DNA of 64,000 bases from Alphaproteobacteria bacterium (lineage in GTDB: Bacteria > Pseudomonadota > Alphaproteobacteria > CAAHEQ01 > UBA3637), in assembly GCA_017960645.1 (NCBI GenBank), contig JAGCYU010000013.1:47901-111900 (forward strand), in the 5' to 3' direction. The notes below the pieces were generated by a model. It was given only the letters and a program-made list of their open reading frames with translations, was not told the origin of the DNA and ran no database searches. Of this stretch, positions 1 to 64,000 are shown piece by piece. Position numbers and translations under genes: made by a program. Positions within the stretch are counted from its first letter, which is position 1. Each line of letters opens with the position of its first letter.

Positions 1-1619
<1,619 letters not shown>

Positions 1620-1688
1620 TTATCCTTAAGTGACAAAAACCTTGCTTTTTATCCAAAAATCGCATATACTACTCCCCGAAATCAGATA

Positions 1689-1765
1689 CGGAGTGTAGCG
1701 CAGCCTGGTAGCGCACTTGTCTGGGGGGCAAGTGGTCATGGGTTCAAATCCCGTCACTCCGACCA
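1689..1765 (+). tRNA. tRNA-Pro (anticodon GGG)
   Basis: The 77-base cloverleaf has CGGAGTG paired with CACTCCG, D arm AGCGCAGCCTGGTAGCG, anticodon stem CTTGT/GCAAG around CTGGGGG, T arm ATGGG-TTCAAAT-CCCGT and an encoded CCA. The last bases TCCGACCA recur at the right end of each of the next four cassettes, making this gene the anchor of a cassette array. Its transcription terminator is supplied by the first cassette. Confidence 0.97.
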
Positions 1766-1938
1766 CTAAACACAAGTCGTCTGAAAGGGCGACTTTTTCT
1801 TTTGTTTCCAAGCACTTATAAAAGTTCGAATGTTGAAAGCCCAAAAACAGCCATTTTTGCAAATTTACGAACTCTTGAAGCAAAAAATCCTTATTTTTCA
1901 ATACCCATCCCTTGGGAATCTAAAACTTCAATCCCAGG
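1766..1938 (+). repeat. Cassette left-end module, copy C1
   Basis: The order is: terminator hairpin AAGTCG...CGACTT plus T run (1774-1799); AGTTCGAATGTT; an inverted partner AAATTTACGAACT about 32 bases later; and a small hairpin CTTGGGA...TCCCAGG at the end. The same order occurs in the other six complete cassettes, with compensating base changes in the terminator stem. Confidence 0.85.
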
Positions 1939-1941
1939 AAT

Positions 1942-2511
1942 TTAGAATTTTATTTCCTTATTATTGATTGCTTTTAAAAGGTCATTTTTAAAATCATTAT
2001 GAGTACTATTTTTCAATATCAAAAAATGAAAATTATTATTGTTTAGAATCTGCTGATACGATTTTTTACGGTTGTCATCAATATAGGTATCTTTTCCACC
2101 CTCTAACCAATAAATGGGCGTTTTTGTTATTTTCTTATATGAGATGTTATAAGGTAAATCTCCATTGATACTGATAACACTGGATAATTCCATTTCTAGA
2201 CCAATGTGAACAGCCATACCACCACCTTGTGAATGTCCAATAAGGATGATATCTTTTGTATTTGCATGAAGATTGCTTAGTTGTTCTTTGATGTATTGCA
2301 AGGAATAAGTATAATCTTTAACAACTGCATCACGTCGTCCATCTTTTTCGAACTTATTAAACCATCTATATTTATCAATTTTATCAGGATGTTTAAAAGG
2401 AGCATTAAAAGTAATTAAATCAGCATCACAGAACTCGATAACTTCATGCATTAAATCACCATAGGCATTTTTATCAGATCCAGAACCATGTAAGAAGACT
2501 AATTTTTTCAT
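1942..2511 (-). CDS. Alpha/beta-hydrolase, small esterase-like
   Basis: A 189-residue protein of the serine alpha/beta-hydrolase fold. It starts MKKLVFLHGSGSDKNAYGDL with the oxyanion-loop HGSGS, has the nucleophile elbow GHSQGGG near residue 93, a likely acid at GGKDTYID and a likely histidine in STHNDF near the C-terminus. The length fits the phospholipase/carboxylesterase group; the substrate cannot be told. No signal peptide, so cytoplasmic. It is the second gene of a two-gene unit, 8 bases after the isochorismatase-like gene, both reading toward the tRNA within cassette C1. Confidence 0.8.
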   Translation of the reverse strand: MKKLVFLHGSGSDKNAYGDLMHEVIEFCDADLITFNAPFKHPDKIDKYRWFNKFEKDGRRDAVVKDYTYSLQYIKEQLSNLHANTKDIILIGHSQGGGMAVHIGLEMELSSVISINGDLPYNISYKKITKTPIYWLEGGKDTYIDDNRKKSYQQILNNNNFHFLILKNSTHNDFKNDLLKAINNKEIKF

Positions 2512-2519
2512 TTGTCATC

Positions 2520-2960
2520 CTATTTAATATTGTGTTTACCGATATTACGAGTGAGAAGCTTTAATCCCATTTTATGGAAAATTTGATTTTCGCTAAAACA
2601 ATATTTTTTTAACACTATTGGACGAATTCCTTTTTCAATCAAATCCAATGCAGTCTTATAAATACAAGCATCTGTATCAAAACCACATAAATGGATTTCA
2701 TCAAAATCTTTCATTTTGAAGTGATAAGAAGAATAACCTTTCTTTTTAAAGGTGAACGCTTTTGTGGCAGGAGTAAAAGCAAGCGCTTCATCATCATAAC
2801 CTGTCCAAGGCATCAATTTTAATAAAGGACTTCCTTTATTTTGAAATTGAGAAACAAAGACATATTCATATTGATTTTGAAGTTTTTCAATTTTTTGAGG
2901 AAGTTTACTTCTTCCCACAGCGGATTTTTGAACATCAATAATCAATAAAGCTTTTTTCAT
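2520..2960 (-). CDS. Isochorismatase-like cysteine hydrolase
   Basis: A 146-residue protein of the isochorismatase/nicotinamidase superfamily. Visible catalytic elements are the aspartate in LLIIDVQKSA near residue 9, a lysine in the FKKKGYS region, and the nucleophile cysteine in GFDTDACIYKTALD near residue 97. It is shorter than typical family members (170-210 residues), mainly in the first half, but the catalytic triad seems present. The substrate is unknown. It is first in a two-gene unit with the esterase and has a good Shine-Dalgarno (AAAAGGAGA) and its own sigma70-type promoter at the right end of cassette C1. Confidence 0.8.
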   Translation of the reverse strand: MKKALLIIDVQKSAVGRSKLPQKIEKLQNQYEYVFVSQFQNKGSPLLKLMPWTGYDDEALAFTPATKAFTFKKKGYSSYHFKMKDFDEIHLCGFDTDACIYKTALDLIEKGIRPIVLKKYCFSENQIFHKMGLKLLTRNIGKHNIK

Positions 2961-2981
2961 TTGCTCAGTCTCCTTTTGGTT

Positions 2982-3010
2982 ATTTTACATTATTCAAAAA
3001 TCTATGTCAA
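2982..3010 (-). promoter_or_regulatory. Promoter of the C1 gene pair
   Basis: TTGACA, 17 bases, TAAAAT on the minus strand, followed by an AAGGAG Shine-Dalgarno before the ATG at 2960. It lies just inside the right end of the cassette. Confidence 0.8.
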
Positions 3011-3051
3011 TATAAAATACTGGCTCGTGAATTGCGCATTCATTCCGACCA

Positions 3052-3224
3052 CTAAACACAAGTCGTCTGAAAGGGCGACTTTTTCTTTATTTTACAAACA
3101 CTTGTGCGAGTTCGCATGTTGAAGTATCAAAAACAGCCATTTTCTTAGATCTACGAACTTTTAAGTCAAAAAATCCTTATTTTTCAATACTCGTCCTCTG
3201 GGAGCCTCAACCCACCATCCCAGA
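3052..3224 (+). repeat. Cassette left-end module, copy C2
   Basis: Nearly identical to copy C4 (5798-5970) and related to C1 and C3. Contains the AAGTCGTC...GGCGACTT terminator, GCGAGTTCGCATGTT, the inverse ATCTACGAACTT, and TCTGGGA...TCCCAGA with a 14-base loop. Confidence 0.85.
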
Positions 3225-3233
3225 AAATAGTGC

Positions 3234-3262
3234 TTGATTTCATCCTTTTTATTATGTAAAAT
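3234..3262 (+). promoter_or_regulatory. Cassette C2 promoter
   Basis: TTGATT, 17 bases, TAAAAT. The same -35/-10 pair and spacing are kept in cassettes C3, D1 and D2. Confidence 0.8.
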
Positions 3263-3293
3263 GGCTTCAATATTTTTATTGGAAGGAATTACT

Positions 3294-4406
3294 ATGAAAA
3301 AGGTAAATTGGAAAAGCATTATTGGTTGGACAGTTGCTGCATTAGTCGCAGGTTTTATAGTATATTCTAACATGCAAGAGCAAAAGGCTTTACAGGAATC
3401 TGGGAAAAAAGTTGTATACGCAGTATTACCTTTAAGCGGACAGATAGCCAAGTATGGTAAGGATATGCAGAAAACAATGGAGATTTATGTCCAAAAGAAT
3501 AACCCTCCATTTCAAATTAAATTTTTGGATTCTGCGGGTGTTTCTGCAACAGCAGTTTCTGCTTTACAACAAGCCGCTTTATATGATAACAACCCGATTG
3601 TTATTTCATTGCCAACTCATATCAGTTCTGCACTTGCTCCCATTGTTGAGCAAAAAAATGGATTTCTGTTTGGAATCGCAACGCTTGCAGTCACTACGGA
3701 TTCAAAAAGTTTCCAACGTATGAGTCGTTGTGCAAAAGATGAAATTGGACCGTTAGGTGATTATATCTTAAAACATTTTAAGAAAATAGCCGTTGCTTAT
3801 ACACAAGATGACCACGGATTAAAAGATTATTCATACTTAAAAGATGCTTTAAAAGGTAGTAATGTTCAGATTGTTAGAGAAGTTATTGTAACGAGCACAG
3901 AAAGAGATGTAAGAAATGAAGCAGTTAAATTAATTTCATCAAAACCGGAAGCAGTTGTTGTTTTAGGACAAGCAATACAATCCTATCTCAACATTATCAA
4001 AGAATTAAAAAGACAAGATTATCAAGGACAAATTATGGCAGAGTGTAGTTTTACCAACCCACCTACATTTAATGCTTTGAATGGATATACTGAAAATGTT
4101 ATTTCATCTACTATGTCTGTTGAAATTGATATGGCCCAACCAAAAAGAATTGAGGAGTTAAGAACAGAGCTGAACAAGGATAATGTTCCGACATATTTCT
4201 TAACCGTTGAGGCTATTGATACACTTGATTTAATTGCTTACACTATCAATAATAATTTACCATTTTCACAAAAGACGTATGAACAAATGAAAAAATGGAA
4301 TGGAATTGCTGGGGATGTTATCTTTACTGGAAATGGTGATGCAAGTGTCTCATCATATCAATTAGCTAAAGTAAAAAACGGAAAGATTGTACCTGTTGAA
4401 AAATAG
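3294..4406 (+). CDS. Membrane-anchored periplasmic binding protein (LivK/ANF-receptor type), paralogue 1
   Basis: A 370-residue protein with the type-1 periplasmic-binding fold used by branched-chain amino-acid and related ABC uptake systems. Residues 1-30 (MKKVNWKSIIGWTVAALVAG...) form an uncleaved-looking membrane anchor: no signal-peptidase site or lipobox is obvious. Then come VVYAVLPLSGQIAKYGKDMQ (first strand and helix), KKIAVAYTQDDHGLKDYSYL and a C-terminal GDVIFTGNG segment typical of the family. The ATG at 3294 was chosen for its GGAAGGAATTACT Shine-Dalgarno; the frame is open further upstream. No permease or ATPase lies nearby, so the partner is unknown. Paralogues are in C3, D1 and D2. 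Confidence 0.82.
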   Translation: MKKVNWKSIIGWTVAALVAGFIVYSNMQEQKALQESGKKVVYAVLPLSGQIAKYGKDMQKTMEIYVQKNNPPFQIKFLDSAGVSATAVSALQQAALYDNNPIVISLPTHISSALAPIVEQKNGFLFGIATLAVTTDSKSFQRMSRCAKDEIGPLGDYILKHFKKIAVAYTQDDHGLKDYSYLKDALKGSNVQIVREVIVTSTERDVRNEAVKLISSKPEAVVVLGQAIQSYLNIIKELKRQDYQGQIMAECSFTNPPTFNALNGYTENVISSTMSVEIDMAQPKRIEELRTELNKDNVPTYFLTVEAIDTLDLIAYTINNNLPFSQKTYEQMKKWNGIAGDVIFTGNGDASVSSYQLAKVKNGKIVPVEK

Positions 4407-4438
4407 CTGGCTCGTGATTTGTGAGCTGATTCCGACCA

Positions 4439-4611
4439 CTAAACACAAGTCGTCTGAAAGGGCGACTTTTTCTTTTGTTTCCAAGCACTTATAAAAGTTC
4501 GAATGTTGAAAGCCCAAAAACAGCCATTTTTGCAAATTTACGAACTCTGAAAGCAAAAAATCCTTTAAAATCAATACTCATCCTCTGGGAGCCTCAACCC
4601 ACCATCCCAGA
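4439..4611 (+). repeat. Cassette left-end module, copy C3
   Basis: The first ~120 bases match copy C1 almost exactly, including AAAAGTTCGAATGTTGAAAG, while the distal hairpin (CTCTGGGAG...CATCCCAG) matches C2. This chimaeric pattern points to recombination between cassettes. Confidence 0.85.
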
Positions 4612-4620
4612 AAATAGGGC

Positions 4621-4649
4621 TTGATTTCATCCTACTTTTTATGTAAAAT
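4621..4649 (+). promoter_or_regulatory. Cassette C3 promoter
   Basis: TTGATT, 17 bases, TAAAAT; same architecture as cassette C2. Confidence 0.8.
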
Positions 4650-4679
4650 AACTTCAATATTTTGATGGAAGGAATTACT

Positions 4680-5765
4680 ATGAAAAAGCTAAATTGGAAA
4701 AGTATTGTTGGTTGGACAATCGCAGCATTGGTGGCTGGATTTATCGTCTATTCCAACATCCAAAAACAAAAGACATCCAATGAAAAGCCAAATATTTTGT
4801 TCATGGAATATCAAACTGGATTGGGAACAGCCAGTGATGCAATGAAAAAAATTATTGCTGCTTTCAAAGAAAACAATCCTAATCTTTCATTTAACTGGAT
4901 TGCCGTGGATACAGGATACAATCCTTCAACAGCTGTTTCCATCTTACAACAGCAATTAGCACTTCATAAAATTGATGCCGTTGTTTCTTTTGGATTTTTA
5001 ATCAACTCTGTTGTTTTACCTATAACACAAAAGGAAAATATACCAACAATAGCCCTTTATAACGCAGGTATGGAGAAGTTTGACGAATATAAAAATTATC
5101 AATCATTCAGCCACAGCCAAGAAGATTCCATAAAACCCATTGTTGATTTTATCAATAAAAATGTTCGTAAAGTAGCGGTCTTATATATTAATGATGTTTA
5201 TGGGCCAGTTGCATTGAATTATATTCAAAAAAACTATAAAGGTGGAGAAATTGTTTTTAAGGAAAGTTTTGAACCCAAAGACTTGGATACAAGAATTTTA
5301 GTTTATAAAGCACTTCAAGAAAATCCAGAGGCCATTTTAGTTTTAGGCTATGGCGCAGGATACAATAACATTTTAAGAATGTTAAAATCTAATGAATATA
5401 AAGGATATATCATTGCAGATTTAACTACTGGAAGCAGTTATCAAGAATATGTGCAAAATCCAGAGGTTTATAGGGATGTTTATTTTTCAGCCCCTAAAAT
5501 TAATACAGAAAGTGCTTCATATCGTAAGTTAATGACGACAAAAAATCATAATGAATTTTTACCAATCAATATGGTTTTATATGATGCATTTGATTATATT
5601 CAAAAAGCAGTTGATAACGGAAAAGGTCTAACACAAAATGACTTCTTAAAACAAGGTGAAAATCAGGGGATTGTTGAAACTGTGTTCCTGCCAAACGGAA
5701 GAAGTCAGGTAAAAATGGTTTTATCAAAATGGAACGATAGCAAGATTGTGCCGGTAGAGGAATGA
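4680..5765 (+). CDS. Membrane-anchored periplasmic binding protein, paralogue 2
   Basis: A 361-residue paralogue of the C2 protein. The anchor MKKLNWKSIVGWTIAALVAG is nearly identical, but the ligand-binding part is very different (NILFMEYQTGLGTASDAMKK, then RKVAVLYINDVYGPVAL and AILVLGYGAGYNNILRMLK). The C-terminus SKIVPVEE again resembles the other copies. The start at 4680 follows GGAAGGAATTACT as in the other copies. Conserved ends and a divergent middle suggest different ligands on a shared export/anchor module; the ligand is not identifiable from sequence alone. Confidence 0.82.
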   Translation: MKKLNWKSIVGWTIAALVAGFIVYSNIQKQKTSNEKPNILFMEYQTGLGTASDAMKKIIAAFKENNPNLSFNWIAVDTGYNPSTAVSILQQQLALHKIDAVVSFGFLINSVVLPITQKENIPTIALYNAGMEKFDEYKNYQSFSHSQEDSIKPIVDFINKNVRKVAVLYINDVYGPVALNYIQKNYKGGEIVFKESFEPKDLDTRILVYKALQENPEAILVLGYGAGYNNILRMLKSNEYKGYIIADLTTGSSYQEYVQNPEVYRDVYFSAPKINTESASYRKLMTTKNHNEFLPINMVLYDAFDYIQKAVDNGKGLTQNDFLKQGENQGIVETVFLPNGRSQVKMVLSKWNDSKIVPVEE

Positions 5766-5797
5766 TGAGTTCGTGATTTGTGAGTTGATTCCGACCA

Positions 5798-5970
5798 CTA
5801 AATACAAGTCGTCTGAAAGGGCGACTTTTTCTTTATTTTACAAACACTTGTGCGAGTTCGCATGTTGAAGTATCAAAAACAGCCATTTTCTTAGATTTAC
5901 GAACTTTTAAGTCAAAAAATCCTTATTTTTCAATACTCGTCCTCTGGGAACCTAAAACCACTATCCCAGA
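5798..5970 (+). repeat. Cassette left-end module, copy C4
   Basis: Almost identical to copy C2 through the CGAACTT element, then CTCTGGGAACC...TATCCCAGA. It is followed by a different promoter from the binding-protein cassettes. Confidence 0.85.
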
Positions 5971-6010
5971 AAAATTGATCTAAAAATTTAATTTATTTTG
6001 CAAAAATATA

Positions 6011-6063
6011 TTGACTTAACAGTAGTTTTTTTGTTTAATGAAACTGGTTACGAATGTGTAACC
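6011..6063 (+). promoter_or_regulatory. Cassette C4 promoter with small inverted repeat
   Basis: TTGACT, 17 bases, TTTAAT (6011-6039), followed by GGTTAC-N6-GTAACC at 6046-6063 in the predicted 5' leader, 19 bases before the start codon. The inverted repeat could be an operator or a small RNA hairpin. Confidence 0.65.
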
Positions 6064-6081
6064 CCAAAAAAGGAGATAAAC

Positions 6082-6825
6082 ATGGCTATATTTGAACATT
6101 TAAAAAATGCAAAAAAAGAAACAGAAATGAGAGATTCTACAGAAGATACTCCTATATCACAGGAAGACTTATTGGCTTTCAAAGAAGCGCATCCAGAAAA
6201 AGTTTTTCAAGTTAAAAAGATTCCAATTCCTGTATCACTTAAAAAAGTGAGCGGACAAGAAAAAGCTGTTACGACTGTATTGGCAAGAGATGGAAGACTC
6301 ATTGAAGAAACAATTCAAACTGCACAAGACGGATTTGCTATCGATACAAGAACCTGCATTAATGGTGCAAAAGATCAATATGCCAAAAAACCGGCAAAGG
6401 CAGGACCAAATGATTATACTGTGGATGATGGTAGGACTTTTGAAGACATGAAGCCGGGTGAAACTGCTGCTGCGCATACCGTCGGTGGTAAAGTGAGAAA
6501 TGCTTTTGTTGCAGAAAAGGATATGTGGATTGCAACATCATGGGGTGTACCTCAGCGCATTGGTAGGGGTGGTTTAATTACTTTTATGGGAAATGAAGCC
6601 ATTGGGAATAACAACCCTTGCGATTTGGTCATTCAAGAAGGTGATAAATCAGGTAAAACACCTTTAACTACGTATGCTTATAACATTGCAAAAGAATACG
6701 AAGCAACCTTTGGTAAAAAACCTGAAGGTGGTGTTAAATTATTTTTGGATGTTGCTTTAGAAGAAGATAAGAAAAATCCTTATCAGATGCAAATCATTTC
6801 CAGAGGAAATGTATTGGGCGGCTAA
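6082..6825 (+). CDS. Unrecognised cytoplasmic protein, 247 aa (cassette C4)
   Basis: I do not recognise this protein. The ATG at 6082 is preceded by AAAAAAGGAGATAAAC, so I use it instead of a longer upstream frame that overlaps the promoter. The N-terminal ~70 residues are charged and may be helical (MAIFEHLKNAKKETEMRD). From residue ~95 a more ordered domain follows, with GGKVRNAFVAEKDMWIATSW, RIGRGGLITFMGNEAIGNNN and a C-terminal GGVKLFLDVAL strand. There is no signal peptide or membrane segment. It is the only gene of cassette C4, has its own promoter and terminator, and lacks the binding-protein anchor. Confidence 0.6.
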   Translation: MAIFEHLKNAKKETEMRDSTEDTPISQEDLLAFKEAHPEKVFQVKKIPIPVSLKKVSGQEKAVTTVLARDGRLIEETIQTAQDGFAIDTRTCINGAKDQYAKKPAKAGPNDYTVDDGRTFEDMKPGETAAAHTVGGKVRNAFVAEKDMWIATSWGVPQRIGRGGLITFMGNEAIGNNNPCDLVIQEGDKSGKTPLTTYAYNIAKEYEATFGKKPEGGVKLFLDVALEEDKKNPYQMQIISRGNVLGG

Positions 6826-6836
6826 TTGAAAAATTT

Positions 6837-6870
6837 AACCTCATTTCGTGGTGAAATGAGGTTTTTTTTC
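6837..6870 (+). terminator. Terminator of the C4 gene
   Basis: AACCTCATTTC-gtg-GTGAAATGAGGTT followed by a run of T. Placed 12 bases after the stop codon, inside the cassette. Confidence 0.9.
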
Positions 6871-6980
6871 AGATCTTGAGTTCGTGATTTGTGAGTTGAT
6901 TCCGACCAATGGAAAAATCCTGTCTATCAGGGCTTTTTTATTGGTGGCAATGGTGGGCGAATAAAGCCATACTATGTGGT

Positions 6981-7340
6981 TTAACCGAATAAAACGAGCA
7001 ACCAAACAACAATAGCGTTAACATAAGCCACCAAAACCAACAAGCTGCCAATATCCTTTGCTTTTCCGGATAAAGGATGATATTTTTGGGAAATCCGATC
7101 TATAACGGCTTCTATTGCCGAATTTACCAGCTCCATCAACAAAATAAAAAACAATGAAAACAATAAAATCGCTCGTTCAAGCCCGGATAACGATAAAGAA
7201 AAGCATAAAAGGGCGCCCAAAATAAATATAACTAAATCCTGCCGAAAAGCCGCTTCTGTTTTGCAAACGACAACCCACCCTTTACCTGAATAAGTAAAAG
7301 CTTTTAAAATTCTTTTTAATCCTGTAGATGTATTTTTCAT
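6981..7340 (-). CDS. dgkA: Diacylglycerol kinase (prokaryotic, small membrane type)
   Basis: A 119-residue integral membrane kinase that recycles diacylglycerol to phosphatidate during envelope glycan synthesis. It has an N-terminal amphipathic segment (TGLKRILKAFTYSGKGW), the family signature with the acidic residues EAAFRQDL and MELVNSAIEAVIDRIS, and three hydrophobic helices. Length matches DgkA (about 120). The ATG at 7340 gives the right family N-terminus (MKNTSTGLKRIL) and sits 7 bases after a -10 box, so no leader and no Shine-Dalgarno. It reads toward the tRNA-Pro array. Confidence 0.93.
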   Translation of the reverse strand: MKNTSTGLKRILKAFTYSGKGWVVVCKTEAAFRQDLVIFILGALLCFSLSLSGLERAILLFSLFFILLMELVNSAIEAVIDRISQKYHPLSGKAKDIGSLLVLVAYVNAIVVWLLVLFG

Positions 7341-7347
7341 ACGAGAC

Positions 7348-7376
7348 ACTATAACCCATTTTTTTAATAAAAGCAA
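7348..7376 (-). promoter_or_regulatory. dgkA promoter, probably leaderless
   Basis: TTGCTT, 17 bases, TATAGT, 7 bases (GTCTCGT), ATG on the minus strand. Confidence 0.65.
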
Positions 7377-7399
7377 ACATTACACTAAAAAAAATGACT

Positions 7400-7882
7400 T
7401 CATTCCATGCATAAAGCATAATTAGAAATCTTTTCCCGCAGTGAGTTGGAGCCTCGTGTTTGGGTATTGTTTACCCCCACAGCACCTGAAGATAGAATAA
7501 CATAATAAGAACGCGATTCATCCACAGGCAAAGTTGTCCAAACTGTTGTGCTATCAATGCCTTTTGCATTAGCGCACGCTCCTGTAGCCGCATTCCATCC
7601 GCTGGGGATTCCTGGGCAAAGATTGGCAAAACTGACCATGTTGCGGCCAATAGATTTGCACCAAATGAGGGCGCTAAACCAATTCATCTTTTGAGGACTT
7701 TGACAAAAATTAAGGCCGTTGCAATGGGCGGCATCACAACCTTCATCTGTGGCATTGCGGGCTGTGATCCAGGTTCCGCCGACTGATTGACAGCCGGCTT
7801 CAGTCCATTCAATTGTGGTTTCTGCATGTGCAGCAGTTGCCACAGTTAATCCTAAAACCAATACAAATATATTTTTCTTCAT
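7400..7882 (-). CDS. Secreted cysteine-containing protein, C-type-lectin-like module (copy 1)
   Basis: A 160-residue protein with a signal peptide (MKKNIFVLVLGLTVATAAHA, cleavage after AHA). The mature part has paired cysteines and the motif FCQSPQKMNWFSALIWCKSIG, then CPGI, VWTTLP, SYYVILSSG and a terminal YALC. Similar motifs (WSAENFCDALG, WSAFTWCEAIG) recur in the region 17-21.6 kb. The arrangement resembles C-type-lectin-like folds, but this is inferred from motif order only. The gene is a tandem duplicate of 8122-8577. The start has a GGGGGAAAG Shine-Dalgarno. Likely periplasmic or surface-exposed; function unknown. Confidence 0.72.
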   Translation of the reverse strand: MKKNIFVLVLGLTVATAAHAETTIEWTEAGCQSVGGTWITARNATDEGCDAAHCNGLNFCQSPQKMNWFSALIWCKSIGRNMVSFANLCPGIPSGWNAATGACANAKGIDSTTVWTTLPVDESRSYYVILSSGAVGVNNTQTRGSNSLREKISNYALCME

Positions 7883-7931
7883 CTTTCCCCCGTTGTTGTT
7901 GAAGTTTTTGTCATTTCTCCCCCCATTAAAT

Positions 7932-8082
7932 CAAATACGATCGTTTTTGGTCAGAGAAAAACAAGGTGTTTGAGGTAGAAAAAGAAATTCATCTGAAACC
8001 CTTATATGATGGGAATTTCAGCCAGTTTTTAAGAATTTTTCAGAAAGGTCAAAAAAGGGCTTGACAAAAACGATCGTTTTTG
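7932..8082 (-). promoter_or_regulatory. Control region of lectin-like copy 1: two CGATCG palindromes 133 bp apart
   Basis: ACGATCGT occurs at 7937-7944 and, within the perfect 16-base palindrome AAAAACGATCGTTTTT, at 8070-8077. On the minus strand a TATAAG -10-like box lies between them. The same pair with identical spacing precedes copy 2. This looks like a double operator flanking a promoter; the regulator is not identified. Confidence 0.6.
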
Positions 8083-8121
8083 GCCAGCTGGAAGGCCTGT
8101 ATTTACAGGGGTTCCATTATT

Positions 8122-8577
8122 TTATTGTTCACATACAGCCCATGTACTAGCAGAGGACCGAGCGGCATTATTGTGACTATGTCCATTTACAAGCTCCACT
8201 GTAAAGGCATTTTGGCTCCCGGAAGGTAAATTTGTCCATCCCCAGGATACACCACGGCTTTTTATATTCGTACAAGGACCATTATCATTGGCAGCCGTTG
8301 GAATTCCAGGACATAAATGCTCAAAGCTAACAAGTTTATGTCCAATAGATTTGCACCAAATGAGGGCGCTAAACCAATTCATCTTTTGGGGACTTTGACA
8401 AAAATTAAGGCCGTTGCAATGGGCGGCATCACAGCCGGAATCTGTTGGACTGTGAGCTGTGATCCATGTACCTCCAACCGATTCACACCCGGCTTTTGTC
8501 CATTCAATTGTGGTTTCTGCATGTGCAGCAGTTGCAAATGTCAAACTTAAAGCCAATACAAATATATTTTTCTTCAT
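8122..8577 (-). CDS. Secreted cysteine-containing protein, C-type-lectin-like module (copy 2)
   Basis: A 151-residue duplicate of the gene at 7400-7882. The signal peptide and the core (ETTIEWTKAGCESVGGTWI, CDAAHCNGLNFCQSPQKMNW) are nearly identical, while the C-terminal ~60 residues have diverged (VSWGWTNLP, FTVELVNGHSHNN, WAVCEQ). Both coding and upstream DNA were duplicated, giving a repeat unit of about 0.7 kb. Conserved front and variable back parallels the lectin-like ligand-binding end changing most, which is an inference. No enzymatic motif is seen. Confidence 0.72.
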   Translation of the reverse strand: MKKNIFVLALSLTFATAAHAETTIEWTKAGCESVGGTWITAHSPTDSGCDAAHCNGLNFCQSPQKMNWFSALIWCKSIGHKLVSFEHLCPGIPTAANDNGPCTNIKSRGVSWGWTNLPSGSQNAFTVELVNGHSHNNAARSSASTWAVCEQ

Positions 8578-8626
8578 CTTTCCCCCGTTGTTGTTGAAGT
8601 TTTTGTCATTTCTCCCCCCATTAAAT

Positions 8627-8777
8627 CAAATACGATCGTTTTTGTGTCTGCAAAAATCGGGATGTTTGAGCGCGCAAGTAAATTTGCCTAAAACCATTAT
8701 AAGGCGGGGATTTTAGCTTGTTTTTAAGAATTTTAAAAAAACATCAAAAAAGCCCTTGACAAAAACGATCGTTTTTG
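8627..8777 (-). promoter_or_regulatory. Control region of lectin-like copy 2: two CGATCG palindromes 133 bp apart
   Basis: ACGATCGT at 8632-8639 and within AAAAACGATCGTTTTT at 8765-8772; centre spacing equals that of copy 1. A TATAAT box on the minus strand near 8695-8700 lies between the two sites. The inner DNA has drifted while the palindromes are unchanged. Confidence 0.6.
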
Positions 8778-8901
8778 ACCAGCTGAAAGGCCTGTATTTA
8801 CAGAAGCATCAGCATTTTATCTTGCTTGCTCATAACCTGGGGCTATATTCATGTTCCAACCACGATAATTACTATTAACTGCGCAAAATGACAAGTTTTA
8901 C

Positions 8902-8930
8902 TTGATTTTCATAGCAGAGTGGTGTATAAC
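8902..8930 (+). promoter_or_regulatory. Promoter of the 8938-12970 operon, probably leaderless
   Basis: TTGATT, 17 bases, TATAAC, 7 bases, ATG at 8938. Confidence 0.65.
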
Positions 8931-8937
8931 CCATGTT

Positions 8938-9495
8938 ATGGCAAAGATGAAATTGTTTTTTTTGTTGGTTTTGGTGTGCGGACTTATGCCTGTGATGGCC
9001 ACAGAACGCATAAAGTTTAATGGCGAATTTTATACGTTACAGGAAGTGGTAAAAACGCCGACAATCCAAGATGGCTATCGTAACACATATGTACGGGAAA
9101 ATGAAACACCGCAAAATTGGAATAAAATGATTGTGATTCAAACTTATCCAAACCTGAAAGATCCCGAACAAGCTATCAAGCGGATTCGGCAAAAATATCC
9201 ATCCAGCCCTGCTGCTATTCATGGCAATTATACAGTCGCCAAACACGGTTTAATTTTTTCTTTAATTTTATTAAATATGAATAACGGAAAACCTGTGTAT
9301 GAAAATAATCTGATTCGCTTTGAAGAAATAAAAAACGCCGGTCTTATCAGCTATCAATATATTGAACGTTTCCCGATTACCGATATGAACAATACAAAGG
9401 CCGTACTGGATGCTATTGCCAAAGATCAAGCTCATTTGACACAACTAGTAAAAAAGTTGAATATTCCCAGCATCAAAAAGGAGAAAAATCCATGA
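8938..9495 (+). CDS. Exported protein of unknown function, 185 aa
   Basis: I do not recognise this protein. It starts MAKMKLFFLLVLVCGLMPVMA, a clear signal peptide with cleavage expected after VMA, followed by a soluble ~165-residue domain (ERIKFNGEFYTLQEVVKTP, NWNKMIVIQTYPNLKDPEQAI, ending in a lysine-rich tail). No cysteine pairs or catalytic motif stand out. The ATG at 8938 sits 7 bases after a -10 box. The stop overlaps the start of the exonuclease gene (ATGA), so it is the first gene of the operon running into lptB. Confidence 0.7.
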   Translation: MAKMKLFFLLVLVCGLMPVMATERIKFNGEFYTLQEVVKTPTIQDGYRNTYVRENETPQNWNKMIVIQTYPNLKDPEQAIKRIRQKYPSSPAAIHGNYTVAKHGLIFSLILLNMNNGKPVYENNLIRFEEIKNAGLISYQYIERFPITDMNNTKAVLDAIAKDQAHLTQLVKKLNIPSIKKEKNP

Positions 9496-10100
9496 CGAAT
9501 ATTACGGTTATCAAGGGAGATTTGCCTGCTCATTTACAATGGCCAAAAATGATTGCGGTAGATACGGAAACAACCGGATTAGATGTTGTCCATGACAGGT
9601 TGTGCTTGGTGCAAATTGGGGATGGCAAGGGCAATATGTGGCTTGTTCAAATTTTACCCGGGAAAAAATATCCTAATTTAAAAAAATTATTAACCAATCC
9701 GAAAATTTTAAAAATATTTCACTTTGCACGGTTTGACGTAGCAAAATTAAAGGTGGATTTGCACATTGATGTCACCCCTGTTTATTGTACCAAAATTGCT
9801 CATAAGCTTGTGTGGCCAGATAAAAAACATTCGCTAAAAAACCTGTGTGAAGATATGTTGGGTGTTGTGTTAGACAAAGAGCAACAATGTTCTGATTGGA
9901 CACGTAAAGAATTATCGGAAGAGCAAATTCGTTATGCTGCCAATGATGTAACATATTTACACGCATTAAAGGCTTTGTTGGATAAGGAATTAAAAAAGAA
10001 AAAGCGCGCGAATTTAGCGGCGGAATGTTTCCGTTTTGTGAATACGCGGGCAGAATTGGATATATTGGGCTATGAAGAACCCGATTTATTTCATCATTGA
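9492..10100 (+). CDS. RNase D-like 3'-5' exonuclease
   Basis: A 202-residue DEDD-family exonuclease, as found in many alphaproteobacteria as a short RNase D without HRDC domains. The three Exo motifs are present: Exo I VDTETTGLD (residues ~22-30), Exo II HFARFDVAKL (~77-86), Exo III YAANDVTYL (Y-x3-D, ~148-156). It would trim RNA 3' ends in the cytoplasm using two metal ions. It overlaps the upstream gene by 4 bases and is 12 bases from kdsD, so it is translated within the lpt operon. Substrate specificity cannot be read. Confidence 0.9.
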   Translation: MTNITVIKGDLPAHLQWPKMIAVDTETTGLDVVHDRLCLVQIGDGKGNMWLVQILPGKKYPNLKKLLTNPKILKIFHFARFDVAKLKVDLHIDVTPVYCTKIAHKLVWPDKKHSLKNLCEDMLGVVLDKEQQCSDWTRKELSEEQIRYAANDVTYLHALKALLDKELKKKKRANLAAECFRFVNTRAELDILGYEEPDLFHH

Positions 10101-10112
10101 TAAGGAGTAACT

Positions 10113-11084
10113 ATGACATCAGAGGAAATTAAAAAATCGGCTCAAAGAACGTTGGCTTGTGAAAAGAAAGCATTGGATATCATGGAACAACGTATTGATG
10201 ATGTTTTTGTGGCGGTGGCAGAAAAAATTTTGAATTTATCTGGCCGAGTTATTGTCACAGGCATGGGCAAGCCTGGGCATATAGGAAAAAAAATTGCAGC
10301 CTCTTTGGCATCCACAGGAACCCCGGCTTTTTTTGTGCATCCAGCTGAGGCAAGCCACGGTGATTTGGGAATGCTTACACAAAACGATTTGGTCTTGGCC
10401 TTATCTAATTCTGGCGAAAGTAAGGAATTATTTGATATTGTAAATTATTGCAAACGGTTTGCAATTTCATTGGTTGCCGTTACCAGCAATCCGGACAGTA
10501 CTCTTGCAAAAGCGGCTGATTATGTGTTATTGATTCCAAATAAACAAGAAGCCCCCGAAGCTTGTCCATTTAATATGGCGCCGACAACCTCTATGATTGC
10601 TACATTGGCGATGGGGGATATGTTGACCGTATGTTTAATGAACATGCGCGGCTTTACGAAAGAGTTATATCATGATCGGCATCCGGGTGGTAAATTAGGC
10701 AATGTTTTAATTAAAGTTCAAGACATTATGTCTAAAGGTGATGCTTTACCGATTGTACAAAAAACAGTGCCTATGTCTGAAGCATTAGTTATTATGACAC
10801 AAAAGGCTTTGGGATGTTTAGGTGTTGTGGACGATCACGGAAAGTTGGTTGGTATGATTACAGATGGAGATTTACGTCGCCATATGAGCCCTGATTTAAT
10901 TACTAAAACCGCAGCAGATATTATGACCAGCGCACCCAAAACTATTTTAAAGGATATGTTAGGATCCGAGGCTTTAAATTTAATGAATACAGGACATATT
11001 ACAAATATGTTTGTTGTGGATGAAATGGGTGTGCCAACCGGATTATTACATATTCATCAATTATTACAAGCAGGGGTTGTTTAG
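10113..11084 (+). CDS. kdsD: Arabinose-5-phosphate isomerase
   Basis: KdsD/KpsF converts ribulose 5-phosphate to arabinose 5-phosphate, the first step of Kdo synthesis for lipopolysaccharide. The 323 residues contain an N-terminal SIS domain (RVIVTGMGKPGHIGKKIAAS, ALSNSGESKEL, the catalytic HDRHPGGKLG) and two CBS domains (IMSKGDALPIV and IMTSAPKTIL regions). The start has a GGAGTAACT Shine-Dalgarno. It sits directly upstream of the LPS transport genes, consistent with an LPS role. Confidence 0.96.
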   Translation: MTSEEIKKSAQRTLACEKKALDIMEQRIDDVFVAVAEKILNLSGRVIVTGMGKPGHIGKKIAASLASTGTPAFFVHPAEASHGDLGMLTQNDLVLALSNSGESKELFDIVNYCKRFAISLVAVTSNPDSTLAKAADYVLLIPNKQEAPEACPFNMAPTTSMIATLAMGDMLTVCLMNMRGFTKELYHDRHPGGKLGNVLIKVQDIMSKGDALPIVQKTVPMSEALVIMTQKALGCLGVVDDHGKLVGMITDGDLRRHMSPDLITKTAADIMTSAPKTILKDMLGSEALNLMNTGHITNMFVVDEMGVPTGLLHIHQLLQAGVV

Positions 11085-11095
11085 AAAGGATATAA

Positions 11096-12229
11096 ATGCT
11101 TTCCAGACGATTATTACGCTTTAAAAAACATTCCAGATACGTGTTTTTATTTAAACACGCCTTGCCTGTTTTTGCTTTTTTATTGATGGCGGTTATTGTT
11201 GTTTGGCCACAATTCATCCAGGACAAAGAGAGATTTAATTTGCCATCTGTCAAACAAATGAAAGAATCCCCCAATATCAATTTAGAAAATGTGCGTTTTT
11301 TTTCTCAAGATCCTAAACATAAAAAAATAACAACCGTTGCTGAAAAAGTGACGGAAATAGATTTAGAAAACAACATCGTTCGTTTGGAAAAACCCGTCGC
11401 TACGTATATGCTAAATAGTGGCGAAACCATTACAGCTCGTAGCCCTTATGGCTTAGCTTATCAAAATGAAAAATATATGTTCTTTGAAGACCGTGTACAT
11501 GCGACCACAGATAACGGATACATCATCCAGGCAAGTCAGGTTAATATGACTTATGATGGTGTTTTAGAGAGTGATAGCCCTGTGTCTATTCGCGGTCCCG
11601 CCGGCACTTTAAATGCTCAAGGGGTTCATATGATTAATAAAGGGGAATATGTCCATTTTAAAAAGAAATCAACGGCCCATTTGAATACAAAGCAAGGCAA
11701 GTTGACTGTTATTTCGCAAGACGGCATGGATATTGATCGCGTCAAGAAAACAATTACAGCAAATCAAGATGTACGTGTAACAAATGAGGGAAAAGTCTTG
11801 ACTTCCGATAAAGTTATTTTGTATTATGTTGATGAGAAAAAAACACGTATCGATCATATCGAGGCAATTGGTCATGTTGTGACAATCGATAAAGAAAATA
11901 AAATTACGGCAGATAAAATGATTATGTATTATACAAACGATAAAGAAAATGAAGTAAAATCTGTTTTAGCAAAAGGAAATGTGGTTGCTAGTAATGCTAA
12001 AAATAAAATTACAGGAGACCATGGAGAATATATTCCAGCTACCCAAATTATTACTGTCACCGGCAACGTTGTTTTACACCAAGGGAAAAGCTTTATCAAA
12101 GGGTCTAAGGCGTGGTTGAACATGGTGACCGGAAATAGCAATTTAAAGAACGAAGAAGTGACTTCCTCTGGCAAGAAAAAAGGGCGTGTTACAGGGACTT
12201 TTATGCCTCAAGAATTTATTAAAAATTAA
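11096..12229 (+). CDS. LptC-LptA fusion protein (LPS transport bridge)
   Basis: A 377-residue protein joining two normally separate LPS-transport proteins. Residues ~20-42 are a transmembrane anchor (YVFLFKHALPVFAFLLMAV); ~50-195 form an LptC-like domain (ENVRFFSQD, VTEIDLENNIVRLEKPVATY, YGLAYQ, VNMTYDGVLESDSPVSIRGP); ~200-350 form an LptA/OstA-like domain (QGKLTVISQDGMDIDRVKKT, ATGNV-type repeats such as EAIGHVV, LAKGNVVASN, TGNVVLHQG). There is no internal stop or second signal peptide. Position between kdsD and lptB is where separate lptC and lptA genes normally lie. The fusion would tether the periplasmic bridge to the inner membrane. Confidence 0.85.
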   Translation: MLSRRLLRFKKHSRYVFLFKHALPVFAFLLMAVIVVWPQFIQDKERFNLPSVKQMKESPNINLENVRFFSQDPKHKKITTVAEKVTEIDLENNIVRLEKPVATYMLNSGETITARSPYGLAYQNEKYMFFEDRVHATTDNGYIIQASQVNMTYDGVLESDSPVSIRGPAGTLNAQGVHMINKGEYVHFKKKSTAHLNTKQGKLTVISQDGMDIDRVKKTITANQDVRVTNEGKVLTSDKVILYYVDEKKTRIDHIEAIGHVVTIDKENKITADKMIMYYTNDKENEVKSVLAKGNVVASNAKNKITGDHGEYIPATQIITVTGNVVLHQGKSFIKGSKAWLNMVTGNSNLKNEEVTSSGKKKGRVTGTFMPQEFIKN

Positions 12230-12238
12230 AGGAAAAAT

Positions 12239-12970
12239 ATGACAGAAAATTTAGGTTTAGTTATTCATAATTTAAGTAAAAGTTACAAAAAACGTTTGGT
12301 TTTAAAGGATGTCTCTTTGTATATCCAAAAGGGGGAAGCTGTCGGATTATTGGGCCCAAATGGCGCAGGAAAAACAACGTCCTTTTATTGTGTGACTGGT
12401 TTAATAGCACCAACCAAAGGAAAAATTACTCTGGATGGTGTTGATATTACAAAATTTCCTGTGTACAGGCGTGCCAGAATGGGGATTGGTTATTTACCTC
12501 AAGAGGCATCTATTTTTCGCGGTTTAAATGTGGAAGATAATATTCGGGCTGTTTTGCAACAGGTTGAACCGAATAAAGACAAGCAAGAACAAGCATTAGA
12601 TAAATTGTTAAAAGAATTTTCTATTGAACATTTACGTTTTTCATCGGCACGTTCTTTGTCTGGTGGCGAAAGACGCCGTTTGGAAATTGCGCGAGCATTG
12701 GCTGGGCGCCCTTCATTTATTTTATTGGACGAACCTTTGGCCGGAATTGATCCTATTGCGGTTGCAGACATTAAAGATTTGGTGGCGCAGTTAAAAAATC
12801 GCGGCATAGGGGTTTTAATTACAGATCATAATGTGCGTGAAACACTCAGCATTATTGATCGTGCCTATATTTTACATGACGGTGTTGTTTTAAAACAGGG
12901 AACTCCGGAAGAAATTATTGCTGATAAAAAAGTGCGGAGCACCTATCTCGGCAAAGACTTTGAATTATAA
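12239..12970 (+). CDS. lptB: LPS export ABC transporter ATP-binding protein
   Basis: The 243-residue ATPase of the LptBFG complex that extracts LPS from the inner membrane. Walker A GPNGAGKTT (residues ~37-45), the Q-loop at LPQEASIFRGL, signature LSGGERRRLEIARALA (~140-155), Walker B FILLDEPLAGIDP, and the switch histidine in ITDHNV. Length matches LptB. It follows the LptC-LptA fusion by 9 bases, with an AAAGGAAAAAT Shine-Dalgarno. Confidence 0.96.
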   Translation: MTENLGLVIHNLSKSYKKRLVLKDVSLYIQKGEAVGLLGPNGAGKTTSFYCVTGLIAPTKGKITLDGVDITKFPVYRRARMGIGYLPQEASIFRGLNVEDNIRAVLQQVEPNKDKQEQALDKLLKEFSIEHLRFSSARSLSGGERRRLEIARALAGRPSFILLDEPLAGIDPIAVADIKDLVAQLKNRGIGVLITDHNVRETLSIIDRAYILHDGVVLKQGTPEEIIADKKVRSTYLGKDFEL

Positions 12971-12992
12971 CTGATGAAAAGTGGGGGGATTA

Positions 12993-14123
12993 ATGAAAAA
13001 GAAAATAGAAAGAATCGGCGTGATTACAAGCGGAGGAGATTGCTCCGGCTTAAATGCAGCTATTCGCGCTTGCACTTGTTCTGCTATTCGCCGTGGTTGG
13101 AAAGTGTATGGCATTCATAATGGGATAAATGGTTTGATTGTGCGTCCTATGGAATATGAACAATTAACATTGGCAAGCTTTGAATTTCCCTTTGCCACAT
13201 TAGGTGGAACAATGTTAGGTACCAATAATAGTAATGTTTTGTCTTATGATAGTGGTAAGCGAGAAAAAATCTCAGAACAAGAAGTTGTGGCACGTTTTAC
13301 AGAAGGTGTCCAAAAATTAAAATTAGATGCTTTAATTGTTATTGGAGGTGATGGCTCCATGACGATTATTGCTAATTTATGTAAGCGAGCTCATATTGCA
13401 ATGATTGGCATTCCTAAAACAATTGATAACGATGCTCCGGGGACAGATTTGTCTATTGGTTTTTCCACAGCTAGAGAGGTGGTTATGGATGCGATGGATA
13501 AATTAGATACCACGGCTGCCAGTCATCATCGCGTTATGTTAGTTGAAGTTATGGGACGTACAACCGGACATTTGGCGTTGCAATCGGCTATCACAGGCTT
13601 TGCAGATGCTGTGTTAATTCCTGAAATTCCTTATTCCTATGATGCATTGGTAAAACATTTACGTGCTGCCCAGAAAATTGGACGTGGCCACGCCTTAGTT
13701 GTTATTTCAGAAGGAATTAAAAAGCCGGATGGCAATTATGCCATAGCAAATGATGGGGCAACATATTTTGGGGTTTCCAGTGCGACGTATTATGGCGTAT
13801 CCCAGTATTTTCAAGAGCGTCTTAAAAAAGATGGATTTGAAGTCAGAACAAATATTTTAGGTCATATTCAACGTTCTGGAACACCTGTGGCTGCGGATAG
13901 ATTATTAGCTTCGGCTTTTGGTGTACATGCCATTGATTTATTGGCTAAGGGCAAAACAAATCGGGTTGTTGTACATGCGAAAGGAGAAGTTTCGGATATT
14001 TCTTTAAAAGAAAGCATTTCTTTGGGTACAACGCCAGTTAATCCCCGGGGCGAAATAGTTAAAGTGGCACAATCTCTGGGAATTTACGTTGGGGAAGTGG
14101 ATCAGTGTAAAAAACGAAAATAA
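12993..14123 (+). CDS. 6-phosphofructokinase
   Basis: Phosphorylates fructose 6-phosphate in glycolysis. The 376 residues show GVITSGGDCSGLNAAIRA at the N-terminus, IVIGGDGSMTIIANL, GIPKTIDNDAPGTDLSIGF with the catalytic TIDND, MGRTTGHLAL and ISEGIKKPDG. The phosphoryl-donor signature is mixed: GGDGS is the ATP-type residue, while PKTIDND carries the lysine seen in many PPi- and some ATP-dependent enzymes, so I leave the donor open. The ATG at 12993 follows GGGGGGATTA and is preferred to an in-frame GTG 12 bases earlier. It is 22 bases downstream of lptB. Confidence 0.9.
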   Translation: MKKKIERIGVITSGGDCSGLNAAIRACTCSAIRRGWKVYGIHNGINGLIVRPMEYEQLTLASFEFPFATLGGTMLGTNNSNVLSYDSGKREKISEQEVVARFTEGVQKLKLDALIVIGGDGSMTIIANLCKRAHIAMIGIPKTIDNDAPGTDLSIGFSTAREVVMDAMDKLDTTAASHHRVMLVEVMGRTTGHLALQSAITGFADAVLIPEIPYSYDALVKHLRAAQKIGRGHALVVISEGIKKPDGNYAIANDGATYFGVSSATYYGVSQYFQERLKKDGFEVRTNILGHIQRSGTPVAADRLLASAFGVHAIDLLAKGKTNRVVVHAKGEVSDISLKESISLGTTPVNPRGEIVKVAQSLGIYVGEVDQCKKRK

Positions 14124-14134
14124 GAGTGTAACCT

Positions 14135-15007
14135 GTGACTAAAACAATAAATTCTTTGTTGGATATTGCTGAGCAAGTTGATGCATTTTTTATTGATATG
14201 TTCGGGGTATTATGGGATGGAAAAGCATTTTATCCTGAAGCATTAAATATTTGTCAGCAATTAATCCAAAAACATAAGAAAATATATGTGTTGACAAATA
14301 CAACTATGCTCAAAGAAGATTTCGAAAAAAACTATCGTCAATTTGGATTATTGCCTAAAGTACATTATACGGATGTTGTGACGTCCGGAGATATTCTTAA
14401 ATTTGAATTAGAACAACATGCCCTGATGGATAAAATAACCAACTCAAAACATAGCCTATATTATTTAATTGGACTACCGGCTGATAAGATTTTGCACAGC
14501 ATTTTAAAACGTCAGACTGATGATATTTCCAAGGCATCTGTTGTTTATTTAGGGGCGCCTCAAAAGGTTAAAGACGGTCAAAATATAACATTAAAATCTA
14601 TTAGGTCTTTTATTCCTGAATTAAAAAAAGCTTTGCAATACCAGCTGCCGGCCATTTGTGCAAATCCAGATTATTTTGCTATGATTCATCAAAGAAAATA
14701 TGTGACACAAGGAAGCCTTGCTATATGGTATGAAAAACATGGTGGTAAGGTGTATTGGATTGGAAAACCATACCGACAAATATATGATTTTGCACTACAG
14801 ATGGTCCAAGTAGGACCCAGACGCTGTGCTGTGGTAGGGGATACTATTCGTACCGATATTTTAGGCGGTAAAAATGCGGGCATGAACACTGTTTTGATTA
14901 CGGGGCATGGCATCACACATAACCGCATGGCACAGGGCGAAACATTGGAACAAATTGCGAAACAAGAGAAAGCCTTACCGGACTTCCTCTTGTCTATTTT
15001 ACAATGA
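14135..15007 (+). CDS. HAD-superfamily sugar-phosphatase-like protein (class IIA)
   Basis: A 290-residue HAD hydrolase of the NagD-like subfamily with a C2 cap. Motif I is FIDMFGVLWDG (DxDGxxxxG type, with the second aspartate replaced by phenylalanine-glycine: DMFGV); motif II is VLTNTT; the motif III lysine is probably in IGKPYRQIY; motif IV is VVGDTIRTDILGG. This fits the alphaproteobacterial HAD family often annotated as a sugar phosphatase near glycolysis genes. The start is GTG 11 bases after pfkA, with AAGAGTG as a weak Shine-Dalgarno. Substrate unknown. Confidence 0.85.
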   Translation: MTKTINSLLDIAEQVDAFFIDMFGVLWDGKAFYPEALNICQQLIQKHKKIYVLTNTTMLKEDFEKNYRQFGLLPKVHYTDVVTSGDILKFELEQHALMDKITNSKHSLYYLIGLPADKILHSILKRQTDDISKASVVYLGAPQKVKDGQNITLKSIRSFIPELKKALQYQLPAICANPDYFAMIHQRKYVTQGSLAIWYEKHGGKVYWIGKPYRQIYDFALQMVQVGPRRCAVVGDTIRTDILGGKNAGMNTVLITGHGITHNRMAQGETLEQIAKQEKALPDFLLSILQ

Positions 15008-15020
15008 TCTTAAAGATCAA

Positions 15021-16811
15021 CTATCCTGCTCGTGCCATATTTCTTACAGAAAAAAGTTCTGTAGGTGTATGATCGTTTTTAACGACAGGTCTTGGAGTAA
15101 TAGTTCTGCGCACCTTAGTCGGTTTGGATTTACCCAAAACAGCCTGTTTATAAATCATAATTTTTCTGGCTTTAGCCATTTCCATTTGTCGCTTCCAATA
15201 ATTGAACTCCCTGATGGACAGATAACTAATTCTGCGGGCAATGCCGTCATGCGGATTCACATAAACTCCGGCCTTTCCATTTTGCATTTCACCCGTCAAG
15301 GAGGCAAGATGTTCTACTGTTTTTCTGCCCCAAATATCTGTACGTGTACGTTCATAGTATGTTGCAACTCTTCCACAAATGGCATTCTGCTTACCTTCAT
15401 CACGAGAAATAATAATCGTATCGATTTTTTTTAAACCATTTCTGAGTGTTGTTATACGAACGATTTTATTTGATTTCGTATAAAATAATGTTGTAACCAT
15501 ATTGCCATTTTCAAATCCTTCCCCAACAATAGGAGTTTCTGCAGATTTTCCGGGCTGTGGTTGGTTTGCACGAACGGTTCGCCATTGATGCATTGGTTTA
15601 CGCTTTTCTGGTTCACTTTTATGTTCTGAAGAATTTTTAATTTCTTGCAAAATCTGTTTTATAACACCAATATCTTCTTTGACTATAGTAGCTAAATTCT
15701 TTTTATTTTTGCACAGCCATTGAACAACTGGCTGCATCACCCGTCTCAAAAACTCTCTAGTAGTTTTCATTAAACTTTTAGGTGGATACAACCTATCTGC
15801 TGTCTCTGCATACATCTTATCATACTTTTTTTCCAATCGGTCAAGTTTTCCATTAAGAACAAATCTCCCCGCCACCATCATCCAAAAACGTTGCTTTTTG
15901 GGTAATCGTGCAGACCATTTTTCAAACGCTTTTTTGCGCAAAGTCAATGCTTTTATTTTTTGACAGATCACACTTGTAAGTTCTGGAGCTAAATCAAAAC
16001 TTTCAAGACTACCATTGACTTTTTCTGCCTTAAAGAATCCTTCTGAAGGTGTTTTTTCTTTAATGGGCTCCACCTGCATCTCAGGCAATGGTTCATCCTG
16101 TTCGGCCTTTTTCCCTCCATTAATTTCATAAGTTTTGACCATCCCCTTCATAAATGTTGCCTGTTGCTCTGCAGTCATTTCTCTTCCGTTTGCATCCAAA
16201 CCTACAAGCCCCATTAACTCAGTACGAGAAAAACTTTTCCACAAATTTAACTTCTCTCCGAATTGGATAGCATTGTCCTCTAATAACTTACGGTATAATA
16301 AACTACCATTCATTAAGGCCTTTGTATGCCAACCCTCTATATTATACAAAGAGTTATCAATGCCGCTAAAAACTTGTTTTGGAACTTCAACCTGTCCAAT
16401 ATAATTGTGCAACAAACGTAAATATTGAATATATTCCGAAGCATGCCTGTGATTTTCATAACTCTCTACATAGCGTATTGAAGAAGAGGTTCCACCAACG
16501 ATACCGGCAGGCATTTTCCCCAAATTCATAGAGTTCCATGCGTAAGAAACGACTTGATCATCCGGCGTCTTCCATGTACTCATATAATTTAAAAAGGCAC
16601 TTGGAGTAGCAGATGAAAATGTTTTTAAATCTTCAGCCCATGTTCGTGCTTCTTCCGGGGAAACCTGAATAGCCAAGTTTGCCATCAAATCATACCAACT
16701 TTCGGTTCTTTTCATGCGATTAACGATTGCCGTTTTTGTTTGGTCCGACAACCTAGAATCTGTAGCAATGTGCTCAATACGTTCCGCAAGAGAGAGTGCT
16801 TTTTCTTCCAT
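15021..16811 (-). CDS. Large protein of unknown function, 596 aa
   Basis: I do not recognise this protein. It is soluble, with no signal peptide or membrane segment. The N-terminal third is acidic and helical (EEKALSLAERIEHIATDSRL); the middle is basic and probably helical (LTLRKKAFEKWSARLPKKQR, MKTTREFLRRVMQPVVQWL); the C-terminal ~150 residues are strand-rich (NMVTTLFYTKSNKIVRITTL, KKIDTIIISRDEGKQ) and end in a basic tail (TKVRRTITPRPVVKN). The ATG at 16811 has AAAGGG upstream; a GTG 15 bases earlier is less likely. It converges with the HAD gene with 13 bases between. Confidence 0.6.
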   Translation of the reverse strand: MEEKALSLAERIEHIATDSRLSDQTKTAIVNRMKRTESWYDLMANLAIQVSPEEARTWAEDLKTFSSATPSAFLNYMSTWKTPDDQVVSYAWNSMNLGKMPAGIVGGTSSSIRYVESYENHRHASEYIQYLRLLHNYIGQVEVPKQVFSGIDNSLYNIEGWHTKALMNGSLLYRKLLEDNAIQFGEKLNLWKSFSRTELMGLVGLDANGREMTAEQQATFMKGMVKTYEINGGKKAEQDEPLPEMQVEPIKEKTPSEGFFKAEKVNGSLESFDLAPELTSVICQKIKALTLRKKAFEKWSARLPKKQRFWMMVAGRFVLNGKLDRLEKKYDKMYAETADRLYPPKSLMKTTREFLRRVMQPVVQWLCKNKKNLATIVKEDIGVIKQILQEIKNSSEHKSEPEKRKPMHQWRTVRANQPQPGKSAETPIVGEGFENGNMVTTLFYTKSNKIVRITTLRNGLKKIDTIIISRDEGKQNAICGRVATYYERTRTDIWGRKTVEHLASLTGEMQNGKAGVYVNPHDGIARRISYLSIREFNYWKRQMEMAKARKIMIYKQAVLGKSKPTKVRRTITPRPVVKNDHTPTELFSVRNMARAG

Positions 16812-17189
16812 AATTTTCCCTTTCACCTAAAAAAGTTTTGTTGATTATATCAGATTCGGCAAAAAATGTCAATGTTTTTTTAAGATAGATTATAATTTTG
16901 TTCAAAAAAACAGTCATAAACTATTTTTTAACAAAATACATTTTTATTGATGTGATGTTTAACTTGGATTAATTCTACCAAGACAGAAACACCGATTAAG
17001 TGAACACAAGTTGTAGGTTAAATTCATTGGAAGAGATTCAGTAAATTTCAACCATCTTTGACCAGGGACATTTTTCATATATTGCTATCAAAAAAATCAA
17101 AATAACAAAAAATATTTGCCAAAAAGAAAAATTTTTCGTACTATGCGTGTGTAGCTGTCTAAAAAGATAAAGCTTGCAAAGGGGGATGG
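16812..17189. other. Intergenic 0.38 kb between the 596-aa gene and the giant pilin-like gene
   Basis: Very AT-rich divergent spacer with no credible coding frame. It holds a promoter for the rightward gene: TTGCCA (17116-17121), 17 bases, TACTAT (17139-17144). I see no repeats or RNA genes in the rest. Confidence 0.6.
17116..17144 (+). promoter_or_regulatory. Promoter of the giant pilin-like gene
   Basis: TTGCCA, 17 bases, TACTAT, about 45 bases before the GGGGG Shine-Dalgarno. Confidence 0.6.
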
Positions 17190-20100
17190 ATGAGGAAGCA
17201 ACCAGATTATGCAAAGGCCGAAACAGGCCGTAGCATGTAGAAATGCTGGGCGTATTAGCGATTATGGGTGTATTAAGCCTGACATCGTTATACGGTTATC
17301 AACGCTTCCAAACAAAAAGAAGGGCCGATGCTTTACTTTATGAAATAAATTTACGCGCTACAGATTATTCTTCCAAACTTATCAAAAATCCACCAAGCAC
17401 CGAGTTAACCCCATTAGATACCAGTCATTTTGACTCAGATATGGGATATACTTTTCAAGCAGGGGCTTCCTTAGATCAATTCTATGTGACAGTTAATGAT
17501 GTGCCTCAGAAAGTGTGCGAACTTGTACTCAGTGCTCAATATAAAGTTCCATTTCAAGTCAATGTTAATGAATATACAAACGTCAACGGGGATGAAGATG
17601 CGTGTGACCAAGATCAAAACTCTATTGAATTTCACTTTAAAAACGATCTTCAAGAATGTCAAAATTGTACAGCCACAGAAATTTGCAAAGTTGGGGAAAT
17701 TTATTGCGGATCAAAATGCTATAATCCCGAAACTCATGAATGCTTATATCCAAATAATGAAGTTTGTCAACGTGCTCCCTATTCTGGTTCAGATACAAGT
17801 CCGATTTGTCAGGTAGGAGAAGACCGTTATACATGTTGTGCCCCAGGAGCTACTTGCCGTTTAAATGAAGCGACCTCATATTATGAATGTGCACAATGCA
17901 CTGAATATGAAAAGGCTATGTCAGATGGTACGTGTTGTGCTTTAGAACACGTATGTGGTGATGTATGCTGTTCAAACGAAAATTATGTATGTAAAGAAAA
18001 TATGTACTGTGTTCGAGAAGAACAATGGTGCAATAATACGGCGTGTGCTTCGGATCAGCGTTGTACTGCTGTTGGTTGTTGTAAAGTTTATAAGGCCTGT
18101 CAAGATAATACAACATGCTGTGAAGAAGGAGAAGTATGTTCACAAAATAGTATATGCTGTCCAGAAGAACAAGCTGCAGCTTTAAAATGCTGTGCTGTTG
18201 GCGAAATCGGGTATAAAAATCTGTGTTGCAATAAAGAAACAACCACCCCTCTGACAGTTGCTGGTTTAGATATTTGTTGTCCAAAAGATCAAGTATGCAC
18301 AAATGCACAAGGACAGACCATTTGTTCTAAGTATCCAAATGCCGCTTCCGGGGATGCTCCATGTGAGGCTGTTAGTTGCGCAGAAGGACAAAGCTTGTGT
18401 AATTTAACGTGCTATGATCCCAACCTATATGATTGTACAGACGATGGTAGCTTATGCAGAACAGGAGGAGTGAATCCAAACCATATAAATTGTGGTGGCA
18501 CATGCTGTGACACGACGACATCAACTTGCATTAATAATCAGACTTGTTGCCCAAATGAACGCGTCAACGGAGGAGGAGAAACAGCCAGTTGTTGCGCCAG
18601 CGGAACAACTGTAGTAGATGGCGCGTGCTGTGCAAATAATCGCAAGTGTGTGATAGACAACCAAGAAGTATGTTGTCCAGAAGGAAACTGCTGCGAAATC
18701 AGTACAGGATATTATGCTTGTTGCCCAAGTGGCACGACGTGTTCGAAAACATCTAATAGCGAAGCAACAAAAGCATGCCTAGCCCCGGTAGCTTGCGAAA
18801 GCAATGCCGACTGTTTGGAAACACAATTTTGCCAATCCGCAGACAAAACCCCACATGGGGCCTCACCACAAAATGGCACATGCACTAATATTTCCAAAAG
18901 TGAAAAAACATTGGAGTTAGATGGACAAATATCAACATGGGTTAGAAGCGGAAGCGGCGGTGTAGGGCTAATGAATCGGTGGAGTGCAGAAAACTTCTGC
19001 GATGCCTTGGGTATGACATTGATGACTGAGGAACTTTTTTGTCCAGGAGGAGACATCACACAAATCGCAGAAGGCTCAACTATCACATGCGATGATTATG
19101 CATTAAGATATATGTTAAGAAATGCTTTTGCAAATAATCTATTGGTTCACGTAAAAAGAACGAACGACACTACATATGCATGTCAATTAGGAACGCTAAA
19201 TATTCCAGATTCTGGCACAGTAAAATTTGGGCCGACAAAAACAGCTGTGGCCATGTGTATGCCAAAAGATTTTGGAGGGTACCGCTGTCCTTCTACACGC
19301 CCTTACTATTCACCGGGGGCCAAAACATGTGTTGCCCGCCGTTGTTCCGCAGATATAAATGGAACTGTAGTAGATGAATGTCCAAATAACGAATATTGTC
19401 ATTATGAAACAACTTGGGACGAAGGCGAATGCGCTGGTAACATAAATTATATGGGTGTGTGCCGCCCTGTGGATGAGGTAACACAAGATTTAGAATTTCA
19501 AACTACGATTGATGGCAACACAGTCAACCACACATGTAAAATGTCAACGAAAAATATGCCATGGTTAAGTGCAGAAGATCTTTGTCATAAACTAGGACGT
19601 CAAGTGATTACTAGATCGCAGTTATGTGGATTAGCAACAGGGTTAGGACTCAGGTCTTGTTCACAATCCGCAACATATTCATCATTAGGTAAATCAAGCG
19701 TTGTATTTTGGTTGGAAGAAGATTCAGCATGTCTTGCTTATCGCCATGCAACAAATGAGAAATTGACACAATGAAAAAATCAAGGAGTGATGTTCGCGCA
19801 ATATGTGCCGACATTTCCTATCAGGATCCTTGTGGAGCAGATAAAATTTACAATAAGGACACAAAAACTTGTGAAGAAATCTGCCGCACAAACAGCGATT
19901 GCACAGGAGGACAATATTGTGACTTGATTACCTTTACTTCGGATGAAGGATGTTATTTTGAAACTGGCCTATGTCGCAGTGTACTTGACGATCGTCGAGA
20001 TTATTCCATTACCTTTACCGACGGAGAAAACTACATCACAGAAGATTGGATCATTTCTCCGCCCATATGAGTTGGGACAGCGCCCAAAATTTCTGCGCCG

Positions 20101-21038
20101 CATTATCTAGACCCGTTGCAGAACGAAATATCTTTTTCAACAATATCAATCCCATGGCCTGTACTAAATCACCACGCTGTTGGACAGCACGCAAACAACT
20201 TATGAATTCCTCTAATTTTTGGTGGTTTGATAATGAACCTGCATCAGCAGATGTATGTACAGCATACCAAGTATCAAAGGATGATTTAAAAGCTGATATA
20301 GAACCAAACGCTATTTCACGCAGAAATAAACGTAGTGCATTGTGTGGCCCTTATAACAAAATTATCCAACCTTGTGGATGCTATGTAGAAGGAGAATGCG
20401 ACACCCCCTGTCTTATAGACCAAGAAACATGCGGTTGTTTTGATAATTCATGTCCCAATTCTTGTACAAAATGGGATTGGTTACAAGCTACAGGCTCTCA
20501 ATACATTGATACAAAATACATTGGAACTTCAAATTTCAAGGTTGAAGCATTAGTTTCATGGCACCAGAAAACAGGAACCTGGCAAGAAGTTTTAGGTGCC
20601 CGCGATACTAATAAAAGTAGCGATCGTTTCTCTATTACCTTTAATACGAATCAAGGCGCTAACAATCCTTTTTTGGGATACAACATTGGAAATCAATCAA
20701 ACGATGCATTAATTGCTGCTGCATTAGATACTAAGTATCATTTTACTGCAAATAAGGATTCATTTACAGTGAATGGATCTTCTTATAATGTCAATGCAAC
20801 ACTTGCAAATGGAAAATACAGTATATTTTTGTTTGCAGTCAGCCAAAAAGGATCTCCAATACAAACCAATTTCCATGGAAAAATATATTACGTTAAGTTT
20901 TACGATAATGAAACATTGGTACTTGACTTTATTCCTGTAACCGATGTACGTGGACGCCCTGCCATGTATGATCAAGTATCAAAAACTTTATTCTATAATG
21001 TTGGTTCCGGCAAGTTTGAAACTGGAAATGATTCCTAA
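17190..21038 (+). pseudogene. Giant prepilin/Cys-rich/lectin-like/LamG-like surface protein, interrupted by three -1 frameshifts
   Basis: One ~1,280-residue gene is split into frames 17190-17240, 17243-19774, 19771-20070 and 20046-21038. The start follows GGGGG. Residues MRKQPDYAKAETGRSM then stop; adding one base gives GRSMVEMLGVLAIMGVL, a type IV prepilin N-terminus. Next come ~480 residues packed with cysteine pairs (CC repeats), then lectin-like modules around RWSAENFCDALG and MPWLSAEDLCHKLG. A second shift (after LTQ) and a third (SPP to MSWDSAQNFCAALS) interrupt the next module, and the end is a LamG-like domain (TGSQYIDTKYIGTSN ... LVLDFIPVTDVRG). Each break is repaired by one base in a short homopolymer, so decay, phase variation or sequence error are all possible. 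Confidence 0.75.
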
Positions 21039-21155
21039 TATCTTTTAGGCCGCAATACCTAAATTTCGACAAGGCTTTTTTTGCTTTTAAAAGGGTATGG
21101 AATACCCCCCAAATTGGCTCAGTTCACATTTTACCCCCTAAAAAAGGGTAACAAA

Positions 21156-21599
21156 ATGACCGATTTTTGGGCCAACTGTACAACCTATGGCGGTCAAATT
21201 ATAACGGCCAACAAATACGGAGCTGACTTGGGCGGTCTGTGCAACGACCCTAACGACACAAACCTGACCAACAATTGTAATGGCAAGAAGTTTTGTTTAA
21301 GAGCAAACCAGAAGAATTCATGTTGGTGGTCTGCCTTTACTTGGTGTGAAGCTATTGGGGGAAAATTAGCGAGTTTTGCCAGTGTATGCCCTAATACACA
21401 GATGATTGCGAGTAACACATGCCCTAATGTGACAGGTATTGGTACCAGTAAACGTTATTGGACTAGTGCAGGCTCTGGAATAGACGCAGCCTTTGATGTA
21501 AACCTTTCAAGTGGGACAATTATTCCAAGCGGCTATAACGTTCGTAATTATGGCGCTAATAACCTTACATCTCATTATGCTCTCTGCGAGGAAAAATAA
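21156..21599 (+). CDS. Lectin-like module lacking a signal peptide, 147 aa
   Basis: A stand-alone copy of the lectin-like module: ITANKYGADLGGLCNDPNDT, KKFCLRANQKNSCWWSAFTW, CEAIGGKLASFASVCPNT, RYWTSAG and a terminal HYALCEEK. It corresponds to the mature part of the proteins at 7400-7882 and 8122-8577 but begins MTDFWANCTTYGG without any signal peptide. The Shine-Dalgarno (AAAAAAGGG before ATG at 21156) is modest. It may be the surviving 3' end of a truncated gene next to the broken giant gene, or a module expressed with a partner. No promoter was found between it and the giant gene. Confidence 0.6.
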   Translation: MTDFWANCTTYGGQIITANKYGADLGGLCNDPNDTNLTNNCNGKKFCLRANQKNSCWWSAFTWCEAIGGKLASFASVCPNTQMIASNTCPNVTGIGTSKRYWTSAGSGIDAAFDVNLSSGTIIPSGYNVRNYGANNLTSHYALCEEK

Positions 21600-21717
21600 C
21601 GCCGCGCTCACCATCATAAAACAGTATAAAAAAATCATATATTTTTGCAAAATGTATTGACAAATCTGCAAAAGTGTGTCCAATATATCTAATATAGTGC
21701 ATTCAAAAGGAGGAAGT

Positions 21718-22434
21718 ATGAAAAAGTTCACAAACTGGCTAAAGCAAGGCAAAAGTCGTGGTATATTAATCACGCTATTAATTTCGGTTTTATTATCCGT
21801 TTTTATTGCGTATCGCACATATTTAGGTGTTAACCAAGAACTTCGTTTATTAACGGCATCGCCAGAGGCTCAAGCTTTCTTGCAAGAATTCCCAAAACTA
21901 ACTATCAAAAACGGGCAAATTCAAGATGACGTTGTGTGGTCTCGCGCATTTCCTGGACTAAATATCCCTGTCATCGTTGATACTTCCAGCACAGAAGTAC
22001 CCGTCAATTCTCATCCGGGCATCTATGTCACACGCACCAATGTTGTTGTTCAAGGGCAAGGTGCATTGCAAAAGATTTATTCTATTCCGAACTATGATGA
22101 AGCCGTTTTGTTTTCGTTACCGGATATGCTCAGCTTTATGTCTTCCTATATCATTCCTGCCTTTGCAGCAATCAGTATGTTTTTAAGCTGTTGGGTTCTT
22201 TTCTTATTTACGGTGTTATTATCGCTGATTATTGCTGCCATCGCACGGGTGCCCTATAAAGAAGGCAAATTGTGGCGCACAAGCTTGGTTTCCAGCTTAG
22301 GTCTTCTTGTGGTCAATATGCTGACAATAACCATCCTGACAACAACGCTGTCGTTTTTGGCTTCATTATGCTTATCAACAATCGCCAGCGTCTTGTTGCT
22401 GTATTGGCTGAACACCAAAAATCAGGAAATTTAA
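21718..22434 (+). CDS. DUF1189-like inner-membrane protein
   Basis: A 238-residue membrane protein. One TM helix at the N-terminus (GILITLLISVLLSVFIAYRT), a ~120-residue extracytoplasmic loop (LTIKNGQIQDDVVWSRAFPG, VIVDTSSTEVPV), then four hydrophobic segments. This layout and the LTIKNGQI motif match the DUF1189 family, whose function is unknown. The ATG at 21718 follows a strong AAAGGAGGAAGT. A promoter TTGACA...CAATAT lies around 21658. The stop overlaps queA's stop on the other strand by 4 bases. Confidence 0.8.
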   Translation: MKKFTNWLKQGKSRGILITLLISVLLSVFIAYRTYLGVNQELRLLTASPEAQAFLQEFPKLTIKNGQIQDDVVWSRAFPGLNIPVIVDTSSTEVPVNSHPGIYVTRTNVVVQGQGALQKIYSIPNYDEAVLFSLPDMLSFMSSYIIPAFAAISMFLSCWVLFLFTVLLSLIIAAIARVPYKEGKLWRTSLVSSLGLLVVNMLTITILTTTLSFLASLCLSTIASVLLLYWLNTKNQEI

Positions 22435-23468
22435 TTTTTAGCTTTTTCAATTAAACACGCATCGCCATAGGAGAAAAAACGATATCGTTCTTCTATGGCA
22501 TGTTTGTATGCGTTTTTCATCACATCAATACCGGCCAAAGCACACACAAGCATAAACAACGTTGATTCTGGAATATGAAAGTTTGTGAACAAAGCATCAA
22601 TTGCTTTAAAATGATACCCGGGGGTGATAAAGATAGAGGTTTCTTGTGTAAACGGGTGAACAATGCCTTGATCATCTGTGGCAGATTCCAGCAATCTGAG
22701 CGAGGTTGTCCCAACAGCAACAAGGCGCCTGCCCTCTTGCTTATATTGTGTTAAACGCTCAGCAACTTCGGGCGTAATAATCCCATATTCTGCATGCATG
22801 TGATGGTTATCTGTATCTTCCACCTTAACGGGCAAAAAAGTTCCTCCACCCACATGCAACGTCACAAACTCTTTTTGAATACCGCTCTTTTCTAAAGCCT
22901 CAAACAAACGCGACGTAAAATGCAAGCCTGCTGTTGGTGCTGCAACAGCTCCTTCATGTTTAGCATACATTGTTTGATAATCCGATTTATCGGACTCTAA
23001 TCCACCACGTTCTCGTTTGATATAGGGCGGCAACGGCATTGTCCCCACCGTATGAAGCATCGCAAATAACTCTGCGCCCGCTACATTAAATTGCACAACC
23101 ACACTGCCCGATTTTGTTTTATTTAAAACAGTGGCATAAAAATCTGGAACAAACTGAATCACATCTCCAATTTTCAAACGCCTGGCATTTTTAATCAACG
23201 TTTCCCAAGTGGATAAATTGATTTGCTTAAACAACGTTAATTCAATTGCAGCCTGCCCCCGCATCCCGTATAACCGTGCAGGAATCACTTTGGTATCATT
23301 AAAGACTAATACATCATTTGGACGTAATAAACTTGGCAAGTCCAGCATCGTTTTATCTTGCAACTGCATCCCATCAATATGCAATAACCGAGCGGCATCC
23401 CTGGGTTCAACAGGGTAATTTGCAATTAAATCTTGGGGTAATTCAAAATTAAAAATTTCTGTTTTCAT
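22431..23468 (-). CDS. queA: S-adenosylmethionine:tRNA ribosyltransferase-isomerase
   Basis: QueA transfers and isomerises the ribosyl part of SAM onto 7-aminomethyl-7-deazaguanine in tRNA, making epoxyqueuosine. The 345 residues start FELPQDLIANYPVEPRDAAR and contain VFNDTKVIPARL, the APTAGLHFT and VTLHVGGGTFLPV motifs, and FHIPESTLFMLVCALAG near the end, all diagnostic. Length is standard. The ATG at 23468 lies 7 bases after a consensus TATAAT, so the message is likely leaderless. It shares a short divergent promoter region with the lipoprotein gene at 23557. Confidence 0.97.
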   Translation of the reverse strand: MKTEIFNFELPQDLIANYPVEPRDAARLLHIDGMQLQDKTMLDLPSLLRPNDVLVFNDTKVIPARLYGMRGQAAIELTLFKQINLSTWETLIKNARRLKIGDVIQFVPDFYATVLNKTKSGSVVVQFNVAGAELFAMLHTVGTMPLPPYIKRERGGLESDKSDYQTMYAKHEGAVAAPTAGLHFTSRLFEALEKSGIQKEFVTLHVGGGTFLPVKVEDTDNHHMHAEYGIITPEVAERLTQYKQEGRRLVAVGTTSLRLLESATDDQGIVHPFTQETSIFITPGYHFKAIDALFTNFHIPESTLFMLVCALAGIDVMKNAYKHAIEERYRFFSYGDACLIEKAKN

Positions 23469-23475
23469 GGAGAAT

Positions 23476-23549
23476 ATTATACGCCATTTTATCTTTTTTT
23501 TCAAGCGATGCGAAAAAAGCTTGCAACTTCACACAAAAACTTTTACAAT
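23476..23549. promoter_or_regulatory. Back-to-back leaderless promoters (queA and lipoprotein)
   Basis: Minus: TTGAAA (23499-23504), 17 bases, TATAAT (23476-23481), 7 bases to queA ATG. Plus: TTGCAA (23521-23526), 17 bases, TACAAT (23544-23549), 7 bases to the lipoprotein ATG at 23557. The two -35 boxes are 16 bases apart; neither gene has a Shine-Dalgarno. Confidence 0.75.
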
Positions 23550-23556
23550 CAAACTT

Positions 23557-23904
23557 ATGAAAAAGGGATTAGCTGTTTTACTTTGTTGTTTCGTTGTTTT
23601 AGCGTGTCGCAAACAGACGCCCGTTTTTATTGATGTAGAACGCGCAACACTATATCATGGGCAATCTGCTGTCTCTTTATACGATAACTTTGGGGCGCCA
23701 CAAAAACATTACATGGATCCGTATGGTATTCATGAAGTGTATTATAAGTTTGAAGATATTCAACAACGCAATCTGAAAAAGAAATATTATTTTTGTGACC
23801 TTGCCGTTTATTTAGATGACGATGTTGTCATAGATTGGCAATGGCGCGGCAATAAATGTCATGTTGAAGTGGATGAAAAAGAATTTTATCTGGACGAAGA
23901 TTAA
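23557..23904 (+). CDS. Small lipoprotein, 115 aa, unknown function
   Basis: The start MKKGLAVLLCCFVVLACRKQ is a lipoprotein signal with a VLAC lipobox, so the mature protein would begin at Cys17. The mature ~99 residues (YHGQSAVSLYDNFGAPQKHY, HEVYYKFEDIQQRNL) resemble small outer-membrane-assembly lipoproteins in general layout (GAPQKHY like the SmpA/BamE G-x-P turn), but the match is too weak to name. Its last bases overlap the 3' end of xerC on the opposite strand by 4 bases. Confidence 0.75.
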   Translation: MKKGLAVLLCCFVVLACRKQTPVFIDVERATLYHGQSAVSLYDNFGAPQKHYMDPYGIHEVYYKFEDIQQRNLKKKYYFCDLAVYLDDDVVIDWQWRGNKCHVEVDEKEFYLDED

Positions 23905-24848
23905 TGTGCCCGTGGATGCGCTTTTTGATAGACGCGCTCCAAATGTTCGGTTGTAATTTCCGTATATTTTTGTGTGGCAGATAGCGAACTGTGTCCCAAT
24001 AACTCTTGTACCGTACGTAAATCCCCACCGCCTTCCAACAAATGCGTGGCAAAACTGTGGCGCAAAGCGTGTGGTGTTACAGTATCTGGCCATCCAAGTA
24101 ATTTTCGCAAAGTACGAACATTTCTTTGTACAACGCCTGCATTTAAACGCTTGCCCCAACCCCCAATAAATAAGGGAGTTCCTTGGGTTGGATTCGGATG
24201 ATGATTCATATAAGTTTGAATGGCTCGACGAACCGCAGGTAACACAGGAACTAATCGTTGTTTGCCGCCTTTTCCGGTAATCACAAAAGCGTCACCTGTC
24301 GCGGGGAAATCACCTACATTCAATGATAAAGCTTCATGAATACGCAAACCACAACCGTATAACAACGTATATAAAGCCTTATCGCGCCATCCTTCCCATT
24401 CATGTTTTGGAATAGACCTGGCTTTATCCAAAAAAAGTTTAGCATCCTTGGCACTCAAAGGATGGGGTAAAGTTTTGCCGGCCTTAGGAGAATGTAAAGC
24501 CATTACATAAGCATTCTCAAGCAAACCAGAGCGCATTAAAAATTTGAAATAATTTTTTAATGCTGAAACTTCCCGAGCCATTGAAGATCGCGATATGTTG
24601 CAATCCACCCGCCAAGCCAAAAAAGAACGAAAATCCGTAATTTTTAAATTTTTTAAAGCCGCAAAAGAAATAACCTCTCCCAGATGTTGATATAAAAAAT
24701 GACAAAATGTCTTAATATCTAAAAAATAGGACTCGCCGGTCAATTTGGATAAACGGCGTGTACTCACCAAATGTGCATACCATTGGTTGATGGATTCTTG
24801 AACTTCCAAGTTGGCGGTTACAGATAAAGGGTTGTATTCTTCTGTCAT
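23901..24848 (-). CDS. XerC/XerD-family tyrosine recombinase
   Basis: A 315-residue site-specific recombinase, most likely XerC, which resolves chromosome dimers at dif with XerD. The N-terminal SAM-like core-binding domain spans residues ~12-105. Catalytic residues are Arg in GCGLRIHEALSLN, Lys in the ITGKGGKQR beta-hairpin, His-x-x-Arg in HALRHSFATHLL, His in LGHSSLSATQKYT and Tyr in that same motif. It is adjacent to priA, divergently transcribed, a common chromosomal neighbourhood rather than a mobile element. It could in principle act on the tRNA cassettes, but nothing in the sequence shows that. Confidence 0.92.
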   Translation of the reverse strand: MTEEYNPLSVTANLEVQESINQWYAHLVSTRRLSKLTGESYFLDIKTFCHFLYQHLGEVISFAALKNLKITDFRSFLAWRVDCNISRSSMAREVSALKNYFKFLMRSGLLENAYVMALHSPKAGKTLPHPLSAKDAKLFLDKARSIPKHEWEGWRDKALYTLLYGCGLRIHEALSLNVGDFPATGDAFVITGKGGKQRLVPVLPAVRRAIQTYMNHHPNPTQGTPLFIGGWGKRLNAGVVQRNVRTLRKLLGWPDTVTPHALRHSFATHLLEGGGDLRTVQELLGHSSLSATQKYTEITTEHLERVYQKAHPRAH

Positions 24849-24894
24849 TTCGTGTATCCTTAATAACAGGTATGATAAAACGAAAAAGGAAAAA

Positions 24895-26847
24895 ATGCAA
24901 CAAATAACAGTCCTTTGTCCTCTAGCTGTTGATGCCTATGATTATATGGCGCCGGACAGTTTGCCCGTTGGCACATTTGTACGAGTTCCACTAGGGCGCA
25001 AACATGTGCTGGGTGTGGTGTGGGACAGTCCTATCAATCAACAACTGGATGCTCAAAAACTAAAACCTATTGACCAAGTCTTGCCACTGCCGTTACTGCC
25101 GCAACAAACGATTCAATTCGTCAACTGGGTTGCAAAATATACTTTAAGCAAACTTGGCCCTGTTTTAAAAATGGCACTAAATCCGGAAATTGAAAAAATC
25201 AGTAAACACCCCATTGTTTTTGACACACCGCGACCGGACTTTAAACAACTGGATTTTTCCGAACAACAAAAACAAGCTATCAAACAACTGCTGTCGTTAA
25301 GAGGATTCAATGTAGCCTTGTTGGACGGCATCACAGGATCTGGGAAAACAGAGGTGTATTTTGAAGCCATCGCCACACATTTGAAGCAAGGGGAACAAGT
25401 TCTGGTTCTGTTGCCGGAAATTATTTTAACAACCGCATGGTTAGAGCGTTTTAAAGATCGTTTTGGGGTGTACCCGGCTTTGTGGCATTCTTCTATCACA
25501 GCAAAAACGCGCCGTGATACGTGGGAAGCTGTGCGCTCAGGAGCCTCGCGAGTCATTGTAGGTGCCAGATCTGCCTTATTTTTACCGTTTCAAAACTTGG
25601 GTCTGATTGTTATTGATGAAGAACATGATGCATCCTTTAAACAAGAAGATGGCGTTTTATATAATGCACGAGACATGGCAATTGTCCGAGCTAAACAAGC
25701 CCCTTGTCCTATTATTTTGGCCAGCGCAACCCCCAGTTTAGAAACCTATTGCAATGCGGAAAATGGAAAATATCAACACATTCACTTAACCGAACGGTTT
25801 AAAGGTGCTGTTTTACCGGAAATTGAACTTGTTGATATGCGTAATAAAGAAAAAGGACCTGTACGTTTTATTTCCGCACGATTAGCTCAGCTGTTGCAAG
25901 AAAAGTTGAATCAACACCAACAATCGCTATTATTTTTAAATCGTCGCGGCTATGCCCCGTTGGTTTTATGTCGTGCTTGTGGAGAAAAGCTCAGCTGTCC
26001 ACACTGTTCAGCGTGGCTAACAGAACACAGAAAAACACATACGCTTCAATGCCACCATTGTGGCTATACGCGCAAAAGACCAGATATTTGTCCCACGTGT
26101 CATGAACAAAATAGTTTTATCTCGTGTGGACCGGGGGTCGAACGAATAGCGGAAGAAGTACAAACCCTGCTTCCTCAAGCAAAAACGGCTACTATAACCT
26201 CGGATACATTAAATAGTCCGAAACAATTTACAAACCTGCTTGACCAAATTCAAAAGGGAGAAATTGATATTTTAATCGGCACCCAAATATTGGCAAAGGG
26301 GCATCATTTCCCAAATCTGACCTTAGTTGGAGTCATAGATGCAGACATGGGATTAGCAGGAGGCGATTTACGTGCGGGGGAACGCACCTTTCAATTGTTA
26401 CAACAAGTCATGGGACGCGCGGGACGTTCCGAAAACACAGGAATAGCGGTTTTGCAAACTTACAGCCCTGAAAATTTAATTTTAAAAGCACTTCAAAACA
26501 ATGACAGAAATACTTTTTTAACAGAAGAAATTGCCGCCAGAAAGCTATTGAAAATGCCGCCTTTTGGAAAATTAGCCGCCATTATTGTTAGTGGAAAAAA
26601 TGAAAGTTTAACATATAAAACGGCCAAAAATTTAGCATTAACGGCACCTTCTATGCCTGGACTAGAAGTCCTTGGGCCTGTGGTTGCCCCTTTGGCAAAG
26701 CTTAAAGATAAAAACCGTTATCGTCTATTGGTTAAAGCCACAAAAAATATCACATTACAAAATATCTTGCATCCATGGGTAAATCGCGTTAAAATACCAT
26801 CAAGCGTCAATGTACGCATTGATATTGACCCCTATAGTTTTTTTTAA
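24895..26847 (+). CDS. priA: Primosomal protein N' (replication restart helicase)
   Basis: PriA rebuilds replication forks away from oriC. The 650 residues have an N-terminal 3'-DNA-binding domain (GTFVRVPLGRKHVLGVVWD), Walker [13 protein letters not shown] (~residue 145), DEEHDASFKQ, the HARRY-type LFLNRRGYAP motif, two zinc sites formed by CRACGEKLSCPHC and CHHCGY...CPTC, and helicase motifs V/VI (IGTQILAKGHHFPNLTLVG, QVMGRAGR). It is slightly short against about 730, mainly in the N-terminus. The start at 24895 follows AAAAAGGAAAAA. Confidence 0.96.
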   Translation: MQQITVLCPLAVDAYDYMAPDSLPVGTFVRVPLGRKHVLGVVWDSPINQQLDAQKLKPIDQVLPLPLLPQQTIQFVNWVAKYTLSKLGPVLKMALNPEIEKISKHPIVFDTPRPDFKQLDFSEQQKQAIKQLLSLRGFNVALLDGITGSGKTEVYFEAIATHLKQGEQVLVLLPEIILTTAWLERFKDRFGVYPALWHSSITAKTRRDTWEAVRSGASRVIVGARSALFLPFQNLGLIVIDEEHDASFKQEDGVLYNARDMAIVRAKQAPCPIILASATPSLETYCNAENGKYQHIHLTERFKGAVLPEIELVDMRNKEKGPVRFISARLAQLLQEKLNQHQQSLLFLNRRGYAPLVLCRACGEKLSCPHCSAWLTEHRKTHTLQCHHCGYTRKRPDICPTCHEQNSFISCGPGVERIAEEVQTLLPQAKTATITSDTLNSPKQFTNLLDQIQKGEIDILIGTQILAKGHHFPNLTLVGVIDADMGLAGGDLRAGERTFQLLQQVMGRAGRSENTGIAVLQTYSPENLILKALQNNDRNTFLTEEIAARKLLKMPPFGKLAAIIVSGKNESLTYKTAKNLALTAPSMPGLEVLGPVVAPLAKLKDKNRYRLLVKATKNITLQNILHPWVNRVKIPSSVNVRIDIDPYSFF

Positions 26848-26859
26848 GAAAGGTTCTTT

Positions 26860-27408
26860 ATGCGCTCATCGAAATCTTTTTTTATTTCAATTTTTCGCCC
26901 TATCTGTCGTTTGATCTCTTGCACTTTATGGCAATTGCCTTGGTTTGGTGTTATTGCAGGCGGTGTGTGGTGGTACAAACAAACTTTACCTGTAGCCATT
27001 CAACATCATTTTGGATTAGATCAAGCTGATTTATCTTTACAACAATCCCTGGAACGCGTTCGCATTTTAAAAGGCATGACAAGCTTCAGCAATCCCGGCA
27101 GTTTAGTTTCTTATTTATCTGCTCTTTTTGATCGCACAAGTGCCAATGCAAAATATACTTCTTTGCAGATGATAGCGGGAACGGCAGAAACGGTAACTAT
27201 TTGGGCATTGGATTTAATATTCATTTTGGCATGTGTATATGCTGTGTATCGTATATACAAAGCTTTTCGGGCTGATACTCAAAAATATCATTTTGCCAAA
27301 AGCATTGTAAATCAAATCAATCCAAATATTGAAGCATTACACAGCCAAATTACGCTGTTGCAACAAGAAATTGATGAACTGAAAAATGAATTGCACAACA
27401 AAAAATAG
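26860..27408 (+). CDS. Membrane protein with C-terminal coiled coil, 182 aa
   Basis: I do not recognise this protein. It has a hydrophobic segment near residues 25-42 (LPWFGVIAGGVWWY), a soluble stretch with IQHHFGLDQADLSLQQSLER, a second TM helix at ~110-130 (TIWALDLIFILACVYAVYRI), and a C-terminal coiled coil (IEALHSQITLLQQEIDELKNE). It starts 12 bases after priA with GAAAGG, and its end overlaps the DUF167 gene by 23 bases, so the three are probably co-transcribed. Confidence 0.65.
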   Translation: MRSSKSFFISIFRPICRLISCTLWQLPWFGVIAGGVWWYKQTLPVAIQHHFGLDQADLSLQQSLERVRILKGMTSFSNPGSLVSYLSALFDRTSANAKYTSLQMIAGTAETVTIWALDLIFILACVYAVYRIYKAFRADTQKYHFAKSIVNQINPNIEALHSQITLLQQEIDELKNELHNKK

Positions 27409-27670
27409 TTGTACTATCCAAGTTCGTGTACAACCCAATGCAAAACGTTCAGGGTGGTTGGGTATGTGGAATAACACACATTATAAAATTGCCTTGCAAG
27501 CCCCTGCCATAGATGGCAAAGCGAATACAGCCCTCATTCAATTTCTAGCAAAAGAAACAGGTCTACCTAAAAATGCTTTTACTATTTTACATGGGATCAA
27601 TAACCGTAGCAAAATTATTCAAATCAACGGCCTTGATAAATTAGAACCGCCAACTGAGCCACGTAAATAA
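27386..27670 (+). CDS. DUF167 (YggU-family) protein
   Basis: A 94-residue protein of the DUF167/YggU family, whose function is not established. Family features are IQVRVQPNAKRSGWLGMWN and the core ALQAPAIDGKANTALIQFLA followed by LPKNAFTILHGINNRSKII. It starts inside the upstream gene (23-base overlap) and its last 30 bases overlap the 3' end of pagP on the opposite strand, showing how tightly genes are packed here. Confidence 0.88.
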   Translation: MNCTTKNSCTIQVRVQPNAKRSGWLGMWNNTHYKIALQAPAIDGKANTALIQFLAKETGLPKNAFTILHGINNRSKIIQINGLDKLEPPTEPRK

Positions 27671-28198
27671 AACATTACCGTTATTGCCACCCAGCCCAGG
27701 AACATATGTATTTTCAATAGAAAAATTCCCGATATCCAACCCCATTACAGGCAAAATAGCCGGAATTGGCACCCAATCGTAATCATCGCGGAAAGTAATC
27801 CCGGCCATTAATCCCAAAGAAGGACGGACAGTCTTGTCTTTTCGAAACAAATATTGCCATGAATAGGCAAAAGTCGGCTCTGGCTTATCATGAGAATCTT
27901 GGAATACCATAGCAACTAGACGATGACGATCACCATCCGCATCCATGCGATACTTACCTATACCAAGCCCCCAAGGCCTTTCGTTATATGTATGCGCTTT
28001 GCTATGCTCATATACCCATCTGTTATGCCATGTATTAATGGGTAAAAATCCTTCTATCTCCCCTGTATTCCAAGTTGTTTTAATATTACACCATAAACGG
28101 CAATACCATGGTTTTTCCTTGGAAGCAGGAGCATCCTCAGCCCGAACTGAAGTTACTATTGCACAGGCAAACAACAAGACGAATAATAATTTTTTCAT
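27641..28198 (-). CDS. pagP: Lipid A palmitoyltransferase
   Basis: PagP is an outer-membrane beta-barrel enzyme that moves a palmitate from phospholipid to lipid A, giving resistance to cationic peptides. The 185-residue protein has a signal peptide (LLFVLLFACAIVTSVRA), the catalytic histidine in NTWHNRWVYE, NERPWGLGIGKYR, and the catalytic Asp-Ser pair in MVFQDSHDK, then GLMAGITFRDDYDWVPIPAI and the C-terminal barrel strands ending WLSWRF. Length matches PagP. The start has GAGAGGAAAAT upstream. Confidence 0.94.
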   Translation of the reverse strand: MKKLLFVLLFACAIVTSVRAEDAPASKEKPWYCRLWCNIKTTWNTGEIEGFLPINTWHNRWVYEHSKAHTYNERPWGLGIGKYRMDADGDRHRLVAMVFQDSHDKPEPTFAYSWQYLFRKDKTVRPSLGLMAGITFRDDYDWVPIPAILPVMGLDIGNFSIENTYVPGLGGNNGNVLFTWLSWRF

Positions 28199-28278
28199 AT
28201 TTTCCTCTCACTCACGATAAAACGACATAACACAGTATGTGCAACGTTATACCAAAAAAAATCAAAAACTGCAAGTCC

Positions 28279-29076
28279 TTATTTATTTAAGGTGCAATAT
28301 ATAGGGGCATGATCTGAAGTTTTATCCCATCCACGCACTTCTTTTAAAACGCCTGCTTTTGTAACAGTGGGCATCAAGTTATTTGACACGAATAATGCAT
28401 CCAACAACATTCCCCAATTTTTTGACCATGCCATCATTTGAAAATCCCAAAAAGAATAAGTATGTGGTTCTGGATTAAAATGACGTATTGTATTTGTCAC
28501 AGGCAAAGCGTTCAGCTCGGCAAATCTTTGTCGCACAGGCGCAACCATCAAGGCATTAGTCCTATACGCATCGGGGTTATAAACGTCCGTATCACGCTCA
28601 ATAACATTAAAATCCCCACCAAAAATAACAGATTTTCCTTGTTTCAATAAGGCATCAATATACGCGTTAAAGGCCTGCATCCACTCTAATTTATATTGTA
28701 ATTTAGAGGTATCTTGCGGATTTTTTTCCGGTGCATTTCCATTTGGAACATACACACAAATATAAACTGTCCCCTCTTGATCCTCTGCTTGAATAAAGCG
28801 TGCCTGTTTTGGCTCACCATCTTGGAACCCTGGCAATTCATCTATCACATTCACTAACGGCTTTTTACTTAAAATAGCAACGCCATTATAAGATTTTTGA
28901 CCATTTATAACGGCTTGATAGCCCTCTGTCAAAAAATCAAAACTTGGGAAAGTGTCATCTGTTGTTTTGATTTCCTGCAAAAAAACAATATCCGGATTTT
29001 TTTCATTCAAGAGTTTTAAAACATTATCTAATCTTGCTCGCACCGAAGCAACATTCCATGAAATTATTTGTTGCAT
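28279..29076 (-). CDS. xthA: Exodeoxyribonuclease III (AP endonuclease)
   Basis: A 265-residue Exo III/EEP-family nuclease that cleaves at abasic sites in base-excision repair. Motifs: SWNVASVRARL at the N-terminus, FLQEIKT (metal-binding Glu), GVAILSK, YVPNGN, GGDFNV (catalytic Asp, Asn) and the terminal TSDHAPIYC (catalytic Asp-His). Length fits the 255-270 range. The Shine-Dalgarno is AAAGGAAAAATAA. It is divergent from the zinc-protease-like gene at 29107. Confidence 0.95.
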   Translation of the reverse strand: MQQIISWNVASVRARLDNVLKLLNEKNPDIVFLQEIKTTDDTFPSFDFLTEGYQAVINGQKSYNGVAILSKKPLVNVIDELPGFQDGEPKQARFIQAEDQEGTVYICVYVPNGNAPEKNPQDTSKLQYKLEWMQAFNAYIDALLKQGKSVIFGGDFNVIERDTDVYNPDAYRTNALMVAPVRQRFAELNALPVTNTIRHFNPEPHTYSFWDFQMMAWSKNWGMLLDALFVSNNLMPTVTKAGVLKEVRGWDKTSDHAPIYCTLNK

Positions 29077-29099
29077 TTATTTTTCCTTTATGTTACCCT
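29071..29099 (+). promoter_or_regulatory. Promoter of 29107 gene, probably leaderless
   Basis: TTGCAT, 17 bases, TACCCT, 7 bases, ATG. It overlaps the first codons of xthA on the other strand. The -10 box is a poor match, so confidence is moderate. Confidence 0.5.
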
Positions 29100-29106
29100 A
29101 AATTAC

Positions 29107-29757
29107 ATGAAAAAGTTATTCTTTTTTTTAATGTTATGGACAGTATCGCCTGTTTTTGCACAAAATGCAACCTCTTTTTGTAGTGCTATTAACACCCGCG
29201 TTAATGTTAAATTAAATATGAGCGTTCCCAAATATATAACAACTCTTTCACGACAGGATTTTTTAAAGAAGGCAAAAGGAAAAGCGTCCCCTTATACTTT
29301 AGGGTTAACGGTCTCTCAATTACAATTGAACGGAGACGCAAAGGCTCGTACAACTGTACAAAATGATAAAGTTTGTGTCGGCATTTCTGAACTGGACATT
29401 GTACTTGAAGATCCTGATTTAACTGTTTATATTGATAAAAAATATACACCTTCAAGTTGTGCTTATAAAGCTATCTATGAACATGAAAAATACCATGTGG
29501 CCGTTTCTCAACAAGCGATGCTGTTTTTTAAAAATGATATTGAAGAAGCTTTAAAAAAAGCAGTTCAATCAACTCCGCCTGTTGTTATTTCCAAAAATGA
29601 AAATGTGCAAACCGCCATGGGACGACAGTTTGACTCTATTATGAATAAATTAGAACCGTTGATCAAACATATCAATAATAAAATCCAAGAAAAAAATGCT
29701 GCCATTGATACACCAGAATCCTATGCGGCAACTCAAGCTCTGTGCAAACATTGGTAA
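29107..29757 (+). CDS. Exported HExxH protein, DUF922-like putative zinc protease (paralogue 1)
   Basis: A 216-residue protein with a signal peptide (MKKLFFFLMLWTVSPVFAQN). The centre contains YEHEKYHVAVSQQAM, an HExxH zinc-protease motif near residue 135, preceded by SSCAYKAIY. Overall layout (strand-rich first half, HExxH helix, helical end) resembles the DUF922 putative proteases, but this assignment rests on motif and layout only. The end, NAAIDTPESYAATQALCKHW, is nearly shared with the next gene (NSAIDTPESYLAQQKQCKKW), so the two are tandem paralogues. Likely periplasmic. Confidence 0.68.
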   Translation: MKKLFFFLMLWTVSPVFAQNATSFCSAINTRVNVKLNMSVPKYITTLSRQDFLKKAKGKASPYTLGLTVSQLQLNGDAKARTTVQNDKVCVGISELDIVLEDPDLTVYIDKKYTPSSCAYKAIYEHEKYHVAVSQQAMLFFKNDIEEALKKAVQSTPPVVISKNENVQTAMGRQFDSIMNKLEPLIKHINNKIQEKNAAIDTPESYAATQALCKHW

Positions 29758-29773
29758 AACAAAAAAATCTTTC

Positions 29774-29803
29774 TTTACTTTTCATATTATTTTATGACAT
29801 AAT
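29774..29803 (+). promoter_or_regulatory. Promoter of 29810 gene, probably leaderless
   Basis: TTTACT, about 18 bases, CATAAT, 6 bases, ATG at 29810. No Shine-Dalgarno. The -35 is weak. Confidence 0.45.
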
Positions 29804-29809
29804 AGTTGC

Positions 29810-30514
29810 ATGCCAAAAATATGTCATTTTTTATGTATATTGCTTATATTGTTTTTCTGTCACACCCAACCTGCGAATGCGACGGCAAAAACAATACAGC
29901 AAGTTTGTCCTCGACAACCAAAAATCAACATTGATTTTCCTATTCCGCAAGTCAAATACATATCGAATTTAACTCCCAAACAATTCTGTGCCAAATTGGG
30001 ACAACAGGAGTGTTTAACTCAAAAAGGTTTTACATTTTGTATAAAAGGAGTCACAGTTCCGCCAACAATTAATTCATTACAACTTATATTAAAAGCCCAA
30101 ACTATTATGTATAAAAAGAAAACTTATGCTTGTCCTACCTCTGTTGACATTGTGGTAAAGTATCAAGAACCTTTTATTAACGTTTATTTATCCAATGAAT
30201 ATAAAAAATCCAGCTGCGCCTATCGCGTTATCAAAGAACATGAAAATTATCATGTAGAAATTTTCAAACAATCCATTCCTTTTTACAAACCCCAAATTCA
30301 AACATTTTTAATTCAAGAAATAGGCCAATTACCTGTCTATTCCCCTAAAAATGATGAAGAAATGCAAAATATTGCCAATCAATATGTCCATACTTTAGTT
30401 CAAAAACTACACCCTGTACAAGAATACATTAACAAAACAATTAATGCTAAAAATTCTGCAATTGATACGCCAGAGTCCTATTTGGCACAACAAAAGCAGT
30501 GCAAAAAATGGTGA
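29810..30514 (+). CDS. Exported HExxH protein, DUF922-like putative zinc protease (paralogue 2)
   Basis: A 234-residue paralogue of the preceding gene. Signal peptide ICHFLCILLILFFCHTQPANA; HExxH in IKEHENYHVEIFKQS near residue 143, preceded by KSSCAYRV. Extra cysteines (FCAKLGQQECL, FTFCIKG) suggest disulfides absent from paralogue 1. The end converges with the CorA-like gene, one base apart. Peptidase activity is an inference from the motif. Confidence 0.66.
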   Translation: MPKICHFLCILLILFFCHTQPANATAKTIQQVCPRQPKINIDFPIPQVKYISNLTPKQFCAKLGQQECLTQKGFTFCIKGVTVPPTINSLQLILKAQTIMYKKKTYACPTSVDIVVKYQEPFINVYLSNEYKKSSCAYRVIKEHENYHVEIFKQSIPFYKPQIQTFLIQEIGQLPVYSPKNDEEMQNIANQYVHTLVQKLHPVQEYINKTINAKNSAIDTPESYLAQQKQCKKW

Positions 30515-30515
30515 T

Positions 30516-31481
30516 TTAAAACCATTTTAACTTGCGAATCAACCAAATCTGAACAACGACGCAAATCACCAACAAACCGCAAATAATTGCGAAACCATTA
30601 GGATGCTCACCAAAGGGGATACCGCCAACATTTGCCCCTAATAACCCTGTAAAAAATGTTAATGGAGTAAAGATGACCATAACCAAGCTCATTAAATACA
30701 TAATGCGGCTGATATTGATATTGGTTTGTGAATCCAATTCTTCTTGGATAACCGTTGCATGATCACGTGCATAATCCAATTCTGAAACAATAGCTGCCAT
30801 ATCTCGGGCAATTTCTTCCAGCTCTCCTTGATTGCTATCCGAAAAATACGGTTTGGTTGCAATAATCATTTTGGCCATCATTTCTCGTTCTGGCAATAGG
30901 TGGCGCCGCAAGCTGATAATCTCATGCCGCAATACTGCCAAACGTGAGCGTAAATCTGAATCACGTGCAAAATTAACTTCACTTAACACAGCATCTTCTA
31001 ACTCGTCCCCTTCATTGTTAATAGCAACCAATGCATCTTCAATCCGATTCGTCATATGGCGTGCAATAGCTACCAAACACTCTGAGATTGTTTTAGGACC
31101 ATCTTTGTGTTTAAATGTATCCAAAACATCTGCTAAAGATGGCATTGCCCGATGCGACAGCGTTAATAATAAATTTTTTTCAACACACATATGCAATGCA
31201 ATCATGCCATCATCATCTGAAATTTTATTTATGCCACGTAATACCAACATTACGCCTTTATTATAAGTAAAAAATCGTGGTGTCGTATCAGAATCCAATA
31301 AGTTTTCCAAAATCGTTCTGGATAATTTTAATCCCTTTAACCATTTTTGAGTATCTGGCTTAGTATAATCCAAATGAATCCACACAGGTTTTTTAGGGTA
31401 CCTTGGCACAGATTTAAAAGGAACAGGCTTTGCTCTGCCGCTTCCATCCAGTTGATAGCAAAATTCTGATGTTGCTTTCAT
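30516..31481 (-). CDS. CorA/ZntB-family metal transporter
   Basis: A 321-residue member of the CorA superfamily: a large cytoplasmic funnel domain, then two C-terminal TM helices (MYLMSLVMVIFTPLTFFTGL and FAIICGLLVICVVVQIWLI). The pore loop is GANVGGIP rather than the Mg-type GMN, which resembles ZntB-type zinc transporters. The ATG at 31481 follows GGGGGAGGA and is preferred to a longer frame beginning within the upstream spacer. It is 23 bases downstream of the membrane-protein gene at 31505-32041, probably the same transcript. Confidence 0.88.
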   Translation of the reverse strand: MKATSEFCYQLDGSGRAKPVPFKSVPRYPKKPVWIHLDYTKPDTQKWLKGLKLSRTILENLLDSDTTPRFFTYNKGVMLVLRGINKISDDDGMIALHMCVEKNLLLTLSHRAMPSLADVLDTFKHKDGPKTISECLVAIARHMTNRIEDALVAINNEGDELEDAVLSEVNFARDSDLRSRLAVLRHEIISLRRHLLPEREMMAKMIIATKPYFSDSNQGELEEIARDMAAIVSELDYARDHATVIQEELDSQTNINISRIMYLMSLVMVIFTPLTFFTGLLGANVGGIPFGEHPNGFAIICGLLVICVVVQIWLIRKLKWF

Positions 31482-31504
31482 TCCTCCCCCTTTTTTTACC
31501 TCTG

Positions 31505-32041
31505 TTATTTCAAGATCAACACTTCTTGACAATCACATAGGTCTGTTCCCCAAAAGAGCCAACACACCACTGCATCAAATAAAATTGGTATGACAACTTT
31601 TTCAAATGGGAAATGTGCATGACCGCCATTTTTAGCCTTTAAATAACCATATAAAGTAACCCCTAAGATATGAGCGGCTGCACCACACAAGGCCGCCAAC
31701 AAGAAGGAATCTATATACAACAAATTCCAATGCAATCCAGGCTTATATTCCAATGTTCCCATATACACAAAACCAATGGAGCCAACAGACAATAACATTA
31801 AAATAATATTGCGCCCAAGAAAATTCCAATTTCTTTTTTCACAAAACCGGATCATCCAATATCCAAAGATAGCTAATAACGCGCCGGACAATACGCCCAC
31901 AACTTCATCTTTGACCCCCATACGTTGAGCCAGAGTTAAGGATGCCCCTACAATCAATGGACATAGTGTCGTACACGCAGGATTAGCAAAAGCCTTCACC
32001 GACCCCACAAGCGCAGTTAAAAATGCAAACAATTTAATCAT
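31505..32041 (-). CDS. Multi-pass membrane protein, 178 aa, unknown
   Basis: I do not recognise this protein. It has a signal-like N-terminus (MIKLFAFLTALVGSVKAFAN), a conserved-looking PACTTLCPLIVG, and about four further hydrophobic helices, ending in a cysteine pair (TDLCDCQEVLI). An N-terminal CTTLC motif plus TM helices is seen in several small integral-membrane families. Its transcript likely continues into the CorA-like gene, which could link it to metal handling, but that is speculative. Confidence 0.65.
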   Translation of the reverse strand: MIKLFAFLTALVGSVKAFANPACTTLCPLIVGASLTLAQRMGVKDEVVGVLSGALLAIFGYWMIRFCEKRNWNFLGRNIILMLLSVGSIGFVYMGTLEYKPGLHWNLLYIDSFLLAALCGAAAHILGVTLYGYLKAKNGGHAHFPFEKVVIPILFDAVVCWLFWGTDLCDCQEVLILK

Positions 32042-32102
32042 ATTTTCTCCTTATCCGTATGTGCTTACCCTAGCATGTTTTCAAAGAAAAGGCAAGTCCT
32101 TT

Positions 32103-34103
32103 TTACATCTCGTTCAAAGTCATATTTTCTAACTTTTTAATTCTGTCACGCAACTTAGCTGCTTTTTCAAAATCCAAATCTTCTGCGGCAGCACGCATTT
32201 GTTTTTTCAATACCTCTATGGAATCCGGCAACTCTTCAACAGATTCAACCTTTGTTCCAGTCAAATCGTTAAAGTCTTTAATTAGATCAGGAATAGCTTT
32301 TTGAATTCCCTTAGGCACAATGTGATTTTCCAAATTATAAGCCAATTGTTTATCACGGCGCCGTTTGGTTTCTGTTAAAGCATATTGCATAGAACCTGTT
32401 ATTTTATCAGCATATAAAATCACTCGACCATCCACATGCCGTGCCGCACGCCCAATGGTTTGAATCAATGAAGTTGAAGAACGCAAAAAACCTTCTTTAT
32501 CTGCATCCAAAATCGCAACGAGCGCAACCTCTGGAATATCCAAGCCTTCCCGCAACAGGTTAATCCCTACCAAAACATCAAAATCACCCAGCCGCAATTC
32601 GCGGATTATTTGGATACGCTCTAATGTATCAATATCCGAGTGCATATACTTGGCGCGCACACCGTTTTCGTTCAGGTATTCGGTTAAATCCTCTGCCATT
32701 TTTTTAGTTAAAGTTGTCACCAATACACGATGTCCTTTAACTGATTCTAATTGACATTCTGCGACTAAATCTTCTACTTGATTTGCCACAGGTCGCACAA
32801 TACATTCAGGATCTAACAATCCCGTTGGACGAATAATTTGCTCGGTAAAGACACCTTTTGTTTGTTCCAATTCCCAAGGCCCCGGTGTAGCCGAAACAAA
32901 AATAGTATTGGGGCGCATTTTGTCCCACTCTTCAAAAGTCAAAGGCCGATTGTCCAAACAACTGGGCAAACGAAATCCATATTCGGCAAGCGTTGATTTT
33001 CTGGCTCTATCGCCTTTATACATAGCACCTATTTGGGGGACAGTCACGTGACTTTCATCCACAAAAACAAGCGCATCTTTTGGCAAATATTCAAACAAAG
33101 TTGGTGGCGCTTCCCCCGGTTTACGACCAGTTAAATGACGGGAATAATTTTCAATCCCTTTGCACGCTCCCGTTGCTTCCATCATCTCTAAATCATAACG
33201 TGTTCGTTGTTGCAAACGTTCTGCTTCTAAGGGTTTATTTTCGGCCGCGTAAAATGCCAAACGTTCTTTTAATTCTTCCTTGATTGTTTTAATGGCTTGA
33301 CTCAACGCCGGACGAGGCGTCACATAATGACTGGCGGGAAAGATTGTAATTTCCTTCAACTCCATTTTTTTCTTACCCGTTAACGGATCAAATTCATAAA
33401 TAGACTCAATCTCATCCCCAAACAAAGAAATCCGCCATGCTAAATCTTCATAGTGACAAGGAAAAATATCCAATACATCCCCATTTTGGCGAAAACATCC
33501 ACGTTCAAAAGCAAGATCATTTCGTTTATATTGCAACTCTGCCAAACGACGATTAAGGTCCGAAATATCAACTGTATCTCCTGCTTTCAATGAAAACGCC
33601 ATTGAAGAATAACTTTCAACATCTCCAATACCGTAAATACAGGATACAGATGACACAACAATCACATCCCTGCGTTCCAGTAAGTGACGTGTAGCACTAT
33701 GGCGCAAACGATCTATTTGTTCATTGATGGCACTATCTTTTTCAATAAAAGTGTCTGTTTTGGGAATATAAGCTTCCGGTTGATAATAATCATAGTATGA
33801 TACAAAATATTCCACAGCATTGTTCGGGAAAAAATTTTTCATTTCTGCATATAATTGCGCCGCCAAAGTTTTATTATGTGCTAAAATCAAAGCCGGTCGC
33901 TTCATTTCTTTAATAATATGCGCCATTGTAAAAGTTTTACCAGAACCCGTAATTCCCATTAAAACTTGATTATGTTCATTACGTTTTAGCCCTTCCACAA
34001 GTTCGTTAATGGCTTGCGGTTGATCCCCTGAGGGTGAAAAAGGAGAGTACAAATCAAACTCTGCCTCCCCTTGTAAATCTGGTTTTTCATATAATGGTAT
34101 CAT
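32103..34103 (-). CDS. uvrB: Excinuclease ABC subunit B
   Basis: UvrB is the damage-verifying helicase of nucleotide-excision repair. The 666 residues include Walker [14 protein letters not shown], the beta-hairpin [17 protein letters not shown] (DEAD-like motif), FVSATPG, the R-finger region [12 protein letters not shown], and a C-terminal UVR motif ([20 protein letters not shown]). Length is standard. The last bases of the upstream membrane-protein gene overlap the start by 4 bases, so the two are translationally coupled. Confidence 0.97.
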
Positions 34104-35278
34104 TTTTTCCGTTTTTTTGATCCTTTCTTAAGCGCTGGTTTTTGTGGTTGAGAAGTCGTTACTGTTTTATTTCGTACAGCATCTTTTTTTGCTTGATACA
34201 ACATCCCCATTTCTGCGACTTCTTTTTTAGCCGCAACTATCCCCACTTTAACACCTTGAACTGCATTTGAAATAAGATCTCGTATTCTTGGGGCCGGAGC
34301 ACCGCCATCTCGAATACAATTATATAAATTCAAAAAGAAAATCAATATAACAACTCCAACGCCTGTCCACACAGACGCAGTTGCTATTTCAGGATAAGCG
34401 ATTGTTGCACTCCACAGCAATATTCCTATACAACTTAAAAGCCCACAATACTTTAATATATATCCGAAAATGGAAGCTAACGCCTCAGAAGAGATGGCTT
34501 GACCAAAATCTGCACCCTTTCCCTTTGATTTACGTATAAATTTCCACATTAAAACTAAACCGAAAGTCAAAGCAAAAATATAGCTGTTTAACATCAAAAT
34601 GACAGGTAAAAATTGATGGTACATTAAAGCAACCGTGAATAATGCGCCCCATAAAAAGCCAACTAACACAGCCGCATAAGGACCTAAATTAGGCACTTGC
34701 CACTTAACCATCACTTTACTTAAACCTAATATGACAACAAAAAGAACAGATCCCACTATAGAAAAAAACAATGGAATGTTGGATAAAACCATCAACGCTA
34801 ATAATGCAGATCCACCCCAAATAATTCCTTGTAAATATGAACAACACGGTATCCGATCAAACACAACGAATATGCCCACAAATAATGACCAAAAGAGGGC
34901 ATATAAAACATATTCATACCACGCCACAGAAGAACTTGGAATTAAACCAGTCAAAATCATTGTGCCAAAGCAACATAAGATGGGCAAGCCCAACAGCCAA
35001 TACTTGATATTATTCCAACGCACCAACGAATATAACAATATTAAACCTGTAAACACAAAAAATGCATAAACACTTAAGGGCAATAACCATCCACCAAACA
35101 CAACGACCGCCACAGGCATAAGGGTTCCTAAATAAACAGCACCTGCCAGCAAAGGTTGTTTTTTGATTTCAAAGGACCGGTCCGTTTGCCTTTTCCTCCA
35201 CAACAAACATCCCAAGTATATGCAAAAAAAGGTAACAAATAATGTTCCCAATACCAACGGCAGTGATATCACGTTCAT
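34100..35278 (-). CDS. Polytopic membrane protein, 392 aa, unknown
   Basis: I do not recognise this protein. About ten hydrophobic helices occupy residues 1-320 (for example [20 protein letters not shown] and [16 protein letters not shown]), followed by a ~70-residue cytoplasmic tail rich in lysine ([16 protein letters not shown] at the end). No transporter signature was identified. It overlaps uvrB by 4 bases and lies 20 bases upstream... of infA's stop in the transcription order infA to this gene, so it may be in one transcript with them. Confidence 0.65.
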
Positions 35279-35298
35279 AGGGTCTCCCTTTATATGAA

Positions 35299-35520
35299 TT
35301 AAGCCTTATGTCTGAAAGCAATGCGCCCCTTACTCAGGTCATATGGTGTCATTTCAATATCCACCTTATCCCCCACCATCACGCGAATACGAAATTTACG
35401 CATTTTGCCCGATGTATGGGCAATAATTTCATGTCCGTTTTCTAATTGAACACGAAACACTGCATTAGGCAAAGCTTCTATTACTGTTCCCGTAAATTGT
35501 AATACTTCCTCTTTAGCCAT
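35299..35520 (-). CDS. infA: Translation initiation factor IF-1
   Basis: The 73-residue S1-fold protein that binds the ribosomal A site during initiation. It begins [20 protein letters not shown] and ends [12 protein letters not shown], matching the family over its entire length. The ATG at 35520 follows AAAGGAAAAAGG; the longer frame upstream is not coding. Confidence 0.97.
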
Positions 35521-35581
35521 CCTTTTTCCTTTGTTAAGATTAACAGTTTTATTATATTGAAATTTTAAGGTATTGCAAGCG

Positions 35582-37945
35582 TTATTTGCGCAACTCGCCT
35601 CCGGTATTTTTTTGTACATAATTCAATATTTGAGCAGACACACCTTCAATTTCAGCATCTGTTAATGTTTTATCCATAGATTGCAAAACAACTTGTACAG
35701 CAATTTGTTTTTTACCGTCCGGTAATTTATCACCGGCATAAACATCAAAAACAGACACATTTTGAATCAAATTCTTATCCACATTTTGAATAGTAGAAAT
35801 GATTTTTTGAGCTTCTACATCTTTATCAACGACAAATGCAAAATCACGCGTCACAGCTTGATATTGGGATTTTTTGAGTGTAGGTTGCATTTTATTATCT
35901 TTTTGCTTAACGGCAGGAATTGCATCTAAATACACTTCACACGCTACAACCGGAGTCTTAATGTCAAAGACTTTTAAAACCATCGGGTGCAACTCACCAA
36001 AAACAGCCAACACATTTTTTCCCAATTGAAAAGTACCAGCACGTCCCGGATGATACCATGATGGCACATTATGGCCCACAACCATGTTATCCGGCGCATT
36101 AGCAGCACGCAAAGCAACATAGGCATCTTGTTTAGCGCCAAAGACATCTACACCACGTGCAGACTCCAACCATGATTTTGGCAGCGCATTCCCTGCCCGC
36201 ACTGCACAAGCAACCAACTTTTGGCCACCTGGGACATCAGAATAAAACTCCGGTCCCACTTCAAACAATTGAACATCAGCAACGCCACTGTCTTGATTAC
36301 GCTTGACGGCAGACAATAAATTCGGCACCAAACTTGGACGTAATTCATCCAAATCAGATGCAATCGGGTTTGACAGGCGCAAATTTTTGGATCCGAAATA
36401 TTTGGCCAGTTTTGAATCCATAAACGACCATGTCATCACTTGATTCAAACCTTGATTAGCCAACGCACGGCGCACCGTACTTTCACGCTTTTGATTCGGC
36501 AACAACGTCCCTATCGGCAATTTTTCAGCGCGCATCGGCGCATCTGGCAAAGTATCCAAACCATAAATACGTGTAATTTCTTCCACCAAATCTGCCTGTA
36601 AAGATACATCATGCACGCGCCAAGACGGAACAGAAATTTTATTGCCTTTGACACCAAAGCCTAAATCTTTTAAGATTTTTTCCATAGTTTGTTGAGGAAC
36701 TTCCAACCCAGTTAACCGTTTAACTTGATTCCAATCAAAATCAATTTCACATTTCCATTCAGGTTCTTTACCGGCAATAACTATCTCAGACGGTTCTCCG
36801 CCACATAAATCTAAAATCATTTGGGTTGCCCGCGCATTGTCATCCACAGCGCTAGCAGGATCTACACCCCGTTCAAAACGACTGCGTGAATCGGATAAAG
36901 CGCCTGTTAATGTCCCTGCCTTAGCAATTTTTATAGGTGCAAAATAGGCACTTTCCAAAAACACATTGACAGTATCTTGTGAAACAGCTGTATCTACGCC
37001 ACCCATAATACCGGCGATGCTTTGTGCAGCTGCTTCATCAGCAATCACACATACTTCAGGAGACAAAGTATATTCTTTGTCATCCAAAGCCATCATTTTT
37101 TCACCTTCTTTAGCAGCACGCACAATAATATTACCATGTAATTTATCGGCATCAAACACATGTAAAGGACGACACTCTGCAATATTTAAATAGTTAGTAA
37201 TGTCAACCAACGCAGAAATTGGACGCAAACCAACAGAAATAAGTGCTTTTTGCATCCATTCAGGACTTGGCCCATTTTTAACACCACGAATATAACGCCC
37301 CGTATAAATTGGACAGGTATCATTTTGAATTTCCACTTTAACAGGAGATTCATAACTCCCTTTAATTGCAGGAACATAAGGATCTTTATATGTTCCCATT
37401 CCTGCAGCAGCCAAATCCCGTGCAACACCTTTTACACCAAAACAATCTGGACGATTCGGAGTCACATTCACATCAAATACAACATCCGCACCCAATGCTT
37501 CGGCTGCAGGCGTACCAGCAGGTTTATCTGTATCTAAATCAATAATGCCGGTATGATCTGTACCAATGCCAATTTCGTCTTCAGCGCACATCATACCTTG
37601 AGATTCCACGCCACGAATAGTACTTTCTTCCAACTTTTCATTAAACTTAGGAATCACACATCCTGGGTATGATAAAATAGATTTCATCCCTACACGCACA
37701 TTCGGCGCACCACATACAACCTGCAATGTATCTTTACCATCAAAAACGTGCAAAACATGCAAACGATCAGCATTTGGATGTTGCTCAACAGCCTTAATTT
37801 CCCCAATAACAAAGCCTTGCAAAGAAGTTGCCAAATCTTGAACTTCTTCAACTTCCAAACCAATCATCGTCATTTTTTCTGCAAGTTCTTTGACAGACGC
37901 ATTTGTATCTAAATATTTTTTTAACACAGCTAAACTTAATCGCAT
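35582..37945 (-). CDS. pheT: Phenylalanyl-tRNA synthetase beta chain
   Basis: The 787-residue beta subunit of the (alpha-beta)2 enzyme that charges tRNA-Phe. It has the N-terminal tRNA-binding EMAP-like domain ([28 protein letters not shown]), the B3/4 editing region ([28 protein letters not shown]), B5, the class II-like core, and the C-terminal anticodon-binding ferredoxin-like domain ([18 protein letters not shown]). Length is typical. The first codons overlap the end of pheS by 10 bases. Confidence 0.97.
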
Positions 37946-39003
37946 TTTTTGCCTCCATTTAAAGAAAGTCCAGAAGTCACGGTTGGGATATCCAATGGCA
38001 CAAAGCCATAGTGTTTAATCCACTTCATATCTGCCTCAAACATAGGACGTAAATCCGGAATACCATATTTCATCATAGCTAATCGGTCCAATCCGACTCC
38101 AAATGCAAAGCCTTGATACTTATCTGGATCAATACCGCAGTTTTGTAAAACACGAGGATCCACAACGCCACAACCCAATAGTTCAATCCATTCCTTACCA
38201 ATATTACGTGCCAAAACACCACCTAAATCCATTTCATAGGATGGTTCTGTAAATGGGAAGTAACTTGGACGAAAACGTACTTGAACATCATCTGTTTCAA
38301 AGAATAATTTAAAAAATTCTACTAAGACAGATTTTAAATTTGCTAAATTTGCTTTTTCATCAACAACAAACCCTTCAATCTGATGGAACTCTGGCAGGTG
38401 TGTTGCATCGTAGTCCCGACGATAAGTCCTACCCGGACAAACAATCTTAATTGGCGGCTTTTGATTTTCCATCGTCCGAATTTGCACTCCAGAAGTTTGC
38501 GTTCTGAGCATATTTTTATTATCAAAAAAGAATGTAGCTTGCATTTGACGTGCAGGATGTTCTTTAGGTAAATTCAATGCTTCAAAGTTGTGCCAATCAT
38601 CTTCTACATCTGGTCCTTCTGCCAATTCAAACCCCATTTGGGCAAAAATGGTTAAGGCTTCTTCCATTGCTTGTGTCGTCGGATGAATCCGTCCTTGTTG
38701 TACAGGACGTGCCGGCAAAGTCACATCTACACTTTCTGCAGCCAATTTATCCGCCATTTCCTTGGCTTCCAAAGCGGCTTTTTTAGCATCCAAAGCAGAC
38801 ACGATTTCATTTTTCACAGCATTGACTGTGGCGCCAAAAGTTTTGCGTTCTTCGGGGGACATAACTCCCATATTTTTCATCAAGCCAGTCAAGGAACCGT
38901 TTTTCCCTAACACACCAACGCGAACAGCATCTAAGGCTGATAAATTTTCAGCTTTTTCAATCAATGGCAACGTGTTTGCCCTTATTTCGTCTAATTGTTG
39001 CAT
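37936..39003 (-). CDS. pheS: Phenylalanyl-tRNA synthetase alpha chain
   Basis: The 355-residue catalytic alpha subunit, class II. It has the N-terminal coiled-coil, then motif 2 (CPGRTYRRDYDATHLPEFHQ, with the conserved FHQIEG), FRPSYFPFTEPS, and motif 3 (GFAFGVGLDRLAMMKYGI). The ATG at 39003 (MQQLDEIRANTLPLIE) follows AAAGGAGTTTGT and is better than a longer in-frame start. It has its own promoter and is followed by pheT with overlap. Confidence 0.97.
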   Translation of the reverse strand: MQQLDEIRANTLPLIEKAENLSALDAVRVGVLGKNGSLTGLMKNMGVMSPEERKTFGATVNAVKNEIVSALDAKKAALEAKEMADKLAAESVDVTLPARPVQQGRIHPTTQAMEEALTIFAQMGFELAEGPDVEDDWHNFEALNLPKEHPARQMQATFFFDNKNMLRTQTSGVQIRTMENQKPPIKIVCPGRTYRRDYDATHLPEFHQIEGFVVDEKANLANLKSVLVEFFKLFFETDDVQVRFRPSYFPFTEPSYEMDLGGVLARNIGKEWIELLGCGVVDPRVLQNCGIDPDKYQGFAFGVGLDRLAMMKYGIPDLRPMFEADMKWIKHYGFVPLDIPTVTSGLSLNGGKKCD

Positions 39004-39030
39004 ACAAACTCCTTTGTTTTGATGCCTTAT

Positions 39031-39075
39031 ACTATAACATAAAAGCCGTCCGGAATCAAGTTCCAAACGGCTTTG
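39031..39075 (-). promoter_or_regulatory. rplT terminator overlapping the pheST promoter
   Basis: On the minus strand, 20 bases after rplT, AAAGCCGTTTGGAAC...GTTCC-like CCGGACGGCTTTTA forms a hairpin (39041-39074). The same DNA carries TTGATT (39054-39059), 17 bases, TATAGT (39031-39036), a good promoter 28 bases ahead of pheS. I saw no phenylalanine-rich leader peptide, so classical pheST attenuation is not supported. Confidence 0.7.
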
Positions 39076-39094
39076 TTTTGATTTTCTTTGCGAT

Positions 39095-39454
39095 TTATTT
39101 TTTCAAAGCACCTTTGGCTTTCTCCACCAAATCAGCGAAAGCTTTAGCATCATTCAAAGCAAGATCTGCTAACATCTTTCGGTCCAAAGAAATACCGGCT
39201 TTGGACAAACCGTTCATAAATCGAGAATAAACCATACCATTTGCACGAACTGCAGCGTTAATACGCACAATCCACAATTGGCGAATATCTGTTTTTTTCT
39301 TGCGACGGTCGCGATAGGCATATTGCAACCCCTTTTCAACCTTTTCTTTCGCAATAGTGAAAACTTTTGAATTACGACCACGATACCCTTTGGCCAATTT
39401 CAAAACTTTGTTATGTTTTGCACGGACAGTCGTGCCACGTTTTACTCTTGCCAT
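39095..39454 (-). CDS. rplT: 50S ribosomal protein L20
   Basis: The 119-residue L20, an early 23S rRNA-binding assembly protein. The sequence [20 protein letters not shown], then [20 protein letters not shown] and the conserved [15 protein letters not shown] identify it, with standard length. It follows rpmI by 3 bases, as in most bacteria. Confidence 0.98.
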
Positions 39455-39457
39455 GGA

Positions 39458-39661
39458 TTACACTCCTTCCCCGTGAATAAAAAATTTCAACACTTTGCTC
39501 ATAGTTTTAGAAGCAACTTGAGTACGACGGGCTTGACGCGTACGTTTTTTATCCTTGTGAATAAACAAGTGACGTTTGTTCACGTGCCCAGTTTTAACTT
39601 TACCGTTTTTGGTGAGTTTGCAGCGTTTTTTCACGCAGCTTTTAGACTTTAATTTTGGCAT
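39458..39661 (-). CDS. rpmI: 50S ribosomal protein L35
   Basis: The 67-residue L35: MPKLKSKSCVKKRCKLTKNG with GKVKTGHVNKRHLFIHKDKK. Basic and full length. Translated just upstream of rplT; infC, which often precedes it, is not here. A promoter TTGACT, 17 bases, TACAAT sits near 39745-39780 on the minus strand. Confidence 0.97.
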   Translation of the reverse strand: MPKLKSKSCVKKRCKLTKNGKVKTGHVNKRHLFIHKDKKRTRQARRTQVASKTMSKVLKFFIHGEGV

Positions 39662-39763
39662 TTTCTTATCCTTTTTTTATTTGTTACGACACCCGCGGGG
39701 CAGCCAATTCTTTTTAGCCCTTTTGGGAAAACCCCGATATTGTACACGATTTTAGATGATAAG

Positions 39764-40873
39764 TCAAGAGAAAATTTTACTGACCAGATTCTTAAAATCT
39801 TCACACAGAGAAGAATTTTTTTTGCCGGCCCCATCAAATTGTCGCAACAATTCTTTTTGCTCTGCACTTAAATTGGTTGGGGTTTCCACACGGAATCGGA
39901 CATATAAATCCCCATATCTATCCCCCCTCAGCACCGGCATACCAAAGCCTTTAAGCTTAACCTCTGTGCCCGATTGCAAACCAGCCTTAACATCATACTC
40001 TTGCCCTTTACCATTCATCGTCGGCACAAAAACTTTACCACCCAAAGTGGCTGTTGTCATTGGCACAGGTACTTCGATATACAAATCATTTCCTTCGCGC
40101 TTAAACAATGCATGAGGCTTCACATTCAAAAAGACATAAACATCGCCGCGATCACCCCCATTGGGCGCCACATCTCCTTCGCCCGCTAAGCGCATGCGAA
40201 CACCGGTATCAACACCTGCAGGGATATCTATCTCCACATCTCGTTTTTGACGAACACGTCCCGTCCCTCGACAATCAGCACATGGCTCTTGCACAGCTTT
40301 GCCAGTTCCATGACATACTGGACATGTTGTTTCAACCACAAAAAAACCTTGACGTTGACGCACCACACCTGCTCCACCGCAGGTAGCACAAGTATCCAAG
40401 CGTTTTCCGCCCAAACCACCACACTTTGCACAAGGGCTATAGGTATTCAATGTCACTGTTTTTTTGATACCATGATAGGCTTCATCCAAAGTTAAACCCA
40501 AATCTAATCGAATATCCTCGCCACGAGCTTTTTTATTTTTAGGCCTTCCACGCGCCATCCCAAACATTTCGGCAAAAATATCTTCAAACCCTGTTCCGGA
40601 AAAATCAAATCCACCAAAACCGCCGCTAAACGCAGAATTTCCCATGCCATTCACAAAGGCTTCATGGCCGATACGGTCATAGGTAGCACGTTTTTGGTCA
40701 TCTTTTAAAACTTCGTAAGCTTCAGCCAACTCTTTGAATTGTTTTTCTGCAACAGGATCCCCTGCATGATGATCGGGGTGACAATCCTTTGCTTTAATGC
40801 GAAAAGCGCGCTTGATTTCATCAAACGACGCCGTTTGTGCTACCCCTAAAACTTCATAGTATGTTTTTGCCAT
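39764..40873 (-). CDS. dnaJ: Chaperone protein DnaJ
   Basis: The 369-residue Hsp40 co-chaperone of DnaK. J domain with the HPD motif (KDCHPDHHAGD, residues ~28-36); glycine/phenylalanine-rich GGFGGFDFSGTGFED; four zinc-finger repeats CAKCGG, CATCGG, CPVCHG and CADCRG; and the substrate-binding C-terminus ending in the predicted dimerisation region. Standard length. Transcribed downstream of dnaK with 72 bases between. Confidence 0.97.
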   Translation of the reverse strand: MAKTYYEVLGVAQTASFDEIKRAFRIKAKDCHPDHHAGDPVAEKQFKELAEAYEVLKDDQKRATYDRIGHEAFVNGMGNSAFSGGFGGFDFSGTGFEDIFAEMFGMARGRPKNKKARGEDIRLDLGLTLDEAYHGIKKTVTLNTYSPCAKCGGLGGKRLDTCATCGGAGVVRQRQGFFVVETTCPVCHGTGKAVQEPCADCRGTGRVRQKRDVEIDIPAGVDTGVRMRLAGEGDVAPNGGDRGDVYVFLNVKPHALFKREGNDLYIEVPVPMTTATLGGKVFVPTMNGKGQEYDVKAGLQSGTEVKLKGFGMPVLRGDRYGDLYVRFRVETPTNLSAEQKELLRQFDGAGKKNSSLCEDFKNLVSKIFS

Positions 40874-40896
40874 AATATATCCTTGTATGCAAGGTT

Positions 40897-40935
40897 ACGC
40901 ATAAAGCAAGGCGGATGATTGGTCCGCCCTGCACT
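40897..40935 (-). terminator. Weak hairpin between dnaK and dnaJ
   Basis: GCAGGGCGGACCAATCATCCGCCTTGC on the minus strand followed by a short T-rich stretch. It may attenuate read-through from dnaK into dnaJ. Confidence 0.55.
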
Positions 40936-40945
40936 TATTTATATT

Positions 40946-42853
40946 TTATTTTTTTACTTCTTCATAGTCAGCATCAACAACTTCTTCATCAGCTTTTTTG
41001 CCTTCGTCGGAAGCACCAGCCTCGGCTCCACCTTGATCACCAGCGGTCTGTTGAGCTTTGTACATAGCCTCACCCATCTTCATACTGGCATTTTGCAAAG
41101 CTTCTGTTTTTTCTTTGATGTGTTCTGTATCATTAGATTCAATTGCATCTTTCAGCTCTTTGATACAAGCTTCAATGGCTTCCTTATCAGCGGAGGCAAT
41201 CTTGTCACCATTTTCTTTTAACAACTTTTCGGTACTGGCAACCATTGCATCCGCATGGTTCTTAGCATCGGCAGCTTCTTTGAATTTCTTATCTTCTTCA
41301 GCATGTGCTTCTGCATCTTTAACCATTTTTTCGATATCAGCGTCTGATAATCCACCGGAAGATTGAATACGAATGCTTTGTTCTTTACCTGTGGCTTTAT
41401 CTTTTGCAGACACATTCACAATACCGTTAGCATCAATATCAAAGCTGACTTCGATTTGTGGCATACCACGTGGTGCAGGAGGAATTCCAACCAAGTCAAA
41501 TTGACCGAGCAGTTTATTATCGCGGGCAATTTCACGTTCACCTTGGAACACACGAATTGTCACAGCTGTTTGACCATCTTCTGCGGTAGAGAACACCTGA
41601 GACTTCTTTGTCGGAATTGTAGTATTACGATCAATCAAACGAGTGAACACACCGCCCAAAGTTTCAATACCAAGTGACAATGGTGTCACATCCAACAACA
41701 AGACGTCTTTTACATCACCTTTGAGCACACCACCTTGAATAGCAGCACCCATAGCTACCACTTCATCAGGATTCACACCTTTATGTGGTTCTTTACCAAA
41801 GAAGTCTTGAACCAATTTTTGAACAGCAGGCATACGAGTCATACCACCGACCAAAATGACTTCATCAATCTTGCCTTTGCTTAAACCAGCATCTTTCAAA
41901 GCTTTTTCCATAGGTCCTTTGGTGCGTTCCAACAAGTCTTCAACCAAGCTTTCCAATTTAGCGCGGGTCATAGACACATTCAAGTGTTTTGGACCGGTTG
42001 CATCAGCCGTAATAAATGGCAAATTGATATCTGTTTGAGTTTGGCTAGACAATTCAATTTTGGCTTTTTCTGCAGCTTCTTTTAAGCGTTGCAAAGCCAT
42101 TCTGTCTTGACGCAAATCAATACCATTTTCTTTTTTGAATTCGTCGGCCAAATAATCCATAATACGTGCATCAAAGTCTTCACCACCCAAGAAAGTATCC
42201 CCGTTCGTGGATTTTACTTCAAATACGCCATCGCCGATTTCCAAAATTGACACATCAAACGTACCACCACCTAAGTCATACACTGCAATAGTACCAGATT
42301 TTTTCTGATCCATACCATAGGCCAATGCTGCAGCAGTTGGTTCGTTGATAATACGAAGCACATCCAATCCGGCAATCTTTCCAGCATCTTTTGTGGCTTG
42401 ACGTTGAGAGTCATCGAAATAAGCAGGCACAGTGATAATTGCTTCAGTGACTTTTTCGCCCAAATAACTTTCAGCATCTTCTTTTAATTTTTGCAAGACA
42501 AATGCAGAAACTTGGCTTGGAGCATATTTTTTGCCATCCACTTCTACCCAAGCGTCCCCGTTTTCTCCAGATACGATCTTATAAGGAACCATACCCTTAT
42601 CTTTTTCAACCATTTTATCTGTAAAACGGCGACCAATTAAACGTTTAATAGAATACAATGTTCCTTGAGGGTTTGTCACCGCTTGCCGTTTAGCCGGCTG
42701 ACCGACCAAGCGTTCGCCCTTACTTGTAAAAGCAACGATAGACGGTGTTGTTCTTGCCCCTTCACGGTTTTCCAAAACCTTAGCATTCTTGCCATCCATA
42801 ATGCACATGCAAGAGTTTGTTGTACCCAAGTCAATACCTAAAATTTTTCCCAT
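40946..42853 (-). CDS. dnaK: Chaperone protein DnaK (Hsp70)
   Basis: The 635-residue Hsp70. ATPase-domain signatures [14 protein letters not shown] (phosphate 1), [14 protein letters not shown] and [16 protein letters not shown]; substrate-binding domain with [17 protein letters not shown]; alpha-helical lid ending in a negatively charged tail ([11 protein letters not shown]). Standard length. The promoter on the minus strand is TTGCAA, 17 bases, TATATA near 42890-42920, and the ATG follows AAAGGAGTGAAAA. Confidence 0.98.
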
Positions 42854-42986
42854 TTTTCACTCCTTTGTTAAAACTGATGAAACATATATAGGTCATACTA
42901 TCGTATTTTGCAAGCGGTTAAATTACTTTTTTTCATTGATTTTTATTTTTTTACGGATTATGATGAAGGAAAAGGGAGAAAAACAC

Positions 42987-44582
42987 ATGCTTGATCATCT
43001 GATGCCTGCGGCGTCGTCTTCATTTCAACTAGACAGCGTTGATTTATTTGGCGCGATGATGTTGGCTGTTGTTTTTGATTTATTTTACAGCCTCAATACT
43101 CAGTATGCTCGGTTTCGGCTCATTTGTTGGGCCTTTCGCATGCGAGCCATTAAGTATTTAGTTTTGTTTATTATTCCATTTTTGCCAAGTTTAAATCCGG
43201 AATTCGCCGTTTCTCCTATGGCTCGTTCTATTTTTATTTTAAGCATAACAACCATTGGTTCTGGCCTGTTGCTTTCTAGTTTGTTTCCACACCTGCCAAA
43301 AACGATGAAATATTTGGGGTTACCGCTCTTCTTTACACTTATATTGGTATTTCTGATTACGGCCCTTGGATTCTTTATCCCTTGGGAAACATTATTATTA
43401 AATGCGCCCGCATTGATGTGGAGTATATCTTTACTTTTTGCCAGCATCTCATTCTTTTTTATCCCTACTGGCGCACAAATCAGACTATTTTCCGCCACGG
43501 GGAAATGTTTATTATTAGTAGCAGCTTACCAAATTTTACTTGCTTTTGATTTATTACCAACGATGTGGTGGCCTCTATCCATTTTAATTTATGGGGTTAC
43601 TATCTCTGTTATCTTATTTGCGCAAGTCCGTTTTGTAGAATCATCTTGTTTATCGTTACAATCACAGCTAACCCAAGAAAAGAAGAAACGCTATAGTTTA
43701 TGGGATATTGCCCCCTTCCCTATTGTTATTACGAAATTAGTGGATGACCAAGTTCTATATATTAATCCGCTTGCACGACACCTTTTGGGTGTTCCAGATA
43801 TAGACATATCTCAAATCCATTTTGCCGATTATTTTATAGATCCGACAAAACGTGTAGAATTGATTGCTTTAGCCAATAAGCAAACTGTGGTGGAATCCTT
43901 TCAAATTCAAGCAAAATCACCTTATAACGGCGTTGGTTTATGGATTAACTTGTCTGCTCGTGTTCTAGAATTGGATGGCGAATTAACTTTGTATATTAAC
44001 TTTACAGATATAACAAAAGACAAAGAAACGGAACAAGAATTATTTGTTCAAGCTTCTACCGACACCTTGACAGGCCTTTACAATCGACGCCAGTTTGAAG
44101 CTATGACAAAACAAGCTTTTGCTTTGCATGAACGCACGGGGAATCCTTTTGCCGTCATCATGTTAGATATTGACCACTTTAAAAACATTAACGACACCTA
44201 TGGTCATGACGCGGGAGATGTTGTATTGAAGCACTTAGCAGAAGTCATGCAACGTACCATGCGACAATCAGATGTTATTGCACGTTTTGGAGGAGAAGAA
44301 TTTATTATTTTCTTAATGAATACCCCGCCAGAAGAAGGCCTTGTAGCAGCTAATAAGTTAAGAGAAACGGTTGAAAAAGAAATGTTCATCTCTGGCACAA
44401 CACAAATTCCTGTTACGATTAGCTTGGGCGTATCTTTCAGTCAGAAATCAGATATTGCAGCCTTGGCAAAAGAAGCAGATTTAGCCTTGTACCATTCTAA
44501 AGAACATGGCCGTAACCAAGCGACTTTATACACACCAGGCATGACTGAAAATACAGAAACAATTGCAAAGCACACACCATGA
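42987..44582 (+). CDS. Membrane-bound diguanylate cyclase (PAS-GGDEF)
   Basis: A 531-residue c-di-GMP synthase. The N-terminal ~220 residues contain seven or more hydrophobic helices (LFGAMMLAVVFDLFYSL onward), a PAS-like domain (~240-360, FPIVITKLVDDQVLYINPLA), and the GGDEF domain (~375-525) with the active site ARFGGEEFIIFL and an RxxD inhibitory site RQSD exactly five residues upstream. The active-site GGEEF and metal-binding DIDHFKNINDTYGHDAG are intact, so it should be catalytically competent. The ATG at 42987 follows AAAAGGGAG. No EAL domain. It overlaps the ftsB start by 4 bases. Confidence 0.95.
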   Translation: MLDHLMPAASSSFQLDSVDLFGAMMLAVVFDLFYSLNTQYARFRLICWAFRMRAIKYLVLFIIPFLPSLNPEFAVSPMARSIFILSITTIGSGLLLSSLFPHLPKTMKYLGLPLFFTLILVFLITALGFFIPWETLLLNAPALMWSISLLFASISFFFIPTGAQIRLFSATGKCLLLVAAYQILLAFDLLPTMWWPLSILIYGVTISVILFAQVRFVESSCLSLQSQLTQEKKKRYSLWDIAPFPIVITKLVDDQVLYINPLARHLLGVPDIDISQIHFADYFIDPTKRVELIALANKQTVVESFQIQAKSPYNGVGLWINLSARVLELDGELTLYINFTDITKDKETEQELFVQASTDTLTGLYNRRQFEAMTKQAFALHERTGNPFAVIMLDIDHFKNINDTYGHDAGDVVLKHLAEVMQRTMRQSDVIARFGGEEFIIFLMNTPPEEGLVAANKLRETVEKEMFISGTTQIPVTISLGVSFSQKSDIAALAKEADLALYHSKEHGRNQATLYTPGMTENTETIAKHTP

Positions 44583-44869
44583 TTCTTCCAAAACCACATT
44601 TATTTACTTTTTTATGCTTACTGGTTATTACCTATTTTGTGTATCATGGCATTTGGGGGAACAGAGGCCTGTTCCGATTAATTGAGATACAAGATGAGAT
44701 TTCCGAAGCACAAGAAATTGCACGTAAAACCGTTATAGAAAAAGAAGCTTTAACACAAAAGACAGATGCGCTCAAAAATCATAATGCCTTAGATAAAGAC
44801 GTGCTTGAAGAAGAAGCTGCACGTGTCCTTAATATGATTGATGAAAACGATGTTGTTATTTTGAACTAA
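44579..44869 (+). CDS. FtsB-like septum-formation initiator
   Basis: A 96-residue single-pass protein: TM helix at residues ~8-24 (FTFLCLLVITYFVYHGIW), then a coiled-coil (LIEIQDEISEAQEIARKT) and the conserved ALDKDVLEEEAARVLNMIDENDVVI, typical of FtsB/DivIC, which bridges the FtsQ-FtsL complex at the division site. It starts with ATGA overlap on the diguanylate cyclase. The C-terminal end overlaps the AmpG-like gene on the opposite strand by 14 bases. Confidence 0.85.
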   Translation: MILPKPHLFTFLCLLVITYFVYHGIWGNRGLFRLIEIQDEISEAQEIARKTVIEKEALTQKTDALKNHNALDKDVLEEEAARVLNMIDENDVVILN

Positions 44870-46100
44870 GTTTTCCTTGGAACGGATATCCTTTTTTAAT
44901 CATCCATAAAGCCGGCAACATTAAAACACCCGTAAAGACAAAAAAGATAGGCCATCCCATGTGCTTGGCTAAAAATCCGCTGGCTCCAGCCAAGATAGAT
45001 AGAGGAATCATATTCAATGCATTAAAAAATGCATATTGTGTTGCCGAATAAGAGCGATTACACAAACTAGACAAATACGCAATCCATACCACGCCTCCCA
45101 TACCTGCCAAAATATTATCGAACAAAATAACAGCAAAGAATGCGGGCATGCTTGGACCTATTAAAGCAAAAATGGCAAAAGCAATGGAGGTAAAAATTTC
45201 TATACCACCCAACCACAACAACAATTGCTTATAGTTCCATTTAAGCATCGCTAATCCACCTAATAAAACACCACTCATTGTCACAAACACACCAAATGTC
45301 CCAGAGACAACTGCCACTTGTTCGCGGGTAAATCCAATATCGAAATAAAACGGATAGGCCATTGGACCCAACATACAATTACATAATTTATAAGCAACAA
45401 CGAATAAACATAATATCCAAAAGTCTTTATATTGAATTAAATCTAAAAACGGAGAAACGATCATTTGCTTAAAATGCACCATTTTTTTTGGCGCTTGTTT
45501 TTCGGACACAAAACATAATGAAATAGCACCAATACCTATCAATACACAGGACGCTTGATACGCAAATTGCCATGAGGTTTTTGCAGATAAAAACAACATA
45601 CCTGCCACCGCAGATAACATACCTAATCGCATACCCAATTCATAGGCAGAACAACCAGCTTTTAAATCATCCCCTTGTAATGTATCTATACGCAGGCCAT
45701 CTGCTACTGTTTCTTGCGTACTGGCAGCAAAAGAAATCATTAAACAAATAATAAAAATTGCTAATGTGTCTTGAGTGGGATTTAAACATGATAAAAATAA
45801 CAATAATCCCATCAAAATCAGCTGCATTAAAAATCCCCAAGTTTTTTTACGCCCGAAAAAACTTGCCCCAGGTAAATTTACAGAATCAATAAATGGAGCC
45901 CATAAGAATTTAATAGAATAAGGGATTAAAACCAAACTAAAGATGCCTATTTGCGTTAAATCCACACCCTCCATTTTAAACCAAGATTTTAATGTTCCTC
46001 CTACCAAATACATCGGGGCTTGACTGGCCAATCCCAACCCTAAAAATGGCCAAATAGCACGTCGTGTTAAAATAGCTTTTACTGTCTGTAATAATGGCAT
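44856..46100 (-). CDS. AmpG-like muropeptide/MFS permease
   Basis: A 414-residue MFS-type transporter with about 12 TM helices. The family signature is the N-terminal IWPFLGLGLASQAPMYLVGG, then the GIFSLVLIPYSIKFLWAPFI and DTLAIFIICLMISFAASTQET elements with ADGLRID, matching AmpG-type anhydromuropeptide permeases that recycle peptidoglycan. Substrate is inferred. GGGGGAAAACTCA precedes the ATG. Confidence 0.82.
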   Translation of the reverse strand: MPLLQTVKAILTRRAIWPFLGLGLASQAPMYLVGGTLKSWFKMEGVDLTQIGIFSLVLIPYSIKFLWAPFIDSVNLPGASFFGRKKTWGFLMQLILMGLLLFLSCLNPTQDTLAIFIICLMISFAASTQETVADGLRIDTLQGDDLKAGCSAYELGMRLGMLSAVAGMLFLSAKTSWQFAYQASCVLIGIGAISLCFVSEKQAPKKMVHFKQMIVSPFLDLIQYKDFWILCLFVVAYKLCNCMLGPMAYPFYFDIGFTREQVAVVSGTFGVFVTMSGVLLGGLAMLKWNYKQLLLWLGGIEIFTSIAFAIFALIGPSMPAFFAVILFDNILAGMGGVVWIAYLSSLCNRSYSATQYAFFNALNMIPLSILAGASGFLAKHMGWPIFFVFTGVLMLPALWMIKKGYPFQGKLSSK

Positions 46101-46123
46101 TGAGTTTTCCCCCTATATAAATA

Positions 46124-47941
46124 TTATAAACGTCCGCGTTCAAACTTACGTCGATCGTTCAAATCTAAATACTTTTTTCGCAAACGAATCACTTTAGGTG
46201 TCACCTCAACTAATTCATCATCTGCGATGTATGCTAAAGCAGCCTCCAAAGACATTTTGACTGGAGGAATTAAGACCACAGCTTCATCCTTACCAGCGGC
46301 ACGCATATTTGTTAATTTTTTACCTTTAATAGGATTCACATCAATGTCCCCTTGTTTTGCATTTGCACCAATAATCATACCTTCATATACATCTTCTCCT
46401 GCGCCAATGAACAAAGGGCCACGTTCTTGAATATACCACAAAGCATAAGCTACAGATTTACCAGCTTCTGTAGATACTAATACACCATTGGAACGCGCCT
46501 TAATTTCACCTTTATATGGGGCATAGCTATCAAAAATTCTGTTCATTACACCAGTTCCACATGTATCTGTTAAAAATTCACTGTGATAACCAATAAGACC
46601 ACGAGAAGGTGCTAAGAAAACAAGTCGTGTCTTTCCGCCACCCGAAGGAGTCATGCTAGTCAATTCTGCTTTGCGCTCACTCATTTTTTGAATCACAACC
46701 CCAGAATATGTATCATCTACATCAACGACAACTTCTTCCATTGGTTCCAGCTTTTGCCCATTTTCTTCTTTCATCACAACGCGCGGACGCGATACAGATA
46801 ATTCATATCCTTCACGGCGCATTGTTTCAATTAAAATGCCCAATTGCAATTCGCCACGACCAGCTACTTCAAAGGCATCCGTGGATTCTGTTCTAGCAAT
46901 TTTAAGGGCCACATTACCTTCGGCTTCTTTTTCCAAACGATCCCAAATCATACGGGAAGTTACTTTATCACCGTCTTTACCGGCCAAAGGACTGGTGTTA
47001 ATAGAAAAAGTCATGGCCAAAGTTGGCGGATCAATTGGTTGCGCTTGAATTGCTTCTGTGACAGAAGGAGCGCATAACGTATCAGCAACCGTTGCTTTTT
47101 GGAATCCAGAAATACTAACAATATCACCAGCTTCACCACATTCAATTGCTTGATGTTTTAAACCACGGAAAGCCAAAATCTTACTCACACGCGCTGTTTC
47201 AATTGTTTGACCATCACGTGAAATAGCTTTAATCATTTCGTTTGTTGATACACGGCCGGATGTAATACGTCCCGTCAACACACGCCCCACAAAAGGATCC
47301 ATGTGCAAAGTTGTCACCAACATTTTAAATGGCCCGTTGATATCACTCACCGGCGCAGGGACATGTTCAATAATTTTTTTAAATAATGGTTCAATGTTTA
47401 TTCTTTCATCATTTAAATTTTCAACAGCCCAACCATCGCGACCACTGGCAAATAAAATCGGATAATCCAATTGCTCATCTGTTGCCCCCAAATTCGCAAA
47501 CAAATCAAACACCTCATTATTCACTTCATTTGGACGCGCATCGGCACGATCTACTTTATTGATTACAACGATTGGTTTTAATCCTAACTTCAAAGCCTTA
47601 CTGACTACAAATTTTGTTTGAGGCAGAGGTCCTTCTGCTGCATCTACCAACACAATCACGCCATCTACCATAGATAAAATGCGTTCAACTTCACCACCAA
47701 AATCGGCATGTCCTGGCGTATCTACAATATTGATACGGTACCCGTGCCATTCAACAGATGTACATTTTGCTAAAATTGTAATACCACGTTCACGTTCCAA
47801 CTCACCAGAATCCATCGCACAAGTAGCCACTTGTTGATTTTCACGAAAGGCGCCAGATTGTTTTAAAAAAGCATCTACAAAAGTTGTCTTGCCATGATCA
47901 ACGTGAGCAATAATGGCAATATTTCGCATATTTAACGACAT
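46124..47941 (-). CDS. typA: Ribosome-associated GTPase TypA/BipA
   Basis: A 605-residue translational GTPase that aids ribosome assembly and stress responses. G1 [12 protein letters not shown]2 and G3 [18 protein letters not shown]4 [10 protein letters not shown]; domain II and V signatures; C-terminal TypA domain ([19 protein letters not shown] [35 protein letters not shown]). The ATG at 47941 ([15 protein letters not shown]) follows GAGGAAATC; the longer upstream frame is not supported. Confidence 0.97.
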
Positions 47942-48068
47942 GATTTCCTCGATTTCCTTGTTAACCAGATGGCACGAATTATAGCACTTTTTCATAAAAA
48001 AGTAAAGATGCCAAAACAAAAATCTAAAATAACTAATAAAAAAATATGAATAATTTTAAAAAAAATAC

Positions 48069-48097
48069 TTTACATTGGATTTTATGTATGCTAAAGT
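48069..48097 (+). promoter_or_regulatory. Promoter of the histone H1-like gene
   Basis: TTTACA, 17 bases, TAAAGT. Transcription would start about 20 bases before the GGGGG-preceded small leader ORF. Confidence 0.65.
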
Positions 48098-48123
48098 GCA
48101 TTCGGAGTATTCATCAAAGGGGG

Positions 48124-48171
48124 ATGAAAAATGGTAAATTCCTCCTATGGACACGACAAGTTGATAGATAA
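48124..48171 (+). CDS. Putative 15-codon leader peptide overlapping an anti-Shine-Dalgarno
   Basis: ATG preceded by AAAGGGGG opens a 15-codon frame, MKNGKFLLWTRQVDR, ending at 48171. Its codons include TTCCTCCT (48139-48146), an exact complement of AGGAGGAA (48200-48207), the Shine-Dalgarno of the next gene. Translation of the leader could therefore free that Shine-Dalgarno. A longer alternative start of the histone gene at 48131 is out of frame with this peptide and is less likely. Confidence 0.45.
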   Translation: MKNGKFLLWTRQVDR

Positions 48172-48211
48172 AGTTTTATTGGAAACGGAGAACAAGCAAA
48201 GGAGGAAAAAT

Positions 48212-48496
48212 ATGAAAAAACCAGCAAAAAAATCCGTAACTAAGAAAGCCGCACCTAAAAAGGTAGCAAAAAAAGCAGTAAAAAAACCTGCAAAGAAAGC
48301 AGCTCCTAAAAAAGTTGCAAAAAAAGCCGCTCCTAAAAAGGTAGCAAAGAAAACAGCTCCTAAAAAAGTTGTAAAAAAAGCCACTCCTAAAAAGGCTGCA
48401 AAAAAAACTGTTGTCAAAAAGGTTATTAGCAAAGTTTTGAAAAAAGTTGCACCGAAAAAAGCAGCAAAAAAACCTGTTGCAAAAAAGAAAAAATAA
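48212..48496 (+). CDS. Histone H1-like lysine/alanine-rich DNA-binding protein
   Basis: A 94-residue protein made almost entirely of K, A, P and V in repeated KKVAKKAAPKK units (MKKPAKKSVTKKAAPKK onward). It resembles bacterial H1-like proteins (such as HctB, AlgP C-terminus) that bind DNA through electrostatic contacts. The start is set by a strong AAAGGAGGAAAAAT. The codon choice is AT-rich and the repeats are prone to length change. DNA-compaction function is inferred from composition. Confidence 0.8.
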   Translation: MKKPAKKSVTKKAAPKKVAKKAVKKPAKKAAPKKVAKKAAPKKVAKKTAPKKVVKKATPKKAAKKTVVKKVISKVLKKVAPKKAAKKPVAKKKK

Positions 48497-48517
48497 AACA
48501 GGAACAACAAAATAAAA

Positions 48518-48554
48518 ACGCCGCATCACTTCGATACGGCGTTAATTTTTTCAC
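48518..48554. terminator. Bidirectional terminator shared by histone-like and HExxH genes
   Basis: AACGCCGCATCACTTCGATACGGCGTT followed by T-rich DNA on each side. On the minus strand the last codons (NAVSK stop) of the 48526-49884 gene lie within the stem. A near-identical copy occurs at 49938-49974. Confidence 0.85.
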
Positions 48555-49884
48555 GCATCTGCCGACCATACAACATTTCACTACTTGTCGATGACGCTTT
48601 CCCTTTTCTAGCAGACATAGATAATACCCCATATACGCTATGCGTCATCAATTCACTAACTTGCGTTTTTATTTGAGGGTGCTGTTGTTCTATTTTTTGT
48701 AAAAGTTTTTCATCTATGGGCATCCCAGAATCTATATAAGGCGTAAATGTTTCCAGTAACATATTAGCCACGCGCCAGTTATCCACACGATAAGCAGGAT
48801 CTCCTTTCGGCGCAAAAAAGTTTTGAGGAAAAGAACATTTTTGTTGAGCAAAACTCTCCTTTAAATAACGTATTACAGCTTCCTTACATTTTTCTTTTCT
48901 TAACTTTTTTTGTATTGTTTCTTGCATAGTGACTTGGGCAATTGGATTTAAAAATTCTTTTTCAAACTGAGCAATAAAATTGATATCAAAAACTTTTCCG
49001 GCTTTTATTTGTTCTGGTAAAACCTCCATCATTTTATGAGCCATAAAATCAAATACAGGATTTTGATATAAAACTGGCCGATCTCCACCCAATTTTTCAC
49101 GCTCAAATAAACCTTGAAAAGCTGTGGTCAAAGATTCATCAATTAAAGCCCTTGCGGATTCCAAAGGATTTTCTTGAGGCTTACGCCGAAACTCGGGATG
49201 ATCCACCATATATTGCACAAGACGATTCCCTGGTTGTTTTAAATAAGCCAGTAAAGTTTTTTCAGCGCCAGATTCTTCAAAAACGCCATGGACAGATTCA
49301 TGGAACCAAGTTGCTAATTGGTTATGTTGCCTTTGGGGATCAGTCAAATCATACTGATCAGGTCTTACGCCAACAACTTGAAATGTCCCGTTTTCTTGAC
49401 TTAAACTACTCCCACCCGATTCTGAGCTTGGATACACATATCCCAACATTTCATGATCTGGTTCAACGTGCCACCCATAAAATTGTCCAACATTTTTTAA
49501 AGCTGCTATTGCCCCATTTTTTTGATTCAATAATGCAGTAATGTTTTGAGCGTATGTCGTCAAAAGTTCGGACTTTACAGCATATATTTTTTGATAATCC
49601 AAGTACGTTGATTGAATGAGTTCATTTAATTTGCCTGCATTTTCCACATCTGTTTTACAATAGGAAACCACTAAATTTTGAATATCCAAGACAGAATTAA
49701 GTTCTGGCACATGATACAACAGCGTTGAGGATAATGTCTGATGACCCTGCTGTGCTGTACCCTTGTCAATATCCTGCAACAGTACACGAAGCTCATACAA
49801 AGCGTCCCCCTTCATTTCTTGCTTTGCATCCATTATAAAGCCTAAAAAGCCCATTATTTCGCTTGACTTCACAGTATATTGCAT
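48526..49884 (-). CDS. Unknown 452-aa protein with an HExxH motif
   Basis: I do not recognise this protein. It is soluble, without signal peptide. Residues ~200-212 read NQLATWFHESVHGVFEESGA, an HExxH motif followed by a glutamate-rich helix, the layout of a gluzincin-like metallopeptidase; an IDESLTTAFQGL segment ~70 residues later could supply the third zinc ligand. Helical on both sides. The C-terminal codons sit within a terminator stem. Peptidase activity is an inference. Confidence 0.6.
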   Translation of the reverse strand: MQYTVKSSEIMGFLGFIMDAKQEMKGDALYELRVLLQDIDKGTAQQGHQTLSSTLLYHVPELNSVLDIQNLVVSYCKTDVENAGKLNELIQSTYLDYQKIYAVKSELLTTYAQNITALLNQKNGAIAALKNVGQFYGWHVEPDHEMLGYVYPSSESGGSSLSQENGTFQVVGVRPDQYDLTDPQRQHNQLATWFHESVHGVFEESGAEKTLLAYLKQPGNRLVQYMVDHPEFRRKPQENPLESARALIDESLTTAFQGLFEREKLGGDRPVLYQNPVFDFMAHKMMEVLPEQIKAGKVFDINFIAQFEKEFLNPIAQVTMQETIQKKLRKEKCKEAVIRYLKESFAQQKCSFPQNFFAPKGDPAYRVDNWRVANMLLETFTPYIDSGMPIDEKLLQKIEQQHPQIKTQVSELMTHSVYGVLSMSARKGKASSTSSEMLYGRQMREKINAVSK

Positions 49885-49937
49885 CGGTCATTCTCCATTT
49901 GAAAAATGTATATCACAATTTAGATTCTACTGTCAAG

Positions 49938-49974
49938 CAAAAACGCCGCATCATTTCGATACGGCGTTAATTTT
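49938..49974 (-). terminator. Terminator of the 50003-50602 gene
   Basis: AACGCCGCATCATTTCGATACGGCGTT with T-rich flanks; near copy of 48518-48554. Confidence 0.85.
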
Positions 49975-50002
49975 ATATTTTTTTTAACAGGAAGTATATC
50001 GT

Positions 50003-50602
50003 CTATTTTTCCACACCATCTGAGAACTTAAATGAAGAAAACCTTCCATTTCCCTTAACAGAAACAAGATTCGTTCCCTCATAATTTTCCCGACGCGTGA
50101 TAATAGCTCCGTTTGCCAGTTGTTCAAAATACAAGCGCCTTGTGTGATTGCCTTTACATACAGTATCTGTCCAGCAATTTTTTCTGCCATCTTTATGTTC
50201 CCGCAAATGCCACGCATCCTCGTGAAAGTCATCATCTTGCTCGAATAAATATTCGAAACTATCCCCTTTTGTACTGATAAAGCATCCACTAGCAGTATAA
50301 ATCCAATAAACAGGTTGCGCTTGAGAATTTGTTAAATTAGGAGTTGTTTCACGTAAGATATCCATATCTACCGACTGAAAAGATTTAACCACTCTTCCGG
50401 CGGCATCACGCAATACAAACGTCATATCATCCTCGCCACTTGCATTGCCGAATTTCTCTGCTATCCAAGGACCAACCAATGCTAATTCTCTTAACTCCTC
50501 ATCAGTTCTTTTAAAAGATTTAAGCCAACGAAACTTATTTAAAATACTTACCATACGGCATCTACGAGCTAATGGCCCCATTTTTTCTTTTTTATCAGTC
50601 AT
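50003..50602 (-). CDS. Unknown protein, 199 aa
   Basis: I do not recognise this protein. It is soluble and strand-rich, with no signal. It starts MTDKKEKMGPLARRCRMVSI after AAAGGAACAG; contains EDDMTFVLRDAAGRVVKSFQ, GCFISTKGDSFEYLFEQDDD, RRLYFEQLANGAIITRRENY; several paired cysteines are absent. The repeat-like strand pattern suggests a beta-sandwich or a dot-like domain. Its terminator is nearly identical to that of the neighbouring HExxH gene, so the two may have a common origin. Confidence 0.55.
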   Translation of the reverse strand: MTDKKEKMGPLARRCRMVSILNKFRWLKSFKRTDEELRELALVGPWIAEKFGNASGEDDMTFVLRDAAGRVVKSFQSVDMDILRETTPNLTNSQAQPVYWIYTASGCFISTKGDSFEYLFEQDDDFHEDAWHLREHKDGRKNCWTDTVCKGNHTRRLYFEQLANGAIITRRENYEGTNLVSVKGNGRFSSFKFSDGVEK

Positions 50603-50673
50603 TCTGTTCCTTTCTTATGTCTCTCTTAAAAAAGAGTGGCAATATTGTAATACTTTTTGAAAATTTTGTCAAG

Positions 50674-51138
50674 TTATTTTATAAAATCACACATTAAAAA
50701 AATACTGTGAATAACGACCTTCCCTTTTTTATCCGCATAAAGGATACAATCATAGGCGCCACCTATTTTCCCTACAACGCCACTAATCACATAGGTTGAA
50801 TGATCAATGACCCATTGATTACGCTTGACAATACACGCCCGTTTTGGGGCAAGTTCAACCTCCTCCGGCATTAAAAAATCGGTACAACAACACTTTAAAT
50901 ATTGCAATTCATTAGGATAACACAAGACAGCCACAACCTGTATTTGAGGATACAGCTGTTTTAATTTACAGGCGATTTGACTGGATAAAATATCAAACTC
51001 TCCATGATTGCCAACGAAAAAAGTATCGACCCCCTGATGAATTAAATCTGTCATAATTTGCTCTAAACGCACGGCGATTTCTTGGGAACGACCACCTAAA
51101 GACCTCTGTCCAAAAAACGAGCAAGTTTTTCCCATCAT
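50674..51138 (-). CDS. SLOG-like (YpsA/DUF1273-type) protein, 154 aa
   Basis: A small Rossmann-like protein. It begins MGKTCSFFGQRSLGGRS, close to the glycine-rich N-terminal motif of SLOG-superfamily nucleotide-binding proteins (YpsA, DprA-related), then DTFFVGNHGEFDILSSQIAC (a FxxGGAxGFD-like motif), VVAVLCYPN and YDCILYADKKGKVV. Length is shorter than DprA and close to stand-alone SLOG proteins. ATG at 51135 or 51138; AAGG lies upstream. A structured RNA with a terminator-like hairpin ends ~20 bases before the start. Confidence 0.7.
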   Translation of the reverse strand: MMGKTCSFFGQRSLGGRSQEIAVRLEQIMTDLIHQGVDTFFVGNHGEFDILSSQIACKLKQLYPQIQVVAVLCYPNELQYLKCCCTDFLMPEEVELAPKRACIVKRNQWVIDHSTYVISGVVGKIGGAYDCILYADKKGKVVIHSIFLMCDFIK

Positions 51139-51159
51139 CTAGCCTTGCATCTGCCCAAT

Positions 51160-51390
51160 TAAACAAAACACTCACTGGTTCAAAGTGAGTGGATGTTAAC
51201 AACTACAATCGATATGAAAAATAGTCCTGCCTATTTGGGTGAATCCCCTTATTCAGCAGGCATCCACTCATAGAATATATAAACAAAGCCGTTATAGTTC
51301 TATGGCGGATGCCGACAGACTTTCGTCTTGCCCATATCGATTGTCGGATTGTTAACTCCTAGCTTAGGGGGCATTAAACCTAAGCATGAT
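51160..51390 (-). ncRNA. Candidate structured leader/ncRNA upstream of the SLOG-like gene
   Basis: On the minus strand a long closing stem is formed by GTTAACAA/TTGTTAAC (51195-51202 with 51349-51356) and CAATCGATATG/CATATCGATTG (51206-51216 with 51333-51343). Inside it lie a GNRA-type hairpin AGAC-GAAA-GTCT (51317-51328), a long hairpin GGCATCC/GGATGCC plus CATAGAA/TTCTATG, and CCTGC/GCAGG. It ends in CACTCACT-N7-AGTGAGTG with a T-rich tail (51157-51191). A small hairpin GCTTAGG/CCTAAGC lies at the 5' side (~51362-51385). This architecture suggests a riboswitch or other cis-RNA controlling the SLOG gene; 6S-like RNA is possible. I could not match it to a known class. Confidence 0.55.
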
Positions 51391-51391
51391 T

Positions 51392-51594
51392 ATCATAACA
51401 CAACAAAAATGAAAATGCAACAAAAATTTCTTAAAATCCCCCTTGCCCAAAAGAATTTATTAATACTTTTGAGCTACACTCTTCTTATCTTTTCTAAAAC
51501 TCCATCAACACCCTGTTTACCCAAAGTTTAACTATAAAATTCTTGCCAAAATTGCGAAATTGGAGTATAATCACTATGAGGAGTGTATAGAGCC
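51392..51594. other. Spacer between structured RNA and the 51595 gene
   Basis: About 200 bases, AT-rich, no coding frame. It contains the rightward promoter: TTGCCA (51543-51548), 17 bases, TATAAT (51566-51571), followed by AGGAGTG and the ATG at 51595. Part may hold the leftward RNA promoter; I could not place it confidently. Confidence 0.55.
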
Positions 51595-52428
51595 ATGGAT
51601 CAACAAAAATTATTAGAAGCATTTAATCAAACTCCAGCGGGGCGTGTTATCTTAGGGAAAGAGGCTTTACGCAACCGCCTGGGCCGTGTGATACATGGTT
51701 TAGTTTATAAACACCCTAAAAGCATGATTACGCTTGGGTCCCTTGCCTTTGCTGGTAGCTTAGTTACAGGGCTGGGCGTTATGATGTTAACAACACCAAT
51801 AATGTTTGCTGGCGCCTATGCAGCCCTATCACCAAAGAAATTGGAGAAGGCAGGTTGTGAATTTTTAGCCAATGTTGCTGTGCGCAAAGCAGACGCTTTT
51901 GCCCACTTTTTAAAAAAACAAAACTTAACGGCCTCAGAGCAAGAACAAGCGGTTTTGCAATATCTGTGCCAAAATTTACCTGTCGGGATGAAACAAGAAT
52001 ATCTGGAAACACATCCCAATGCCGCGGGTCAAATTATATCTGGCAAACCTGATGAAGCCTGTTATCACAATTTTGACGTTTACCATTTAGAAGCCTTACA
52101 AGAACAATTTACCAAAGGCAAAGATAAAGGTGGTGTTTTACATGGTATGTTTCAAACGTTTACACCCAAATACCAAAAACAAAAGAAGATTGCCGCCATT
52201 ATTGCAGCTAAACGTTGGCAACGCCGTCAACAATGGGAAAGGATGCCCTCCCCCAAACTATCATGGATGAAATTCAAGCGAGAAACAGAAACACAAAAAA
52301 AATACCCTCACGATACAATTTCCGCGGTTTTAAGAAAAAACACAACCCATGTCGTTGTTCATAATCCAAATATAACAACTTCTGCACAACATGATTTACC
52401 AAGTTTACCTGTTGCTGAGGGGCGTTAA
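51595..52428 (+). CDS. Unknown protein with a hydrophobic hairpin, 277 aa
   Basis: I do not recognise this protein. The N-terminal ~40 residues are charged (MDQQKLLEAFNQTPAGRVIL), then a probable TM hairpin (MITLGSLAFAGSLVTGLGVMMLTTPIMFAG, residues ~42-70), then a long soluble basic domain (KKQNLTASEQEQAVLQYLCQ, KIAAIIAAKRWQRRQQWERM). It has a consensus promoter (51543-51571) and an AGGAGTG Shine-Dalgarno, so it is probably expressed. No partner gene nearby. Confidence 0.6.
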   Translation: MDQQKLLEAFNQTPAGRVILGKEALRNRLGRVIHGLVYKHPKSMITLGSLAFAGSLVTGLGVMMLTTPIMFAGAYAALSPKKLEKAGCEFLANVAVRKADAFAHFLKKQNLTASEQEQAVLQYLCQNLPVGMKQEYLETHPNAAGQIISGKPDEACYHNFDVYHLEALQEQFTKGKDKGGVLHGMFQTFTPKYQKQKKIAAIIAAKRWQRRQQWERMPSPKLSWMKFKRETETQKKYPHDTISAVLRKNTTHVVVHNPNITTSAQHDLPSLPVAEGR

Positions 52429-52473
52429 CATATTTACTAAAAATCATTTAGCGTTTTTGTAATATACAAATTT

Positions 52474-52508
52474 TGCTGATGTATAAAATGCATCAGCAGT
52501 TTTTTATT
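52474..52508 (+). terminator. Terminator of the 51595 gene
   Basis: TGCTGATG-N8-CATCAGCA followed by a T run. Confidence 0.88.
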
Positions 52509-52590
52509 TATACTTTCATGTACCAATGTCAAAATCTGTTCTTTAACTTGCCTTAATACCCTAAGCCCATCCCAACCATAAAGGAGTCCC

Positions 52591-53352
52591 ATGAAAATTT
52601 ATGGATATTGCCGTTGTTCCACAGACAAGCAAACCGTAGCACATCAACGCTTGGAAATTAAGCAATATGCGCGGCACCAGAATTTACATATTGATCGCTG
52701 GGTGGAAGAAACTATTTCCAGTCGTAAACCTTTACAAAAACGTGCGCTGGGAGATTTATTAAAAAAATTGCAAGCGGACGATATTTTAATTACATCGGAA
52801 CTATCACGCCTGGGGCGTAGTTTATTGGAAGTCATGAGCATTTTACAATACTGCTTGGAAAAAAACTGTCAAGTATGGACGATTAAAGAACATTACCGGT
52901 TGGGAGCAGACATTCAAAGTAAAGTGTTGGCTTTTGCTTTTGGACTATCGGCCGAAATAGAACGCCAACTGATATCGGACAGAACACGTTCTTCTTTGGC
53001 AAGCTTGAAAAAAGGAGGCCGAAAATTGGGCCGACCTTTTGGCGCTAAAAACAGATTATTAAAATTATCCAAAAATCGCACCAAGCTAAACGAATTGATG
53101 GCACAGGGCTTACAAAAAAAAGAAATAGCCGAGCGTTTAAATGTGGACAAAATGACGCTTTATCGGTTTTTAAAACGCCAAGAAGAGATGGATGCCCAAG
53201 AACGCGCCTTGTTGCTGGAACAAGAACGACAAGCGCAATTAATAGAACCGCTGTTGCCTTTTGATGCACCAAGTCCTGCATCTCAACCATCTGATGAACC
53301 CGAGCTGTTTTCACAGGAGGACCTAAACTCCAACTCAAAATCAACCCCATAA
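52591..53352 (+). CDS. Serine recombinase (resolvase/invertase family)
   Basis: A 253-residue site-specific recombinase. The catalytic serine is in GYCRCSTDKQT (residue ~10), with SELSRLGRSLLEV carrying the active-site arginines and IERQLISDRTR closing the catalytic domain. A helix-turn-helix (LNELMAQGLQKKEIAERLNV) follows at ~165-195, and an unusual ~60-residue proline/glutamine-rich tail ends it. The size and HTH place it with invertases and resolvases of the Hin/Mpi kind. No paired inverted repeats with a switchable segment are obvious in the window. It lies just upstream of tRNA-Phe but points away from its array. Confidence 0.9.
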   Translation: MKIYGYCRCSTDKQTVAHQRLEIKQYARHQNLHIDRWVEETISSRKPLQKRALGDLLKKLQADDILITSELSRLGRSLLEVMSILQYCLEKNCQVWTIKEHYRLGADIQSKVLAFAFGLSAEIERQLISDRTRSSLASLKKGGRKLGRPFGAKNRLLKLSKNRTKLNELMAQGLQKKEIAERLNVDKMTLYRFLKRQEEMDAQERALLLEQERQAQLIEPLLPFDAPSPASQPSDEPELFSQEDLNSNSKSTP

Positions 53353-53457
53353 ATTGCATTCAATGGGCCAATTTTCAAGTCGCCGAACACTTTTCTTGGA
53401 TTATTTTTGATAAATATCTTGACTTTGATATAAAAATCTGTATAATACGTGACTGCA

Positions 53458-53534
53458 TGCCTGGATAGCTCAGTTGGTAGAGCAAGGGACTGAAAATCCC
53501 TGTGTCGGCGGTCCGATTCCGTCTCCAGGCACCA
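53458..53534 (+). tRNA. tRNA-Phe (anticodon GAA)
   Basis: TGCCTGG/CCAGGCA acceptor stem, D arm GCTCAGTTGGTAGAGC, anticodon loop CTGAAAA, T arm GGTCCGATTCC-type, encoded CCA. Followed by a terminator AAGCCCTC-N8-GAGGGCTT (53541-53564) and then a HAD gene. The left-end motifs of the other cassettes are not clearly present here. Confidence 0.97.
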
Positions 53535-53540
53535 TTTCTA

Positions 53541-53567
53541 AAGCCCTCATTTAAACGAGGGCTTTTA
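53541..53567 (+). terminator. tRNA-Phe terminator
   Basis: AAGCCCTC-N8-GAGGGCTT then T-rich, unlike the AAGTCGTC terminators of the cassette arrays. Confidence 0.85.
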
Positions 53568-53615
53568 TTAATTCCTAAAAATCGCGAATTATTGAACCAT
53601 TTCAAATAAAATGAC

Positions 53616-53644
53616 TTGCATTGGTTTATTTTATAACGTACAAT
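53616..53644 (+). promoter_or_regulatory. Promoter of the HAD gene
   Basis: TTGCAT, 17 bases, TACAAT, then 28 bases to the ATG with AAAGGAATA. Confidence 0.7.
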
Positions 53645-53672
53645 CTATATCAGTATTAAAGGAATATATAAA

Positions 53673-54353
53673 ATGAAAAAATTAATTATTTGGGACTTTG
53701 ATGGGGTAATAGCCGATAGCGAAAAATTATGGGTTGCGGTTTGGCTTGAAACATTGAAAAAAGAAAGAAATATTTCTTTGACAGAGGATGAAAAATTAAA
53801 TTTGCTTGTTGGGATCGCAGATAAATTAAGAAAAGAACGTTTGGAAAAACGTTTTCCAGACCTAATTTTGGATAAGACTTTTATGAAAAAAATTGATGCT
53901 AGCGAAAAGGATAAAGGAACCCGCCTCATGCAACCGATTCAGGGTGTTGAGAACGTGATGCAAAACAAGCGTGTTGCTCACTGTATTGCCACGGGAGCTA
54001 CAAAAGAACAACATGCATGGAAAATGACACAATTTAAGTGGATTGAAAAATATATGTCTACAAATGATTATTTTACAGTAGATATGGTTAAACACGGCAA
54101 ACCCGAGCCAGATTTATTTTTATTAGCAGCTCAAACAAAAGGTTATGCACCAAAGGATTGTATTGTTATTGGAGATAGTTTGAATGATTTAAAAGCTGCC
54201 AACGCTGCTGAAATGAAAAGCATAGCTTTCGTTGGCGCAGAAGGAAACGATACAGAGGAGTATCGAAAAAAATGTATAACTGCTGGCGCCATAGCTGTCT
54301 GTTCAACGATGAAAGAAGTAGGAAAAACGATAGATAACTTAGCAAACAAGTGA
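53673..54353 (+). CDS. HAD-superfamily phosphatase/mutase-like protein
   Basis: A 226-residue HAD with a C1 cap, like beta-phosphoglucomutase or phosphoglycolate phosphatase. Motif I IIWDFDGVIADSEK (nucleophile Asp9), cap ~15-75, motif II CIATGATKEQ (TGA in place of TNS), motif III lysine in VKHGKPEPDLFL, motif IV VIGDSLNDLKAA. All catalytic residues are present. Cytoplasmic. The ATG follows AAAGGAATATATAAA. It sits alone behind tRNA-Phe like a cassette gene, although the cassette end motifs are weak or absent. Confidence 0.85.
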   Translation: MKKLIIWDFDGVIADSEKLWVAVWLETLKKERNISLTEDEKLNLLVGIADKLRKERLEKRFPDLILDKTFMKKIDASEKDKGTRLMQPIQGVENVMQNKRVAHCIATGATKEQHAWKMTQFKWIEKYMSTNDYFTVDMVKHGKPEPDLFLLAAQTKGYAPKDCIVIGDSLNDLKAANAAEMKSIAFVGAEGNDTEEYRKKCITAGAIAVCSTMKEVGKTIDNLANK

Positions 54354-54433
54354 TTTTCATATAATCAAAAAATAAATAATTTTTTCAACCATACTGTGAT
54401 GTGGACCCGATAATCGAAAGCTGACAGATTCTC

Positions 54434-54466
54434 TTCTCAAACCACTCGTTCAGGGTGGTTTTTGTT
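54434..54466 (+). terminator. Terminator after the HAD gene
   Basis: AAACCACtcgttcagGGTGGTTT followed by TTGTTTG. It is the point where a displaced native tRNA-Phe terminator would be expected. Confidence 0.7.
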
Positions 54467-54546
54467 TGACTATAGATAGCAGAGGCCTCTATTTTCCTTG
54501 ACATCCGTTGCATATCTATATATTTTAATTTCAAAAAGGGGAGAGA

Positions 54547-55077
54547 ATGATTTTATTGGGTTATATTTTTACAGTCATCAATTATCTTTTTTATTGCCTA
54601 AGTCGTTTTTTACCGCATAAAAAAGACATGTTGTTTATGAATTTAGTGGCCAACCTGTTCATGGTGTCAGGGCTGTATTGTCTGGGCTCTATCAGCGGTG
54701 CTTTTGCTTTCATCATCAATTTTATGGCTTTAATTGCGGCAAACATCAAAGAACATTTGAATAAAAAATGGCCGCTGTTTTTCATCCTTTTTCAAATATT
54801 ATACTTGCTGATTATTATTTTTACGTACCAAGGCATCTCATCTGTTTTAATATTTATCACCTCGTCCATCAGCTTGTTCGGCAACTGGTGGCTGAAACCT
54901 CAAGCGCTCAGGTTTCTATGTGGGTGCAACAGCATCATTTTCTTGGTCTATCAAATCAGCATTAAAAACTGGGCCGGCCTGTTGGAAATCTTTGTCACGT
55001 TCAGCAGCTTTGGCGCTTATTTAAAGTATCGCCGCACAAAGAAGAAACCTCACACCACAAAAAGACGCAAACATTGA
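54547..55077 (+). CDS. YgjV-family membrane protein
   Basis: A 176-residue inner-membrane protein with five or six hydrophobic helices and a basic C-terminal tail (KYRRTKKKPHTTKRRKH). The charge pattern and order, with SRFLPHKKDMLFMNLVANL near residue 18, resemble the YgjV family of unknown function. It starts after GGGGAGAGA. No nearby partner. Confidence 0.65.
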   Translation: MILLGYIFTVINYLFYCLSRFLPHKKDMLFMNLVANLFMVSGLYCLGSISGAFAFIINFMALIAANIKEHLNKKWPLFFILFQILYLLIIIFTYQGISSVLIFITSSISLFGNWWLKPQALRFLCGCNSIIFLVYQISIKNWAGLLEIFVTFSSFGAYLKYRRTKKKPHTTKRRKH

Positions 55078-55207
55078 GAACGCTGTTTTTCGTGGAATGG
55101 GATTTATTCGTGCGGGGGGCGCTCACCCTAAAAGCCCACCCAAAGGCGTTGCTTTCACTAAAGTTCCAGCCGAACCAGTGGTCCATTCACCTCATCCCTC
55201 ACAACAA

Positions 55208-55243
55208 ATCAAAAAGGCCAGCCTAACGGCTGCCCCTTTGCTT
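55208..55243 (-). terminator. Native-looking tRNA-fMet terminator displaced to the far end of the array
   Basis: On the minus strand, right after the last CCAACCA: AAAGGGGCAGCCGTTAGGCTGGCCTTTTTG hairpin. It differs from the AGTCGTC terminators of the three cassettes, as expected for the original terminator of tRNA-fMet. Confidence 0.8.
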
Positions 55244-55274
55244 TATGGTTGGCTCCAGTGCGCAATTCACGAAC

Positions 55275-56171
55275 TTATTGCTTCAAATAACAGCCGTTCA
55301 TTATCCATTCTCGATCAGAGCATTGTTGGCATTCATTTGGGGATACATCATAGAATGGAGCGTCTGTTTGACATGATCTACACTCACCCCATTTTGTTCT
55401 CAAAGAGTTGATGTTACATTTCAACCTACACAGGCCTTTATTCCACTCACGATTAGGACAATAAGCGCATTCCGTTTTTGAGGCAAAAATATCTCGGTTA
55501 ATTTGACAGGAAAGGCATTCATGATTGCCGATGAATTTATTTTTTTCAGAATGACATTTTTGTTTAAATTCTGGTGTCGGAGTCAAAAGAACTTTCGATA
55601 AGTCAATCTCGTTATTATATTCGTACCATGGATTAGTGATAATAACAGCGGGAATACCAACAACTGTATTAAAAATATCAAACACTACCCCAAAACCAAA
55701 CCCCACCAATGTACCTACCACAGTTGTCACCGGTGTTAAAGGTACGAGGGCCCATGCGGCTCCTCCATTTTCTTGTGCAAACGTATAAGGTCCTGTAAAG
55801 CCTTTCCAAAATCCGAGACCAGTCAAAGAGGCTGTTTCTATTGGTGGCATCAAATACCAGCCAGATTTGTTTGGATGGTCTAAGTCTAGCAATTCCAAAG
55901 CCCATTTATCATCAGTTAAATGGCTGGAAAGTGTTATTTGCTTGCTTTCAAAACCTTCTTTTTCCAGCACAATTTTCAAATCTTTAAAGGATCTATTAAC
56001 GGTGAGCTTTTGAACAGTATTTAAATGTTCCTCTTGCTGTAGTTGTCCATCAACCTTAAAATTAATCCCTGGAGTATGTAAAATTTGAATTTCTTGTTTA
56101 GATTCGTGAAAATTTGGCACATAACAACCACATAATCCTAAATACAAAAAATAAACCAAAAACTTTTTCAT
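55275..56171 (-). CDS. Lipoprotein with C-terminal cysteine-rich (zinc-ribbon-like) region
   Basis: I do not recognise this 298-residue protein. The start KKFLVYFLYLGLCGCYVPNF contains an LGLCGC lipobox, so it is likely lipid-anchored. The central part includes a glycine-rich hydrophobic stretch (PVTTVVGTLVGFGFGVVFDI) that could insert in a membrane, and a strand-rich N-terminal part (INFKVDGQLQQEEHLNTVQK). The last ~90 residues carry CxxC-type clusters (CLSCQINRD, CAYCPNR, CRSCQTD, CQQCSDR). Promoter (56195-56223) and AGGAGACTGT are in the cassette. Confidence 0.65.
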   Translation of the reverse strand: MKKFLVYFLYLGLCGCYVPNFHESKQEIQILHTPGINFKVDGQLQQEEHLNTVQKLTVNRSFKDLKIVLEKEGFESKQITLSSHLTDDKWALELLDLDHPNKSGWYLMPPIETASLTGLGFWKGFTGPYTFAQENGGAAWALVPLTPVTTVVGTLVGFGFGVVFDIFNTVVGIPAVIITNPWYEYNNEIDLSKVLLTPTPEFKQKCHSEKNKFIGNHECLSCQINRDIFASKTECAYCPNREWNKGLCRLKCNINSLRTKWGECRSCQTDAPFYDVSPNECQQCSDREWIMNGCYLKQ

Positions 56172-56194
56172 ACAGTCTCCTATTCATCACAGGT

Positions 56195-56223
56195 AGTTTA
56201 CATAAAGGTTTGTGAAAAAGCAA
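56195..56223 (-). promoter_or_regulatory. Cassette D3 promoter
   Basis: TTGCTT, 17 bases, TAAACT on the minus strand; a variant of the binding-protein cassette promoters. Confidence 0.7.
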
Positions 56224-56242
56224 GCTGTTTTTTTGAAGTAAT

Positions 56243-56415
56243 TCTGGGATTCGTATTTTGTGCTCCCAGAGGACGGGCATTGGAAACAAAGGAAATTTTG
56301 TCACAAGAGTTCGTAAATTCAAGAAAATAGCCGATTTTGACACTTTAACATTCGAACTCGCACAAGCGCTTGCAAACAAAAGAAAAAGTCGTCATTTCTG
56401 ACGACTTGTGTTTTT
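56243..56415 (-). repeat. Cassette left-end module, copy D3
   Basis: Minus-strand order: GTCGTCA-GAAA-TGACGAC terminator, CGAGTTCGAATGTT, GAATTTACGAACTCTT, TCTGGGAGC...ATCCCAGA. The terminator stem has exchanged paired bases relative to other copies, preserving the hairpin. Confidence 0.85.
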
Positions 56416-56446
56416 TGGTTGGGCAGGGTGCGCAATTCACGAACTC

Positions 56447-57553
56447 TTATTTTTCTACTGGAACGAACTCACCATTTTTGTATTGAACCAAAACGAATGG
56501 ATATAAACTGTGACCATTTCCTGGGAAGATAACTTCTCCGGAAATTCCATTCCATTTACCCATTTTTGTATATGTTTCTTGTGTCAATGGTAAATTATTG
56601 TCCAAAGAATACTGAATTAAATCCAAAGTATCCCAAATCTGAATGGGAAAAGTATAAGCCCTCAACCCCACACGAGCCAAAGTATCTTTGACTTGTTGAT
56701 TTTTTTCGTCCAGTTTTGCATTTGTATCAGTAATAGCCGTGACGGCAATGATACCTTCTGCGTCTGCTTTCAAAGTTCTGACGACATGTGGGTTTGCAAA
56801 GGCATAATCTGCTATAATTGTCCCTTTATAACCTTGTTCTCGCAATGATTTGATAATGTTGGTATAACCGATGGTGGCTATTCCTAAAATACAAATAGCA
56901 TCCGGTTCGTCTTTCATGAGTTTAAGTGCTTCAATTCTGGTATCAAGGCTTTTGGGTGCTAACGGCATAACCTGTGTAATCTTTTGGTCAGAGCGAATAT
57001 TCTTTTCCAAGTATTTTGCTTCCAATAAACCGAAATCATCCTCTATGTATACAACTGCAATCTTTTTAATGGGGGCTGTTTCCAGATATTTTTTGATAGG
57101 AGACATTACTTCATTTAATTCACCTGTCAACAACTGATAGTTTTTATACTTTTCATCTATGGAAGTGATGTAATTTCCGAAAATAAAAGAGTTCTTTGGT
57201 GCGCCTGACAAAATAGCCGAAGTTGCAGAAGTTAAAATGGATAATACAATCGGCTCTTTTTCATTTAATGTCTTGGATAAAAGAGATGTCAAAGCAGTTG
57301 ATGTTTGTGATTGGCTATCTATAAAAATCACATTAAAGGATTTGTCTTTGGATGCCATGTGGGCTTGAATGGCTTTTTGGGCTTCTTGTCCCACATACGA
57401 TAATCCACCAGTTAAAGGCAACACAGCATACACATTTTTTTTGCCCGTTTCTTGTAACGCCTTTTGTTCTTGCATGTTGGTATATACGATGAATCCAGCC
57501 ACCAATGCTGCAATTCCCCAGCCAACAATACTTTTCCAATTTATCTTTTTCAT
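56447..57553 (-). CDS. Membrane-anchored periplasmic binding protein, paralogue 3
   Basis: A 368-residue paralogue of the C2/C3 proteins at another tRNA. The anchor MKKINWKSIVGWGIAALVAG is shared; the ligand-binding part differs (VYAVLPLTGGLSYVGQEAQK, KKIAVVYIEDDFGLLEAKYL, AICILGIATIGYTNIIKSLR). It ends VQYKNGEFVPVEK like the others. The ATG at 57553 follows GAAAGGAATTATT; a longer upstream frame is not used. The partner transporter is unknown. Confidence 0.82.
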   Translation of the reverse strand: MKKINWKSIVGWGIAALVAGFIVYTNMQEQKALQETGKKNVYAVLPLTGGLSYVGQEAQKAIQAHMASKDKSFNVIFIDSQSQTSTALTSLLSKTLNEKEPIVLSILTSATSAILSGAPKNSFIFGNYITSIDEKYKNYQLLTGELNEVMSPIKKYLETAPIKKIAVVYIEDDFGLLEAKYLEKNIRSDQKITQVMPLAPKSLDTRIEALKLMKDEPDAICILGIATIGYTNIIKSLREQGYKGTIIADYAFANPHVVRTLKADAEGIIAVTAITDTNAKLDEKNQQVKDTLARVGLRAYTFPIQIWDTLDLIQYSLDNNLPLTQETYTKMGKWNGISGEVIFPGNGHSLYPFVLVQYKNGEFVPVEK

Positions 57554-57584
57554 AATAATTCCTTTCATCAAAAATCTTGAGGTT

Positions 57585-57613
57585 ATTTTATATAAGAAAT
57601 AGGACGAAATCAA
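57585..57613 (-). promoter_or_regulatory. Cassette D2 promoter
   Basis: TTGATT, 17 bases, TAAAAT on the minus strand. Confidence 0.8.
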
Positions 57614-57622
57614 GCTCTATTT

Positions 57623-57796
57623 TCTGGGGTAGCAATTTTGAGATCCCAGAGAGTTTGTATTGATTTTGAAGGAAATTTTGTGCCAAAAGTTCGTAAATCT
57701 AGAAAAATAGTCAATTTTGACGATTGGACATTCGAACTCGTATAAGCTCTTATAAACAAAAGAAAAAGTCGTCCTTTCAGACGACTCTAAGTTTAA
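57623..57796 (-). repeat. Cassette left-end module, copy D2
   Basis: AGTCGTCTGAAAGGACGACTTTTTC terminator (shown in two parts: AGTCGTC and GGACGACTT), ACGAGTTCGAATGTCC, GATTTACGAACTTTTGG, CTCTGGGATC...CCCCAGA. The most diverged copy. Confidence 0.82.
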
Positions 57797-57827
57797 TGGT
57801 TGGACACAGTGCGCAATTCACGAACCA

Positions 57828-58936
57828 TTATTCTTCCACAGGAATGACCTTGCCATTTTTGACTTTTGCCAAAATAAATGGATATGCGGAATTACCAATA
57901 CTTGGGAATAGAACTGTTCCGGAAACACCAGCATATTTTTTCATGTCCATAAAACTTTGTTGGCTAAATGGAATTTGTTTTTCCACCATATCATTAATAA
58001 TATTAACCATGTCGTAACCTTCAATAGAACTAAATGAAGGATACATACCATTTGATAGTGCAAATTTGCGGTATGCTTGTGCTTCGGGTGTTCTCGGTTC
58101 ATCCAAATGTGGTTCTAATGTGACGAAAATGACATCTTCCGCATACTTTCCCAAAGATTCTAATACGAATTTCTGCGCAAATGACATATCTGAGACAATT
58201 TGTCCTTTAAATCCTTGTTCTCTTAATTCCTGAAACAGTTTCAAAAAAGGTGCTGTCGCTGTGGCAGAAATGAATATAGTATCCACATCCGGATTTTTGA
58301 GTAAAAATTTGGTAGCAATTTCACGGATTGAAAATGTATTTGGTTCAAAATCCATCGTGACAAAAGGCACGTTGTTTTTCTGCATTACATTTTGAAATAC
58401 TTTCAATCCATTTGTCCCATACATATCATAAGAATATAGAAGTCCTATTTTCTTGTTTTGTTTGCCAAATAGTTTGAAGCTAGTTCTGTTGTAGCACCAG
58501 AGGCCACAGAAAAACGATGATAGTTATCAAATTTTTTCAAATCATCTAATTCCACAGTTCCCCCAGCCATTACAAATCCGGGTTTAGTTGCTGGTATAGT
58601 TGCAAAGGAAATAATAGCACCCCAAGCAACTACCAATGGATTGTTATCATTCAAGGTCGCTTGCTTTAACATTGTGACGGCTTTTGTGGGATTAAACTCA
58701 TCATCCAAAAAAACAAGGTTAATTTTAGGGTTCTTCAAATTGTTATAGGCGTGTGTTAAGGCCTTTTGATAATCGTTACCAGATTGTGCTATTGGTCCAG
58801 ATAAAGGAATAAGAATATAAACATTTTTCTTATCAGTTGGTACTTTCTGTTGTTGGATATTTGTATAAAGAATAAATCCAGCTACCAATGTTGCAATTCC
58901 CCAACCAATAATACCTTTCCAATTTATCTTTTTCAT
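57828..58936 (-). pseudogene. Membrane-anchored periplasmic binding protein, paralogue 4, frameshifted
   Basis: The gene reads MKKINWKGIIGWGIATLVAG ... SVASGATTELASNYLANKTRK, then a stop at 58445; the frame continues in another phase as YSYDMYGTNGLKVFQNVMQK to 57828 (end GKVIPVEE). The change is one missing base near 58455-58462, in an A-rich run (adding an A restores NKTKKIGLLYSYDMYG). The combined protein would be about 369 residues and match paralogues 1-3. Either a recent inactivation, phase variation, or a sequence error. It carries the intact promoter and GAAAGGAACTATT Shine-Dalgarno. Confidence 0.8.
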
Positions 58937-58969
58937 AATAGTTCCTTTCTAGCGAAAAATATTGAAATC

Positions 58970-58998
58970 ATTTTACATAAAAAGCAGGATGAAATCAA
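58970..58998 (-). promoter_or_regulatory. Cassette D1 promoter
   Basis: TTGATT, 17 bases, TAAAAT on the minus strand, as in D2, C2 and C3. Confidence 0.8.
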
Positions 58999-59007
58999 GC
59001 CCTATTT

Positions 59008-59180
59008 TCTGGGATGGTGGTTTTAGGCTCCCAAGGGACGATTATTGAAAACAAAGGATTTTTTGTTTCAAAAGTTCGTAAATCTAAGAAAATGGCTGTT
59101 TTTTGAGTTGAAACATTCGAACTCGCACAAGCGCTTGCAAACAAAAGAAAAAGTCGCCTTTTCAGACGACTTGTGATTTT
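59008..59180 (-). repeat. Cassette left-end module, copy D1
   Basis: CACAAGTCGTCTGAAAAGGC-type terminator directly after the tRNA CCA, AAGCGCTTGTGCGAGTTCG, GATTTACGAACTTTTG, TTGGGAGCC...CATCCCAGA. Confidence 0.85.
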
Positions 59181-59258
59181 TGGTTGCGGGGATGGGATTT
59201 GAACCACATGACCTCCAGGTTATGAGCCTGGCAAGCTACCGGACTGCTCTACCCCGCG
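59181..59258 (-). tRNA. tRNA-fMet (initiator, anticodon CAT), with an extra base in the T stem
   Basis: CGCGGGG/CCCCGCA with the C1-A72 mismatch of initiators, D arm GAGC...GCTT, anticodon CTCATAA, encoded CCA. The T stem is ATGTGG/CCCAT, six bases against five, so one T is bulged, an unusual feature. The 29-31 anticodon-stem pairs are AGG/CCT, not the classical GGG/CCC. It is the anchor of the D cassette array. Confidence 0.9.
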
Positions 59259-59401
59259 ATAGCGGTGATTATTATACCTTTATTTTGATATTTTGTCAAC
59301 CCCATTTTTATTTTTTATTTTTATTCTAAAAAAATGCTTGCTTTTTTTAAATAATGCGATTACATTAGCTTTTGTAATTGATTCTTACAAAAGGAGATAC
59401 T

Positions 59402-59842
59402 ATGAAAAAACAATCTTTAGCTTTAATCGCCGCTTTGGCTTTAATGACATCTGCTTGCGCAACTTTGTGCGAAGAAGATGATATGTGCCCAGCAAATCGC
59501 GAAAACGTTGTCTTTACGACAAGCCCAGCGACATTTGCTTTTGATTCTGCTGTATTAACAGCATCTGATAAAGCTGGTTTGGACAAAGTCATTGAGCGTT
59601 TGAAAGCAAACCCAGATGAAAAAGTTCAAATTAACGGTTATGCTGACAGCCAAGGAAATGCTGCTTATAACGTAGATTTATCTCAAAGACGTGCAAAAGC
59701 TGTAAAAGCTTACTTAGTCGATAACGGAATCTGCGCAAAACGCATTTCTACTAAAGGTTACGGTGCTACAGATTTCGTTGCACCAAACGATACAAAAGCA
59801 AATCGTGCTAAAAACCGTCGTGCAGAATTAGTCATTGAATAA
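59402..59842 (+). CDS. OmpA-family (Pal-like) lipoprotein
   Basis: A 146-residue peptidoglycan-binding outer-membrane lipoprotein. The signal KKQSLALIAALALMTSACAT has a MTSAC lipobox. A short Asp/Glu-rich segment (CEEDDMCPANRE) is followed by an OmpA C-terminal domain (~residues 40-146) with FAFDSAVLTASDKAGLDKVI, VQINGYADSQGNAAYNVDLS and the NVDLSQRRAKAVKAYL peptidoglycan-binding motif. It is shorter and more acidic than typical Pal. Could be Pal or another OmpA-type anchor; no tol genes are nearby. Confidence 0.85.
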   Translation: MKKQSLALIAALALMTSACATLCEEDDMCPANRENVVFTTSPATFAFDSAVLTASDKAGLDKVIERLKANPDEKVQINGYADSQGNAAYNVDLSQRRAKAVKAYLVDNGICAKRISTKGYGATDFVAPNDTKANRAKNRRAELVIE

Positions 59843-59861
59843 TTATTGCACAACAATCTTA

Positions 59862-59894
59862 AAAGCCGTCAAGATTTTTCTTGGCGGTTTTTTA
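59862..59894 (+). terminator. Terminator of the Pal-like gene
   Basis: AAGCCGTCAAGA-tttt-TCTTGGCGG followed by a T run. Confidence 0.9.
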
Positions 59895-59952
59895 ATAAAA
59901 TGCTTGCCTATTTTTATATTCTTATGTATGCTAGGGAAAAAAGGAGGAAATC

Positions 59953-60174
59953 ATGGGATTTATATTCAGAAAATCTTTTAACTTAGGGCCATTGCGCATT
60001 AACTTTAGCAAACATGGCATTGGTTGGAGTTTTGGCGTCCCGGGCTATAGGCGGACTACCAGTGCGACAGGAAAAAAACGTACCACCTATTCTATTCCTG
60101 GCACAGGGATATCTTGGGTAGAACATGGAAAATCAGGGAAAAAGACCAACAAAACTAAAACAATTCAAGAATAA
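59953..60174 (+). CDS. DUF4236 small protein
   Basis: A 73-residue protein of the DUF4236 family: MGFIFRKSFNLGPLRINFSK, then GVPGYRRTTSATGKKRTTYS and IPGTGISWVEHG. Function unknown; often found as a domain in bacterial and phage proteins. Strong AAAGGAGGAAATC Shine-Dalgarno. Followed by a terminator at 60178-60206. Confidence 0.82.
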   Translation: MGFIFRKSFNLGPLRINFSKHGIGWSFGVPGYRRTTSATGKKRTTYSIPGTGISWVEHGKSGKKTNKTKTIQE

Positions 60175-60177
60175 AAA

Positions 60178-60206
60178 AACCGCCCCTAAAATGGGCGGTT
60201 AAAATT
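60178..60206. terminator. Terminator between DUF4236 and rpmJ
   Basis: AACCGCCCctaaaatGGGCGGTT with A-rich and T-rich flanks; can act for both converging genes. Confidence 0.88.
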
Positions 60207-60218
60207 CAATCAAGAAGC

Positions 60219-60359
60219 CTATCCTTGACGCGCTTTCAGCTTAGGATTCTTTTTGTTAATAACTCTCAAGATCTGCTTACCCTTACTATTACGGCGTTTA
60301 ACCAACTTGCAATTCTTATCCCGAGTACGGGCAGATTTTAATGAACAACGAACTTTCAT
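60219..60359 (-). CDS. rpmJ: 50S ribosomal protein L36
   Basis: A 46-residue L36: [45 protein letters not shown]. The alphaproteobacterial L36 form with C5 and C17, lacking some of the zinc ligands of other L36 types. It is too short for routine calling and was found by direct translation of the minus strand. The ATG at 60359 follows GGAAAGTGTC. Confidence 0.93.
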
Positions 60360-60414
60360 GACACTTTCCTTTCAATACAAACTGACGGTATTATACCTGG
60401 TTTTACAATCCTTG

Positions 60415-61926
60415 TCAAGCATTATTTGCAGCGGTTTTTCTTTTTCTGAATTTAAACTTGACCTTACAAGACAATAATATGAACAAACCGGATAGCAACA
60501 AAGGAATTTTATTTCCCCATAAAGCGAACGGGGTCGGCGCAATTTCCATTGGTAACCGTGCATCCAGCACACCTTCCTGCCCCAAAGGCAAAGAAGTAAG
60601 AACGCGACCATATGGATCGATCACAGCACTAACACCTGTATAGGCAGCACGCACCAACGGCAACCCCTCTTCCACTGCGCGTGTTTGAGCCATAGCTAAG
60701 TGTTGATAAGGCCCCGAGCTTATCCCATACCAACCATCATTTGTAATATTCACCAACCATTTAGGACGATTATTTTTATCTACAACTTCGCCTGAAAAAA
60801 TAACTTCATAGCAAATCAAAACACCGGCCGGTTTAGCCTGTTCTATATCGATGGTTTTACCTTGGGTTCCTGTGACAATATCTTCCGAAAAAGGAACAAA
60901 CTTATCCAATGGCAAAATACCGCGCAAAGGGACATATTCTCCAAAAGGAACTAAATGCATCTTATCATAATAAGCCAAAATATCCGTTAAATCATTCAAT
61001 ACAAACAAGCTGTTTGCCAAAGTTTTATTTACCACATCAACGGCCCGCATACCGCCTGTCAACAAAAACGAACCTTGCCGAATAGCCCCCATTAAATTTA
61101 CACGTTCATCTTCATGATAATTCAACAAAAATGGAACAGCAGATTCTGGCCAAATAACATGCGTAATATCTGCATTTTTTTCTTTTGACAAATGAATTAA
61201 CTTAGAGACATTTTCTTTTGCTTTTTGGCGATTCCATTTTAAAGTTTGCGGAATATTGGGTTGAACTAACCGTAACTTGATCCCCCACACATCTTGGATT
61301 TCAGAATTATATAACCTTAAAGCCCCTAATCCACATAAAGCTATCATAAATACAAGGCTGGCGACAAAGGGGATTTTTTTGATACCCAAAGCAATACTGG
61401 TAAAAGCCAAAACCGTCACTAACCCTAAACCATAAACACCCCACACACTGACACTTTGCAACATAGGCAAATAACCGTTCCAAATGTTCCCCATAACGTT
61501 CCAAGGAAAGCCTGTGGCAAACCAAGAGCGCACCCATTCAAACACACAAAACCAACCTGCAAAAGCCAACCAGCGCCTGATTCCTTTAGGGCTAAAGCTG
61601 GCACAAAAAGCTGTCGCGGCATAATACAGGCCAAAAAATAATCCAAATCCGATCCAAATAATTGGAATCATCCACGCATACTGGCCATCATCCAACAGCA
61701 TCGCATGGCTTAACCAATGCATACCGGCAGCACCTAACCCAAATCCAAAGCAAAAAGCACCCAATACACCACGCCATCTACTTTGACTATTTAACCGGTA
61801 AAAAATCAAAGCCAACCCACACCACATCAAAGGGAAAATAAAGTATGGAGCAAATGCAAAACTGGAAAGAATTCCCCACACAAATAAACTGAAATTAGAA
61901 ATCCACAACGCTTTTATTTTTTTCAT
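60415..61926 (-). CDS. lnt: Apolipoprotein N-acyltransferase
   Basis: Lnt adds the third acyl chain to lipoproteins at the inner membrane. The 503 residues have about seven TM helices at the N-terminus (from ISNFSLFVWGILSSFAFAPY), then a nitrilase-like periplasmic domain with the catalytic triad: Glu in VIWPESAVPFLL, Lys in DKMHLVPFGEYVPLRG and Cys in GVLICYEVIF. A short TM helix follows. Typical length. The ATG at 61926 lies 7 bases after TATGGT and there is no Shine-Dalgarno, so the mRNA is probably leaderless. Together with the lipoprotein genes it supports a diderm envelope. Confidence 0.96.
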   Translation of the reverse strand: MKKIKALWISNFSLFVWGILSSFAFAPYFIFPLMWCGLALIFYRLNSQSRWRGVLGAFCFGFGLGAAGMHWLSHAMLLDDGQYAWMIPIIWIGFGLFFGLYYAATAFCASFSPKGIRRWLAFAGWFCVFEWVRSWFATGFPWNVMGNIWNGYLPMLQSVSVWGVYGLGLVTVLAFTSIALGIKKIPFVASLVFMIALCGLGALRLYNSEIQDVWGIKLRLVQPNIPQTLKWNRQKAKENVSKLIHLSKEKNADITHVIWPESAVPFLLNYHEDERVNLMGAIRQGSFLLTGGMRAVDVVNKTLANSLFVLNDLTDILAYYDKMHLVPFGEYVPLRGILPLDKFVPFSEDIVTGTQGKTIDIEQAKPAGVLICYEVIFSGEVVDKNNRPKWLVNITNDGWYGISSGPYQHLAMAQTRAVEEGLPLVRAAYTGVSAVIDPYGRVLTSLPLGQEGVLDARLPMEIAPTPFALWGNKIPLLLSGLFILLSCKVKFKFRKRKTAANNA

Positions 61927-61933
61927 GTTTAAG

Positions 61934-61962
61934 ACCATAACACAAACATTCCCATGAATCAA
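61934..61962 (-). promoter_or_regulatory. lnt promoter, probably leaderless
   Basis: TTGATT, 17 bases, TATGGT, 7 bases, ATG on the minus strand. Confidence 0.65.
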
Positions 61963-61975
61963 GCTTTTTTAAAAG

Positions 61976-62004
61976 AAAACGCCCCGAATTAAATCAGGGC
62001 GTAT
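61976..62004 (-). terminator. Terminator of mscL
   Basis: ACGCCC-N12-GGGCGT with a T-rich tail on the minus strand. Confidence 0.8.
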
Positions 62005-62020
62005 TTTGAACTGCCAAGCT

Positions 62021-62455
62021 TTACTTTTTCAAAGCACTTGTACAATATGGACATTTCTTTGCTTTTACATCCACATCCATACAACAATAAGGACATTTCT
62101 TAGTTGCTGGAGCTGGTGCAGCTTTTGCTTCATCCTTTGCTTCTTTGGCTTTCAACTTATTAATAGCTTTAACCAACAAAAACACAGCAAAAGCAACAAT
62201 AGCAAAGCTGATAACTGTATTAAAAAACACACCATAGTTGATTGTCACAACATCTGGCTCTGAGCCCATGGAGATTTTAAGGTCAGAAAAATCCACCTTG
62301 CCCAACAACATTCCCAAAGGTGGCATCAAAATATCTTTGACCAAACTGTCAACAATCTTGCTGAAATTGGCACCGATAATGATACCGATAGCCATGTCCA
62401 GCACATTACCTTTTAACGCAAAAGTTTTAAATTCTTTTATAAAATTTTTTAACAT
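62021..62455 (-). CDS. mscL: Large-conductance mechanosensitive channel with zinc-ribbon tail
   Basis: A 144-residue MscL: N-terminal amphipathic helix and TM1 ([20 protein letters not shown], with the GNVLDMAIG pore motif), periplasmic loop, TM2 ([20 protein letters not shown]). The usual C-terminal helix is replaced by an alanine/lysine linker ([19 protein letters not shown]) and two CPYC pairs ([14 protein letters not shown]), a predicted zinc ribbon. Standard MscL is about 130-140 residues. Zinc binding is an inference from the four cysteines. Confidence 0.93.
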
Positions 62456-62468
62456 TTTCTTTCTCCTT

Positions 62469-63323
62469 TTAATTTAAGTTAAATATATCAGCATATTTCA
62501 AAGACAAGCCAATAACAAAATTATCCCCGGCTTTTCTTGCGCCGCGCGCTTCCCCGCGCCGATAGCTGACGTATGGCGCCAAAGAAATCGTATCTGTCAT
62601 TGCCACTTCCATTTTGGCTGTCAAATCCAGATCGTATTTCAAATCTGTTGCAACGTATCTTGAATAATAAACATAGTCTGTATAGCGACCTGTTGCAGTG
62701 AACTTCACCCCTTCACGGAAAGGATATTCCAAACGTGTACCGACTTCCCATGCAAACTTTGTATTGCGTTTGTTGGAATAAGTGAAATCATATTCTTCCA
62801 CAGCGGCCACATACAACTCTTTAACATACTCTCCTTCAAAGGCTTTAATACCTTCGCGAGCAGACAAAACTTTGTATCTTGGTGCATCTTGATTGGCCGT
62901 AAATTCTGTTTGAAAAGCCACCTGACCAAAAGGTCCAATGTCTGTATCGTACATATTCCACGTTTTAAAAGCATATTCTGTGGACAACCAAATTTTATCG
63001 GCACTTTCCGTAGTATTGGCTGGTTCATTCACAGGTTTAATTTTCACCTTACCATAGTTCAGTAATAAATTGGTTCGCCATAACCCATCCTCTTGTTCAT
63101 TATCCAATAAAGCATCAAACTTGCCAACAATATTGTATTGGCTGTCCATACTAAATTGAGAAATAGGCGAATCTTGATATTCCTCTGCATTTCCAACCGT
63201 AGTATTGGAATAATTCAAAGATACTTCACGCAAATTCAATGTCCATTTACCATCTCCTTCATCCGCCAACGCGGGGGCAGCCATTAAAACAGCGCTTGCA
63301 CACAACAAACATTTTAATTTCAT
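62469..63323 (-). CDS. Outer-membrane beta-barrel protein
   Basis: A 284-residue protein with a signal peptide ([20 protein letters not shown]) and many alternating aromatic strands ([76 protein letters not shown]), the pattern of an outer-membrane barrel ending near a C-terminal aromatic/asparagine. No family named with confidence. The start follows AAAGGAGGAAAA. Confidence 0.75.
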
Positions 63324-63484
63324 TTTTCCTCCTTACACCCTGTTAAACCATAATCTACTATGCACTATACTCGCTTGTATCAAAAAAAGCAAGCAAAAAG
63401 TGCTGGGCGTAGTAGGGATATCTTTGAGTGCATATTTTTCTTGACAAGATTGTGTTTTGCGCGTATAATAAAGCGCGTTCGGTG

Positions 63485-63560
<76 letters not shown>

Positions 63561-63671
63561 TTTAATACAGCCACCTTTAAATCGGTGGCTTTTTCTTTTG
63601 TTTTCATACACTTGTGTGAGTTCGATAAAGTCAATTTTAAAAATGGTCAAATTTTTATCATTATCGAACTC
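63561..63671 (+). repeat. Cassette left-end module, copy Lys
   Basis: Terminator stem differs completely in sequence from the others but has the same place. GAGTTCGATAA-N28-TTATCGAACTC is a perfect 11-base inverted repeat; in the other copies only AGTTCG/CGAACT is symmetric. Confidence 0.8.
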
Positions 63672-63685
63672 TCATAATTATTTCC

Positions 63686-63714
63686 TTGCAAAAAAGGCGT
63701 CAATCAGATACAAT
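63686..63714 (+). promoter_or_regulatory. Promoter of the Nudix gene
   Basis: TTGCAA, 17 bases, TACAAT. Confidence 0.8.
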
Positions 63715-63740
63715 GAATTACAGGTAAAAAGGAGCAGAGA

Positions 63741-64000
63741 ATGGTAGAATTTTTTGATCTTTTAGATGAGCAAGGCAATAAAACTGGACAAACTAAAGCT
63801 CGTTCAGAGGTACACAGAGATGGCGATTGGCATAAAGCTGTGCATATATGGATTGCCAGCGATCAAGATGAAATACTTTTACAAAAAAGAAGTCCTAACA
63901 AAGACAGTTATCCAAATATGTGGGATATTTCTAGTGCAGGACATTTAACAGCAGGGGACGATTCTTTGTCAGGTGCGGTTAGAGAAATAAAAGAGGAATT
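63741..64000 (+). CDS. Nudix hydrolase, N-terminal part (runs off right edge)
   Basis: A frame open to the window edge: MVEFFDLLDEQGNKTGQTKA, then DWHKAVHIWIASDQDEILLQ, KRSPNKDSYPNMWDISSAGH and GAVREIKEE, the last being the start of a Nudix box. The N-terminal part resembles isopentenyl-diphosphate isomerase-like Nudix proteins. Strong AAAAGGAGCAGAGA Shine-Dalgarno. It is the cargo of the tRNA-Lys cassette. Confidence 0.85.
   Translation, partial: MVEFFDLLDEQGNKTGQTKARSEVHRDGDWHKAVHIWIASDQDEILLQKRSPNKDSYPNMWDISSAGHLTAGDDSLSGAVREIKEE

Follow-up and report, generated by a model that had tools for sequence, protein, structure and literature searches.

Integrons hold arrays of small, mostly single-gene cassettes that have constant ends and share one entry site. 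Elements of the SCC/ECC group span tens of kb. They rely on large serine recombinases (LSRs; CcrAB), are inserted at the 3' end of a conserved gene and carry variable cargo (PMC6222049). Islands of the Islander type are inserted at tRNA 3' ends, where the gene is restored and a tRNA fragment is left at the far end, and tandem arrays of them are known; as that paper describes its database, each island has a tyrosine integrase (PMC4383910). Tycheposons are described as elements of 4–200 kb with a tyrosine recombinase, and in the same account an additive island of Methylophilaceae (0.33–42 kb, 1–63 genes) shows the final 20 bp of tRNA-Lys-CTT in repeated copies, its description there giving no rigid cassette ends (PMC10872708). 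The streptococcal ICEs with serine integrases carry the integrase gene at the border, with one direct repeat inside the gene and repeats of 2–21 bp; they are conjugative and inserted in protein genes such as rumA, and the passages that deal with them do not describe cassette arrays (PMC4701971).

The window, the whole 64,000-nt stretch of alphaproteobacterial DNA analysed here, holds two complete arrays and the start of a third (Table 1). A sequence-only reading had placed four units behind tRNA-Pro and three behind tRNA-fMet, each starting directly after the tRNA CCA, and the coordinates and shared ends confirm this, as do the sizes of 1.1–1.4 kb, measured at 1,111–1,387 nt (Pro) and 1,170–1,384 nt (fMet, minus strand). 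The copy of the last 7–8 tRNA bases that it saw at the far end of each unit holds for Pro (8 nt) but shrinks to 6 nt at fMet, where the tRNA ends in GCAACCA and the unit in CCAACCA, and its right border of the fMet array, 55256, was 10 nt off, the border being 55246. At both loci the final CCA is followed by a distinct terminator-like hairpin, again as proposed; the one behind the Pro array resembles, in an alignment judged by eye, the hairpin directly behind tRNA-Pro-GGG of the relative G006, and it is probably the displaced native terminator of tRNA-Pro-GGG. Modules like the inverted repeat of Pro unit 1 are present in the other units too. Arrays at several tRNAs had also been suggested, and in this genome nine or more tRNA genes are indeed followed by cassette-type ends. 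The cargo behind tRNA-Lys-CTT presumably encodes a NUDIX hydrolase, going by its motif.

Table 1. Features of the cassette arrays in the window (empty cells, nothing recorded)
Feature	Position	Strand	Remarks
tRNA-Pro-GGG, insertion target (predicted attB) of first array	1689..1765	+	ARAGORN
Pro unit 1, 1,286 nt	1766..3051	+	left end, 2 genes, right end 3023-3051
Inverted-repeat module of ~51 nt (AGTTCG...CGAACT), Pro unit 1	1823..1873	+	sequence read directly
Cargo of Pro unit 1, alpha/beta hydrolase	1942-2511	-	Pfam
Cargo of Pro unit 1, isochorismatase-like	2520-2960	-	Pfam
Right end of Pro unit 1, 29 nt	3023..3051	+	GCTCGTGAATTGCGCATTCATTCCGACCA
Pro unit 2, 1,387 nt	3052..4438	+	right end 4410-4438
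Cargo of Pro unit 2, periplasmic binding protein (Peripla_BP_6)	3294-4406	+	Pfam
Pro unit 3, 1,359 nt	4439..5797	+	right end 5769-5797
Cargo of Pro unit 3, Peripla_BP_6	4680-5765	+	Pfam
Pro unit 4, 1,111 nt	5798..6908	+	right end 6880-6908
Cargo of Pro unit 4	6082-6825	+	no Pfam or PADLOC match
Terminator-like hairpin 3' of Pro array	6909..6950	+	
Terminator-like hairpin 3' of fMet array	55205..55245	-	sequence
fMet unit 3, 1,170 nt	55246..56415	-	right end 55274-55246
Cargo of fMet unit 3	56171-55275	-	no Pfam or PADLOC match
fMet unit 2, 1,381 nt	56416..57796	-	right end 56444-56416
Cargo of fMet unit 2	57553-56447	-	41% identical to cargo of Pro unit 2
fMet unit 1, 1,384 nt	57797..59180	-	right end 57825-57797
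Cargo of fMet unit 1, Peripla_BP_6 gene split in two ORFs	58936-58445, 58424-57828	-	Pfam
tRNA-fMet, insertion target of second array	59181..59259	-	ARAGORN 59182-59259; final A of CCA at 59181
tRNA-Lys-CTT	63485-63560	+	ARAGORN
Left end and unit start behind tRNA-Lys-CTT	63561..64000	+	left end 63561-63670; unit runs off window

Each of the seven units begins directly 3' of the tRNA CCA with a terminator followed by the inverted repeat of about 51 nt, and it ends in 29 nt made up of a GTTCG-type arm and the final six bases of the tRNA (eight in the Pro array). The layout is rigid, the stretch from the terminator to the second arm measuring 105/106 nt in all 15 seed left ends. Left-end matches were obtained in 27 of 34 family genomes, and the Pro right-end pattern gave 23 matches in 43 family genomes against 0 for the reversed-pattern control; the order-level set consists of the same 43 genomes, and the collection holds one genome per species. 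Among 47 distinct internal junctions, those found solely through the left end following them, GYYC lies exactly at −29 in 32, and none of the 20 remaining offsets in the tested range of −20 to −40 has it more than once. The remaining 15 comprise one with a like arm two bases off (L156), two with a degenerate arm (L236 and L238), about 10 with a longer tRNA copy, most of them after REP-like DNA, and two left over. Where the tRNA lay within the same fetched stretch, the junctions were compared whatever their last bases, and a tRNA 3' fragment of at least 6 nt was present at the distal border in 22 of 22 (range 6–19 nt); the tRNA-identical run is 6 in eight, 8 in eight, 10–11 in five and 19 in one. 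Dyad symmetry at the crossover proposed below is no more than suggestive: the best centre near the border, between −6 and −5, has 0.356 matched (mean 0.269, sd 0.048) and is exceeded by five centres elsewhere, of which three lie in the terminator and two close to +58. The idea that the arms are copies of the tRNA T-loop was dropped, as Thr-GGT fits it and Gln-TTG does not.

Between these constant ends the cargo is mostly unrelated from unit to unit. The 53 complete units, of 0.6–2.5 kb, hold 67 ORFs that fall into 52 BLASTP groups, of which 45 have a single member; Pfam covered the window cargo and 10 other cargo ORFs. Searching the 67 ORFs by phmmer with 12 lineage recombinases brought up no recombinase (best E 0.02), and the 53 units gave no tyrosine integrase with the 7 tyrosine recombinases of this genome, in line with the earlier statement that the units lack an integrase. 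At tRNA-Pro-GGG, where synteny is unusable because neighbours differ between genomes, comparison at the same borders showed that cargo differs in all six genomes with complete units, none being common to any of them. One cassette with 94% DNA identity occurs in two genera, behind tRNA-Gln-CTG of G014 and in the tRNA-Gln-TTG array of G027, which argues for transfer between genomes; the G027 array holds two copies of it that are 100% identical. Two cassettes of G001, in different Pro arrays, have an 82-aa stretch in common at 97.6%. A viral reservoir was looked for and set aside: IMG/VR, scanned four times with patterns of the junction, the right end and the left end, yielded 0, 0, 3 and 0 hits, the three being L249–L251.

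A candidate enzyme was found in relatives. Their LSRs have PF00239, PF07508 and PF13408, and the Resolvase, Recombinase and Zn-ribbon domains are complete in 7 of 7 tested. An LSR gene stands before a cassette-type right end of the fMet type in G029 (L301), of the Gln type in G010 (L311), G063 and G027 (L302, L303), of the Pro type in G002 (L309) and of the Ser type in G026 (L308); the LSRs of G010, G002 and G026 in such units are cut by the contig end, and the right end of G063 reads CAACCA versus CAGCCA of tRNA-Gln, its own tRNA lying outside the fetched stretch. Other LSR genes end against tRNA-Leu-CAA (L263 in G020, L299 in G026), tRNA-Lys-CTT (L268 in G002) or tRNA-Glu-TTC (L304 in G031), or against a Leu-type junction (L300 in G029), and the inverted repeat of the cassette kind was read in L263, L268 and L304. 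Placement varies, the gene being reversed at the left end at Leu, Lys and Glu and forward toward the right end at fMet, Gln, Pro and Ser. Some LSR units also hold defence-like cargo, such as a PDC-S53 protein and type III restriction-modification genes. In G013, tRNA-Leu is followed by a cassette, its right end ..GTACCA and then an LSR 3' piece with 94% identity over 48 aa to the G020 LSR, so that a cassette and an LSR-derived unit stand together in one array. The fMet locus was usable for synteny: G020 has, in this order, an ompA-like gene, tRNA-fMet, an insert of ~220 nt, a cassette unit of 2.5 kb, a right end of the fMet type and a 429-aa gene, and in G029 an LSR and then a right end of that type precede an ortholog (70% identity) of the 429-aa gene. 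The two sites are apparently orthologous, with a cassette in one species and an LSR unit in the other.

Judged by protein comparison, LSR subfamily goes with arm family. The Pro and fMet LSRs, whose arms are in common, are 70% identical over 312 aa, identity is 78–99% within the Gln group and 59–62% within the Leu group, and cross-group pairs reach 32–44% among the five best matches per protein. The idea that cassette left ends in general derive from the 3' end of an LSR gene was considered and dropped, as it fits a few units only: with a C-terminal LSR profile, six-frame translations of 78 left ends gave one above 8 bits (L178 at tRNA-Thr, 38.9 bits) and two above 5 bits, and block-shuffled controls (n=1,560) gave 7 and 41; L305 and L306 are further such cases. 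LSRs with a small conserved neighbour gene, which we take to be DUF2924-like, at Ala, Met, Lys and Pro-TGG tRNAs were set aside as prophage-like, having no left-end match in the fetched stretches.

With a probability of roughly 0.8, we read the units as non-autonomous cassettes mobilised in trans by tRNA-specific candidate LSRs. Mobilisation in trans had been proposed before any relatives were compared, and it is favoured by identical borders with different cargo in each genome and by LSR-bearing siblings that share the ends. An LSR expressed from a sibling helper element would bind the arms, and strand exchange would take place within the last six tRNA bases, with a 2-bp crossover that likely corresponds to tRNA positions 71-72. 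The N73-C-C-A carried by the element would leave the tRNA whole. A new cassette would enter directly 3' of the tRNA and push older cassettes and the native terminator outward, giving rise to an array, and the terminator in its left end would keep tRNA transcription stopped. As the six bases and the arms vary with the tRNA, each cassette would be confined to arrays at its own tRNA type. Long LSR copies occur in only 7 of 43 family genomes, though the drafts may miss some copies, and this leaves most arrays with no helper in sight; no LSR of this family was found in this genome, the sole match being 18 residues read from an antisense tRNA.

This missing helper would also suit relic arrays in which any present reshuffling comes from homologous recombination alone, acting on left ends of ~180 bp, as would the 68–94% identity of left ends within the window, the duplicated G027 cassette and the stretch common to the G001 cassettes. 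Such recombination makes no exact 6-nt tRNA copies, however, and does not bring unrelated cargo in between constant ends at nine or more tRNAs; together with the cassette found in two genera, this makes the relic account unlikely. It is a little harder still to credit that LSR genes are mere passengers, captured like other cargo while some other enzyme moves everything: the rarity of LSR units, the varying position of the gene inside them and the defence-like cargo in some would fit, but for passengers no grouping according to arm family and tRNA target is expected, and the LSR gene is often placed at the border of its element, as described for serine-integrase ICEs (PMC4701971).

A tyrosine integrase as the mover, as in most tRNA-targeting islands, is quite improbable. 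Such enzymes classically target tRNA 3' ends (PMC4383910), this genome has four of 540–593 aa directly behind tRNA genes, one adjoins the tRNA-Glu array (C18), and in G002 (L178) a 603-aa tyrosine integrase abuts the tRNA-Thr array across a longer tRNA copy. The four, however, lie behind Lys-TTT, Met, Arg-ACG and Val-TAC, where the repeats are different and no cassette left end is present. In G007, G012 and G014 the left-end matches number 6, 5 and 7 but the PF00589 matches just 2, 2 and 1, and of these the listed ones have Xer-like length; no resemblance to the tyrosine recombinases tested was seen in any of the 67 cargo ORFs. A census covered 34 genomes, and in 20 regions with tyrosine recombinases that were inspected most of these lie away from cassette ends, the exceptions being L178, L160 (G018, terminator-only matches) and L161, where an Xer-like gene is ~4 kb from Gln-type left ends. 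A DDE-type transposon, for which the 6-nt copy would be a 6-bp target duplication, is very unlikely, as the bases right after CCA are not conserved (CTAAAC, AAAATC, TTAAAC, TCAAAT, TTTAAT, TGTCTT, AAGTGA) and the two unit ends are, by eye, not terminal inverted repeats.

If mobilisation by tRNA-specific LSRs is correct, tRNA genes are targets for which serine integrases can become specialised, something that the Islander paper (2014) describes as not known. Enzymes with short, defined sites of this kind could serve as genome-insertion tools, and cassette arrays at many tRNAs could be one of the main routes by which such small genomes (~1.1 Mb here) gain genes.

Among the described systems, SCC/ECC elements are alike in LSRs, 3'-end insertion and variable cargo, and NCBIfam CcrA/B/C profiles weakly match the LSRs here, reaching 45-82 bits against cut-offs of 700-900 in the four tested; their target is rlmH, whereas tRNA genes are used here. 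The Islander islands share the tRNA 3' fragment at the distal end and differ from the present units, which lack a recombinase and most often copy no more than 6-8 nt of the tRNA. Tycheposons and additive islands likewise add cargo at tRNA genes, but the units here measure 0.6-2.5 kb and lack the recombinase of tycheposons. The streptococcal ICEs have a serine integrase gene at the element border and short repeats in common with the LSR units, and are conjugative with protein-gene targets in contrast to cassette arrays at tRNA genes. Integron gene cassettes (IntI/attC) are similar in their stacked small units, constant ends and unrelated cargo. The integron-integrase model, run on the two Xer-type proteins and the short C29 of this genome, gave 129, 119 and 25 bits against a cut-off of 265, and by eye the ends differ from attC in their GTTCG...CGAAC orientation and tRNA copy. 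Entry here is at the 3' end of many tRNA genes, with a serine recombinase carried by sibling elements as the candidate enzyme; this enzyme, found in relatives rather than in this genome, is the new part. The arrays quite probably represent a new class of cassette system, integron-like single-gene arrays at many tRNA genes of one genome that would be built and reshuffled in trans by a tRNA-specific LSR family, each member reading its own arms and six terminal tRNA bases. They would then solve a second time, and independently, the task that integrons perform, with serine instead of tyrosine recombinases.

The cassettes, segments of one or two genes behind a tRNA gene between a constant left end and a right end, are arranged head to tail in the window (C3:47901-111900; source genome 1.14 Mb, 32 contigs), four behind tRNA-Pro-GGG and three behind tRNA-fMet, and one further unit starts behind tRNA-Lys-CTT. 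Every unit begins immediately 3' of the tRNA CCA with a left end composed of a terminator hairpin, TTTTTCTTT or a similar sequence, a spacer and an inverted repeat of about 51 nt (AGTTCG...CGAACT), and the terminator and the second arm delimit a span of 105 or 106 nt in the 15 seed left ends of the source genome. The right end is 29 nt long and joins an arm such as GTTCGTGAATTGCGCA to the last tRNA bases. Since the search for complete units itself demanded an arm at -29 from the unit border, its position was controlled on 47 internal junctions defined only through the left end that comes after; GYYC was found at -29 in 32 of these, with 15 exceptions, and 0 or 1 times at other offsets. At the 22 internal junctions with the tRNA in the same stretch, taken without pre-selection for six shared bases, the run identical to the tRNA end was 6 bases (8 cases), 8 (8), 10-11 (5) or 19 (1), and never shorter than 6. 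At five loci tRNA and array are separated by a second border type, in which REP-like DNA precedes a longer copy of the tRNA 3' end, and several arrays hold a piece of about 100 nt ending GATGTCGGAATT between a right end and the left end of the following unit (Table).

A left-end profile search over the fetched loci kept 78 junctions, of which 29 adjoin a tRNA directly and 49 are internal; 23 come from the source genome. There they lie behind tRNA-Pro-GGG, fMet, Lys-CTT, Glu-CTC, Ser-GCT, Thr-GGT, elongator Met and Leu-CAA; at Gln-TTG an insert of about 150 nt comes between tRNA and left end. Junctions in relatives are also found at Pro-CGG, Tyr, Lys-TTT, Gln-CTG, Ser-CGA and Glu-TTC. In a sample of draft genomes, one per species, left-end DNA was matched in 29 of 58, made up of 27 of the 34 members of the source genome's family (some of them matched weakly) and 2 of the 24 others. 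A shorter query with a stricter cut-off matched 27 of 43 family genomes. One genome from another family of the class (G054, locus L133) has a cassette-like left end of the same layout behind tRNA-Gln-CTG; the match in G050, also outside the family, looks spurious. The 19-base Pro junction pattern matched 26 stretches in named genomes, of which 8 are Alphaproteobacteria MAGs, several ruminant-derived, and the others, in other taxa, are probably chance matches.

The 53 complete units (567-2,462 nt) contain 67 ORFs of at least 55 aa, which BLASTP sorts into 52 groups, including 45 singletons, and one three-member group is a short antisense ORF within the left end. The unit at L240 counts as two cassettes because it includes a second complete left end, and those at L158 and L159 contain partial left ends. 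Cargo in the window comprises an alpha/beta hydrolase with an isochorismatase-like gene, four Peripla_BP_6-like genes (one split) and two genes without a Pfam match; elsewhere it includes Ham1, NUDIX, methyltransferase and sulfatase, and 5 of 10 further proteins scanned, from the minority of cargo profiled, had no Pfam match. At tRNA-Pro-GGG, no cargo is shared between any of the six genomes with complete units (G000, G001, G003, G009, G012, G027). One cassette is 94% DNA-identical between G014 (genus g5, tRNA-Gln-CTG) and G027 (genus g9, tRNA-Gln-TTG array), where it occurs twice in 100% identical copies. Among 43 family genomes the Peripla_BP_6 family is amplified in the source genome, with 23 matches against 15 in G018, 4 in G009 and 0 in the remaining 40 (E 1e-20); some copies are cassette cargo and others form tandem clusters. 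In the first fMet unit the cargo gene is divided between two ORFs and is probably broken. Two similar secreted-type paralogs lie beyond the Pro array, and a third similar ORF lies on C14 beside tRNA-Arg-ACG.

Tyrosine recombinases did not fit as cassette movers in the census. The proposed helper is a large serine recombinase (LSR; PF00239, PF07508 and PF13408), searched for through a PF00239 census and with one LSR as query. Long matches came from 7 of 43 genomes, at 8 loci in total, and one of these matches has a stop codon inside the matched stretch; partial matches were also obtained. The helper is rare. All three domains are present in 7 of 7 long proteins tested, and the TP901-1 integrase catalytic domain is their closest match in sequence among solved structures (E 3e-6). 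The genes lie either forward, before a cassette-type right end, or reversed, with the 3' end against the tRNA (Table). In the reversed units read (G020, G002, G031), the distance from the CCA to a like inverted repeat is about 80 nt, compared with 57 nt in Pro unit 1, the first unit behind tRNA-Pro-GGG. At tRNA-Leu in G059 and G013 the left-end position is occupied by LSR 3' pieces that match the G020 protein at 92-94% identity over 48-51 aa, and the G013 unit comes immediately after the right end of a normal cassette. A few units resemble LSR elements in which the interior has been replaced. Defence-like cargo in LSR units includes PDC-S53 (G027), type III restriction-modification (G020) and a DNA methyltransferase (G026). 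The source genome has five PF00239 matches, one near tRNA-Leu-GAG (C3:26250), and the window holds a small serine recombinase (Resolvase and HTH_7). Loci L252-L260 hold a different LSR group, accompanied by a small neighbour gene, in prophage-like regions close to tRNA-Ala, -Met, -Lys and -Pro-TGG; it may represent another instance of serine integrases at tRNA genes.

Table. Positions of cassette-associated features (G, genomes; C, contigs of the source genome; L, loci).
Feature	Source	tRNA	Position or detail
Pro unit 1	window	Pro-GGG	1766..3051 (+)
Forward LSR before cassette-type right end	G029	fMet	59 nt between LSR stop and right end
Forward LSR before cassette-type right end	G010	Gln	then next left end; LSR cut by contig end
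Forward LSR before cassette-type right end	G063, G027	Gln	905-aa gene in between
Forward LSR before cassette-type right end	G002	Pro	three genes in between; LSR cut by contig end
Forward LSR before cassette-type right end	G026	Ser	LSR cut by contig end
Reversed LSR, 3' end abutting tRNA	G020, G026	Leu-CAA	
Reversed LSR, 3' end abutting tRNA	G002	Lys-CTT	
Reversed LSR, 3' end abutting tRNA	G031	Glu-TTC	
Small serine recombinase	window	Phe	52591-53352; ends ~100 nt before tRNA
Peripla_BP_6 copies	window		3294-5765, 56447-58936
Peripla_BP_6 copies	C14, C25, C28, C3, C9		
Split cargo gene, first unit	window	fMet	58445-58936 and 57828-58424
Secreted-type paralogs	window		7400-7882 and 8122-8577
Second border type			L053:7452, L056:5212, L158:7137, L232:5017, L240:7725
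~100-nt piece	L142		about 8379-8476 and 9510-9625
~100-nt piece	L143		~930-1030
~100-nt piece	L149, L161		

The arms group by tRNA, with GTTCGTGAATTGC at Pro, fMet and Glu-CTC, GTCCGTG at Gln and Tyr, a GTTCGATA-like arm at Leu and GTCCGATA at Thr. The LSR groups match these families (fMet-Pro 70% identity over 312 aa, Gln 78-99%, Leu 59-62%), and identity across groups is 32-44% among the pairs listed, several proteins being partial. Such agreement with the arm families is not what a passenger gene would be expected to show.

The tRNA-fMet lies beside an ompA-like gene in G000, G002 and G020 and about 2.5 kb from one in G022, and three further fMet stretches showed no such gene. In G020 the order continues with an insert of about 220 nt, a 2.5-kb cassette unit, an fMet-type right end and a 429-aa gene, presumably transporter-like. 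In G029 an LSR unit and an fMet-type right end are followed by the ortholog of this gene (70% identical), and judged by the right flank, the tRNA side of G029 lying beyond the contig end, the two sites are apparently orthologous.

Serine recombinases exchange strands at a 2-bp core. For an LSR acting on the cassettes, the crossover core would be tRNA positions 71-72, with the element also carrying N73CCA and the tRNA staying whole; such a core plus the element-borne N73CCA may explain the 6-nt minimum of identity. The best near-border centre of dyad symmetry, a weak signal, lies between -6 and -5, matching the proposed core. Insertion always adjoining the tRNA would produce arrays as observed and a displaced terminator.

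No such system was found among the titles and abstract openings listed in searches of an open-access library; comparison drew on PMC4383910, PMC10872708, PMC12884075, PMC4701971 and PMC6222049. Each known kind of system tested differs from the cassettes in a defining feature, while the enzyme class is already known.
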